From contig DS990613.1 of assembly GCA_000155715.1 (NCBI GenBank), forward strand, positions 1 through 40,982: 40,982 bases of DNA, given 5' to 3'. The translations under genes and the position numbers were made by a program. This document shows, piece by piece, positions 1-40,982 of the stretch. Below the pieces are notes generated by a model. That model saw only the letters and a list, made by a program, of their open reading frames with translations. It was not told where the DNA came from and made no database searches. Source of the stretch: a gamma proteobacterium HTCC5015 (lineage in GTDB: Bacteria > Pseudomonadota > Gammaproteobacteria > HTCC5015). Position 1 is the first letter of the stretch. Each line of letters begins with the position of its first letter.

Positions 1-610
1 ACTGAGCGGGCGCGTAGACGGCATCGTCGTCATCGTTGCCGGGCAGATCATAGGCCATGTCGCTGCCCGCCAAGCGCGATTCCATTTCCATCACGTCACT
101 GGCTTCAACGCCGAGGTCTTTTGCCACCGTTTTCACTTCTTCGTGATTCAGCCAGCCTAGGCTCTTTTTGTTGCTGCGCAATTTAAAGAACAGTTTGCGC
201 TGAGCTTTGGTGGTGGCCACTTTCACGATGCGCCAGTTGCGCAGAATGTACTCGTGAATTTCGGCGCGAATCCAGTGCACGGCAAACGAAACCAAGCGCA
301 CGCCGACATTGGGGTCAAAGCGTTTGACGGCCTTCATTAGGCCGATGTTGCCCTCTTGGATGACATCGGCCAAGGGAAGGCCGTAGCCTTTATAACCGCG
401 GGCGATGTGTGTGACAAAACGCAGGTGCGAAAAAACCAGCTGACGGGCGGCGTCCAAATCGCCTTCGCGATGGAGGCGCTGTGCCAACTCTTGTTCTTCC
501 TCTGCGCCGAGCACGGGAATGCTGCTGACTTGCTGCATATAGGCGTCGAGCGTGTCGTTAGACAGCGCAACGGGAGCCATATTGCTACTCATCACCAGTG
601 ATTTGTTCAT
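1..610 (-). CDS. rpoH: RNA polymerase sigma-32 factor RpoH, N-terminal part (runs off window)
   Basis: Heat-shock sigma factor that directs core RNA polymerase to chaperone and protease promoters. The window holds the first 203 codons; the 3' end lies beyond position 1. The ATG at 610-608 is preceded by GGAGAC as ribosome binding site. Residues about 60-130 carry the region 2 sequence (helices ending in [18 protein letters not shown]), and residues 137-145 read QRKLFFKLR. That is the RpoH box that separates sigma-32 from RpoD, RpoS and FliA. It lies downstream of ftsX on the same strand, the conserved ftsY-ftsE-ftsX-rpoH order. Between ftsX and rpoH sit a CIRCE operator and a candidate promoter, so rpoH probably has its own transcript. 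Identity is certain from the RpoH box and context; only the C-terminal region 4 is not visible. Confidence 0.97.
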
Positions 611-666
611 TGTTTTGTCTCCAAAAGCGCCTAGAGGCGCGGTTGTAGAGCGAATGTCGCTCGATT

Positions 667-693
667 TTAGCACTCTGTTCATAAGAGTGCTAA
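667..693. promoter_or_regulatory. CIRCE operator (HrcA binding site) upstream of rpoH
   Basis: TTAGCACTC (667-675), a 9-nt spacer, then GAGTGCTAA (685-693). This is an exact match to the CIRCE consensus, a 9-bp perfect inverted repeat with N9. In established knowledge CIRCE is bound by the repressor HrcA and normally controls groESL or dnaK. Here it lies in the ftsX-rpoH gap, ending 57 bp upstream of the rpoH start codon and about 11 bp downstream of the probable start of transcription. Repression of rpoH by HrcA is inferred from this placement. Confidence 0.93.
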
Positions 694-710
694 TCGTGGA
701 ATTGGTTCCC

Positions 711-738
711 AATATAGCGATTTTTGAGGCCGTTGCAG
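711..738 (-). promoter_or_regulatory. Candidate sigma-70 promoter for rpoH
   Basis: Read on the minus strand: -35 CTGCAA (738-733, 3 of 6 consensus bases), a 16-nt spacer, -10 TATATT (716-711, 5 of 6). The predicted start near 704 would put the CIRCE palindrome at the beginning of the transcript, a typical repressing position. The -35 is weak and no start-site data exist, so this is a suggestion. Confidence 0.35.
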
Positions 739-760
739 GTAAAGAAGTGTCGCGCTGGCT

Positions 761-1720
761 CTACTGGCCGGGCTCAATTTCTTTGAGGTGGCGGCCCACA
801 GCGAGCCACGAACCAAAGTAGCCGAGGGCAATGCTGAGCAGCAGTAGAGTGAGACCGCCGCCGAAACTGAGGTAGGACAGACTAAAGTTGGATTGATAAA
901 GCCCGGCGAGGCGCGAGGTGGGGCCCGCCAGAAAAGCGAGGCCGATCGAGACCAACAGCCAAGCGGCAATGCCGCCAAACAAGCCGTACCAAAAGCCCGT
1001 GTAGAGAAAGGGGCGACGCACAAAGGTGTTGGTCGCACCGATCAGCTTTTGCACGCGAATTTCGCGCGCGCGATTTTGAATGTCGAGACGAATGGTGTTG
1101 CCAATCACCAGTATCACCGCCACGCCCAACAGCGAGGCAATCACTAGCAAGCCGCGTTGAACCATGCTCATAATACCGAGCAGGCGTTTTACCCACTGCA
1201 TATCGAGCTGCACGATGTCCACCTCGGGCAGGCGTTCCATTTCGTGGCGAAAGCGATCCAGCGCTTGGGGATCTTCCTTGTCGATTAAAGGAGTAATCAC
1301 AATGACCGCGGGCAGAGGGTTGTTGTCGAGGGCGTTGAGCGCATCACCGAAGCCCGAGCGATCGGCAAACTCATTGAGCGCCTCGCTCTGGCTGATGTAG
1401 CGTAGCGATTCGATTTGCCGATGGGGTTTTAAGCGGTTGCTTAGATTTAATCCCTGCTGCTCAGACACGTGGGGTGCGAGGTACAGCGAAATCTTAGTGG
1501 CGCCATCCCAGCCACCGCTGAGGCGCTGGGCGTTTTTTAACGCCACATAAAAGCCCGTGGGTAGGGCGAGGGCAATGGCGATGACGGCAACCGTCATGGC
1601 GCTGGGCCCGGGGAATTGGTAGAGCCGCCCCAAGCTGCTCACAAACACGCGGAGGTGGTGAGTGGCGTAACTACTGAGTTGTGTTTTTAGTTCGACTTTG
1701 CGGCGTTGAAACAAGGCCAT
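761..1720 (-). CDS. ftsX: Cell division protein FtsX (permease-fold subunit of FtsEX)
   Basis: Inner-membrane partner of the FtsE ATPase. FtsEX couples ATP hydrolysis at the septum to activation of periplasmic peptidoglycan hydrolases through an extracytoplasmic loop. The 319 residues match the usual family length. A cytoplasmic N-terminus is followed by a first membrane segment near residues 40-62, a large periplasmic domain to about residue 180, then three more hydrophobic segments, with the conserved NTIRLDIQNRAREI stretch after the second. The start codon overlaps the ftsE stop by one base (TAATG), so the two are translationally coupled. It is downstream of ftsE and upstream of rpoH on the minus strand. 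The FtsX assignment rests on the ftsE linkage and membrane layout and is secure. Confidence 0.95.
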   Translation of the reverse strand: MALFQRRKVELKTQLSSYATHHLRVFVSSLGRLYQFPGPSAMTVAVIAIALALPTGFYVALKNAQRLSGGWDGATKISLYLAPHVSEQQGLNLSNRLKPHRQIESLRYISQSEALNEFADRSGFGDALNALDNNPLPAVIVITPLIDKEDPQALDRFRHEMERLPEVDIVQLDMQWVKRLLGIMSMVQRGLLVIASLLGVAVILVIGNTIRLDIQNRAREIRVQKLIGATNTFVRRPFLYTGFWYGLFGGIAAWLLVSIGLAFLAGPTSRLAGLYQSNFSLSYLSFGGGLTLLLLSIALGYFGSWLAVGRHLKEIEPGQ

Positions 1721-2406
1721 TAGGGGGTTGCCCCTCGGCGCTCGCGTAGATCGTCGCGAATGATCTTGCCTTCTTTAAGTGAAACCACGGGGTGTCCGAG
1801 CCGCTCGACCAAATCGAGGTCGTGGGTGGCGATCATAATGGTGACACCCACTTCGTTAAATTGACCAAAGAGCTTCATGATGTCTTCCGAGAGCTCTGGG
1901 TCGAGATTACCTGTGGGCTCATCGGCGAGCAAAATGGGTGGTTTGTTGACCACGGCGCGAGCGATGCCAACGCGCTGTTGTTCGCCGCCGGATAGCGTCA
2001 TGGGGAAGAGCTTTTCCTTCTTCAATAGCCCGACTTTATCCAAGGCCGCGCGCACGCGCCGTTGTATCTCGTTGTGGCGGTAGCCTTCAATAACCAAGGG
2101 GAGAGCGACGTTGTCGAAAACCGTGCGATCGAATAGCAGCTGGTGATCTTGAAAGATGACGCCGATTTGGCGGCGCAGATAGGGAATGCGCCACTTGGGC
2201 ATTTTGCCGAGGTTGAGATCGTTGACGAGTAGGGAGCCGCGAGTGGGTTCTTCAATAGCCGTGAGCAGTTTAAGCAGTGTACTTTTGCCTGCGCCCGAAT
2301 GCCCGGTGAGGAAGCACATATCCCCTTTGTCCAGCAAAAGGTCGATGCCCGACAGGGCCTCTTGGCCGCTTTCGTAGCGTTTGTAGACATTGTCAAAGCG
2401 GATCAT
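1720..2406 (-). CDS. ftsE: Cell division ATP-binding protein FtsE
   Basis: ATPase subunit of the FtsEX complex at the division septum. The 228-residue ABC domain has Walker [10 protein letters not shown] (35-43), the Q-loop around IGVIFQDHQ (81-89), signature LSGGEQ (138-143), Walker B ILLADE (158-163) and a switch histidine in IATHD. FtsE-family spacing and direct coupling to ftsX exclude a transporter ATPase. The gene follows ftsY by 16 bp on the same strand, so ftsY, ftsE and ftsX likely form one transcript. Confidence 0.97.
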
Positions 2407-2422
2407 GACGTTTCAACTCGTT

Positions 2423-3400
2423 TTATGGCTCTTCGTTATCGCTGTCTGCCAGTAGGGCGTGAACGAACTCTTTGGGTTTAAATTCTTTTAAATCGTCGAT
2501 ACTTTCGCCCACACCGATAAAGCGGATGGGCAGCCCTAACTCGTGGCTTATGGCGAAAATAATGCCACCTTTCGCTGTGCCATCCAACTTGGTCACGATC
2601 AGGCCCGTTAGGTCGATGGCGCGGTGAAATTCGCGCGCTTGGTTGAGTGCATTTTGACCTTGGGTGGCATCGACGACGAGCAGGGTCTCCGTAGGCGCGG
2701 ACTCGTCGACCTTTTTCATGACGCGCTTAATTTTTGTGAGCTCATCCATTAAGCCGCCCTGAGTGTGTAGGCGGCCCGCCGTATCGGCAATGAGCACATC
2801 GGTGCCGCGAGCCTTGGCGGCGCTGAGTGCGTCAAAGCTGACTGAGGCCGAGTCGGCGCCAGTACCTTGGCCCAGCACCTCGACGTGGTTGCGGCGCCCC
2901 CACTCCTCGAGTTGTTCGACGGCGGCGGCGCGAAAGGTGTCGCCCGCCGCTAACATGACGCCGTAGCCCTGGCGCTGAAAGCGCTTGGCGAGCTTGCCTG
3001 TGGTGGTGGTTTTTCCCGCGCCGTTGACGCCGACCATTAGGATCGAGGTGGGGCGGTGCTTACTGTCGATTTCAAGGCGGTGCGTGTAGCGCGTCAGCTT
3101 GGCGACCAGCTCGTCGCGCAGGGCGCGAATTAAGGAGGTGACATCAGAGACCTGCCCCACCTCGATGCCGCGATTGACGGCGTCGATGACGCTGCGCGTG
3201 GTTTCTACGCCGACGTCGGCCATCAACAGCCGCGTCTCAATTTCTTCCATGACGTCGTCGTCAATTTGCCGCGTCGAGGCGACGAGGTCGCGAATGTCGG
3301 CGGTGAGGATGTCGCGGGTTTTGCGCAAGCCGCGCATGAGACCGCTGGTTTGATCTTGTTGTTCGTCTTGCAGCGCTTCGTTGAAACGGATACCGCTCAT
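2423..3400 (-). CDS. ftsY: Signal recognition particle receptor FtsY
   Basis: SRP receptor GTPase that docks ribosome-nascent chain complexes at the inner membrane. The protein is 325 residues: an N domain of helices (about 1-105), then the G domain with G1 GVNGAGKTT (124-132), DTFRAAA (154-160), DTAGR (206-210) and TKLD (270-273). The long acidic A domain of enterobacterial FtsY is absent, so this is a short form, common in other bacteria. The start is fixed at 3400 because an in-frame TAG stands three codons upstream. The gene is divergent from the M16 peptidase gene, with about 100 bp between them for both promoters. No strong promoter was recognised there. Confidence 0.96.
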   Translation of the reverse strand: MSGIRFNEALQDEQQDQTSGLMRGLRKTRDILTADIRDLVASTRQIDDDVMEEIETRLLMADVGVETTRSVIDAVNRGIEVGQVSDVTSLIRALRDELVAKLTRYTHRLEIDSKHRPTSILMVGVNGAGKTTTTGKLAKRFQRQGYGVMLAAGDTFRAAAVEQLEEWGRRNHVEVLGQGTGADSASVSFDALSAAKARGTDVLIADTAGRLHTQGGLMDELTKIKRVMKKVDESAPTETLLVVDATQGQNALNQAREFHRAIDLTGLIVTKLDGTAKGGIIFAISHELGLPIRFIGVGESIDDLKEFKPKEFVHALLADSDNEEP

Positions 3401-3497
3401 TGTGGTCTATGGCTCAATCGTAGAGTTAATCAAGCCGCTATCGTATCATCATGCGCTGCGAAAATATTCCGCTTACCGCGATTTCAAAGGAGGGCTC

Positions 3498-4964
3498 ATG
3501 CCCCAAAAACGCGTTTTTTTATTCGGGTGGCTGGCACTCGCTTTTGCCGCCAGTGTTTTGACCGCCTGCCAGCCCCAGAGCTCGGAGCGGCAATCGAGTG
3601 CCGATTCAGCGTCGCCTCGTTTGAGTGTTGCCGATTCGGCGCCACCCGCCGATCAGGTGGCACCGGGCGATGTCTATGAGTATCGCCTCGATAATGGTCT
3701 GCTGGTGCTGGTCAAAGTGGATCGCCGCGCTCCTGTAGCGGTCAATCAGGTGTGGTACCGCGTCGGTTCTAGCTATGAGCACAACGGTATTACGGGCGTT
3801 TCTCATGTGTTGGAGCACATGATGTTCAAGGAGACCGACACGCTAGCGCCCGGTGAGTTCTCCGAGATCGTCTCGCGCTACGGTGGCGAGCAAAACGCGT
3901 TCACAAATCGCGACTACACGGCGTACTTTCAAACCATTGCGGTAGAGCACCTGCCGCGCATGTTTGAGCTCGAAGCCGACCGTATGCGCAACCTCAAGCT
4001 CAGCCCCGAAGAGTTCAAAAAAGAGCTCGAGGTGGTCAAGGAAGAGCGCATATGGCGCACGGAAGACAAGCCCACGGGCTTGGCCTACGAGCGCTTTATG
4101 GCCACGGTCTATATGAATAGTCCCTATCACCATCCCGTGATTGGCTGGATGGAAGACTTGAATAGTTTGACGCTAGAGGATGCCGCCGATTGGTACCAGC
4201 GTTGGTATGCGCCCAATCGAGCCATCGTGGTGGTGGTCGGTGATGTCGATCCGCGCACAGTGTTTGAGCAGGTTGAGGCGGCGTTTGGTGATTACGAGGC
4301 CGTCGATTTGGCGCCACCTAAACCGCAGCAGGAAACCCCCCAGCGCGGTCAGCGCCGCGTGCGTGTGCACGGTCGCACGGAGCAGCCACATTTGTACCTC
4401 GGTTGGAAAGTGCCGAGTTTGGCAACAGTCGCCACCGAGGACGAGTGGCAGGTGTTTGCCTTGGATGTCATGGCCAGCGTGCTCGACTCGGGGGCTAGCA
4501 GCCGCTTTCCCCGCGAGCTAGTGCGCGAGAACCGCATCGCGCAAAGTGCCGGAACGAGCTACAACATCACCAGCCGTTTGCGCTCTACCTTTATGCTGAG
4601 TGGCGCGCCCGCCGGCGAGAACACGCTGGAGGAATTAGAGGAAGCGATGTTAAGTCATATCAAACGCTTGCAAACGGAATTGGTTGGCGAGGACGAGCTG
4701 GCTCGCGTCAAATCTCAAGTTCTGGCTCAGGATGTCTACCAAAAAGATTCGATGTTTTATCAAGGTATGGTCATGGGCATGCTCGAAGCCAACGGCATTG
4801 GTTACGAGCGCGCGGATGAGTATGTCGATCGCATTCAGGCCGTCACGGCCGAGCAAATTCAGCAGGTGGCCAAAATCTACTTCTCCGATCAAACGATGAC
4901 CGCGGCGGAGTTGTTGCCGCAAACGGATGGACAGGACAAGACATCTCAAGAGGGGGCACTATGA
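3498..4964 (+). CDS. M16 family zinc metallopeptidase, lipoprotein (catalytic member)
   Basis: Insulinase/pitrilysin-like peptidase (M16B type) expected at the cell envelope. I start it at ATG 3498, preceded by AAAGGAGGG, rather than the longer reading from 3381. The resulting 488-residue protein begins with a lipoprotein signal ending in the lipobox LTAC with Cys24. The residue after Cys is Gln, not Asp, so outer-membrane sorting is likely. The inverted zinc motif HVLEH (103-107) is the M16 HxxEH signature, with a further conserved Glu about 77 residues on (FELEADRM). Its stop overlaps the next M16-like gene by ATGA. Such pairs usually make an active subunit (this one) and an inactive one. 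The substrate is unknown. Confidence 0.92.
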   Translation: MPQKRVFLFGWLALAFAASVLTACQPQSSERQSSADSASPRLSVADSAPPADQVAPGDVYEYRLDNGLLVLVKVDRRAPVAVNQVWYRVGSSYEHNGITGVSHVLEHMMFKETDTLAPGEFSEIVSRYGGEQNAFTNRDYTAYFQTIAVEHLPRMFELEADRMRNLKLSPEEFKKELEVVKEERIWRTEDKPTGLAYERFMATVYMNSPYHHPVIGWMEDLNSLTLEDAADWYQRWYAPNRAIVVVVGDVDPRTVFEQVEAAFGDYEAVDLAPPKPQQETPQRGQRRVRVHGRTEQPHLYLGWKVPSLATVATEDEWQVFALDVMASVLDSGASSRFPRELVRENRIAQSAGTSYNITSRLRSTFMLSGAPAGENTLEELEEAMLSHIKRLQTELVGEDELARVKSQVLAQDVYQKDSMFYQGMVMGMLEANGIGYERADEYVDRIQAVTAEQIQQVAKIYFSDQTMTAAELLPQTDGQDKTSQEGAL

Positions 4965-6304
4965 ACCGCTGGTTGATGAAATTGAGTCTGGCGCTTGTGG
5001 CGTTGGGCTTTGTCAGCGGCGCGCAGGCCGTTGAAATACAGCACTGGACGACGGATGAAGGCGCTCGCGTGTACTTTTATCCCGCCCACAGCATTCCTAT
5101 GTTAGATGTTCGCGTTGTTTTCGATGCGGGGTCGGCGCGGGACAAACGCTCGGGGACTGCGGCAATGACCCAGGGGCTACTTGATATGGGCGCGGGCGAG
5201 TGGGATGCCAACGCCATCGCCGAGCAGCTGGAGTCCGTCGGCGCCCAGCTCGGTGGCTCGGTAGGCCGAGACTCGGCGGCGCTGAGTTTACGCAGCTTGA
5301 CGGACGAGTCGCGCCTCGACGCGGCGCTGACCGTGTTCACAAAAGTGCTATCACAACCAACATTTCCCCAGGCCGATTTCGAGCGTGAGCAGGCGCGTTT
5401 GATACAGGCGCTGCGCCAGCAAAAGCAACAGCCCGGAGCCCAAGTGGGCAAAGCCTACTACCGCGCTTTATACGGCGACCACCCCTACGCTGCGCCCAGC
5501 TCGGGGGATGAAGAGAGCGTGTCGCTGATCCGCCGCGTGCACTTGTTTCACTTTCACAAGCGCTACTATGTGGCCAACAATGCAGTGATTGCCCTAGTCG
5601 GGGATGTCGATCGAGCGCGCGCTGAAGCAGTGGCGGCGCGAATCAGTTCGCAATTGCGAGAGGGTGAGGCCGCCCCTGAACTCCCCGAGGTTGTGGCGCC
5701 GAGCGCCAGTCAACAGAGGATCGAAATGGATACGCAGCAGTCGCACATTTTGATGGGGTTGCCCGCCGTGCGTCGTGGCGGCCCCGACTACTACGCGCTC
5801 TATGTGGGGAATCACATTTTCGGTGGCAGCGGTTTTGCTGCGCGTTTAATGCAGCGCATTCGCGAGGATCGAGGCTTGGCCTACAGCGTCTACAGTCGCC
5901 TGTCGCCGATGTCTGAGCTAGGGCCTTTTACTATGGGAATGCAAACGCGCAATGAGCAGCGCGAAGAGGCTATCGATCTGTTGAGAAGCAATCTGCGCGA
6001 GTTCATCCAAGAGGGTCCGACGGAGGAGGAGCTGCAAAAGTCGCTAGACAACATCATTGGCAGCGAGGCGCTGCGCACCGATAAAAACGCCGAGTTGGTG
6101 CGCTACTTGGCCATGATTGGTTTTTATGAGCTGCCGCTAGATTATCTGGATACCTTCAGTGACAAAGTGCGAGAAGTGTCCCGAGACGATGTGAAAGCCG
6201 CTTGGCAGCGCCATATCGATCCAGACAATTTGGTACAGGTTGTGGTTGGGGCCAGTGTCGAGGCAGCACCTGAAAAAGCACCCACTAGCGAGGCGCCGCA
6301 GTGA
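4961..6304 (+). CDS. M16 family peptidase-like protein, non-catalytic partner
   Basis: A 447-residue secreted protein with a Sec signal peptide (MNRWLMKLSLALVALGFVSG, cleaved after AQA). It has the M16 two-domain layout, including the conserved C-terminal block GLAYSVYSRLSP. Where the active paralogue has HxxEH, this one reads MTQGLLDMG (around residues 70-78), so the zinc ligands are missing and it should not hydrolyse peptides. In known M16B pairs the inactive subunit helps form the substrate chamber. It overlaps the upstream peptidase by 4 bp (ATGA) and the downstream rsmD by 4 bp (GTGA), so all three are co-translated. Confidence 0.9.
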   Translation: MNRWLMKLSLALVALGFVSGAQAVEIQHWTTDEGARVYFYPAHSIPMLDVRVVFDAGSARDKRSGTAAMTQGLLDMGAGEWDANAIAEQLESVGAQLGGSVGRDSAALSLRSLTDESRLDAALTVFTKVLSQPTFPQADFEREQARLIQALRQQKQQPGAQVGKAYYRALYGDHPYAAPSSGDEESVSLIRRVHLFHFHKRYYVANNAVIALVGDVDRARAEAVAARISSQLREGEAAPELPEVVAPSASQQRIEMDTQQSHILMGLPAVRRGGPDYYALYVGNHIFGGSGFAARLMQRIREDRGLAYSVYSRLSPMSELGPFTMGMQTRNEQREEAIDLLRSNLREFIQEGPTEEELQKSLDNIIGSEALRTDKNAELVRYLAMIGFYELPLDYLDTFSDKVREVSRDDVKAAWQRHIDPDNLVQVVVGASVEAAPEKAPTSEAPQ

Positions 6305-6894
6305 GTCGGCGCAAAGTGGCCAGCGCCCAAGCGATGGGGCAAGTGCGCGTGATTGCGGGTGAGTGGCGCGGTCGTCGCCTCCCCGTAGCGGAAGCGCCCG
6401 GACTCCGGCCCAGTGGCGATGCCGTGCGCGAAACCCTGTTTAACTGGTTGGCGCCACACATTCTCGGTGCGCGCTGCCTCGATGCGTTTGCCGGCAGCGG
6501 TGCTCTCGGCTTTGAGGCGGCCTCTCGCGGCGCGGCCCAGGTCGACCTCGTCGAATACGACCGCAAGGTCGCTCGGCAGCTTGAAAAAAATTGTGAGATG
6601 TTAAACGCTCAGAATATCTCGGTGCATTGTCAGCGGGCGAGTGATTTTCTGACTCCGCTCGATGAAGTTTATGATGTGGTGTTTTTGGATCCGCCATTTG
6701 CCGATCGCCAGTGGTTGAGCGATTTGCCTCGCTGGTTAGAGTGTTGCGTCGCGAAGCAGGGCGTGGTGTACATCGAGCAGGCGGTGGATGTCGGTTTGCC
6801 TGCTTTACCGGCGCACTGGCGCTATCGGCGCGAGCAGCGCCGCGGGCGGGTCGTCTTTGGCCTCGCGGTGGATTCTCGGTACACTGACGCCTGA
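6301..6894 (+). CDS. rsmD: 16S rRNA (guanine(966)-N2)-methyltransferase RsmD
   Basis: SAM-dependent methyltransferase that modifies G966 of 16S rRNA in the 30S head. The GTG start at 6301 overlaps the stop of the M16-like gene. Of 197 residues, the SAM-binding motif I is DAFAGSGALG (61-70) and the catalytic N6/N2-type motif is DPPF (130-133), preceded by DVVFL. The N-terminal region RVIAGEWRGRRL is typical of RsmD. In many gammaproteobacteria rsmD is divergent from ftsY and upstream of coaD. Here the M16 pair sits between rsmD and ftsY. Confidence 0.95.
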   Translation: MSRRKVASAQAMGQVRVIAGEWRGRRLPVAEAPGLRPSGDAVRETLFNWLAPHILGARCLDAFAGSGALGFEAASRGAAQVDLVEYDRKVARQLEKNCEMLNAQNISVHCQRASDFLTPLDEVYDVVFLDPPFADRQWLSDLPRWLECCVAKQGVVYIEQAVDVGLPALPAHWRYRREQRRGRVVFGLAVDSRYTDA

Positions 6895-6952
6895 TCTCGG
6901 CAGAGTCTTTTCTTACATTCCTGTGACCGCACCCAGCTAGGATACAATCAGC

Positions 6953-7721
<769 letters not shown>

Positions 7722-9446
7722 ATGCGTTTATGGGTGTGGCAGAACATTGTAGTCGGAGCGGCGTTGCTGGCGTCTAGCGTTGTCGGCGCGGCGCAAAGTG
7801 GAGCGCAGCTGGCGCTACCTCAACAGGCCGCAGTGGCCAGTGCTCACCCCAAGGCAACCGAGGCGGGGCATCGCGTACTTGCCCAAGGTGGTAACGCCTG
7901 CGATGCCGCTGTGGCAGTAACGGCGGCTTTGGCGGTGGTTGAACCCTATGGCTCGGGCCTAGGGGGTGGTGGTTTTTATTTGACGCGAACGGCCGAAGGA
8001 AAGGCAAAGATGCTGGATGCCCGTGAAACGGCGCCCGCAGATGCCAGCGCGGATATGTACTTGGATTCTCACGGCGATGTCGTTCCGAGGTTGTCCATTG
8101 ATGGGCCGCTGGCTGCGGGTATTCCCGGCATTCCCGCCGCTCTGGATGAATTGTCCAGCCGCTGTGGGCAGTTGTCTTTGGCCGATAGTTTGGCGCCCGC
8201 GATTGAGCTCGCCGAGCAGGGCTTTGCCTTTGATCAAAAGATCGTCGATATGCTGGGCTTTCGCCAGCAGGCGATTGCCGCCTCGCCCGCGGCGTCTGAG
8301 ATCTTTTTCAACAACGGCGAATTGCCTAAGGTAGGCGAAGTGTTGGTGCAGCGCGATCTTGCTGCGGTGCTAAAGCGCATCGCCGAGCGGGGTCGCGAGG
8401 GATTTTATGCGGGCGACACTGCCGAAGCTTTAGTCGAAGGTGTGCAACGTGCGGGCGGTATCTGGCAATTAAAAGATCTCGACAATTATCGCCCCCAGTG
8501 GCGCGAGCCCGTGGTGGGCGAGTATCGCGGCATGTCGGTGACGGCGGCGGGCTTGCCGTCTTCGGGCGGCATCGTCTTGCTGCAAATGCTGAATATACTC
8601 CGTCAATTTCCCGAGGACTCGTTAGAGATGGATCGGCCGCTGGCGCTGCATTTGCAGGTAGAGGCCATGCGCCGCGCCTATCGCGACCGCGCCGAGTATT
8701 TGGGCGATGCCGATTTTGTCGATGTGCCTCGGGAGCGTTTGTTGTCGCCTCACTATGCAGCGGGCTTGGCGGCGAGTATTCGCAGCGACCGCGCCACGCC
8801 TAGCGAGTCCCTGCCCGGTATTGTGCAAGCTGCTGGCGGCGAGGACACCACGCACTTTTCTATTGTCGATCGGCAGGGCAATGCCGTTGCTGCTACGCTC
8901 TCGATCAATTACCCCTTTGGCTCGGGGTTTGTGCCACCGGGTACGGGCGTACTTTTAAACGATGAAATGGACGATTTTTCGAGCAAGCCCGGTGTGGCTA
9001 ATGTCTATGGACTGGTGGGGAGTCGGGCCAATGCGATAGCGCCGAATAAGCGTATGTTATCGAGTATGACACCCACTTTTATTGAGAAGGACAACAAGCT
9101 CTTGGCGCTGGGGTCGCCAGGGGGCAGCCGAATTATTACCATGGTATTGCGAGGCGCGCTGGATTTTTACCGAGGGCGGACATTGAATGACATCGTCTCA
9201 GCGCCGCGCATTCATCACCAGTTTTTGCCAGATGTGGTTCAGTTTGAGCCCGAGGCTTTGAGTCGCAATCAGCAGTTAGAACTCCAGCTGATGGGGCATG
9301 AGCTAAAAGAGATGGGGCGTCAGTACGGCAATATGCAGGCCGTTTTATGGGACATGGCTTCGGGTGAAGTTGAAGCGGCCTCCGATCCAAGAGGATTGGG
9401 CCGCGCCGATTTAGGCAGCTACGGTGAGAATACCGCCTCTCAATAG
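7722..9446 (+). CDS. ggt: Gamma-glutamyltranspeptidase (glutathione hydrolase)
   Basis: Periplasmic enzyme that cleaves or transfers the gamma-glutamyl group of glutathione. The 574-residue precursor has a Sec signal peptide (about 1-24, cleavage near VGAAQ). The large subunit carries the AHPKATEAG and GSGLGGGGF blocks. The self-processing nucleophile is Thr376 in EDTTHFS, where the precursor splits into large and small subunits. The later PGGSRI block binds the glutamyl carboxylate. It begins immediately after the ferredoxin stop codon, so it belongs to the rsmD/coaD transcript or a read-through of it. It ends before a bidirectional terminator at 9513-9541. Confidence 0.96.
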   Translation: MRLWVWQNIVVGAALLASSVVGAAQSGAQLALPQQAAVASAHPKATEAGHRVLAQGGNACDAAVAVTAALAVVEPYGSGLGGGGFYLTRTAEGKAKMLDARETAPADASADMYLDSHGDVVPRLSIDGPLAAGIPGIPAALDELSSRCGQLSLADSLAPAIELAEQGFAFDQKIVDMLGFRQQAIAASPAASEIFFNNGELPKVGEVLVQRDLAAVLKRIAERGREGFYAGDTAEALVEGVQRAGGIWQLKDLDNYRPQWREPVVGEYRGMSVTAAGLPSSGGIVLLQMLNILRQFPEDSLEMDRPLALHLQVEAMRRAYRDRAEYLGDADFVDVPRERLLSPHYAAGLAASIRSDRATPSESLPGIVQAAGGEDTTHFSIVDRQGNAVAATLSINYPFGSGFVPPGTGVLLNDEMDDFSSKPGVANVYGLVGSRANAIAPNKRMLSSMTPTFIEKDNKLLALGSPGGSRIITMVLRGALDFYRGRTLNDIVSAPRIHHQFLPDVVQFEPEALSRNQQLELQLMGHELKEMGRQYGNMQAVLWDMASGEVEAASDPRGLGRADLGSYGENTASQ

Positions 9447-9512
9447 AGCTTTTCTCTGCGAGGCATTTTCGATGCATCGGCCTCTGCGCTTGAGAGCGTG
9501 ATTTTTAAACAC

Positions 9513-9541
9513 AAAAAAGCCCGCTAAACAGCGGGCCTTTT
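9513..9541. terminator. Bidirectional rho-independent terminator between ggt and rpmG
   Basis: Stem GCCCGCT (9519-9525), loop AAAC, stem AGCGGGC (9530-9536). It is flanked by CTTTT on the plus side and by six A (9513-9518), which read as T6 on the minus strand. The minus-strand reading, ending rpmB-rpmG, is the stronger one. It also separates the convergent ggt gene. Confidence 0.9.
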
Positions 9542-9564
9542 GAATCAATCGGTTTGATACCGAT

Positions 9565-9720
9565 TTATTTGATTTTGGCTTCTTTGTACATCACGTGCTT
9601 GCGAACCACGGGATCGTACTTCTTGATTTCCATCTTCTCGGGCATGCTGCGCTTGTTTTTGGTCGTTGTGTAGAAATGACCTGTGCCGGCGCTAGAGTTC
9701 AAACGGATTTTTTCTTGCAT
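9565..9720 (-). CDS. rpmG: Large ribosomal subunit protein bL33
   Basis: A 51-residue basic ribosomal protein beginning [17 protein letters not shown] and ending in the [11 protein letters not shown] tail of proteobacterial L33. It lacks the CxxC zinc pairs of the zinc-binding paralogue, so it is the C-minus form. The ATG at 9720 has AGGAGAG upstream. It lies 10 bp downstream of rpmB on the minus strand, the standard rpmBG operon, and is followed by the terminator at 9513-9541. Confidence 0.97.
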
Positions 9721-9730
9721 GATGCTCTCC

Positions 9731-9967
9731 TTAAACCTTTTCGCCGCGTGCGCGAATGTCTTTTAATACAGCGTCAATGCCCTTCTTGTCGATGATGCGC
9801 ATTGCTTTGGTAGAAATGCGTAACTTGACGAAGCGGTTTTCGCTCTCTACCCAAAAGCGGTGGGTTTGCAGGTTGGGCAAAAAGCGTCTCTTGCTCTTAA
9901 TGTTCGAGTGAGACACATTGTGACCGCTGATTGGGCGCTTTCCTGTCACTTGGCATACTTTAGACAT
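9731..9967 (-). CDS. rpmB: Large ribosomal subunit protein bL28
   Basis: A 78-residue ribosomal protein with the classic start [20 protein letters not shown] and the [12 protein letters not shown] core, standard length for gammaproteobacterial L28. It is first in the rpmBG operon. The region upstream (9968-10221) should hold its promoter. A long inverted repeat lies there, but no convincing -35/-10 pair was found. Confidence 0.97.
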
Positions 9968-10020
9968 GTCGATACCTAAATGTTTGCTATAGCCGTTGGG
10001 CTAAGCGTGGTCTGTCTGTT

Positions 10021-10053
10021 CCCTGCAAGGGTCTTAGGGACTGGCCTGCAGGG
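10021..10053. repeat. Inverted repeat in the rpmB-folB intergenic region
   Basis: CCCTGCA (10021-10027) pairs with TGCAGGG (10047-10053) across a 19-nt spacer. It sits in the divergent gap between rpmB (minus) and folB (plus), with no T run, so it is unlikely to be a terminator. It may be a protein-binding site or a 5'-UTR structure of rpmBG. Its function is unknown, and the rest of this 254-bp gap shows nothing I recognise. Confidence 0.35.
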
Positions 10054-10221
10054 CAATTAATCGTAAAGGGTCGCGGATATTACCGTATTCTGGATGGCTG
10101 CTCAAGCGCTGCGAGAACTATTTTAGGCGCTTTGGCCCCAATCGGGGTTTGGCGGGGTTGCTTGTGGCGCTGAACAGAGCTTTGGGGTAGTGTGCGACGC
10201 AAATTATTCTCGGTGATCGCA

Positions 10222-10581
10222 ATGGATATAGTCTACATTCGCGACCTCAGGGTCGACACGGTTATTGGCATCTACGACTGGGAGCGGCAGATTCGTCAAG
10301 TGGTCGCTATCGATTTAGAGATGGCCACGGATATTGCCCGCGCGGCGGCCTCTGATCGCATCGAAGACACGCTGGATTACAAGGCGGTGGCGAAGCGCGT
10401 GATCCAGTTTGTGCGCGACAGCGAATTTGAACTGGTGGAAAAGCTGGCTGAAGCCATCGCGAAGATTATTCTCGAGGAGTTCAACACCCCGTGGTTGAAG
10501 CTTAAACTGGGCAAGCCGGGCGCGGTACGCGGTTCGGAGGAAGTCGGCGTCATTATTGAGAGAGGGCAGCGACCGACATGA
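10222..10581 (+). CDS. folB: Dihydroneopterin aldolase FolB
   Basis: Folate pathway enzyme that splits 7,8-dihydroneopterin to 6-hydroxymethyl-dihydropterin and glycolaldehyde (it may also epimerise). I chose ATG 10222, giving 119 residues (MDIVYIRDLRV). The alternative GTG reading from 10192 adds ten residues not seen in the family. The conserved GIYDWER block holds the catalytic Glu21, and the C-terminal LKLGKPGAVRG holds the active-site Lys. The stop overlaps the folK start (ATGA), so the next two steps of the pathway are coupled. In many relatives folB follows tsaD/plsY. Here it is next to rpmB on the opposite strand. Confidence 0.93.
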   Translation: MDIVYIRDLRVDTVIGIYDWERQIRQVVAIDLEMATDIARAAASDRIEDTLDYKAVAKRVIQFVRDSEFELVEKLAEAIAKIILEEFNTPWLKLKLGKPGAVRGSEEVGVIIERGQRPT

Positions 10582-11069
10582 AGCAACGCGCATTTGTCAG
10601 TATCGGCTCTAATCAGAACGCAGCCCGACAGATAGCCACGGCTTTGCGCCGTTTAGAGCAGACGTTTGGTGCGCTGCAGGTATCGACGGTTTACCAGAAT
10701 CCCGCCGTGGGCTTTGAGGGCGATGACTTTTTAAATCTTGTCGTAGGGTTCGATAGCGAGCTCGGTGTCGAAGGCACGGCACGCGTTTTGCGCGACATTG
10801 AAGCCGAACAAGGTCGGGATCGCAGCCAGCCCAAGTTCTCTTCGCGAGTGATTGATCTCGACCTGTTGCTCTATGGCGATGAGACGGGCGACTTCAACGG
10901 CGTGGTGCTGCCCCGTGACGAGATTCTCAAATACGCCTTTGTCCTCTGTCCCCTGGCCGAACTGATCGGTGAAAGAGTCCACCCCATTGCCGGGCGCAGC
11001 TATCGGGAATTGTGGCGGGAGTTTGGCGCCAATCAACAAGGAATGACGCCCGTGTCACTGCAGTGGTAG
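10578..11069 (+). CDS. folK: 2-amino-4-hydroxy-6-hydroxymethyldihydropteridine pyrophosphokinase FolK
   Basis: Transfers pyrophosphate from ATP to 6-hydroxymethyl-dihydropterin, the product of FolB. The 163 residues carry the N-terminal SIGSNQNAARQI block, the STVYQNPAVGF region and the metal-binding VIDLDLLLYGD motif, followed by LPRDEILKYAFVLCPLAEL. It overlaps folB by 4 bp. After its stop the base composition drops visibly and small membrane-protein genes begin. Confidence 0.95.
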   Translation: MKQRAFVSIGSNQNAARQIATALRRLEQTFGALQVSTVYQNPAVGFEGDDFLNLVVGFDSELGVEGTARVLRDIEAEQGRDRSQPKFSSRVIDLDLLLYGDETGDFNGVVLPRDEILKYAFVLCPLAELIGERVHPIAGRSYRELWREFGANQQGMTPVSLQW

Positions 11070-11140
11070 ATTCGGTTCTTAGTATTGATTGCATCAATGC
11101 CATGGAGAAAGGCAAGGTGGTCTCATCGAAGGTGTATGTG

Positions 11141-11320
11141 ATGAAAAACTATTGGCGTACGCCGGCGATGAATTTCTGGTGGCTTCAGGTTGTTCAAGTC
11201 TGCTTGGGGTGTGTGGTTTTTATGGTTGCCGTAACACTTAGAGGCTTTCTAACTTATGCGGGAAACTCTACGAGAGTTGTTCTCTTGCCTGTGCTGAATT
11301 TATTTATATGGAGTTTCTAG
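11141..11320 (+). CDS. Hypothetical small membrane protein
   Basis: Unrecognised reading frame. I start at ATG 11141 because GAAGG lies about 8 bases upstream; longer readings back to 11012 overlap folK. The 59-residue product is hydrophobic, with one or two membrane segments (about residues 13-33 and 43-58). It lies in an AT-richer patch after folK that also contains two other small membrane-protein genes. Nothing shows its role, and it may not be expressed. Confidence 0.35.
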   Translation: MKNYWRTPAMNFWWLQVVQVCLGCVVFMVAVTLRGFLTYAGNSTRVVLLPVLNLFIWSF

Positions 11321-11392
11321 CGTAGAATCTTGATTCCGTTCTTGATAGAGTTCTTGCTCGATATTTAGAGTTTTTGGATAAGGAGAGGATGT

Positions 11393-11821
11393 ATGTCCAC
11401 AAAAAAAGAAGAAACAGTTTGGGTTGGATCGCCCTCACAAGTTATTAATATTCCTTCGTTTGTTATTTATGGCCTGTTTTTTTGGTTAATTTTGCCTTTA
11501 TTTTTAATTCTTTGGAAATGGTTGGTCGTAAAGAATACTGGTTACGAAATAACGACTCAGCGACTTAAAACTAGTTATGGCGTTTTGAATAAAAAAGTGG
11601 ATGAGCTGGAGCTATATAGGGTAAAGGATTCGCAACTCGAACAGCCTTTTGTTTTGAGGCTGTTTTCGTTAAGTAATATCGTTTTGATGACATCTGACCG
11701 CAGCCACCCAACGGTTGTCATTAAGGCTGTGCCAAATGGACAAGATTTGCGAGAGAAGATTCGTGAATATGTTGAAGAAAGACGCGACAGTAAGCGTGTG
11801 AGAGAAGTGGATTTTGAGTAG
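11393..11821 (+). CDS. PH domain-containing membrane protein (bacterial PH/YdbS-like)
   Basis: A 142-residue protein with a strong ribosome site (AAGGAGAGG) before ATG 11393. The N-terminus holds a WVGSPSQVIN segment, then a hairpin of two membrane segments (about residues 22-46). The rest resembles bacterial PH domains of the YdbS/DUF304 kind: NTGYEITTQRLKTSYGVLNK, then DELELYRVKDSQLEQP and a charged C-terminal helix. Members are membrane-linked and of unknown function. It is followed 6 bp on by another small membrane gene, so the two are likely cotranscribed. The AT-rich codon use differs from folK and from the cotransporter downstream, suggesting acquisition. Confidence 0.72.
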   Translation: MSTKKEETVWVGSPSQVINIPSFVIYGLFFWLILPLFLILWKWLVVKNTGYEITTQRLKTSYGVLNKKVDELELYRVKDSQLEQPFVLRLFSLSNIVLMTSDRSHPTVVIKAVPNGQDLREKIREYVEERRDSKRVREVDFE

Positions 11822-11827
11822 GTTGAA

Positions 11828-12028
11828 ATGAGTGCTTTTGAGATAATTCTTCTGCTGTCAGGTGCTGGCTTGTTCCTGCTCGGTGCCATATCTGCTTTCT
11901 ATCTTTTTAAGCGAGCTATCGCCTCGTCAGCAGAAACGATGGATGAAGCTAACGTCGCGACCCTTTGGACGCTTTTTGTTTTGGGTGTTTCGTCAGGTTT
12001 GCTGTTGCTTTGGCTGGCGCTGCCTTAA
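11828..12028 (+). CDS. Hypothetical two-TM small membrane protein
   Basis: A 66-residue protein with two clear membrane segments (about 4-27 and 46-65) joined by a short polar loop (KRAIASSAETMDEAN). It lies 6 bp after the PH-domain gene and just before a strong terminator, so it is the last gene of that small unit. I do not recognise a family. Translation is plausible from operon position; the start ATG 11828 has only a weak ribosome site. Confidence 0.55.
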   Translation: MSAFEIILLLSGAGLFLLGAISAFYLFKRAIASSAETMDEANVATLWTLFVLGVSSGLLLLWLALP

Positions 12029-12053
12029 AAGTGCAAATTTATGAAAAATCCCG

Positions 12054-12083
12054 GAGGGGCGCTGCGGCGCCCCTCTTTTTTTT
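12054..12083 (+). terminator. Rho-independent terminator after the PH-domain gene pair
   Basis: Stem GAGGGGCGC (12054-12062), loop TGCG, stem GCGCCCCTC (12067-12075), then eight T. A perfect 9-bp stem that ends the 11393-12028 unit. Confidence 0.95.
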
Positions 12084-12105
12084 GCATTTTTTTAGCCCCG
12101 AGGCT

Positions 12106-12133
12106 GTGTCATTAAATTGTCATGTGGGATAAT
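12106..12133 (+). promoter_or_regulatory. Candidate promoter giving a near-leaderless cotransporter mRNA
   Basis: -35 GTGTCA (12106-12111, 4 of 6), a 16-nt spacer, -10 GATAAT (12128-12133, 5 of 6). The expected start of transcription is at about 12140, only one or two bases before ATG 12142. No Shine-Dalgarno sequence is present in the preceding CGCGGCCC, which fits a leaderless message. Confidence 0.5.
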
Positions 12134-12141
12134 CGCGGCCC

Positions 12142-13299
12142 ATGAGTACAGATGAAGCATTAGCGACGACGGGCCAGCGCTGGCGAGCTTGGTTGGGCAT
12201 TGCCCTTTCGGTGTATGGCATCTTATTGGCCGTTGGCATGGTGGGTGCCGGCTTTAAATGGTTTGCCGGTGGCGCCGAGGGGGCCAGAGAGCTGTTCGCC
12301 TTCGCCTCCAATCCCTTTGTGGGGTTGATGGTGGGAATGCTGGCGACGGTGCTGGTGCAGTCTTCTTCTACAGTAACGTCGGTGATCGTCGGCTTGGTGG
12401 CGGGTGGTCTGCCCGTGTCAGAGGCGATTCCAATGATTATGGGCGCTAATGTAGGGACCACCATCACCAACACACTGGTGGCCATGGGGCATGTGCGAAA
12501 GAAGAAGGAGTTCCGAAAAGCGTTTGCCGCCGCTACGGTGCACGATTTCTTTAATGTGATGGCGGTTGCGGTGTTTTTACCGCTGGAATTGGCGTTTGGC
12601 ATCCTCGAAAAGTTGAGCTTCTGGGTCTCGGGCTTTTTTGCGGGTACCGAGGCAAGCATCAATATTAAAGACCTCAATTTCATCAAGCCGTTGACCAAGC
12701 CGGTGATCGGTGCGGAAAAGGATCTGCTGCTGTCGATGGGGTTGCCCGACAAAGTGGCGGCAGTGGTTTTAGCGCTACTGGGCGTGGCATTGATCTTTGC
12801 CAGTATCATGTTGATTGGCCGTTTACTGAAAGTGGTCATGGTGGGGCGAGCCAAGCATGCGCTGCACTCGGCAGTGGGTCGAGGCCCAATGACCGGCATT
12901 GCCTCGGGGGCGACGGTGACGGTGTTGGTACAGTCCTCTTCAACGACGACGAGCTTGATTGTGCCCTTAGCGGGGACGGGCGTTTTTAGTTTGCGCGAAA
13001 TTTACCCCTTCACGTTGGGCGCCAATATCGGCACAACAATTACCGCCTTGTTGGCCTCTCTGGCTATTACGAATGAGTTTGCACAATTTGCGATGCAGAT
13101 TGCGCTGGTGCATTTCTTTTATAATGTATTGGCTGTGTCGGTATTGTTTTCTCTGCCCGTCGTTCGGGATTGGCCAATCCGCGGCGCTGAGTGGCTGTCG
13201 GAAATATCCGCAGAGAAAAAACTCTATGGCCTCTCCTATGTGTTTGGCGTGTTTTTTCTGTTGCCCGCGCTGCTAATTGCCGTGACTTCGCAGTTGTAG
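12142..13299 (+). CDS. Na+/phosphate cotransporter family protein (NptA/YjbB-like, PNaS)
   Basis: Inner-membrane protein of 385 residues expected to couple sodium to phosphate movement. It shows the internal duplication of the PNaS family: QSSST at 73-77 and again at 264-268, each followed by GANVGTTIT (101-109) and GANIGTTIT (293-301). About eight hydrophobic segments are visible. The C-terminal PhoU-like domain found in longer YjbB proteins is absent. Direction (uptake or export) cannot be read from the sequence. It begins after the terminator at 12054-12083 and has its own candidate promoter with little or no leader. A small coiled-coil gene follows 12 bp later. Confidence 0.9.
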   Translation: MSTDEALATTGQRWRAWLGIALSVYGILLAVGMVGAGFKWFAGGAEGARELFAFASNPFVGLMVGMLATVLVQSSSTVTSVIVGLVAGGLPVSEAIPMIMGANVGTTITNTLVAMGHVRKKKEFRKAFAAATVHDFFNVMAVAVFLPLELAFGILEKLSFWVSGFFAGTEASINIKDLNFIKPLTKPVIGAEKDLLLSMGLPDKVAAVVLALLGVALIFASIMLIGRLLKVVMVGRAKHALHSAVGRGPMTGIASGATVTVLVQSSSTTTSLIVPLAGTGVFSLREIYPFTLGANIGTTITALLASLAITNEFAQFAMQIALVHFFYNVLAVSVLFSLPVVRDWPIRGAEWLSEISAEKKLYGLSYVFGVFFLLPALLIAVTSQL

Positions 13300-13311
13300 A
13301 GGGAGGATGGT

Positions 13312-13530
13312 GTGAGTAAAAAAGTTAAAAAACTGGAAAAGCGAGTAGCCGAGGCGCGCAAAGAGCTGGAGCGCTACGAGGCCAAGTTGGCAAAGGCGCG
13401 CCTAAAAGCGCAGCACAAGGAGATTGATCACCTCGAAGATTTTATTGAAGAGGGCGATCACAAGTGGGAAGACTTGCGTCAACTGGGTCGCCAAGCGTGG
13501 CGCGAGCTCAAAGATATTGTCAGTCGTTAA
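13312..13530 (+). CDS. Small coiled-coil protein of unknown function
   Basis: A 72-residue highly charged protein with GTG start at 13312 and a strong ribosome site (GGGAGGA). Residues 1-45 form a heptad-like coiled coil (VKKLEKRVAEARKELERYEA), and the rest stays helical. No signal peptide or membrane segment. It follows the cotransporter by 12 bp and is probably cotranscribed. Its 3' end overlaps the convergent lytic transglycosylase gene by 11 bp. I do not recognise a named family. Confidence 0.7.
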   Translation: MSKKVKKLEKRVAEARKELERYEAKLAKARLKAQHKEIDHLEDFIEEGDHKWEDLRQLGRQAWRELKDIVSR

Positions 13531-14155
13531 TCGACGGACTCTCGCTAAATTGAATTTGTTGTTTTAGGTACTGGCGATAGTACCGATTGATGCGTTTCAC
13601 ATAGTTTTGTGTTTCGCGAAATGGCGGGATGCCTCCGTATTTTTTTACATTGTGCGGGCCTGCGTTGTAGGCCGCCAAGCCGAGATTTAAATCCCCTTCA
13701 AAGCGATCGAGCATGCGGCGCAGGTAGCGCGTGCCCGCCTCGATATTGAGATCTGCGTTAAAACTGTCGAGAACGCCAAGATAGTCGGCGGTTTTGGGCA
13801 TCAGCTGCATCAGGCCCTGAGCGCCAGCGCGAGAAACGGCGCGGCGGTCAAAACAGCTCTCGACGCGGATCACGGCGCGCACCAGAAGTGGGTCGAGCTC
13901 GTGGGTGCTGGCGTATTTGTCGATCAGCGAGGCGTAGCGCGACGCGCGTTGCGCGAGACGCTTTTCCGTCATGCCCTTGCAGGATTTGGTGGCGGTGGGG
14001 CGGCCGATTCGGTCGATGAGCTGCCAGCCGTCGCCGTGCATGTGGCGATCGGTAAACCAGCGGGTTCCGTCGCTCTCCTGATAGATATACGTCTCTTCGC
14101 CGCTGGCCATAAGCGGGGTGAGAGCGAGTGACAGTGTGATCAGTAGCGCGCGCAT
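13520..14155 (-). CDS. Lytic transglycosylase (SLT family) with N-terminal DUF4124-like region
   Basis: Exported enzyme that cleaves peptidoglycan between MurNAc and GlcNAc with 1,6-anhydro product. I start at ATG 14155 (211 residues) because it yields a clean signal peptide (MRALLITLSLALTPLMASG) and overlaps the upstream stop as TAATG; the longer reading adds a charged extension. After the signal comes a short DUF4124-like segment (YIYQESDGTRWFTDR, 23-37). The SLT domain follows, with catalytic Glu99 in RVESCFD, GLMQLMP (114-120) and AYNAGP (162-167). It is cotranscribed with the nitroreductase on the minus strand. The exact LT subfamily is not set. Confidence 0.92.
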   Translation of the reverse strand: MRALLITLSLALTPLMASGEETYIYQESDGTRWFTDRHMHGDGWQLIDRIGRPTATKSCKGMTEKRLAQRASRYASLIDKYASTHELDPLLVRAVIRVESCFDRRAVSRAGAQGLMQLMPKTADYLGVLDSFNADLNIEAGTRYLRRMLDRFEGDLNLGLAAYNAGPHNVKKYGGIPPFRETQNYVKRINRYYRQYLKQQIQFSESPSIND

Positions 14156-14751
14156 TAGATGACCGTGTCCTGAGCGTCGCTGGGCTCGGTCCACTCGCGC
14201 ACAAACTGACTGGCGTCGGGACGCGGTGGAATGCTGGGTTGCTCGGGCGGTGTGCCGAGATAGAGGTAGCCGACAATTTTGTCGTCGAAATCGAGTCCCA
14301 GTGCTTCACATACTTTCCAGTCGCGGGTGTTAATGCCCGTTAGCCAAATGGAGCCAAAGCCCATGGCTTGAGCGCCGAGCTGGATGTGTTGAGCGGCGCA
14401 GGCGGCGGAAATGATTTGTTCCTGCACGGGAATTTTGGGGTTGCCAGGCGTAATTTTGGCGACGACGGCAATCAATAGTGGGGCCCGCAGTGGCTTGTTG
14501 CGGTAGTTCTCTAGCGCCTCGCTGTCGACGCTGGGGTCGCGCAGTTGGTAGGCCTCGGCAAATACGTCGCCCAGTTTATGCCGCGCCTCGCCCCGAATCA
14601 GGATGAACGACCAGGGCTGGAGATTGCCGTGGTCGGGGGCAGTGACGGCGGCTTGAAATAATGTGTTGAGCTGATCGTCGCTAGGAGCGGGCTCTTGCAG
14701 CTGTTTGGCGGGCGTGGAGTAGCGCCCTAGTAAATTGTCGATGGCATCCAT
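14155..14751 (-). CDS. Nitroreductase family protein (YdjA-like)
   Basis: FMN-dependent oxidoreductase fold of 198 residues. The N-terminal RYSTPAKQLQEPAPSDDQL, the APDHGNLQPWSFILI block (FMN phosphate and ring contacts) and the C-terminal GYLYLGTPPEQP match the minimal YdjA-type nitroreductases. It is translationally coupled to the lytic transglycosylase (1-bp overlap). The natural electron acceptor is unknown. It is divergent from the GGDEF gene, with about 138 bp between. Confidence 0.88.
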   Translation of the reverse strand: MDAIDNLLGRYSTPAKQLQEPAPSDDQLNTLFQAAVTAPDHGNLQPWSFILIRGEARHKLGDVFAEAYQLRDPSVDSEALENYRNKPLRAPLLIAVVAKITPGNPKIPVQEQIISAACAAQHIQLGAQAMGFGSIWLTGINTRDWKVCEALGLDFDDKIVGYLYLGTPPEQPSIPPRPDASQFVREWTEPSDAQDTVI

Positions 14752-14889
14752 GATGGCCTCAGTCAGAACTTAATAAATACGACGCTTAGTGGTAGTGTTC
14801 TCGGTCAGAAGTTCCGCGCAGTGCACAAGGCGCCGTTGGTGGCTCAGTGTACCGAAGCGGTGGATAGGACTAAAGCTAAAAAGATTATT

Positions 14890-16002
14890 ATGAATACAGA
14901 TACTGCTGCGGTAAACGACCCCTCGTCCCTCGACCTAGCCACTTTGCTGCGCGAAGCGCGAGTCAATGAAGAGAAGTTGATTCACCTGCAGGCCATGGAG
15001 GTGAAGCTGCTCAACGCGGATTCGTTTTACCAAGTTTGTGATATTTTAATTGAAGACTATCGAAGGCAGTTCAACTTGCGAGCTGTCACGCTGACACTAG
15101 TGGATCGCGGCGGGCAGCTGAAAGAATTTCTCGATGAGAACCAACCCCAAGAAAAAGCCGACAGAGAGCGCTTAGAACAGCATGTCTTTTTTGTAGACGA
15201 TTACGAAGACATCAAAGGCTTACAAACGCTGCCTAGGGTGCCCACAATTGGCCCGGTAGAGGATGCGCACCGCGATTTGTTGGGGGACTACTACGAGGAC
15301 GCGGAGAGCTTGGCGTTGTTGCCACTGGTTCGCCGCGACGAGCTTATTGGCTTTTTGACGTTGGCCAGTGTCGATCCCTCGCGCTATACCCAAGATATGG
15401 CGACGGATTTTCTCGAGCGCCTGTCCTCCATCGTGGCAGTGTGCGTGCAAAATGCTATTCATCTCGAGCGCGTGCAGTTGTTGAGCTTGATCGACTCTCT
15501 GACGCAGGTGCGCAACCGCCGCTACTTTTTTAAGCGCTTGAGTGACGAATTGCGCCGCGCCCAGCGCCGAGAAGAGCCCTTGAGTTGTCTTTATGTGGAC
15601 ATCGACAACTTTAAAGCGATTAACGAGCAGTACGGCCACACCGGGGGCGATGTGGCGCTGATGCACGCTGCTAATGTCTTGACCGAAGCGGTGCGCTCAT
15701 CGGATGTGGTGGCGCGGCTCGGTGGTGAGGAGTTCGGCGTGATTTGCTCGCTGTCGGATGAGCACGGCGCCAAGGATTGCGCCCAGCGGATTCTTGAGGC
15801 TTTCCGCAACACGCCCTGCGAGTTGGGTCGCTCGACTCAAGTGCCTATGCAGGTATCCATTGGCAGTGCCAGCTGCGACACCAGTCAAACTATCGCGGAG
15901 CCCTCCGTGCTAAATGGCAAATTGGTGGATCAGGCGGACAGCGCTCTGCAACTCGCTAAGGAGCGCGGTGGTGATCAGTGGGTAGGTTATCAATCTCTGT
16001 AG
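14890..16002 (+). CDS. Diguanylate cyclase with N-terminal GAF/DUF484-like sensor
   Basis: Makes cyclic di-GMP from two GTP. I use ATG 14890 (370 residues); a longer GTG reading from 14821 lacks a ribosome site. Residues about 25-190 resemble the DUF484/GAF sensor (KLLNADSFYQVCDILIEDYR and the LALLPLVRRDELIGFLTLAS core). A helical linker leads to the GGDEF domain (about 200-370). The active site is intact as GGEEF (278-282), with metal-binding Asp in YVDIDNFKAIN. The product-inhibition I-site RSSD (269-272) stands exactly five residues before GGEEF, so feedback control is likely. There is no membrane segment, so it should be cytoplasmic. The ligand of the sensor is unknown. Confidence 0.93.
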   Translation: MNTDTAAVNDPSSLDLATLLREARVNEEKLIHLQAMEVKLLNADSFYQVCDILIEDYRRQFNLRAVTLTLVDRGGQLKEFLDENQPQEKADRERLEQHVFFVDDYEDIKGLQTLPRVPTIGPVEDAHRDLLGDYYEDAESLALLPLVRRDELIGFLTLASVDPSRYTQDMATDFLERLSSIVAVCVQNAIHLERVQLLSLIDSLTQVRNRRYFFKRLSDELRRAQRREEPLSCLYVDIDNFKAINEQYGHTGGDVALMHAANVLTEAVRSSDVVARLGGEEFGVICSLSDEHGAKDCAQRILEAFRNTPCELGRSTQVPMQVSIGSASCDTSQTIAEPSVLNGKLVDQADSALQLAKERGGDQWVGYQSL

Positions 16003-16098
16003 AGGCGCTGTAAGCCCCGAAGGCTTGCTTTATACTCGGCGGCATTGATGTACTTGTTGATCTGGACGCCCGTGTTGTGTGGGTGACGATGAGGTTGT

Positions 16099-17901
16099 AT
16101 GAGCTGCCAGCACTACTCGATTTGCCCCGCCGATCCCGCGGGCCACTATTTTGATGTTCGTTTAAGCATTCCCCGTCCCGATGCGGCGGGGCAGTTGCTG
16201 CGTTTGCCCGTGTGGATACCGGGCAGCTATATGGTTCGCGATTTCTCTCGCAACATCGTCGAGTTGCGGGCCCTGGCGGCTGGGCAGCCCGTGGCGGTTG
16301 AGAGGCACAGCAAGAGCGAGTGGCTGTGCGCGCCGTGTGAGGGCGAGCTAGTGGTCGAGTATCGCGTCTACGCTTGGGATTTGTCCGTGCGCTCGGCGCA
16401 TCTCGATACGACCCACGGTTTTTTTAACGGCACCTCTGTGTTTTTGGAAGTGGTCGGCCAATCCGAGTCGGCCTGCGAGGTGTTTTTGGAAAAGCCGTCT
16501 CATCCAGAGTGTCAGAGTTGGCGTGTGGCCACGGCGCTGCCCGAGGCGGGTGCTGAGCGCTATGGTTTTGGCGGCTATCGCGCTAGCAACTACGATGAAT
16601 TGATCGATCATCCCGTTGAAATGGGGGATTTCGATCTGGCGACTTTCGAGGCCTGCGGCGTCTCTCACGATATTGTTTTAAGTGGTCGCCACAGCGCGGA
16701 TATGGATCGCTTGTGCCGCGACCTCAAGACCATCTGCGAACATCATATTCGATTTTTTGGCGAGCCCGCTCCGGTGGATCGCTATGTCTTTTTGACTATG
16801 GTGACGGGCGATGGCTACGGGGGGCTTGAGCATCGCGCATCGACTGCCCTGATGACTTCGCGGCGATCTCTGCCGCGTGTTGGCGTCGACTCGGTGGATA
16901 AGCACTATCGCAACTTTCTGGGCCTGTGCAGCCACGAGTACTTTCATACCTGGAACGTAAAGCGCATTAAGCCCGCTGTATTTTCGCCCTTTGATTTGAG
17001 CGGCGAGCAGCACACGCGTTTACTGTGGGCATTTGAGGGAATTACGTCCTACTACGACGATTTGGCGTTGGTGCGCACGGGATTGATTTCGCAGCGAGAC
17101 TACCTTGAGCAGCTCGCTCAGACCTTGTCTCGAGTGTGGCGCGGTCGTGGTCGCTTTCGCCAGACGGTGACGGAGTCCAGCTTTGACGCCTGGACGCGTT
17201 TTTACAAGCAGGATGAAAATGCGCCCAATGCCATTGTGAGCTACTACGCCAAGGGCGCGGTGATTGCGCTGTGTTTGGATGCTCTGCTGCAGCAAAGCGG
17301 CAGCAGTCTCGATCAGCTCATGGCCTTGCTGTGGGAGCGCCACGCCGAGGTTGGGGTGGGTGAGCGAGAGATCGAAGACTATGTGGCCGAGTTGGCAGGG
17401 GAGCCTGCGCGCCACACGCTGTGCACGTGGCTGTACAGTACGGAAGATCCCGATGTCGCCGCCGCACTTGAGCAGTTCGGTGTGTCGCTCAATTGGCGAG
17501 CGCCCGAGGGGCAGGACGACTGGGGATCGGTGTCGACGGACAATGATGCCGCGCCCTCTGGGGCGTCGCCACAGACTATCGGTGTGCGCTGCGTTGCCGC
17601 GCCCGAATGGGGTGGTCTGGCAAAACTGACGGTGGTTTACGAGGGAGAGCCCGCCCATCGAGCGGGCTTGTCTGCTGGCGATGTGCTGGTGGCAATGGAT
17701 GGTTTGAAAGTAACGGCGGCGGATTGGGAATCTCGCGTTGCTCAGGCTTTGCGCGGGCAGCCCATTCGTGTTCACGCCTTTCGCCGCGATGAGCTGATGG
17801 CGTTCGATGTGGTGCCCGAGCCCGCCGCTCGCACCGCGGCAGAGCTGCGGATGGCGTCGGGTTCGGAGCGCTTGCGACAATCCTGGCTGCGCGGGCAGTA
17901 G
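16099..17901 (+). CDS. M61 family glycyl aminopeptidase-like metallopeptidase with PDZ domain
   Basis: A 600-residue zinc peptidase. The N-terminal beta domain (to about 190) is followed by a gluzincin core: GGLEH (241-245), zinc motif HEYFH (279-283) and the third-ligand region WAFEGITSYYDDL with Glu313. A C-terminal PDZ domain spans about 490-580 (GLAKLTVVYEGEPAHRAGL). No clear signal peptide, so it is likely cytoplasmic. A GATGAGG element precedes ATG 16099. birA starts 1 bp after its stop. The family is M61; the cellular substrate is not known. Confidence 0.93.
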   Translation: MSCQHYSICPADPAGHYFDVRLSIPRPDAAGQLLRLPVWIPGSYMVRDFSRNIVELRALAAGQPVAVERHSKSEWLCAPCEGELVVEYRVYAWDLSVRSAHLDTTHGFFNGTSVFLEVVGQSESACEVFLEKPSHPECQSWRVATALPEAGAERYGFGGYRASNYDELIDHPVEMGDFDLATFEACGVSHDIVLSGRHSADMDRLCRDLKTICEHHIRFFGEPAPVDRYVFLTMVTGDGYGGLEHRASTALMTSRRSLPRVGVDSVDKHYRNFLGLCSHEYFHTWNVKRIKPAVFSPFDLSGEQHTRLLWAFEGITSYYDDLALVRTGLISQRDYLEQLAQTLSRVWRGRGRFRQTVTESSFDAWTRFYKQDENAPNAIVSYYAKGAVIALCLDALLQQSGSSLDQLMALLWERHAEVGVGEREIEDYVAELAGEPARHTLCTWLYSTEDPDVAAALEQFGVSLNWRAPEGQDDWGSVSTDNDAAPSGASPQTIGVRCVAAPEWGGLAKLTVVYEGEPAHRAGLSAGDVLVAMDGLKVTAADWESRVAQALRGQPIRVHAFRRDELMAFDVVPEPAARTAAELRMASGSERLRQSWLRGQ

Positions 17902-17902
17902 C

Positions 17903-18856
17903 GTGGCGGTGGATTTGAGCTCGGTGCTGCACGAGTTGGCCGCGGGCGAGTGGGTCTCGGGGGAGCGTCTCGGTGCGCGCTGGGGTGTCAGTCGCGCCGC
18001 TGTATCCAAGCACATGAAGCGCTGGCGGCCTCATTTAGAGGCGCTGGGTTTGACACTGTGTTCTGAGCGGGGTCGCGGCTATCGCCTGTCGAAGCCTATC
18101 GATCTGCTGGATGAGGGGCTCTTATCCGCGGCGCCTGTTCCGGTGTTTGCCCGCGTCTGTTTAGACTCGACCCAGCTCGAAGCACGTCGTTTGATGCTGG
18201 ATCGGGAGTTGCCTTTTGCCGTGGTGTCAGAGCATCAATCGAGTGGTCGAGGTCGCCGCGGGCGGGTTTGGCAGAGTGGCTTTGCCGAGGGGGTGTGGTG
18301 GACGATGGCGGTGGAGTTGCCTTGCGCCCCCGTTCAGCTGGGGGGATTGAGTTTGGCGATCGGAGCCGCCCTAGGCGATTGCCTAGAGCGAGAGTGTGGC
18401 GTGGCCGTGGCGCTTAAATGGCCCAATGATCTATTGCTGGATGGGGGCAAGCTCGGCGGTGTGTTGCTGGAAGTGAGCGGCGAGGCCGAGGGGCCGAGTC
18501 ACGCGTTGCTGGGTGTGGGCTTGAATACGGGCCGCGTGCCGCCTGCTGTCGATGGGCAGCAGGCAGCGAGCTTGGCCTTGGGGCAAGGGCGCCGTTCGCA
18601 GTTGTTGGTGTCCCTGTTGTCGGCGTGTTGGACGGTATTGCAGCGCTATCCCGAGAGCGGTTTTTCGCCTTGGCGGGAGAAGTGGCAGGCGCGGCACGCT
18701 TGGCAGGGCAGGCAGGTGTCGGTGACGGGCGCGGCCTTGAGTGAGGCGTGTTCAGGGGAGTGCTTGGGCGTCGATGAGCAGGGAGCGTTGTTGTTGGATG
18801 TTGGACGGGAGCGCCGCCGTGTGGTCTCTGGTGAGGTGTCTTTGCGATGTCGGTAA
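17903..18856 (+). CDS. birA: Bifunctional biotin-protein ligase / biotin operon repressor BirA
   Basis: Activates biotin as biotinyl-AMP and attaches it to carboxyl carrier protein; the N-terminal domain also represses biotin genes. I start at GTG 17903, directly after the M61 stop, giving 317 residues (the longer reading overlaps that gene by about 95 bp). A winged helix-turn-helix lies at about 18-41 (GERLGARWGVSRAAVSKHMK). The ligase core has GRGRRGR (115-121), the biotinyl-AMP loop, then KWPNDL (172-177) and GGKLGGVL (181-188). The end overlaps coaX by 10 bp. Confidence 0.95.
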   Translation: MAVDLSSVLHELAAGEWVSGERLGARWGVSRAAVSKHMKRWRPHLEALGLTLCSERGRGYRLSKPIDLLDEGLLSAAPVPVFARVCLDSTQLEARRLMLDRELPFAVVSEHQSSGRGRRGRVWQSGFAEGVWWTMAVELPCAPVQLGGLSLAIGAALGDCLERECGVAVALKWPNDLLLDGGKLGGVLLEVSGEAEGPSHALLGVGLNTGRVPPAVDGQQAASLALGQGRRSQLLVSLLSACWTVLQRYPESGFSPWREKWQARHAWQGRQVSVTGAALSEACSGECLGVDEQGALLLDVGRERRRVVSGEVSLRCR

Positions 18857-19590
18857 AATTGCTACTCGATTTGGGTAATACGCGCTTGAAAGCGTGGCGG
18901 GTGCGACTGGTGGATGGTGAGCCGCCCGCCTGGTTAGATCGCGTGGTTCTAGACGCTGCGCTAACGGACTTTAACGCCGACGCGCTGCCCTTGGAGGGCG
19001 TGGAGGAGATGGTGTTGTCGGCGGTCGGTCGACGCGATTGGCGCCATCAGTTGGCGCTGGTGGCGGAGCGCAGAGGGATTGAACTGCGCGAGCTCTCGGT
19101 TCAGCGCCAAGGTATCGAGCATTGCTACGAGCGCGTCGAATCACTCGGTGTCGATCGCTGGCTAGGCTTGTTGGCGGCGCGTCGACATGTGCAGGGAGCG
19201 TCGTTGGTCGTCGATGCGGGGACGGCGGTGACGCTAGATGTACTGGATGCAGAGGGGCGCCACGGCGGCGGTATGATCGTGCCGGGCGTGCGTACGATGC
19301 GGCGCAGTTTGCACGAGGGCACTGCGGACTTGCCGGTTGTCGACGGCTGGAGCGTGGCTCTAGGCAGCGCGACGGAAGCTGCGATTGCCGCGGGCACTTT
19401 GCGTGCGGTTGTCGCTTTGGTGGAGTCTGTCTATCGCGAGCAGCTGGACATGCGAGGCGTGTTGACCTTGGTGCTGAGCGGTGGCGATGGCGAAGCCGTG
19501 TACAATGCTTTGACGGTGCCGGCGCGCCTAGAAGTCGACTGGGTGGCCGAAGGTATGTTGCAAGCCCTGTCTCTGTCGGAGAGTGAATGA
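18847..19590 (+). CDS. coaX: Type III pantothenate kinase CoaX
   Basis: Phosphorylates pantothenate, the first committed step of CoA synthesis, with no CoA feedback inhibition in this type. Of 247 residues, the ASKHA phosphate motif is DLGNTRLK (8-15), with GVDRW (101-105), DAGTAVTLD (123-131) and GGMIVPG (141-147). It overlaps birA and is overlapped (ATGA) by the SPOR gene. The birA-coaX-SPOR-tRNA-tuf order is typical of pseudomonads and relatives. Together with coaD at 6953 the window holds two CoA enzymes. Confidence 0.96.
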   Translation: MSVKLLLDLGNTRLKAWRVRLVDGEPPAWLDRVVLDAALTDFNADALPLEGVEEMVLSAVGRRDWRHQLALVAERRGIELRELSVQRQGIEHCYERVESLGVDRWLGLLAARRHVQGASLVVDAGTAVTLDVLDAEGRHGGGMIVPGVRTMRRSLHEGTADLPVVDGWSVALGSATEAAIAAGTLRAVVALVESVYREQLDMRGVLTLVLSGGDGEAVYNALTVPARLEVDWVAEGMLQALSLSESE

Positions 19591-20444
19591 AATATCTGCT
19601 GCTGATTGTGCTGTTGTTGAACCTTTGCATGGCTTTGGTGCTGTATTCCGAGGAGCAGCGCCGTCAGGCGGCAGAGGCTGCCGTGCCCAGCTTGCCTGGA
19701 GGGCGTTTGGTTTTGTTGTCGGAGGTGGATCTGCCGGCTCGAGAAGCGGCGGCAGCTGAAGCCCCTAGTGACATTCCGCCTTCCCAAGAGGAGGGTGTCG
19801 TGGAAGAGTCGCCCGATTCAGGCGCGGCAGAAGAGCGCGCGCCCGACGAGAGTTTGCAGGCCGCGCTAGCAGAGGAGTTGGCAAGAGATGAGCCCGCCGA
19901 ACCCACGCTGGCATCAGACCTGGAGCCTGAGGCCAGTTCCGATCCTGATCCCGACCCTGAGCCTGCACCAGCCCCCGTTATCGAATGCGCCACGCTGGGG
20001 CCATTCGTCGATGAAGAGGGCGCTCGCCGAGCGGTTCGTATGCTGACGGCGGCAGGAGCCAAGGTCAGCTGGCGCTCGGTCGTCGAGCAATTGCCCAGCG
20101 GCTATCGCGTTTTTCTAGAGCCCTACGAAAGCACCGAGAGAGCCTATCAAGTAGCGGCAGACCTGCGTGAGCAGGGGGTTAAAGACAATTTCGTGATCAC
20201 CAACCCCAAGGATAAGGTCAATGGGATTTCTCTCGGCTTGTTCACGCAAAAGCGCGGTGCACTCAAGCGTTTAGCGCGCCTTCGCAACCTGGGCTATCAG
20301 GCCAGTATTGAGATGCGCTATCGCGATGGCAACATACAGTGGGTGGACTACCGCACGCCCCTCGGGACGTTGGATGAGCCTTTGTTGCGAGAGCTGACAG
20401 AGGGCTATGAGGATGTGCAGTTGATTGAGCGGTACTGTGAATAA
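19587..20444 (+). CDS. SPOR domain-containing envelope protein
   Basis: A 285-residue protein with an N-terminal membrane anchor or uncleaved signal (about 1-20, KYLLLIVLLLNLCMALVL). An acidic, proline-rich linker spans about 50-130 (repeated DPDPEP-type residues), then comes a C-terminal SPOR-like region (about 135-205, ECATLGPFVDEEGARRAV). SPOR domains bind glycan strands lacking stem peptides at the septum. A second part (GISLGLFTQKRGALKRLARL) looks like a half-repeat of the same fold. It overlaps coaX by ATGA. It is usually annotated only as a SPOR protein; the role in division is inferred. Confidence 0.82.
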   Translation: MKYLLLIVLLLNLCMALVLYSEEQRRQAAEAAVPSLPGGRLVLLSEVDLPAREAAAAEAPSDIPPSQEEGVVEESPDSGAAEERAPDESLQAALAEELARDEPAEPTLASDLEPEASSDPDPDPEPAPAPVIECATLGPFVDEEGARRAVRMLTAAGAKVSWRSVVEQLPSGYRVFLEPYESTERAYQVAADLREQGVKDNFVITNPKDKVNGISLGLFTQKRGALKRLARLRNLGYQASIEMRYRDGNIQWVDYRTPLGTLDEPLLRELTEGYEDVQLIERYCE

Positions 20445-20478
20445 TTTGGGTGCGTCACAGATTAGTGGGCGAAGGCTA

Positions 20479-20507
20479 TTGACCGCTTGACCAAGTTTGC
20501 CTAGAAT
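20479..20507 (+). promoter_or_regulatory. Sigma-70 promoter for tRNA-Thr(TGT)
   Basis: -35 TTGACC (20479-20484), 17-nt spacer, -10 TAGAAT (20502-20507). The bases after it, CGCCGCTCGC, are a GC-rich discriminator of the kind seen at stringently controlled stable-RNA promoters. The tRNA begins at 20541. Confidence 0.85.
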
Positions 20508-20540
20508 CGCCGCTCGCTGTTGGGCGTAGCCCTCAGTTTT

Positions 20541-20616
<76 letters not shown>

Positions 20617-20628
20617 TATTCGATGAAG

Positions 20629-20654
20629 GCCCTCCTGAAAAGGAGGGCTTTTTT
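20629..20654 (+). terminator. Rho-independent terminator between tRNA-Thr and tRNA-Tyr
   Basis: Stem GCCCTCCT (20629-20636), loop GAAA, stem AGGAGGGC (20641-20648), then six T. A perfect 8-bp stem placed inside the tRNA cluster, which cuts tRNA-Thr(TGT) off from the downstream tRNA-tuf unit. Confidence 0.92.
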
Positions 20655-20719
20655 GTCGCTAGCGCTGTGTTGGCAGAGTGCATGCCTGCAGCTGGCGGCC
20701 AAAATGCGCCGAGAGGTTG

Positions 20720-20748
20720 TTGACGCCTCGGCGCCCTTGGGGCACAAT
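20720..20748 (+). promoter_or_regulatory. Sigma-70 promoter for the tRNA-Tyr/Gly/Thr-tuf unit
   Basis: -35 TTGACG (20720-20725), 17-nt spacer, -10 CACAAT (20743-20748), followed by a GC-rich discriminator. tRNA-Tyr starts at 20768. It re-initiates transcription after the terminator at 20629-20654. Confidence 0.8.
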
Positions 20749-20767
20749 TCGCGCCCTTGGTTCCCGT

Positions 20768-20852
<85 letters not shown>

Positions 20853-20893
20853 CTATTTTGCCTTACTGAGTTTGTCGGCTGGGCAATGGGTAG

Positions 20894-20967
<74 letters not shown>

Positions 20968-21015
20968 AGCTATTTGATTTTGCGTTGGCCTCGGCGGGCG
21001 TGAAAGCAAGGTTGG

Positions 21016-21091
<76 letters not shown>

Positions 21092-21150
21092 TTTTTTGAG
21101 TGCCACGTTGTGGCGTTGTTGCAACTTTAGAAAACGTGAAGGTTTAGACG

Positions 21151-22341
21151 ATGTCTAAGGAAAAATTTGAACGTAACAAACCCCACGTCAACGTAGGCAC
21201 GATCGGTCACGTTGACCACGGTAAAACGACTCTGACTGCGGCGATGACCAAGGTTTTGAGTGAGACTTTTGGCGGTGACGCTCGCGCGTTTGACCAGATT
21301 GATAACGCGCCTGAAGAAAAGGCTCGCGGTATCACGATTTCAACGGCGCACGTTGAGTACGAAAGCGAAACGCGTCACTACGCGCACGTTGACTGCCCCG
21401 GGCACGCCGACTACGTGAAGAACATGATTACGGGTGCGGCCCAGATGGACGGCGCGATTCTCGTTGTTAACGCCGCTGACGGCCCCATGCCTCAGACTCG
21501 CGAGCACATCTTGCTGTCTCGTCAGGTAGGTGTTCCCTTTATTGTGGTCTACCTGAACAAGGCCGACATGGTCGACGACGAAGAGCTGCTTGAGCTGGTT
21601 GAGATGGAAGTTCGCGACTTGCTGTCGAGCTACGACTTCCCCGGCGACGACACGCCTGTTATCACCGGTTCTGCGCTGAAAGCGCTGGAAGGCGACACGT
21701 CTGACATTGGCGCGCCTTCTATTGTGAAGTTGGCCGAGGCGATGGATGAGTATATTCCTACACCCGAGCGCCCTGTTGATCAGCCCTTCCTGCTGCCTAT
21801 TGAAGACGTATTCTCGATCTCTGGTCGCGGTACGGTTGTAACCGGTCGTGTTGAGCGCGGTCGCATCAACGTTGGTGACGACATTGAGATCGTGGGTATT
21901 CGCGATACGCAGAAGACCACGTGTACCGGTGTTGAGATGTTCCGCAAGTTGCTGGACTCTGGCGAAGCGGGCGACAACGTGGGTGTGCTTCTGCGTGGCA
22001 CGAAGCGCGACGACGTTGAGCGCGGCCAAGTGTTGTGCGTACCGGGTTCTGTTAACCCTCACACGAAGTTCGAGTGTGAAGTGTATGTACTGTCCAAAGA
22101 CGAAGGTGGCCGTCACACGCCATTCTTCAACGGCTACCGTCCCCAGTTCTACTTCCGTACGACGGACGTAACGGGTGCTTGCACATTGCCCGAAGGCACA
22201 GAAATGGTTATGCCTGGCGACAATGTGAAGATGGACGTTGAGCTGATTGCCCCGATTGCGATGGAAGACGGTCTTCGCTTCGCGATCCGTGAGGGTGGCC
22301 GCACAGTAGGTGCGGGTGTTGTTTCTAAAATCACCGAGTAA
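21151..22341 (+). CDS. tuf: Elongation factor Tu
   Basis: GTPase that brings aminoacyl-tRNA to the ribosome. The 396 residues carry G1 GHVDHGKT (19-26), the [12 protein letters not shown] switch II block, NKAD and the C-terminal beta barrels. By position (after the four tRNAs, before tRNA-Trp and secE) this is the tufB-type copy. A second tuf is usually found after fusA, which would be outside the window. Codon use is strongly biased, with consistent CGC/CGT arginine and AAC, as expected for a very highly expressed gene. A terminator follows at 22365. Confidence 0.99.
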
Positions 22342-22364
22342 TTGGCGATTTTGAAAAACTCAAG

Positions 22365-22396
22365 CGGGAGTGGCAAAATGCGCCGCTCCCGTTTTT
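22365..22396 (+). terminator. Rho-independent terminator after tuf
   Basis: CGGGAG (22365-22370) pairs with CTCCCG (22386-22391); the 15-nt interior can extend partly through GGC/GCC. Five T follow. It stands between tuf and tRNA-Trp. Confidence 0.8.
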
Positions 22397-22409
22397 GTGT
22401 TGTTGTCGT

Positions 22410-22485
22410 AGGCCAGTGGCTCAATTGGTAGAGCATCGGTCTCCAAAACCGAGGGTTGGGGGTTCGAGTCCCTCCTGGCCTGCCA
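22410..22485 (+). tRNA. tRNA-Trp (anticodon CCA)
   Basis: A 76-nt tRNA. Acceptor AGGCCAG pairs with CTGGCCT, CCA encoded. Loop CTCCAAA gives anticodon CCA. It is directly before secE, as in Pseudomonas. Confidence 0.97.
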
Positions 22486-22501
22486 TTATTTTTGTAAGGC
22501 A

Positions 22502-22876
22502 ATGCGTATGACGGCAAAAGCCGAAAACAAAACATCTACGATTGACTACATCGTTCTGTTTCTGGCGCTGGTGGCGCTGGGCGCGGGCGTTTTTGGGTAT
22601 CATCGATTCTCCGAAGAGTCGAACCTGATGGCGGCTGGTGCTGTTGTTGGTGCCATTGTTGTGGCTCTAGGTCTCGCCTATATGACTGCGGTCGGCAAGG
22701 TGGCTTGGGGTTATTTGCGCGCCTCCCGCGCCGAACTCAAAAAAGTCGTTTGGCCGACTCGACAGGAAGCGTTTCAGACGCTGCTGTTGGTTGCAGTGTT
22801 TACAGGCGTGTTGTCTTTGTATCTCCTGCTGTGCGATTTGCTCGCCGGTTGGGGCGTGGAAACCTTGCTGGGTTAG
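22502..22876 (+). CDS. secE: Preprotein translocase subunit SecE
   Basis: Clamp subunit of the SecYEG channel in the inner membrane. The 124 residues form the three-segment SecE of gammaproteobacteria: hydrophobic segments near 17-35, 43-62 and 95-118. The conserved amphipathic helix before the last one reads SRAELKKVVWPTRQEAFQT. Two in-frame ATG codons (22502 and 22508) both sit near an AAGG element, so the true start may be two residues later. It follows tRNA-Trp by 16 bp and precedes nusG by 9 bp. Confidence 0.95.
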   Translation: MRMTAKAENKTSTIDYIVLFLALVALGAGVFGYHRFSEESNLMAAGAVVGAIVVALGLAYMTAVGKVAWGYLRASRAELKKVVWPTRQEAFQTLLLVAVFTGVLSLYLLLCDLLAGWGVETLLG

Positions 22877-22885
22877 GAGATAAAC

Positions 22886-23413
22886 ATGCGTTGGTATGTC
22901 GTTCAGGCCTATTCCGGTTTTGAAGCAAAAGTAAAAGCGCTGTTGGAAGAGCGTATTGAGCGTTTGGGTTTGTCGGAGTGTTTTGGTGACATTCTGGTGC
23001 CCTCGGAGGAAGTGGTGGAAAACCGCGACGGTAAAAAGCGCCGCTCCGAGCGCAAGTTCTTCCCAGGTTACGTGTTGGTTCAAATGGAAATGGACGATGA
23101 AACGTGGCACTTGGTGAAAGATACGCCCAAGGTGCTGGGTTTTATTGGTGGTAACAAAGAGCGCCCTGCGCCGATTAGTGAGCGCGAAGCGCAACAAATT
23201 ATTGATCGCGTGCAAGAGAGCGTCGATAAGCCTAGGCCGAAAGTGTTGTTTGAGGCAGGCGAGTCTGTACGCGTCATCGACGGGCCGTTTAACGATTTCA
23301 ACGGTGTCGTTGAGGAAGTCGACTTTGAGAAGAGTCGCTTGAAGGTGTCTGTGCTGATCTTTGGTCGCTCGACGCCGGTCGATCTGGAATTTAGTCAGGT
23401 CGAGAAAGGTTAA
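22886..23413 (+). CDS. nusG: Transcription termination/antitermination factor NusG
   Basis: Binds RNA polymerase, suppresses pausing, and links it to Rho or to the ribosome. Of 175 residues, the NGN domain starts [20 protein letters not shown]. The KOW domain (about 120-175) carries [26 protein letters not shown] provides the ribosome site. The secE-nusG-rplK order is universal in this group. Confidence 0.98.
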
Positions 23414-23514
23414 AAATTTTAGGTGGCGCCGCATTAGTGGTGCCGTTGTTGTCTGACCGGGGAGCGGAAGCGCCGAGTGCGTGAAAGCGTTTGCACCCGC
23501 AATTGGAGACGAAA
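23414..23514 (+). promoter_or_regulatory. rplK leader, probable site for L1 autoregulation
   Basis: A 101-bp gap between nusG and rplK containing GC-rich foldable sequence (GACCGGGGAGCGGAAGCGCC). In E. coli, protein L1 represses its own operon by binding the L11 leader. This position and a 23S-like GGGAGC..GAAGC look suggest the same, but the fold was not computed. Confidence 0.35.
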
Positions 23515-23943
23515 GTGGCTAAGAAAATCGAAGCCTATATCAAACTACAGGTGCCCGCTGGCGGCGCCAATCCAAGTCCACCCGTTGGTCCCGCGCTGGG
23601 TCAGCACGGTGTGAACATCATGGAGTTCTGTAAGGCGTTTAACGCTCAGACTCAGGAGCTGGAAAACGGCTTGCCTGTGCCTGTGGTGATTACGGTTTAC
23701 AACGATCGCAGTTTCACCTTCATTATGAAAACGCCGCCCGCGGCGATTCTTTTGAAGAAGGCCGCTGGCATTAAGAGTGGCTCTGGTGAACCCAACACGA
23801 AAAAAGTGGGCAAGGTGACTCGCGCTCAATTGGAAGAAATTGCCAAGACGAAAGAGCCCGATCTAACGGCTGCCGATATGGATGCAGCGGTTAATACAAT
23901 TGCCGGTACAGCCCGCAGCATGGGCTTGGATGTGGAGGGTTAA
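23515..23943 (+). CDS. rplK: Large ribosomal subunit protein uL11
   Basis: Forms the base of the GTPase-associated centre with 23S rRNA. I start at GTG 23515 (preceded by TTGGAGAC), which gives 142 residues ([20 protein letters not shown]), the standard length. The upstream TTG reading adds eight residues absent from the family. The conserved [19 protein letters not shown] block is present. It precedes rplA by 2 bp. Confidence 0.98.
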
Positions 23944-23945
23944 TC

Positions 23946-24635
23946 ATGGCCAAGTTAAGCAAGCGCGCAAAAATGATTGCGGAAAAAATTGAGCTGGGCA
24001 AAGTCTATGCCCCCTCTGAGGCTTTTGAGTTGTTGGCGGAAGTGTCCAAAACAAAGTTCAAAGAGTCGATTGATGTGGCAGTGAATCTCGGCGTTGATCC
24101 TCGCAAATCGGATCAAGTCGTTCGCGGCTCTACTGTATTGCCCAATGGCACCGGTCAAGACGTTCGCGTAGCGGTTTTTGCCCAAGGTGAAAACGCCGAT
24201 AAAGCAAAAGAAGCTGGCGCTGACATTGTTGGCTTTGATGATCTCGCGGATGAGATCAAAGGCGGCATGATGGACTTTGATGTTGTCATTGCTACGCCCG
24301 ACGCTATGCGCGTTGTCGGTCAGTTGGGCCAAGTGCTCGGTCCTCGCGGCCTGATGCCCAACCCCAAAGTCGGCACCGTGACAGCCGATGTCGAAACCGC
24401 AGTAAAAAATGCCAAAGCGGGTCAAGTGCGCTATCGCACAGACAAAGCGGGCATTATTCACTGCACGGTGGGCAAGGCGGATTTTGAATCGAAAGCCTTG
24501 ATTGAAAACGTTTCGGCGCTGCTGGCTGACCTAAATAAGGCCAAGCCCGCTGCTGCCAAGGGCGTCTACTTGAAGCGCGTTACTGTGTCTTCAACGATGG
24601 GTCCCGGTCTGCAAATCGACGTTAGCGGTTTGTAG
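23946..24635 (+). CDS. rplA: Large ribosomal subunit protein uL1
   Basis: L1 stalk protein that helps release deacylated tRNA and also represses translation of its own operon. The 229 residues match the family, with the [15 protein letters not shown] and [14 protein letters not shown] blocks. Its GGAGGG ribosome site lies inside the end of rplK, so the two are coupled. After it comes the L10 leader. Confidence 0.98.
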
Positions 24636-24639
24636 TGAG

Positions 24640-24871
24640 TTAAGGGGCGCCTCCCTCGGGAGGGGCTCTTTAGGCGGTTCGCGCTCTAGGGCGCGGGCTG
24701 TCTAAGACCGCAGGTGTGTGAGCTTAATTGCCTTTGAGCAACCTGCGTAGACGGCGCCGCCTAGCGAGTGTTCGCACTCAAAAGGTAAGCCGTAAGGGGC
24801 GAGTTCGAGGTTTGAACTCGCTGTTGCAAGTAGCCGAGTGAACAAAGTTCACTCATTGTCGGAGAAACCGT
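24640..24871 (+). promoter_or_regulatory. rplJ leader (L10 leader-type autoregulatory RNA)
   Basis: A 236-bp non-coding gap between rplA and rplJ rich in complementary segments, including GCCTCC-CTCG-GGAGGG near 24650 and GAGTGAAC-AAA-GTTCACTC (about 24836-24854) just before the rplJ ribosome site. In E. coli the L10-L7/L12 complex binds such a leader and represses rplJL translation. Assigned by position and foldability, not by a model search. Confidence 0.6.
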
Positions 24872-25399
24872 ATGGCTTTGACTATCGAGCAAAAAAAGCA
24901 AGTTGTTGCTGAGGTGTCCGAAGTCGCTGCCAATGCGCTCTCTGCTGTCGCCGCGGAGTATCACGGTCTCGGTGTGGAGGAGCTAACCGCTCTTCGCAAA
25001 GTGGCTCGTGAGAAAGGCGTTTATCTGCGTGTGGTGAAAAACACACTGGCTAAGCGCGCTGTGGCTGACACAGAGTTTGAATGCATGACCGACGGCTTCG
25101 TTGGCCCGCTGATGTTGGCGTTCTCGCAAGAGGGCCCAGGTGACGCGGCGCGTTTGGTGAAAGATTTCGCCAAAGAAAACGAGGCTTTGCAAACGAAGAT
25201 GGTAGCAATCAGTGGCGAAGTATATGGCGCTGATGCTCTGGATCGCGTGGCGAGCTTGCCAACGCGCGACGAGGCTCTGTCTAAATTGCTCGGAACCATG
25301 CAGGCACCGGTTCAGAAATTGTTGGGTACATTCAATGCTGTTCCCACCAAGCTGGTGCGCACTGTGGCTGCGATCAAAGACGCCAAAGAGGCTGCTTAA
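24872..25399 (+). CDS. rplJ: Large ribosomal subunit protein uL10
   Basis: Anchors the L7/L12 dimers to the ribosome. The 175 residues begin MALTIEQKKQVVAEVSE. The RNA-binding N-terminal domain includes GVYLRVVKNTLAKRAV, and a C-terminal helix that binds L12 follows. A GGAGAA ribosome site precedes ATG 24872. It is expected to be controlled through the leader just upstream. Confidence 0.98.
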   Translation: MALTIEQKKQVVAEVSEVAANALSAVAAEYHGLGVEELTALRKVAREKGVYLRVVKNTLAKRAVADTEFECMTDGFVGPLMLAFSQEGPGDAARLVKDFAKENEALQTKMVAISGEVYGADALDRVASLPTRDEALSKLLGTMQAPVQKLLGTFNAVPTKLVRTVAAIKDAKEAA

Positions 25400-25435
25400 T
25401 TTTATTGTTAACCTTTTGAGTATTGGAGAAATACC

Positions 25436-25816
25436 ATGGCCGTTACTAAAGACGAAATCCTTGAAGCGATTGCCAACATGTCCGTAATGGAAGTTGTTGA
25501 GCTGATCAGCGACATGGAAGAGAAATTTGGCGTAGAAGCTGCTGCTGCCGCTGCTCCTGTTGTTATGGCAGGTGGCGACGCTGGTGGTGCTGCCGCTGAA
25601 GAGAAAACCGAGTTTGATGTTGTAATGACGAGCTTCGGCGACAACAAAGTTGGCGCTATTAAAGCCGTTCGCGCAATCACAGGCTTGGGTCTGAAAGAAG
25701 CCAAAGAAATGGTGGAAGGTGCGCCTGCCACTGTTAAAGAAGGCGCTTCTAAAGAAGACGCTGAAGAAGCTAAGAAGCAGCTTGAAGAAGCAGGTGCTTC
25801 TGTTGAGCTTAAGTAA
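25436..25816 (+). CDS. rplL: Large ribosomal subunit protein bL12 (L7/L12)
   Basis: Stalk protein that recruits translational GTPases. The 126 residues consist of the N-terminal dimerisation domain, an Ala/Gly hinge (about 36-52) and the C-terminal domain with [23 protein letters not shown] precedes the ATG. It is the last ribosomal gene before the attenuator region and rpoB. Confidence 0.98.
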
Positions 25817-25842
25817 TTCAATTGTATTTGATCAATTGAATT
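25815..25842 (+). promoter_or_regulatory. Hairpin directly after rplL
   Basis: AATTCAATTG (25815-25824) and CAATTGAATT (25833-25842) form a perfect 10-bp inverted repeat that starts at the rplL stop codon. It is AT-rich and lacks a T run. It may be an mRNA processing or stability element, like the RNase III site between rplL and rpoB in E. coli. Confidence 0.6.
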
Positions 25843-25850
25843 GGCAGTAC

Positions 25851-25907
25851 GCGGCCTGATTTAGATCGGGCCGCTGGGCTGGTCCCCCTTTTGGGGGCCG
25901 GCCTTTT
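25851..25907 (+). terminator. Two stacked GC-rich hairpins, probable attenuator between rplL and rpoB
   Basis: First hairpin GCGGCCTGAT-TTAG-ATCGGGCCGC (25851-25874). The second pairs GGCTGG..CCCCC (25877-25888) with GGGGG.CGGCC (25893-25903) over a TTTT loop and is followed by four T. A short T tract suggests partial termination. In E. coli an attenuator at this place lowers rpoBC transcription relative to rplJL. A third small stem, CCCG/CGGG, follows. Confidence 0.7.
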
Positions 25908-25991
25908 CCCGTTTAAGCGGGTTCTTTACCACTGAGTGCTGTCGACCGAGTGCTTATCGGTAAAGAACCCCCGAGTGAAAGAGGAACACAG

Positions 25992-28900
25992 ATGGCGTAT
26001 TCGTTCACTGATAAAAAGCGCGTTCGCAAGGACTTTGGCAAACGCCCAACGATCCTGGAAGTCCCGTTTCTACTCGCGACTCAAATTGAGTCATACCGCG
26101 AGTTTTTACAGCTGGATAAGGCGTCCGACAAGCGCGACCCAATGGGTCTGCATGCGGCCTTCAGTTCCGTATTCCCCATTGTTAGCTATTCAGGTCATGT
26201 AAGCCTGGAATATGTCAGCTACCGCTTGGGTGAGCCGGAGTTCGATGTGCGCGAGTGTAAGGTGCGTGGCTCTACTTACGCGTCGCCTCTGCGTGTCAAT
26301 GTTCGCTTGGTTATCCGCGATAAGGACAACCAAGAAAAGATCAAAGAGATCAAAGAGCAAGAAGTCTACATGGGCGAAATGCCCCTGATGACGGATACCG
26401 GCACTTTTGTTATTAACGGTACAGAGCGCGTTATCGTATCGCAGTTGCACCGCTCGCCCGGTGTGTTCTTCGATCACGACAAAGGCAAGTCGCACTCTTC
26501 GGGCAAGCTGCTGTTCTCAGCGCGCGTCATCCCCTACCGTGGCTCGTGGTTGGACTTTGAGTTCGATCCTAAAGACTGCCTGTTTGTGCGCATCGACCGT
26601 CGCCGTAAATTGCCCGCGACGATTCTGTTGCGCTCGCTCGGTTACGACAATGTCCAGATTCTGGATATGTTCTTCGAGAAGAACAATTTGCACGTCGGCA
26701 AAGAAAACTGCGAGCTCGAGCTGGTGCCCGAGCGTTTGCGTGGTGAGATTGCTAGCTTCGATATTAAATCGGGCAAGAAAGTGGTGGTCGAGACCGGTCG
26801 CCGCATTACCATGCGCCACATTCGCGAGCTTGAAAAAGACGGCGTCAACAAGCTAGAAGTGCCCGATGAGTGGTTGTTGGGCAAGCGTCTCGCTCACGAC
26901 GTGGTCGACTCGGCGACAGGTGAATTGCTGATTCCCGCCAACGGTGAGCTGACCGAAGAGCGCTTGACGCAAATTCGCGATGCCAAGATCAAAGATTTCC
27001 AAGTGCTGTACACCAACGACTTGGATCACGGCCCCTACATTTCTCATACGCTCGATATCGATCCCAGTACGACAGAGCTCGAAGCTCAGGTCGAGATCTA
27101 TCGCATGATGCGTCCCGGTGAGCCGCCTACGAAAGACGCGGCGCAAGCGCTGTTTAAGAACTTGTTCTTTAGCGAAGATCGCTACGATCTGTCGGCGGTA
27201 GGTCGCATGAAGTTTAATCGTCGCCTCGGTCGTGAGGAAGTGACTGGCGCCGGTACGCTCAGCGACGAAGACGTGCTCGACGTGATGCACGAGATCATCA
27301 ACATCCGCAACGGCAACGGCCAAGTCGATGACATCGATCACTTGGGCAACCGCCGCGTGCGCTGTGTGGGCGAAATGGCAGAAAATGCCTTCCGCGTTGG
27401 TTTGGTTCGCGTTGAGCGCGCGGTGAAAGAGCGTTTGTCGCTGGTAGAGTCTGAGGGCTTGGTGCCCCAAGATATCATCAACGCTAAGCCGGTATCCGCT
27501 GCCGTTAAAGAGTTCTTTGGTTCGTCGCAGCTGTCTCAGTTCATGGACCAAAACAACCCGTTGTCGGAAGTGACTCACAAACGCCGCGTCTCGGCACTGG
27601 GCCCCGGCGGTCTTACGCGTGAGCGCGCTGGCTTTGAGGTGCGCGATGTTCACGCCACTCACTATGGTCGCGTATGTCCCATTGAGACACCTGAAGGCCC
27701 CAATATTGGCTTGATCAATTCGCTGGCCGTTTACGCGCGCACGAATGAGTACGGCTTCATCGAAACGCCCTACCGCAAAGTGGTTGACGGTGTCGCTACC
27801 AGTGAAGTGGAGTACTTGTCGGCGATTGAAGAAAACCGCTTCGTAATTGCACAGGCGAACGCGCCGATGGATGAGAAAGGGCGTTTCAATAACGACTTGA
27901 TCTCTTGCCGTCACATGAATGAATTTACCATGTCGACACCCGATAAGGTGCAGTACATGGACGTGTCGCCTCGTCAGATTGTGTCTGTGGCGGCCTCGAT
28001 TATTCCATTCCTTGAGCACGATGACGCGAACCGCGCATTGATGGGCTCAAACATGCAGCGCCAGGCCGTTCCCACATTGCGTGCGGACAAGCCTTTGGTG
28101 GGCACGGGTATGGAGCGAACGGTAGCGGTCGATTCCGGTGCGGCGGTTAAAGCCGAGCGCGGTGGTTTTGTCGATTCCGTTGACGCCGCTCGTGTTGTGA
28201 TTCGAGTTAATGATGACGAGACCATCGCCGGTGAGACGGGTGTCGACATCTACAACCTGACGAAATACACGCGCTCTAACCAGAATACCTGTGTCAATCA
28301 GCGCCCCTTGGTGCGCCCCGGCGATGTCATCGCTCGTGGTGATATTTTGGCCGATGGTCCGTCAACTGACTTGGGTGAGTTGGCGCTGGGTCAAAACATG
28401 CTTGTGGCGTTCATGCCTTGGCACGGCTACAACTTTGAGGATTCCATCCTCGTGTCAGAGCGCGTTGTAAAAGAAGATCGCTTTACAACCATTCACATTG
28501 AAGAGCTGACCTGTGTCTGCCGAGACACCAAGTTAGGTGCCGAAGAAATCACAGCGGATATTCCCAATGTCTCTGAGCAATTGCTCAGCAAGCTGGATGA
28601 GTCAGGCATTGTTTATGTTGGCGCCGAAGTGAAGCCCAACGATATTCTGGTCGGCAAGGTGACGCCCAAGGGCGAAACCCAGTTGACGCCAGAGGAAAAA
28701 CTGCTGCGCGCCATTTTTGGTGAGAAAGCGTCTGATGTGAAAGACACCTCGCTGCGCATTGGCTCCGGTGTTCACGGCACGGTTATCGATGTGCGCGTCT
28801 TTACTCGCGATGGCGTCGAGAAAGACGAGCGCGCCAAATCGATCGAGCGCATTGAGCTTGAGCAGGTCCGCCAAGATCTCAACGATCAACTTCGCATTGT

Positions 28901-30059
28901 CGAAGGCGATATGTTTGCTCGTGTTGAGCGTTTGCTCGTGGGGCAAACGGTTGACGGCGGCCCTCGCGGCATCAAGAAGGGTGACAAGCTAACGGCTGAA
29001 CAGCTTAGCGAAGTTGAGCACGACAAGTGGTTTGAAATTCGTCTGCGCGATGAAGAGGCGAGCAAGTCTCTAGAAGGCATGAAGGCGACGCTGGAAGGCT
29101 TCCGCGAAGAGACAGATCGTCGCTTCGAGCACAAAAAATCTAAGGTCACTGCGGGCGATGAGCTCCAGCCTGGCGTTCAGAAGATGGTTAAGGTCTACGT
29201 GGCTGTTAAGCGTCGTCTGCAGCCCGGTGACAAAATGGCGGGTCGCCACGGTAACAAAGGTGTGATCTCACGCGTTGTACCTGTGGAAGACATGCCCTAT
29301 GGCGAAGATGGTCGCCCCGTCGATGTCGTTCTAAACCCCTTGGGCGTACCCTCGCGGATGAACATCGGTCAGATCCTTGAAACACACTTGGGTTGGGCCG
29401 CGCGTGGTTTGGGTCACCGTATCGAAGAAATGCTTGAACAGCAGAAGAAGGCAAAAGATCTGCGCGATTTCTTCGACAAGATCTATAACCACCGAGACAA
29501 AAAGCTCGATCTCAAACAGTTTAATGACGACGAGATCTTCGCGCTTGCCGAGAATCTCAAGGGTGGTGTGCCCATGGCAACGCCCGTTTTCGACGGCGCG
29601 GAAGAGCCTGAAGTGCGTCAAATGCTGAAATTGGCGGGCTTGCCAGAGAGCGGCCAAACTCGTTTGATCGATGGCCGCACGGGTGAGTACTTCGAGCGCC
29701 CCGTCACGGTGGGCTACATGTACATGCTCAAGCTCAACCACTTGGTGGATGACAAGATGCACGCCCGTTCTACCGGTCCTTACTCGCTGGTCACTCAGCA
29801 GCCGCTGGGTGGTAAGGCGCAGTTCGGTGGTCAGCGCTTCGGTGAGATGGAGGTCTGGGCACTTGAGGCCTACGGTGCCGCCTACACATTGCAAGAGATG
29901 CTCACCGTTAAATCGGATGATGTGAACGGTCGTAATAAGCTGTACAAGAACATCGTCGATGGCGAACATCGCATGGAGCCGGGCATGCCCGAATCCTTCA
30001 ACGTTCTGCTCAAAGAGATCCGTTCACTGGGTCTGAATATTGAGCTGGAAAACGACTAA
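25992..30059 (+). CDS. rpoB: DNA-directed RNA polymerase subunit beta
   Basis: Forms one pincer and much of the catalytic cleft of RNA polymerase. I start at ATG 25992 (AGAGGAACACAG before it), giving 1355 residues ([19 protein letters not shown]). The reading from 25950 adds 14 residues not found in the family. The rifampicin region shows Q513, D516, H526 and S531 in E. coli numbering, all wild type, and the local numbering coincides. The C-terminal [20 protein letters not shown] block is present. rpoC starts 25 bp downstream. Confidence 0.99.
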
Positions 30060-30084
30060 GGCGAGCGGAGCAGAGGATAGAGAA

Positions 30085-33000
30085 ATGAAAGATTTGCTGA
30101 ACCTGTTAAAACAGAACGATAACAGCGATGAGTTTGATGCGATCCGCGTGGGATTGGCGTCCCCCGATATGATCCGCTCTTGGTCTTATGGCGAAGTGAA
30201 AAAGCCCGAGACCATCAACTACCGTACCTTTAAGCCCGAGCGCGACGGTCTTTTCTGCGCCAAAATTTTTGGCCCCGTAAAAGATTACGAGTGCTTGTGT
30301 GGCAAGTACAAGCGCCTCAAGCACCGCGGTGTCGTGTGTGAGAAGTGTGGCGTTGAGGTGACTTTATCTAAAGTGCGCCGCGATCGCATGGGTCACATTG
30401 ACCTAGCTGCGCCTGTGGCTCACATCTGGTTTTTGAAGTCACTGCCCTCGCGCATCGGTCTGCTCTTGGACATGACATTGCGCGAAATCGAGCGCGTGCT
30501 GTACTACGAGGCGTTTATCGTACTCGACCCTGGCATGACTCCTCTAGAGCAGGGCCAGCTGTTGAATGACGAAGGCTACCTCGACGCTTTGGAGCAGTAC
30601 GGTGATGACTTCAAGGCCTTGATGGGCGCTGAAGCGATTTATTACTTGTTGAAAGACATTCAATTGGAAGAAGAGCGACAGGTGCTGCGCGAAGAGCTTG
30701 AAAGCACCCGCTCGGAAGCCAAGCAAAAGCGCATTGGTAAGCGCCTTAAGCTGGTGGAGTCTTTCCTGGAGTCGGGCAACAAGCCCGAGCACATGGTGAT
30801 GACGGTATTGCCCGTTTTGCCACCCGACTTGCGTCCGCTGGTACCGCTGGACGGTGGTCGCTTTGCGACATCGGATCTTAACGATCTCTACCGCCGTGTG
30901 ATTAACCGCAACAACCGTTTGCGTCGTCTGTTGGAGCTCAATGCTCCTGATATCATCGTGCGCAACGAAAAGCGTATGTTGCAAGAATCGGTGGATGCGC
31001 TGTTAGATAACGGTCGTCGAGGCCGCGCCATCACGGGCTCCAATAAGCGTCCTTTGAAGTCTTTGGCCGATATGATCAAAGGCAAGCAGGGTCGCTTCCG
31101 TCAGAATTTGTTGGGTAAGCGTGTCGACTACTCGGGTCGCTCCGTGATTGTTGTTGGCCCAACCCTGCGTCTACACCAGTGTGGTATTCCCAAGAAGATG
31201 GCGCTGGAGCTGTTCAAGCCCTTTATCTTCTCCAAGCTGCACCTGCGCGGTTTGGCGACGACGATTAAAGCGGCCAAGAAACTGGTCGAGCGCGAAGGGC
31301 CAGAGGTATGGGATATTCTCGAAGAGGTTATTCGAGAGCACCCCATCATGCTCAACCGCGCGCCGACGTTGCACCGCTTGGGTATTCAGGCCTTTGAGCC
31401 GGTCTTGATTGAAGGCAAGGCCATTCAATTGCACCCCTTGGTGTGTGCCGCCTTTAACGCCGACTTTGACGGCGACCAAATGGCTGTCCACGTGCCGCTA
31501 TCTATCGAAGCACAGCTCGAAGCTCGCGCTTTGATGATGGCCTCGAACAATATTCTGTCGCCCGCCAATGGCGAGCCCATCATTGTGCCCTCTCAAGATA
31601 TCGTCTTGGGCTTGTACTACATGACGCGCGAATCGATTGGCGCCAAAGGCGAAGGCATGTTGTTCACCAACGTTTCCGAGGCGCACCGCGCCTACGATGC
31701 GGGTGTTGTCTCCCTGCAAGCCAAGGTGAAGTGTCGTCTTGAAGAAGTGGTGCTCGACGAAGAGGGCAATCGCAGTGTGAGTACTACGGTTCGGGATACG
31801 ACCGTTGGCCGAGCTATTTTGTCTGAAATTCTGCCCGAGGGGCTAGGCTTTGAGTACATCAATCGCAGCATGGGCAAAAAGCAGATTTCTGCCGTGCTCA
31901 ACGCTTGCTATCGCGAAGTGGGGCTGAAAGCCACCGTCGTGTTTGCCGACCAACTGATGTACACCGGTTACAAGTACGCGACGCGTGCTGCGGTGTCTAT
32001 CGGTGCTGACGATATGGTGGTCCCCAAGGAAAAGGCCAGCATTATCGAAGCGGCAGAAGCCGAAGTGAAAGAGATCGAAAACCAGTATGCCTCGGGTCTG
32101 GTGACTCAGGGCGAGCGCTACAACAAAGTGGTTGATATCTGGTCGCACACCAATGACCAGGTTGCCAACGCCATGATGTCTAAGCTCGGTAAAGAGACGG
32201 CAGTCGACGCCGACGGCAATGAGGTAGAGCAGGATTCATTTAACTCTATCTTTATGATGGCCGACTCGGGTGCGCGGGGTTCCGCAGCTCAGATTCGTCA
32301 GTTGGCGGGTATGCGTGGCTTGATGGCCAAGCCCGATGGTTCCATTATCGAAACGCCCATTACGGCCAACTTCCGCGAAGGTCTGAACGTACTGCAGTAC
32401 TTCATCTCGACGCACGGTGCGCGTAAAGGTCTGGCGGATACGGCATTGAAGACGGCGAACTCGGGTTACTTGACGCGTCGCTTGGTCGACGTTGCGCAAG
32501 ACTTGGTGGTCACCGAAGAGGACTGCGGCACAGAGAACGGCATTTTGATGACGCCCATCATTGAAGGTGGCGATGTTGTCGAACCCTTGCGCGAGCGCGT
32601 ACTGGGACGTGTGACGGCCGAACCTGTCTATGCGCCCAATAGTGATGCAGTGGTTGTTGAAGCCGGCGTCATGCTGACGGAAAAAATCTGTGATCAGTTT
32701 GAGTCAGAAGGCATTGACGAGGTGAAGGTGCGCTCTGCGATCACCTGTGAGACTCGCTACGGCATTTGTGCCAAGTGTTACGGTCGCGATTTGGCCCGTG
32801 GCCACGTGGTGAATCCCGGTGAATCGGTTGGCGTTATTGCCGCTCAGTCCATTGGTGAGCCCGGTACTCAGTTGACCATGCGTACTTTCCACATCGGTGG
32901 TGCCGCATCGCGTGCCGCTGCAGTGAATAGCGTAGAAGTGAAAAACGCTGGCACGATTCGCCTGCACAACCTGAAAACCATTAAGCACGCCAGCAGTGGT

Positions 33001-34335
33001 AAGTTGATTGCGGTGTCTCGCTCGGGTGAGATAGGTGTGCTCGACGATAACGGTCGCGAGCGCGAGCGCTACAAGCTGCCCTACGGTGCTGAGCTGAGTG
33101 TTGCCGACGGCGAGAACGTCGATTCCGGTCAGCGCGTAGCGACTTGGGATCCGCACACTCACCCTGTTGTGACAGAGGTAGAGGGTAAGGTTCAGTTCTC
33201 TGACTTTATCGAAGGCGTGACCATCGATAACCAGGTCGACGAGATTACGGGCCTAAGCTCTAAGGTCGTGATCGATCCCAAGAAGCGCAGCTCGGCAGGT
33301 AAAGATCTCAAGCCGACCGTTCGCTTGATCGACGACAAGGGTGAGCCTCTCAATATTCCCGGTACGGATATTCCCGCCCAGTACTCGCTGCCCGGCGAGG
33401 CGATTGTCGGCCTCGAAGATGGCGATACGGTTGCCGTGGGTGACGTTATCGCGCGTATTCCGCAAGAGTCTTCCAAGACTCGCGATATTACGGGTGGTCT
33501 GCCACGCGTGGCGGATTTGTTCGAGGCGCGCAAACCCAAAGAGCCCGCTATCTTGGCAGCTCGAACGGGTACGGTTGGCTTTGGTAAAGAAACCAAAGGT
33601 AAGGTTCGCCTGACCATTACTGATGAGCACGGCGAAGTTTACGAAGAGCTGATTCCCAAGTGGCGCAACATCAATGTGTTCGAAGGTGAGCACGTCGAGC
33701 GCGGCGAAGAAGTCTGTGACGGTGAGTTGAACCCTCACGATATTCTCAGCTTGCAGGGCGCGACTCGCTTGTCCGAGTACTTGGTCAAAGAGATTCAAGA
33801 TGTCTACCGCCTGCAGGGTGTAAAAATCAACGATAAGCACATCGAAGTGATTAACCGTCAGATGATGCGCAAAGTTGAAATCACCGACGCTGGGGATAGC
33901 TCGTTCTTGAAAGGTGAGCAAGTCGAGTACGCACGCGTTCTCGATGCCAACGACAAGCTGGAAGCGGAAGGCAAAGAGCTGGCACAGTTCGAGCGCGTGT
34001 TGTTGGGTATCACCAAGGCCTCGCTCGTGACCGAGTCTTTCGTATCGGCGGCCTCTTTCCAAGAGACCACGCGCGTTCTCACCGAGGCTTCGGTCCGCGG
34101 TGCTCGCGACGATCTGCGCGGCTTGAAAGAAAACGTCATTGTGGGTCGCTTGATCCCCGCTGGTACGGGCTTGGCCTATCACGACGAGCGTCGCCGCAAG
34201 CGCGAAGGTGGCATGCTCGACATCGAACAGGGCTTTGCCGAAGAGATGGCGGCCATGCAGGCCTCGGCAGAAGAGGATGCAGTAGAAGTCGTGATCGAGC
34301 CCGAGAGCGAAGATACCCCGCCACAAGCGGAGTAA
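30085..34335 (+). CDS. rpoC: DNA-directed RNA polymerase subunit beta'
   Basis: Carries the RNA polymerase active site. I start at ATG 30085 (AGAGGATAGAGAA), giving 1416 residues. Zinc ribbon Cys70, 72, 85 and 88; catalytic Mg triad in NADFDGD (458-464); trigger-loop region [11 protein letters not shown]. The C-terminus ends in an acidic tail ([17 protein letters not shown]). A strong terminator follows, cutting this operon off from rpsL, which in many relatives comes directly after rpoC. Confidence 0.99.
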
Positions 34336-34359
34336 GATTCAGTCTCTTGAGAAACTGTG

Positions 34360-34386
34360 AAGCGGGCTTTATGCCCGCTTTTTTTT
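34360..34386 (+). terminator. Rho-independent terminator after rpoC
   Basis: AAGCGGGC (34360-34367), loop TTTAT, GCCCGCTT (34373-34380), then six more T. It ends the rplKAJL-rpoBC transcript and marks the left edge of the AT-richer insertion. Confidence 0.95.
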
Positions 34387-34573
34387 GGATATTGGGTTCT
34401 CATGTTGACACGGCATAAGTGCTGGTGATGGGGCTTGTTTGTTATGATTTATTCGCGGAATTTTTGGAGCAGACGCCATCATTTAGCACGCGCGCTTCTT
34501 TAGGTTGGCTGAGTAACGCCTGTTGTGGACTTCATGTGTTTCGTATCCGGCAACTGTTGATAGGATGGTTCTA

Positions 34574-34972
34574 ATGATAAAGCGCTTATATGAATGCCTT
34601 TATGTAAATCTATATCAGTGGAGCGTTAAGCTTGAAGGTGTAGGCGAAAGTGCGCTTCACAGCTGGAATGCTTCTTTTATGCTGGCGTCTCTAATTTTTA
34701 TAAATCTAACTACAGTTATATCCGTTGTTCATGTTTTCACTGGTTGGGGTTTCCCTGATTCGGGCGTATGTAAAATAGCTTTTGTTGGCTTAATGGGCCT
34801 TACGTCAATACTTAATTATAAGTATTTTACTTTTAAAGATCGGTATATCGAACTGGTTAGGCAGTACCAGTCTCATGGAATGATATCCAGTTATATTGTT
34901 GGGTTTTCCGTCCTTGGGTCGATAACACTGCTTTTTCTTGTGTGGTTTGTTGGTTTGGAAGTGAAGGTGTGA
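34574..34972 (+). CDS. Hypothetical multi-pass membrane protein
   Basis: Unrecognised 132-residue protein. I start at ATG 34574 (AGGA about 10 bases upstream). Three to four hydrophobic segments are visible: about 31-52, 62-80 and 105-127. Between the second and third lies the basic/aromatic loop NYKYFTFKDRYIELVRQYQSH. The codon use is AT-rich and unlike rpoC. It is the first gene of the accessory block between rpoC and rpsL. Nothing shows its function; it is not related by sequence to the B-type membrane proteins downstream. Confidence 0.55.
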   Translation: MIKRLYECLYVNLYQWSVKLEGVGESALHSWNASFMLASLIFINLTTVISVVHVFTGWGFPDSGVCKIAFVGLMGLTSILNYKYFTFKDRYIELVRQYQSHGMISSYIVGFSVLGSITLLFLVWFVGLEVKV

Positions 34973-35314
34973 GTGATTAGTCTATTGCACAAGAGGAGTG
35001 AGCGTGAGGGAAGTTCTCCCCCTAGTGCTGAAGCTGGCGATACTGCTGCGCAGTATTTAGTTTATCAAGTTGTAAGCTCGGAGTGGAATGAAGAGTGAAA
35101 AGCAAGAGCTGGCCTGTTTTCTCTATGTTTTGTGGTGATGGAGTGGCAGCCAGTGTGGCGTTTATTTTACGTATTGCAGGTGATGGTGCTGACTGGGGGC
35201 TTTGTTGAATAATCGAGGTCAGAGTAAATTTTCAGGCCTCGATTACTCACGTGTTGCTACTGTTGGCCGCTAATAACACCGCTCCTGTAACTGGGATGAA
35301 ATTCTGAAAGGTAG
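34973..35314 (+). other. Non-coding AT-rich gap with possible IS relic
   Basis: No convincing gene in these 342 bases. It contains a small hairpin ATACTGC-TGC-GCAGTAT (35040-35056) and, from 35198, a stretch resembling an IS903/IS5-type terminal repeat, followed by AATCGAGG...CCTCGATT (35211-35244). The ribosome site of the C1 pseudogene (AAAGG) is at the right edge. Confidence 0.6.
35198..35214 (+). repeat. IS903/IS5-like terminal repeat relic (solo end)
   Basis: GGCTTTGTTGAATAATC differs from the IS903 terminal repeat (GGCTTTGTTGAATAAATC, from memory) by a single missing A. No transposase or partner end was seen nearby, so this would be the scar of an older insertion or a chance match. Confidence 0.35.
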
Positions 35315-35412
35315 ATGATGGTTAGAAGAGTGATTTTTTGGAGCAATTTTGCCTTGAGTTGTGTTTTCCTTGTGGCGCCATACACGGCCATAGCTGTTCC
35401 GGTTGGGCAGTG

Positions 35413-35416
35413 GCAA
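35413..35416. repeat. IS target-site duplication, left copy (GCAA)
   Basis: GCAA immediately before the left IS end, repeated at 36612-36615 after the right end. Deleting one copy with the IS restores the interrupted reading frame. Confidence 0.92.
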
Positions 35417-35456
35417 TGTAATCCCCCCATTTTTAACCGTCCGTATGAGTAGAGGG

Positions 35457-36254
35457 TTAGCTTACTTGTAGCAGTTGGGCAGGTGGGATCCCGCCGATGG
35501 CCGAGTTTGGCCGTTCATTATTGTATTCCCAGAGCCATTGTGTGGCCAGCAGTTGAGCGTGGGGCACGCTGTTGAACTCGTGAAGATCTAACCATTCGTG
35601 GCGTGCGGTTCGGTTAAAACGTTCAATATAGGCATTTTGAGTTGGCTTCCCCGGCTGGATGTAGATCAGTGTTATCCGCTTTCTGTTTGCCCACTCCACC
35701 AAGGCTTGCGAAATGTACTCAGGCCCATTGTCACACCTCAAAGCTGCGGGCTTTCCGCGCCATTCAATGATCTGCTCAAGGGCTCGAATGACTCGGGCCG
35801 TAGGTAGCGAAAGGTCGACCTCAATACCCAAGCCTTCACGATTGTAGTCATCCAGTACATTGAAAGTTCTCACAGTTTTACCGCTGACAAGCTGATCGCT
35901 CATAAAGTCCATCGACCAGACTTGGTTGGGGGCGATCGGCACAGCCAACTCACCGGGATAGTCTCGCTTGATCCGTCGTTTGGGTTTAATCCGCAGGTTT
36001 AATTCGAGTTCGCGATAAATGCGATACACGCGCTTGTGGTTCCATCGATAACCTTTGACGTTGCGCAGGTACAAAAAACACAAGCCAAACCCCCAACGCT
36101 TATGCGTTTGGGTCAGCTTCAGCAGCCAGTCAGCAATGACGGCGTTCTCACCACCTAGCACAGGCTGGTAGCGGTAACAGGTCTCGCTGATACTGTAGAC
36201 CTCGCAGGCCAGTCGAATGCTGATGCCATGCTTGGCCACACCGCTCTTGGCCAT
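35457..36254 (-). CDS. IS3-family transposase OrfB (integrase core)
   Basis: DDE recombinase domain, 265 residues from the internal ATG at 36254. An HTH_21-like region (KRWGFGLCFLYLRNVKGYRWNHKRVYRIY) is followed by the rve core. The triad is Asp in VWSMDFMSD, Asp in LRCDNGPEY and Glu in AYIERFNRTARHEW, with the usual D-E spacing. The C-terminal YNNERPNSAIGG block is intact. In IS3 elements the active enzyme is the OrfAB fusion made by -1 frameshifting. Here that would be 361 residues, joining OrfA at 36281. The separate ATG lies inside the frameshift-stimulating stem. Confidence 0.95.
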   Translation of the reverse strand: MAKSGVAKHGISIRLACEVYSISETCYRYQPVLGGENAVIADWLLKLTQTHKRWGFGLCFLYLRNVKGYRWNHKRVYRIYRELELNLRIKPKRRIKRDYPGELAVPIAPNQVWSMDFMSDQLVSGKTVRTFNVLDDYNREGLGIEVDLSLPTARVIRALEQIIEWRGKPAALRCDNGPEYISQALVEWANRKRITLIYIQPGKPTQNAYIERFNRTARHEWLDLHEFNSVPHAQLLATQWLWEYNNERPNSAIGGIPPAQLLQVS

Positions 36255-36287
36255 CTCTCGACGGGAAGATGGCCTTACAGCTTTCCC
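36249..36287 (-). promoter_or_regulatory. Programmed -1 ribosomal frameshift signal of the IS
   Basis: On the minus strand: slippery heptamer G GGA AAG in the orfA frame (36287-36281), a 6-nt spacer containing the orfA stop codon, then a stem GGCCATCT/AGATGGCC of 8 perfect pairs with a 10-nt loop (36274-36249). Heptamer class and spacing match known IS3-family frameshift sites. A shift here reads directly into orfB. Confidence 0.9.
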
Positions 36288-36541
36288 TCAAGCGCTTCCT
36301 GACGAAGATCCGCTTTGATCCGCTCTTCGGCGTACATTTTCTTGAGCCGAGCATTCTCCGCCTCTAGCTCTTTCATACGTTTCATTAGAGACGCGTCCAT
36401 GCCGCCAAACTTGGCCCGCCACCGGTAGACCAACGCCGTGCTGACGTTGTGCTCTCGGGCTAACTCAGCCACCGGTACGCCCGCTTCGTGCTGTTTTAAA
36501 ATCGCCAGAATCTGGCTGTCGGAAAATCGAGACTTCTTCAT
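36275..36541 (-). CDS. IS3-family OrfA (DNA-binding, HTH)
   Basis: An 88-residue protein beginning MKKSRFSDSQILAILKQHEA. It has a helix-turn-helix (VAELAREHNVSTALVYRW) then a leucine-zipper-like helix (MKRMKELEAENARLKKMYAE). It binds the IS ends and acts as regulator; as the N-terminus of OrfAB it targets the transposase. AAGGAG precedes the ATG. The stop TAA (36277-36275) follows the slippery heptamer by three bases. Confidence 0.95.
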   Translation of the reverse strand: MKKSRFSDSQILAILKQHEAGVPVAELAREHNVSTALVYRWRAKFGGMDASLMKRMKELEAENARLKKMYAEERIKADLRQEALEGKL

Positions 36542-36611
36542 TATTCGCTCCTTATGCGATCATTGTAAAAGTCTCTACTCAAAACCTCGATGGTTTTTTG
36601 GGGGGATTACA

Positions 36612-36615
36612 GCAA
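36612..36615. repeat. IS target-site duplication, right copy (GCAA)
   Basis: GCAA directly after the right IS end, matching 35413-35416. Confidence 0.92.
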
Positions 36616-36627
36616 AATAGCTTGCCT

Positions 36628-36778
36628 TCGGAGAACCTTGGCTCCTCTCCTGTAATACTTGCTGAGCAAGTCTTGGTGGGAGGCCGCCAAAATGGCGCGA
36701 CCTGTTCTCTGGCGGCGGGCTCTGACGCGATCCATATCAATGATGCAGATGAAGAACTCTGGTGCCAGCCTTTGCTCG
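36628..36778. repeat. Direct repeat C, copy 1 (in C1)
   Basis: About 151 bp closely matching 38152-38302 without length change, from TCGGAGAA to CCAGCCTTTGCT. It is the conserved first propeller blade of C1 and C2. Confidence 0.88.
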
Positions 36779-36986
36779 GGAATGTGTGCGCCTCGCCGGC
36801 ACTGGGCTTTGAGGGCCAGGTTTTTTATGGCACGGAAAGCGGCTATGTCTATGCCTTGGATCAGGCGAGTGGAGAGGTGCTGTGGCGTTATCAACCGACG
36901 CCTAGTTTGGCGTCTCGTGCGCATTAGACCTGGGTTAAAGTCGGTTGATTTAAGAAAGCTTTGCCAGTCTCTGGGGTAGTGTTGGT

Positions 36987-37526
36987 ATGGATTTTCTCTT
37001 TGCGTTTTATGCAATTACTATATTTTTTGGTGTTTACGTATTAGTAAGCTTTTCTTTTTCATGGTTTTACGTATTTGGCGTAGTGCGTAAAATTAGAAAG
37101 GGTTCTCGAGTTTCATGGGTGGAAAAGATCAAAGTAGCGCATGGTGCTGTCGCTCTTTTAATTTTTTTCTTAATGCAGGGCTATATGAAATCTATTTTGG
37201 TAGAGAGTGTTGCCCATGACTTGTCGGTTGGAAAAGTGGAAGTGTTTTATGGGGGTGATCAGGTCAGCCCTGATTTTATAAAAAATACGCTATCTGGTTT
37301 GTTGAGGGGTTGCGAGTACTCTAAGTTGGCCGGGTCTCATCCGACAGATGAGATAGCGCTCAGCTTTGTTTCTGGCGAAGCTAGTGCAGATTTTGTCTTC
37401 TCTAAAGACAGTAGAAATTCGGATATGTATTGGGTGAAAGTTGAGGATTCGGATTATCGCCACTTGATGGGGTCTACTCTATGTTTTGTCAGAAGTGAAA
37501 GTTTTGGTGGTTTTTTCGATAGATAA
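36987..37526 (+). CDS. A: hypothetical membrane-anchored protein
   Basis: Unrecognised 179-residue protein. Two hydrophobic segments (about 3-30 and 50-66) flank a basic loop (RKIRKGSRVSWVEKIK). About 110 residues of mixed, soluble sequence follow (about 70-179), ending FGGFFDR. The AT-rich codon use matches the rest of the block. It lies between the disrupted C1 gene and the B1-C2 module and is the only gene of the array with no visible lesion. No motif of enzyme or binding function was found. Confidence 0.6.
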   Translation: MDFLFAFYAITIFFGVYVLVSFSFSWFYVFGVVRKIRKGSRVSWVEKIKVAHGAVALLIFFLMQGYMKSILVESVAHDLSVGKVEVFYGGDQVSPDFIKNTLSGLLRGCEYSKLAGSHPTDEIALSFVSGEASADFVFSKDSRNSDMYWVKVEDSDYRHLMGSTLCFVRSESFGGFFDR

Positions 37527-37607
37527 TAATTTTTTAATTTGCCATGGTTTGTGCGTGTGAAAAGTTTTTCGGTATGTGTTGGGTAGTTCTCGCTGAGTTC
37601 AGTCTTT

Positions 37608-38021
37608 CGGGCGCGGATGATTGGTTGAGTCATGTTGCCTGATAAAAACAGCAGAGAAGGCTTTGTATTTAGAGTTTCTAACTTCCAGATTATTGGGCCG
37701 ACGTTTTATGTGTTCTATTATTGGTCTGTTCTTGAAGGTTCGAGCTACTGGGTTTCTTTGTTTGTGGTATCGGCTTGGCTTTGGTCTTTTAATCTCTGTG
37801 TGGGTTTTAGCCGGTTTTTTCGAGAAGCTAGGTCTCATAGGCTGTTATACATATGATTTTGTGTGTCTTTTTTAGGCATTTTGCCAATGGCTTTTCTAGC
37901 GCACAATCTTGCCTATTTAGGGTACGATGACGCGGCTTATGTTTTGTTGATGACGAGTTTTATTTGTATGGCTTTGTCCGTTATTTTGCAGTTTTTGCCG
38001 GCGGCTTGGACAGGGATGAGT
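37608..38021. repeat. Direct repeat B, copy 1
   Basis: Near-identical to 38453-38868. Both start CGGGCGCGGATGATTGG and end CTTGGACAGGGATGAGT. Weaker similarity (TTTTTAA.TTGCCATG) extends about 80 bp upstream of both. The 3' half is the most conserved part. Confidence 0.9.
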
Positions 38022-38048
38022 GTCGGAAAGGTGGATGATGGTGACTAG
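37632..38048 (+). pseudogene. B1: small multi-pass membrane protein with in-frame TGA
   Basis: Paralogue of B2 downstream. The frame from ATG 37632 (MLPDKNSREGFVF) runs 74 codons to a TGA at 37854-37856. It resumes in the same frame as CVSFLGILPMAFLAHNLAYL and continues to 38048. B2 has TGT (Cys) at the position of the TGA, so this is a single-base nonsense change. Intact, it would be 138 residues with about four membrane segments. The end overlaps the C2 start by 14 bp, so B and C were coupled. Confidence 0.75.
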
Positions 38049-38334
38049 AGGGGTCGGATTATTAAATTCTGTGTTTTGGGTTTGCATGGCCCTTATGGCG
38101 ACAGGTGCGGCCATAGCTTCGCCGATTGATTAGTGGCAGAGGGAACTCTCATCGGAGAATCTCGGCTCCTCTCCTGTAATACTTGCTGAGCAAGTCTTGG
38201 TGGGAGGCTGCCAAAATGGCGCGACCTATTCTCTGGCGGGGGGGGCTGACGCGGCCCGTATCAATGATATGAGTAAAGAACTCTGGCGCCAGCCTTTGCT
38301 TGGGGCGGTGGGCAGGTTTGGGTTTCGGCAATAA
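38035..38334 (+). pseudogene. C2: paralogue of the IS-disrupted C1 gene, with amber stop
   Basis: Starts ATGATG at 38035 like C1. The first 32 codons give a signal peptide (LLNSVFWVCMALMATGAAIA), then TAG at 38131-38133 where C1 has CAG (Gln). The frame stays open for 66 more codons and matches C1 closely (WQ..LSSENLGSSPVILAEQ, then KELWRQPLLG). It then diverges and stops at 38332-38334, lacking the second blade. So it has both a nonsense change and a 3' truncation. Confidence 0.75.
38152..38302. repeat. Direct repeat C, copy 2 (in C2)
   Basis: Partner of 36628-36778, offset 1524 bp. It contains an eight-G run (from 38228) where C1 reads GCGGCGGG; the reading frame is kept. Confidence 0.88.
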
Positions 38335-38452
38335 GGCAGAGGGTTATAGTTAGAGTAATACGTGTTTTGGAGTGTGGCCTTGAGCGGTTTTTCTGTGAAA
38401 TGTCGTTTTTAACTTGCCATGACCCTTATGATTGAAAATGTTCTGTGATGTG

Positions 38453-38868
38453 CGGGCGCGGATGATTGGTTTAGTCATGTTACCTGATAAAAACAGCAAA
38501 GAAGGCTTTGTATATGGGGTTTCAGGCTTCCATATTATTATGCCGTTGTTTTATTTTCTTTATTATTGGTCTTTGCTTGAGGGCTGGGGGGCTACTGGGT
38601 TTCTTTGTTTTTGGTATCGGTTTGGGTTTGGTTTTTTAATCTCTGTGTGGGTTTTGGCCGGTTTTTTCGAGAAGCTAGGTCTCATAGGCTGTTATACATA
38701 TGTTTTTGTGTGTCTTTTTTAGGCATATTGCCGATGGCTTTTCTAGCGCAACACCTTGCCTATTTAGGGTGTGATGACGCGGCTTATGTTTTGATGATGA
38801 CGAGTTTTATTTGTGTGCCTTTGTCCGTTATTTTGCAGTTTTTGCCGGCGGCTTGGACAGGGATGAGT
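38453..38868. repeat. Direct repeat B, copy 2
   Basis: Partner of 37608-38021, offset about 845 bp, with a net 2-bp length difference that accounts for the B2 frameshift. Confidence 0.9.
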
Positions 38869-38898
38869 ATCCGCAGTAGGGAAGAAAATGATGGTTAG
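38477..38898 (+). pseudogene. B2: second copy of the membrane protein gene, frameshifted
   Basis: Begins MLPDKNSKEGFVYGVSGF in the same frame as B1 (in-frame ATG also at 38462). At the G run near 38583-38591 (GGGCTGGGGGGC) it has two bases more than B1. The first frame then goes off to a stop at 38722, while the true frame continues as FNLCVGFGRFFREARSHRLLYICF to TAG at 38896-38898. The downstream half keeps silent changes relative to B1 (ATT/ATA, CCA/CCG), which supports it as the original frame. Confidence 0.72.
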
Positions 38899-38977
38899 AA
38901 GAGTGGACTTTTGGGGTAATGTTCAATGTAAGCGGGCGATATCTATGGCGATGGAGCGATGTGCATTGCTGGTTTGA
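38888..38977 (+). pseudogene. C3: 5' relic of a third C gene
   Basis: ATGATGGTTAGAAGAGTG followed by TTTTGG matches the C1 start almost base for base and follows B2 at the same place C2 follows B1. Similarity ends after about 40 bp and a TGA closes the frame at codon 30. It is a truncated third module copy. Confidence 0.6.
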
Positions 38978-39073
38978 GTTTCGACGATATGGTCAGTGTT
39001 TAGGGCTTGCCGATGGGCGGCGACTTCGGGTTGGCAAGCTGCTCGCCGATTTGACGGAATTACTTGGAAGACG

Positions 39074-39110
39074 GGGTGGGCGCCTGACGGCGTCCGCCCT
39101 GTTGTTTTTT
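39074..39110 (+). terminator. Rho-independent terminator at the right end of the accessory block
   Basis: GGGTGGGCGCC (39074-39084), loop TGAC, GGCGTCCGCCC (39089-39099); 11 pairs with two G-T wobbles, then TGTTGTTTTTT. It insulates rpsL from transcription of the accessory block. Confidence 0.82.
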
Positions 39111-39364
39111 GGGTGGGAGTGTGTTCTAATCCGCCGCGCGCTGAACGAGACATGTGATGCGCCTTAGAGTCAACTGATTGTGGGGTTGGCGAGGAAGCTA
39201 TGGCTTCCGTCCTCTACTGAAGAAAAACAGCAGTCCGCTGAGTAAGTAGAGATGAGAGATCTCAAGATCACTACATTGAATTTAAACTGCCCGACAAGCC
39301 ACTAGGCCATGGCGCTGGTGTTTTGTTGGGTTTTCGTGACTTTTGGAATAGTTGAAGAGTAACT
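39111..39364 (+). other. rpsL upstream region
   Basis: Expected to hold the promoter and leader of the rpsL-rpsG-fusA operon. One perfect hairpin is visible, GGAAGC-TATG-GCTTCC (39193-39208), with no T run. I found no -35/-10 pair good enough to name. GAAGAG lies just before ATG 39365 as ribosome site. Confidence 0.5.
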
Positions 39365-39736
39365 ATGACTACCGTAAACCAATTGGTTCGTAAGCCGCGC
39401 AAGCGCAAAATCGAAAAAAGCAACGTTCCCGCTCTTGAGGCCAGCCCTCAGAAGCGCGGCGTTTGCACTCGTGTTTATACCACTACGCCTAAAAAGCCTA
39501 ACTCGGCGCTCCGCAAGGTGGCTCGTGTTCGCTTGACTAATGGCTACGAAGTGAGTTCTTACATTGGCGGCGAAGGCCACAATCTGCAAGAGCACTCCGT
39601 GGTTCTTATTCGTGGTGGTCGTGTTAAAGATTTGCCGGGTGTCCGCTACCACGTTGTGCGTGGCTCGCTGGATACTCAGGGCGTTGCCGATCGCAAAAAA
39701 GGCCGTTCTAAGTACGGAACTAAGCGTCCCAAGTAA
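39365..39736 (+). CDS. rpsL: Small ribosomal subunit protein uS12
   Basis: Decoding-centre protein. 123 residues with the conserved [19 protein letters not shown] block; the lysine that mutates to streptomycin resistance (Lys43) is unchanged. The [11 protein letters not shown]-terminus is standard. First gene of the str operon. Here it is separated from rpoC by about 5 kb instead of following it directly. Confidence 0.99.
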
Positions 39737-39791
39737 GCGCTCAGTTACTGTTTGAACGTTCTGTAGAGATTGATTAAGTCAGGTATTCACT

Positions 39792-40262
39792 ATGCCAAGA
39801 AGAAGAGAAGTTCCCAAGCGTCAGGTCTTGCCGGATCCGAAGTTTGGAAGTGAAAAAATCGCAAAGTTCGTCAACATGATCATGGTTGACGGTAAGAAGT
39901 CAGTGGCCGAAAGCGTGCTGTACGGTGCTCTCGATATCATTGATGGCAAAGGTAAGGGCGATCCCGTTGAAGTGATGGAGCAAGCCCTCGATAACGTCAG
40001 TCCCATGGTTGAGGTGAAGTCTCGCCGTGTTGGTGGTGCGACTTATCAGGTGCCTATCGAAGTGCGTCCCGTTCGCCGCCAAGCTTTGGCGATGCGTTGG
40101 TTGATCGATGCTTCGCGTAATCGTGGTGAAAAATCCATGGTGGCAAAATTGGCAGCTGAGTTGATGGATGCTTCTGAGAGCCGCGGTTCTGCGGTTAAGA
40201 AGCGCGAAGATACTCACCGCATGGCCGAAGCCAACAAGGCTTTTGCTCATTTCCGCTGGTAA
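39792..40262 (+). CDS. rpsG: Small ribosomal subunit protein uS7
   Basis: Nucleates assembly of the 30S head and, in E. coli, represses translation of the str operon through the rpsL-rpsG gap. 156 residues, starting [20 protein letters not shown], with the [16 protein letters not shown] block. It lies 55 bp after rpsL and 23 bp before fusA. Confidence 0.99.
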
Positions 40263-40285
40263 CCCCGTTTAGAGGATTCATTAAG

Positions 40286-40982
40286 TGGCACGAAAAACCC
40301 CCCTTGAGCGCTATCGCAATATCGGTATTTGCGCCCACGTAGACGCCGGTAAGACGACAACGACAGAGCGTATCCTGTTCTACACAGGTATTTCACACAA
40401 AATTGGTGAGGTGCACGACGGTGCAGCGACCATGGACTGGATGGAGCAGGAGCAGGAGCGTGGCATTACGATCACCTCAGCTGCTACGACGACATTCTGG
40501 CAGGGCATGGATCAGCAGTACGACCAGCATCGTATCAACATCATCGATACGCCTGGGCACGTTGACTTTACCATTGAGGTGGAGCGTTCGTTGCGTGTTC
40601 TCGATGGTGCCGTTGTGGTGTTCTGTGGGTCTTCTGGTGTTGAGCCTCAGTCTGAAACCGTATGGCGTCAGGCCGACAAGTACAGCGTTCCGCGCATTGT
40701 GTTTGTCAATAAAATGGACCGCGCCGGAGCTGACTTTGAGCGCGTAGTGCAGCAGATTCGCGATCGTTTGGCGGCGACAGTGGTGCCTATTCAATTGAAT
40801 ATCGGCGCTGAAGACGAGTTCAAGGGCATCGTCGATCTCATTCGCATGAAAGCGATTTACTGGAATGAGGCGGATATGGGGGCTACTTACGAGGAAGCCG
40901 AAATCCCAGCCGACTTGCAGTCTCGCTGTGAAGAGTTGCGTGAAGAAATGGTTGAGGCGGCCGCAGAGTCTAGCGAGGAAAT
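40286..40982 (+). CDS. fusA: Elongation factor G, N-terminal part (runs off window)
   Basis: Translocase GTPase. GTG start at 40286 with AGAGGATT upstream. The visible 232 codons cover most of the G domain: G1 AHVDAGKTT, the [14 protein letters not shown] switch I block, DTPGHVDFT and NKMD (in [11 protein letters not shown]). The 3' part lies beyond the window. By gene order a second tuf would be expected after it. Confidence 0.98.

Follow-up and report, generated by a model that had tools for sequence, protein, structure and literature searches.

The DNA analyzed here is a 40,982-nucleotide stretch of contig DS990613.1 from the gammaproteobacterium HTCC5015, referred to below as the window. 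It starts at base 1 of its contig (C15), and its first gene, rpoH, which encodes the heat-shock sigma factor sigma-32, is truncated at the left edge of the window, where the contig ends. The neighbor upstream of rpoH is ftsX; protein identities were checked against NCBIfam and Pfam (Table 1). Since ftsX (ending at 761) and rpoH (starting at 610) both lie on the minus strand, an operator in the gap between them has only rpoH downstream. Positions 667-693 of this gap read TTAGCACTCTGTTCATAAGAGTGCTAA and, in a motif scan of the window, match the TTAGCACTC-N9-GAGTGCTAA palindrome of the CIRCE operator with no mismatches, about 56 bases from the rpoH start codon.

Table 1. Genes and predicted regulatory elements in the rpoH-ftsX region of the window
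Feature	Position	Strand	Basis or remark
rpoH, 5' part, 203 codons	2..610	-	ATG at 610; NF005143 sigma-32, 321 bits (NCBIfam)
Sigma-70 type -10, TAAAAT (candidate)	664..669	-	CIRCE right arm plus three flanking bases; TG two bases before (extended -10)
CIRCE operator (predicted)	667..693	-	Exact TTAGCACTC-N9-GAGTGCTAA; rpoH-strand sequence TTAGCACTCTTATGAACAGAGTGCTAA
Sigma-E type -10, TCTTA (candidate)	682..686	-	Last TC of CIRCE left arm plus first three spacer bases
Sigma-70 type -35, TTAGCA (candidate, 4/6)	688..693	-	Within CIRCE left arm; weak
Sigma-E type -35, GGAACCA (candidate, 5/7 to GGAACTT)	703..709	-	16 bases upstream of CIRCE; column conservation
ftsX, neighbor upstream	761..1720	-	TIGR00439 FtsX, 371 bits (NCBIfam)

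When the whole window was scanned, this was the sole match to CIRCE with up to three mismatches, and none of 100 dinucleotide shuffles of the window yielded such a match, ruling out a chance origin of the palindrome. Across the 2.63 Mb genome it is also the only match with at most two mismatches. One other CIRCE-like site, on contig C29, has three mismatches; chance alone would give about 0.9 such sites (our own arithmetic), and the C29 site, being within that expectation, was rejected as a second genuine operator. A preliminary description of the locus had reported an exact CIRCE between ftsX and rpoH and had considered such a match unlikely by chance, and both statements hold. It had also proposed, as checks, a search of the genome for hrcA and an alignment of the rpoH upstream regions of relatives.

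The genome encodes a single HrcA (PF01628, E 1.9e-63), which is intact, scoring 325.7 bits against the TIGR00331 equivalog (cut-off 197.2) over residues 6-340 of 348. The gene is unlinked to dnaK, and its neighbor is one that we take, from our own reading of the sequence, to be ispG. No CIRCE with up to three mismatches was found upstream of hrcA in this genome; several relatives have one at that position. Both dnaK and groEL are present, as is rpoE (TIGR02939, 301.5 bits versus a cut-off of 236.15). The contig that carries groES (C24; L005 1-20) has just 18 bases ahead of that gene's start codon, and the position at which a CIRCE would be expected there lies off the assembly. Two genomes of the same family but of different genera (G001 and G002) each have CIRCE twice, before groES and before rpoH. 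In G002, four repeats with an exact 60-base spacing, sharing about 28 bases (TTTCTAAGCTGCGTGTGCGGCAGTGAA), are located downstream of rpoH (L016 2801-3018), and resemble the beginning of a CRISPR array with repeats of the type I-F kind.

To place this locus in the class as a whole, 369 gammaproteobacterial genomes were searched for CIRCE, RpoH and HrcA, and the region upstream of rpoH was read in 110 of them, those with the highest RpoH scores and hence a non-random sample. Sites were counted with up to four mismatches (those observed had zero to three), and in a reversed-sequence control the best match to CIRCE never fell below five mismatches. CIRCE precedes rpoH in 83 of the 91 genomes with hrcA versus 6 of the 19 without it (Fisher P 1.3e-7 for this sample of the class; this and the other P values given here overstate independence, as the genomes are related and kinship was handled only by identity and family thinning). 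At the level of families, CIRCE precedes rpoH in 52 of the 54 that have hrcA and in 3 of the 12 that lack it. Judged by these predicted sites, CIRCE before rpoH is the usual arrangement among HrcA-bearing gammaproteobacteria, not a rare one. The conservation anticipated in the preliminary description was thus found, both in the two other genera of the family and across the class. HrcA control of rpoH, which it had put forward as something unusual, is supported by the comparison, but the arrangement is in fact the common state in HrcA-bearing members of the class.

Three of the six exceptions that have the operator but no hrcA are assemblies that are 72-79% complete (G101, G319 and G180). Two more, G205 and G078 (L178 and L191), share a decayed site, TGTGCACTC...GAGTGTTAA. 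Both belong to one genus of family f76 in which hrcA was undetected, and another genus of that family has hrcA; the decayed site looks like operator decay following loss of the repressor. Eight of the 91 genomes with hrcA had no CIRCE before the copy of rpoH that was examined. Two of these eight, G337 (L061) and G179 (L224), contain two RpoH matches each, and the copy examined in each has no CIRCE.

A second, named sample was gathered by RpoH similarity and compared for CIRCE only. There, CIRCE is located before rpoH in Pseudoalteromonas, Alishewanella, Rheinheimera, Dyella, Thioalkalivibrio and others, and none was found before rpoH in Aeromonas, Shewanella, Ferrimonas, Alteromonas, Psychromonas or Pseudomonas sp. 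WN033 (L146). E. coli K-12 likewise has no CIRCE ahead of rpoH. The rpoH CIRCE of Xanthomonas-type lineages, of Competibacteraceae and of a few other groups carries a mirror-symmetric change, TTAGCAGTC-N9-GACTGCTAA (rpoH upstream regions of L092, L113, L122, L124, L131, L138, L145, L059 and L203). The change affects both arms (GCAGTC with GACTGC), occurs at 7 of 150 rpoH sites, and may mean that HrcA specificity has shifted or that the operator is weaker.

The palindrome, which is all that the preliminary description had noted, is indeed conserved, but the conserved unit is larger and includes sigma-E and sigma-70 type promoter elements. We aligned 135 rpoH CIRCE sites on the palindrome to obtain a profile, and counted individual elements on 150 rpoH sites. 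In the profile, conservation is confined to the interval from about -18 to +29, which contains three conserved stretches besides the arms. The first is GGAACTT at -16 to -10. The second lies in the N9 spacer, with T at +9 (62%) and A at +11 (80%), which together with the left-arm TC form TCTNA; GGAACTT and TCTNA are 16 bases apart, which is the layout of a sigma-E promoter. The third consists of A, A and T at +27 to +29 (T in 93%), which together with the right-arm TAA form TAANNT. The left-arm hexamer, TTAGCA or TTGGCA, is located 18 bases upstream of TAANNT, a sigma-70 type layout with its hexamers in the two arms. The class pattern of this candidate promoter, TTRGCA-N18-TAANNT, is accordingly made up of the two arms and three bases to their right.

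GGAACTT, matched at five or more of its seven bases, occurs at the single offset -16 in 97 of the 150 rpoH sites, about a third falling short. With one genome per family (55 genomes) it is found at -16 in 36, versus a mean of 0.7 and a maximum of 6 at other offsets, and T at +29 is found in 51 of the 55. The left arm contains TTGGCA in 47 of the 150 sites. A lone A to G change in the left arm (TTAGCA to TTGGCA), which brings it closer to a sigma-70 -35 element, was seen at 46 sites and the mirror change at only 1 (P 7e-13), a bias in the direction expected if the left arm doubles as a -35 element. In the set that lacks CIRCE, which includes E. coli, a sigma-E-like site matching at 9 or more of 11 positions precedes rpoH in 42 of 53 cases, versus 23% in shuffles, consistent with a predicted sigma-E promoter outliving the operator.

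In the window itself, the sigma-E candidate reads GGAACCA-N16-TCTTA, with a -35 element matching at five of seven bases and a complete -10 element relative to the sigma-E (RpoE, ECF02) consensus GGAACTT-N16-TCTNA. The sigma-70 candidate, TTAGCA-N18-TAAAAT, agrees with TTGACA/TATAAT at 9 of 12 bases, has a spacer within the usual 16-18 bases, and was the sole promoter-like site between 560 and 800 in a consensus scan (0.3 in shuffles). The composite operator-promoter pattern is matched without mismatch in the window, which is one row of the 135 in the class profile from which the pattern was derived. When up to three mismatches are allowed, 18 of the 398 phylum genomes searched contain the composite, once in each, and 17 of the 18 are in this class.

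CIRCE is commonly found downstream of the promoter that it controls, and the site before rpoH could accordingly be a plain HrcA operator following a promoter unrelated to it, with conserved flanking bases that are there by coincidence or belong to a longer HrcA site. As a control, we examined 33 groES CIRCE sites from the same class. None of the 33 has GGAACTT at -16 by the same count of at least five of seven bases, A at +11 is found in 3 of 33 versus 119 of 150 rpoH sites (P 3e-14), and T at +29 in 2 of 33 versus 140 of 150 (P 5e-24). The groES sites have a fixed layout of their own, interlocked differently from that of rpoH: CTTGA is located at -28 (29 of 33) and TAT.A just before CIRCE (29), as a TATNAT that ends on the first base of CIRCE, and the rpoH sites have neither. 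Given that the rpoH features are absent from groES CIRCE, they are not an HrcA requirement, ruling out GGAACTT plus AAT as an extended HrcA site. The way in which the sigma-70 type -10 element of groES ends exactly at the first base of CIRCE is what would be expected of a plain operator; before rpoH, however, GGAACTT, the TNA of the spacer and the T at +29 are additions missing from the groES sites, and the flanking features are asymmetric, unlike the site of a dimer. Moreover, the sigma-E spacing GGAACTT-N16-TCTNA persists where there is no CIRCE, as in TGAACTT-N16-TCTGA of E. coli, thus disfavoring a plain operator, which we regard as an unlikely explanation. That the HrcA operator is interlocked with the rpoH promoter region is, on this evidence, highly probable.

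HrcA activity depends on GroE. In the mechanism that we propose, HrcA, held active by GroESL when there is no stress, would bind CIRCE at 667-693, where the operator overlaps the predicted sigma-E -10 element and both predicted sigma-70 hexamers (Table 1). Because CIRCE covers these elements, bound HrcA would exclude RNA polymerase from both promoters. Unfolded protein would divert GroEL from HrcA and so free the operator, upon which sigma-70 would transcribe rpoH, as would sigma-E under envelope stress. The predicted transcription starts are near 676 (sigma-E) and 657 (sigma-70), which would give leaders of about 66 and 47 bases, respectively. HrcA control of rpoH is supported by the comparison of predicted sites; we infer HrcA binding, repression, the use of two promoters and GroE titration, and it is plausible that GroE titration of HrcA sets the supply of sigma-32.

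The predicted leaders also bear on another possible role for the palindrome, that of chiefly an RNA hairpin in the rpoH leader, acting in stability or thermosensing, instead of a DNA operator. A transcript starting upstream of CIRCE would fold the hairpin (z -3.5 for 560-700), and the mirror changes described above (GCAGTC with GACTGC, 7 of 150) preserve the stem. The predicted transcripts, however, would begin within or beyond CIRCE and hold the right arm only or neither arm (z -1.2 and -0.6), and given that neither leader holds the whole palindrome, a leader hairpin is unlikely as its main role. The palindrome also tracks the presence of hrcA, and its arm bases are fixed beyond what mere pairing would require, leaving the hairpin as a very improbable explanation. 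It is scarcely credible that the operator is a relic through which HrcA no longer controls rpoH here: the HrcA network of this organism is predicted from sequence and the region upstream of groESL is off the assembly, but all 18 positions are exact, hrcA is intact, and genomes without hrcA mostly have no site or a decayed one.

The textbook heat-shock circuit derives from E. coli, which has no HrcA and in which rpoH is not under HrcA repression. Returning to an operator interlocked with the promoter region, we favor, on balance, a wider interpretation in which the ordinary control of rpoH in gammaproteobacteria is one fused element. The HrcA operator would itself provide the sigma-E -10 element and both sigma-70 hexamers, and signals from the cytoplasm (GroE/HrcA), the envelope (sigma-E) and growth (sigma-70) would thus join within about 46 bases; in E. 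coli and its relatives HrcA and the operator would have been lost and the sigma-E promoter retained. If HrcA control is common in HrcA-bearing gammaproteobacteria, the E. coli circuit would be a reduced form, and E. coli, without HrcA and the CIRCE switch, looks like the exception. Relatives that have HrcA would then run the two classical heat-shock systems in series, with GroE availability acting on HrcA activity and HrcA activity on sigma-32 supply. The fused element also predicts, base by base, which positions serve the operator and which the promoter.

The general HrcA/CIRCE regulon (groESL and hrcA-grpE-dnaK) uses the same 27-base operator and the same repressor family, and the same genomes carry that operator before groESL. 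The arrangement described here differs in that the target is the gene for the heat-shock sigma factor, and in that the operator overlaps two predicted promoters instead of following one. An exact CIRCE before rpoH has been listed for Geobacter sulfurreducens, a member of another phylum, in Table 8 of Rodionov et al. 2004 (PMC545781); its position relative to the start codon is -51, versus about -56 here. G. sulfurreducens appears there as one species among those studied, with no class-wide rule and no promoter overlap described. On the beta, gamma and epsilon groups that paper refers to Permina and Gelfand 2003, a study that deals with these regulators in these groups and may list rpoH as an HrcA target, in which case part of the present finding may already be known.

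Similar to the candidate promoters described here, sigma-E and sigma-70 promoters are paired before rpoH in E. coli and P. aeruginosa as P3 (sigma-E) and P4 (sigma-70), P3 and a sigma-70 promoter being described for P. aeruginosa rpoH (PMC13104619). In our own comparison, E. coli rpoH has TGAACTT-N16-TCTGA and no CIRCE, and CIRCE is also absent from the Pseudomonas sp. WN033 locus. SigE of Bordetella bronchiseptica transcribes rpoH (fam) in vitro from a sigma-E type promoter directly upstream, as predicted here, and HrcA and CIRCE go unmentioned in that paper (PMC3490749). No description of an overlap between CIRCE and a promoter at rpoH was found in the parts of the literature available to us, which did not include Permina and Gelfand 2003. 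Compared with these systems, an operator before rpoH appears ordinary in itself, and it is the promoter anatomy interlocked with CIRCE that appears to be new.
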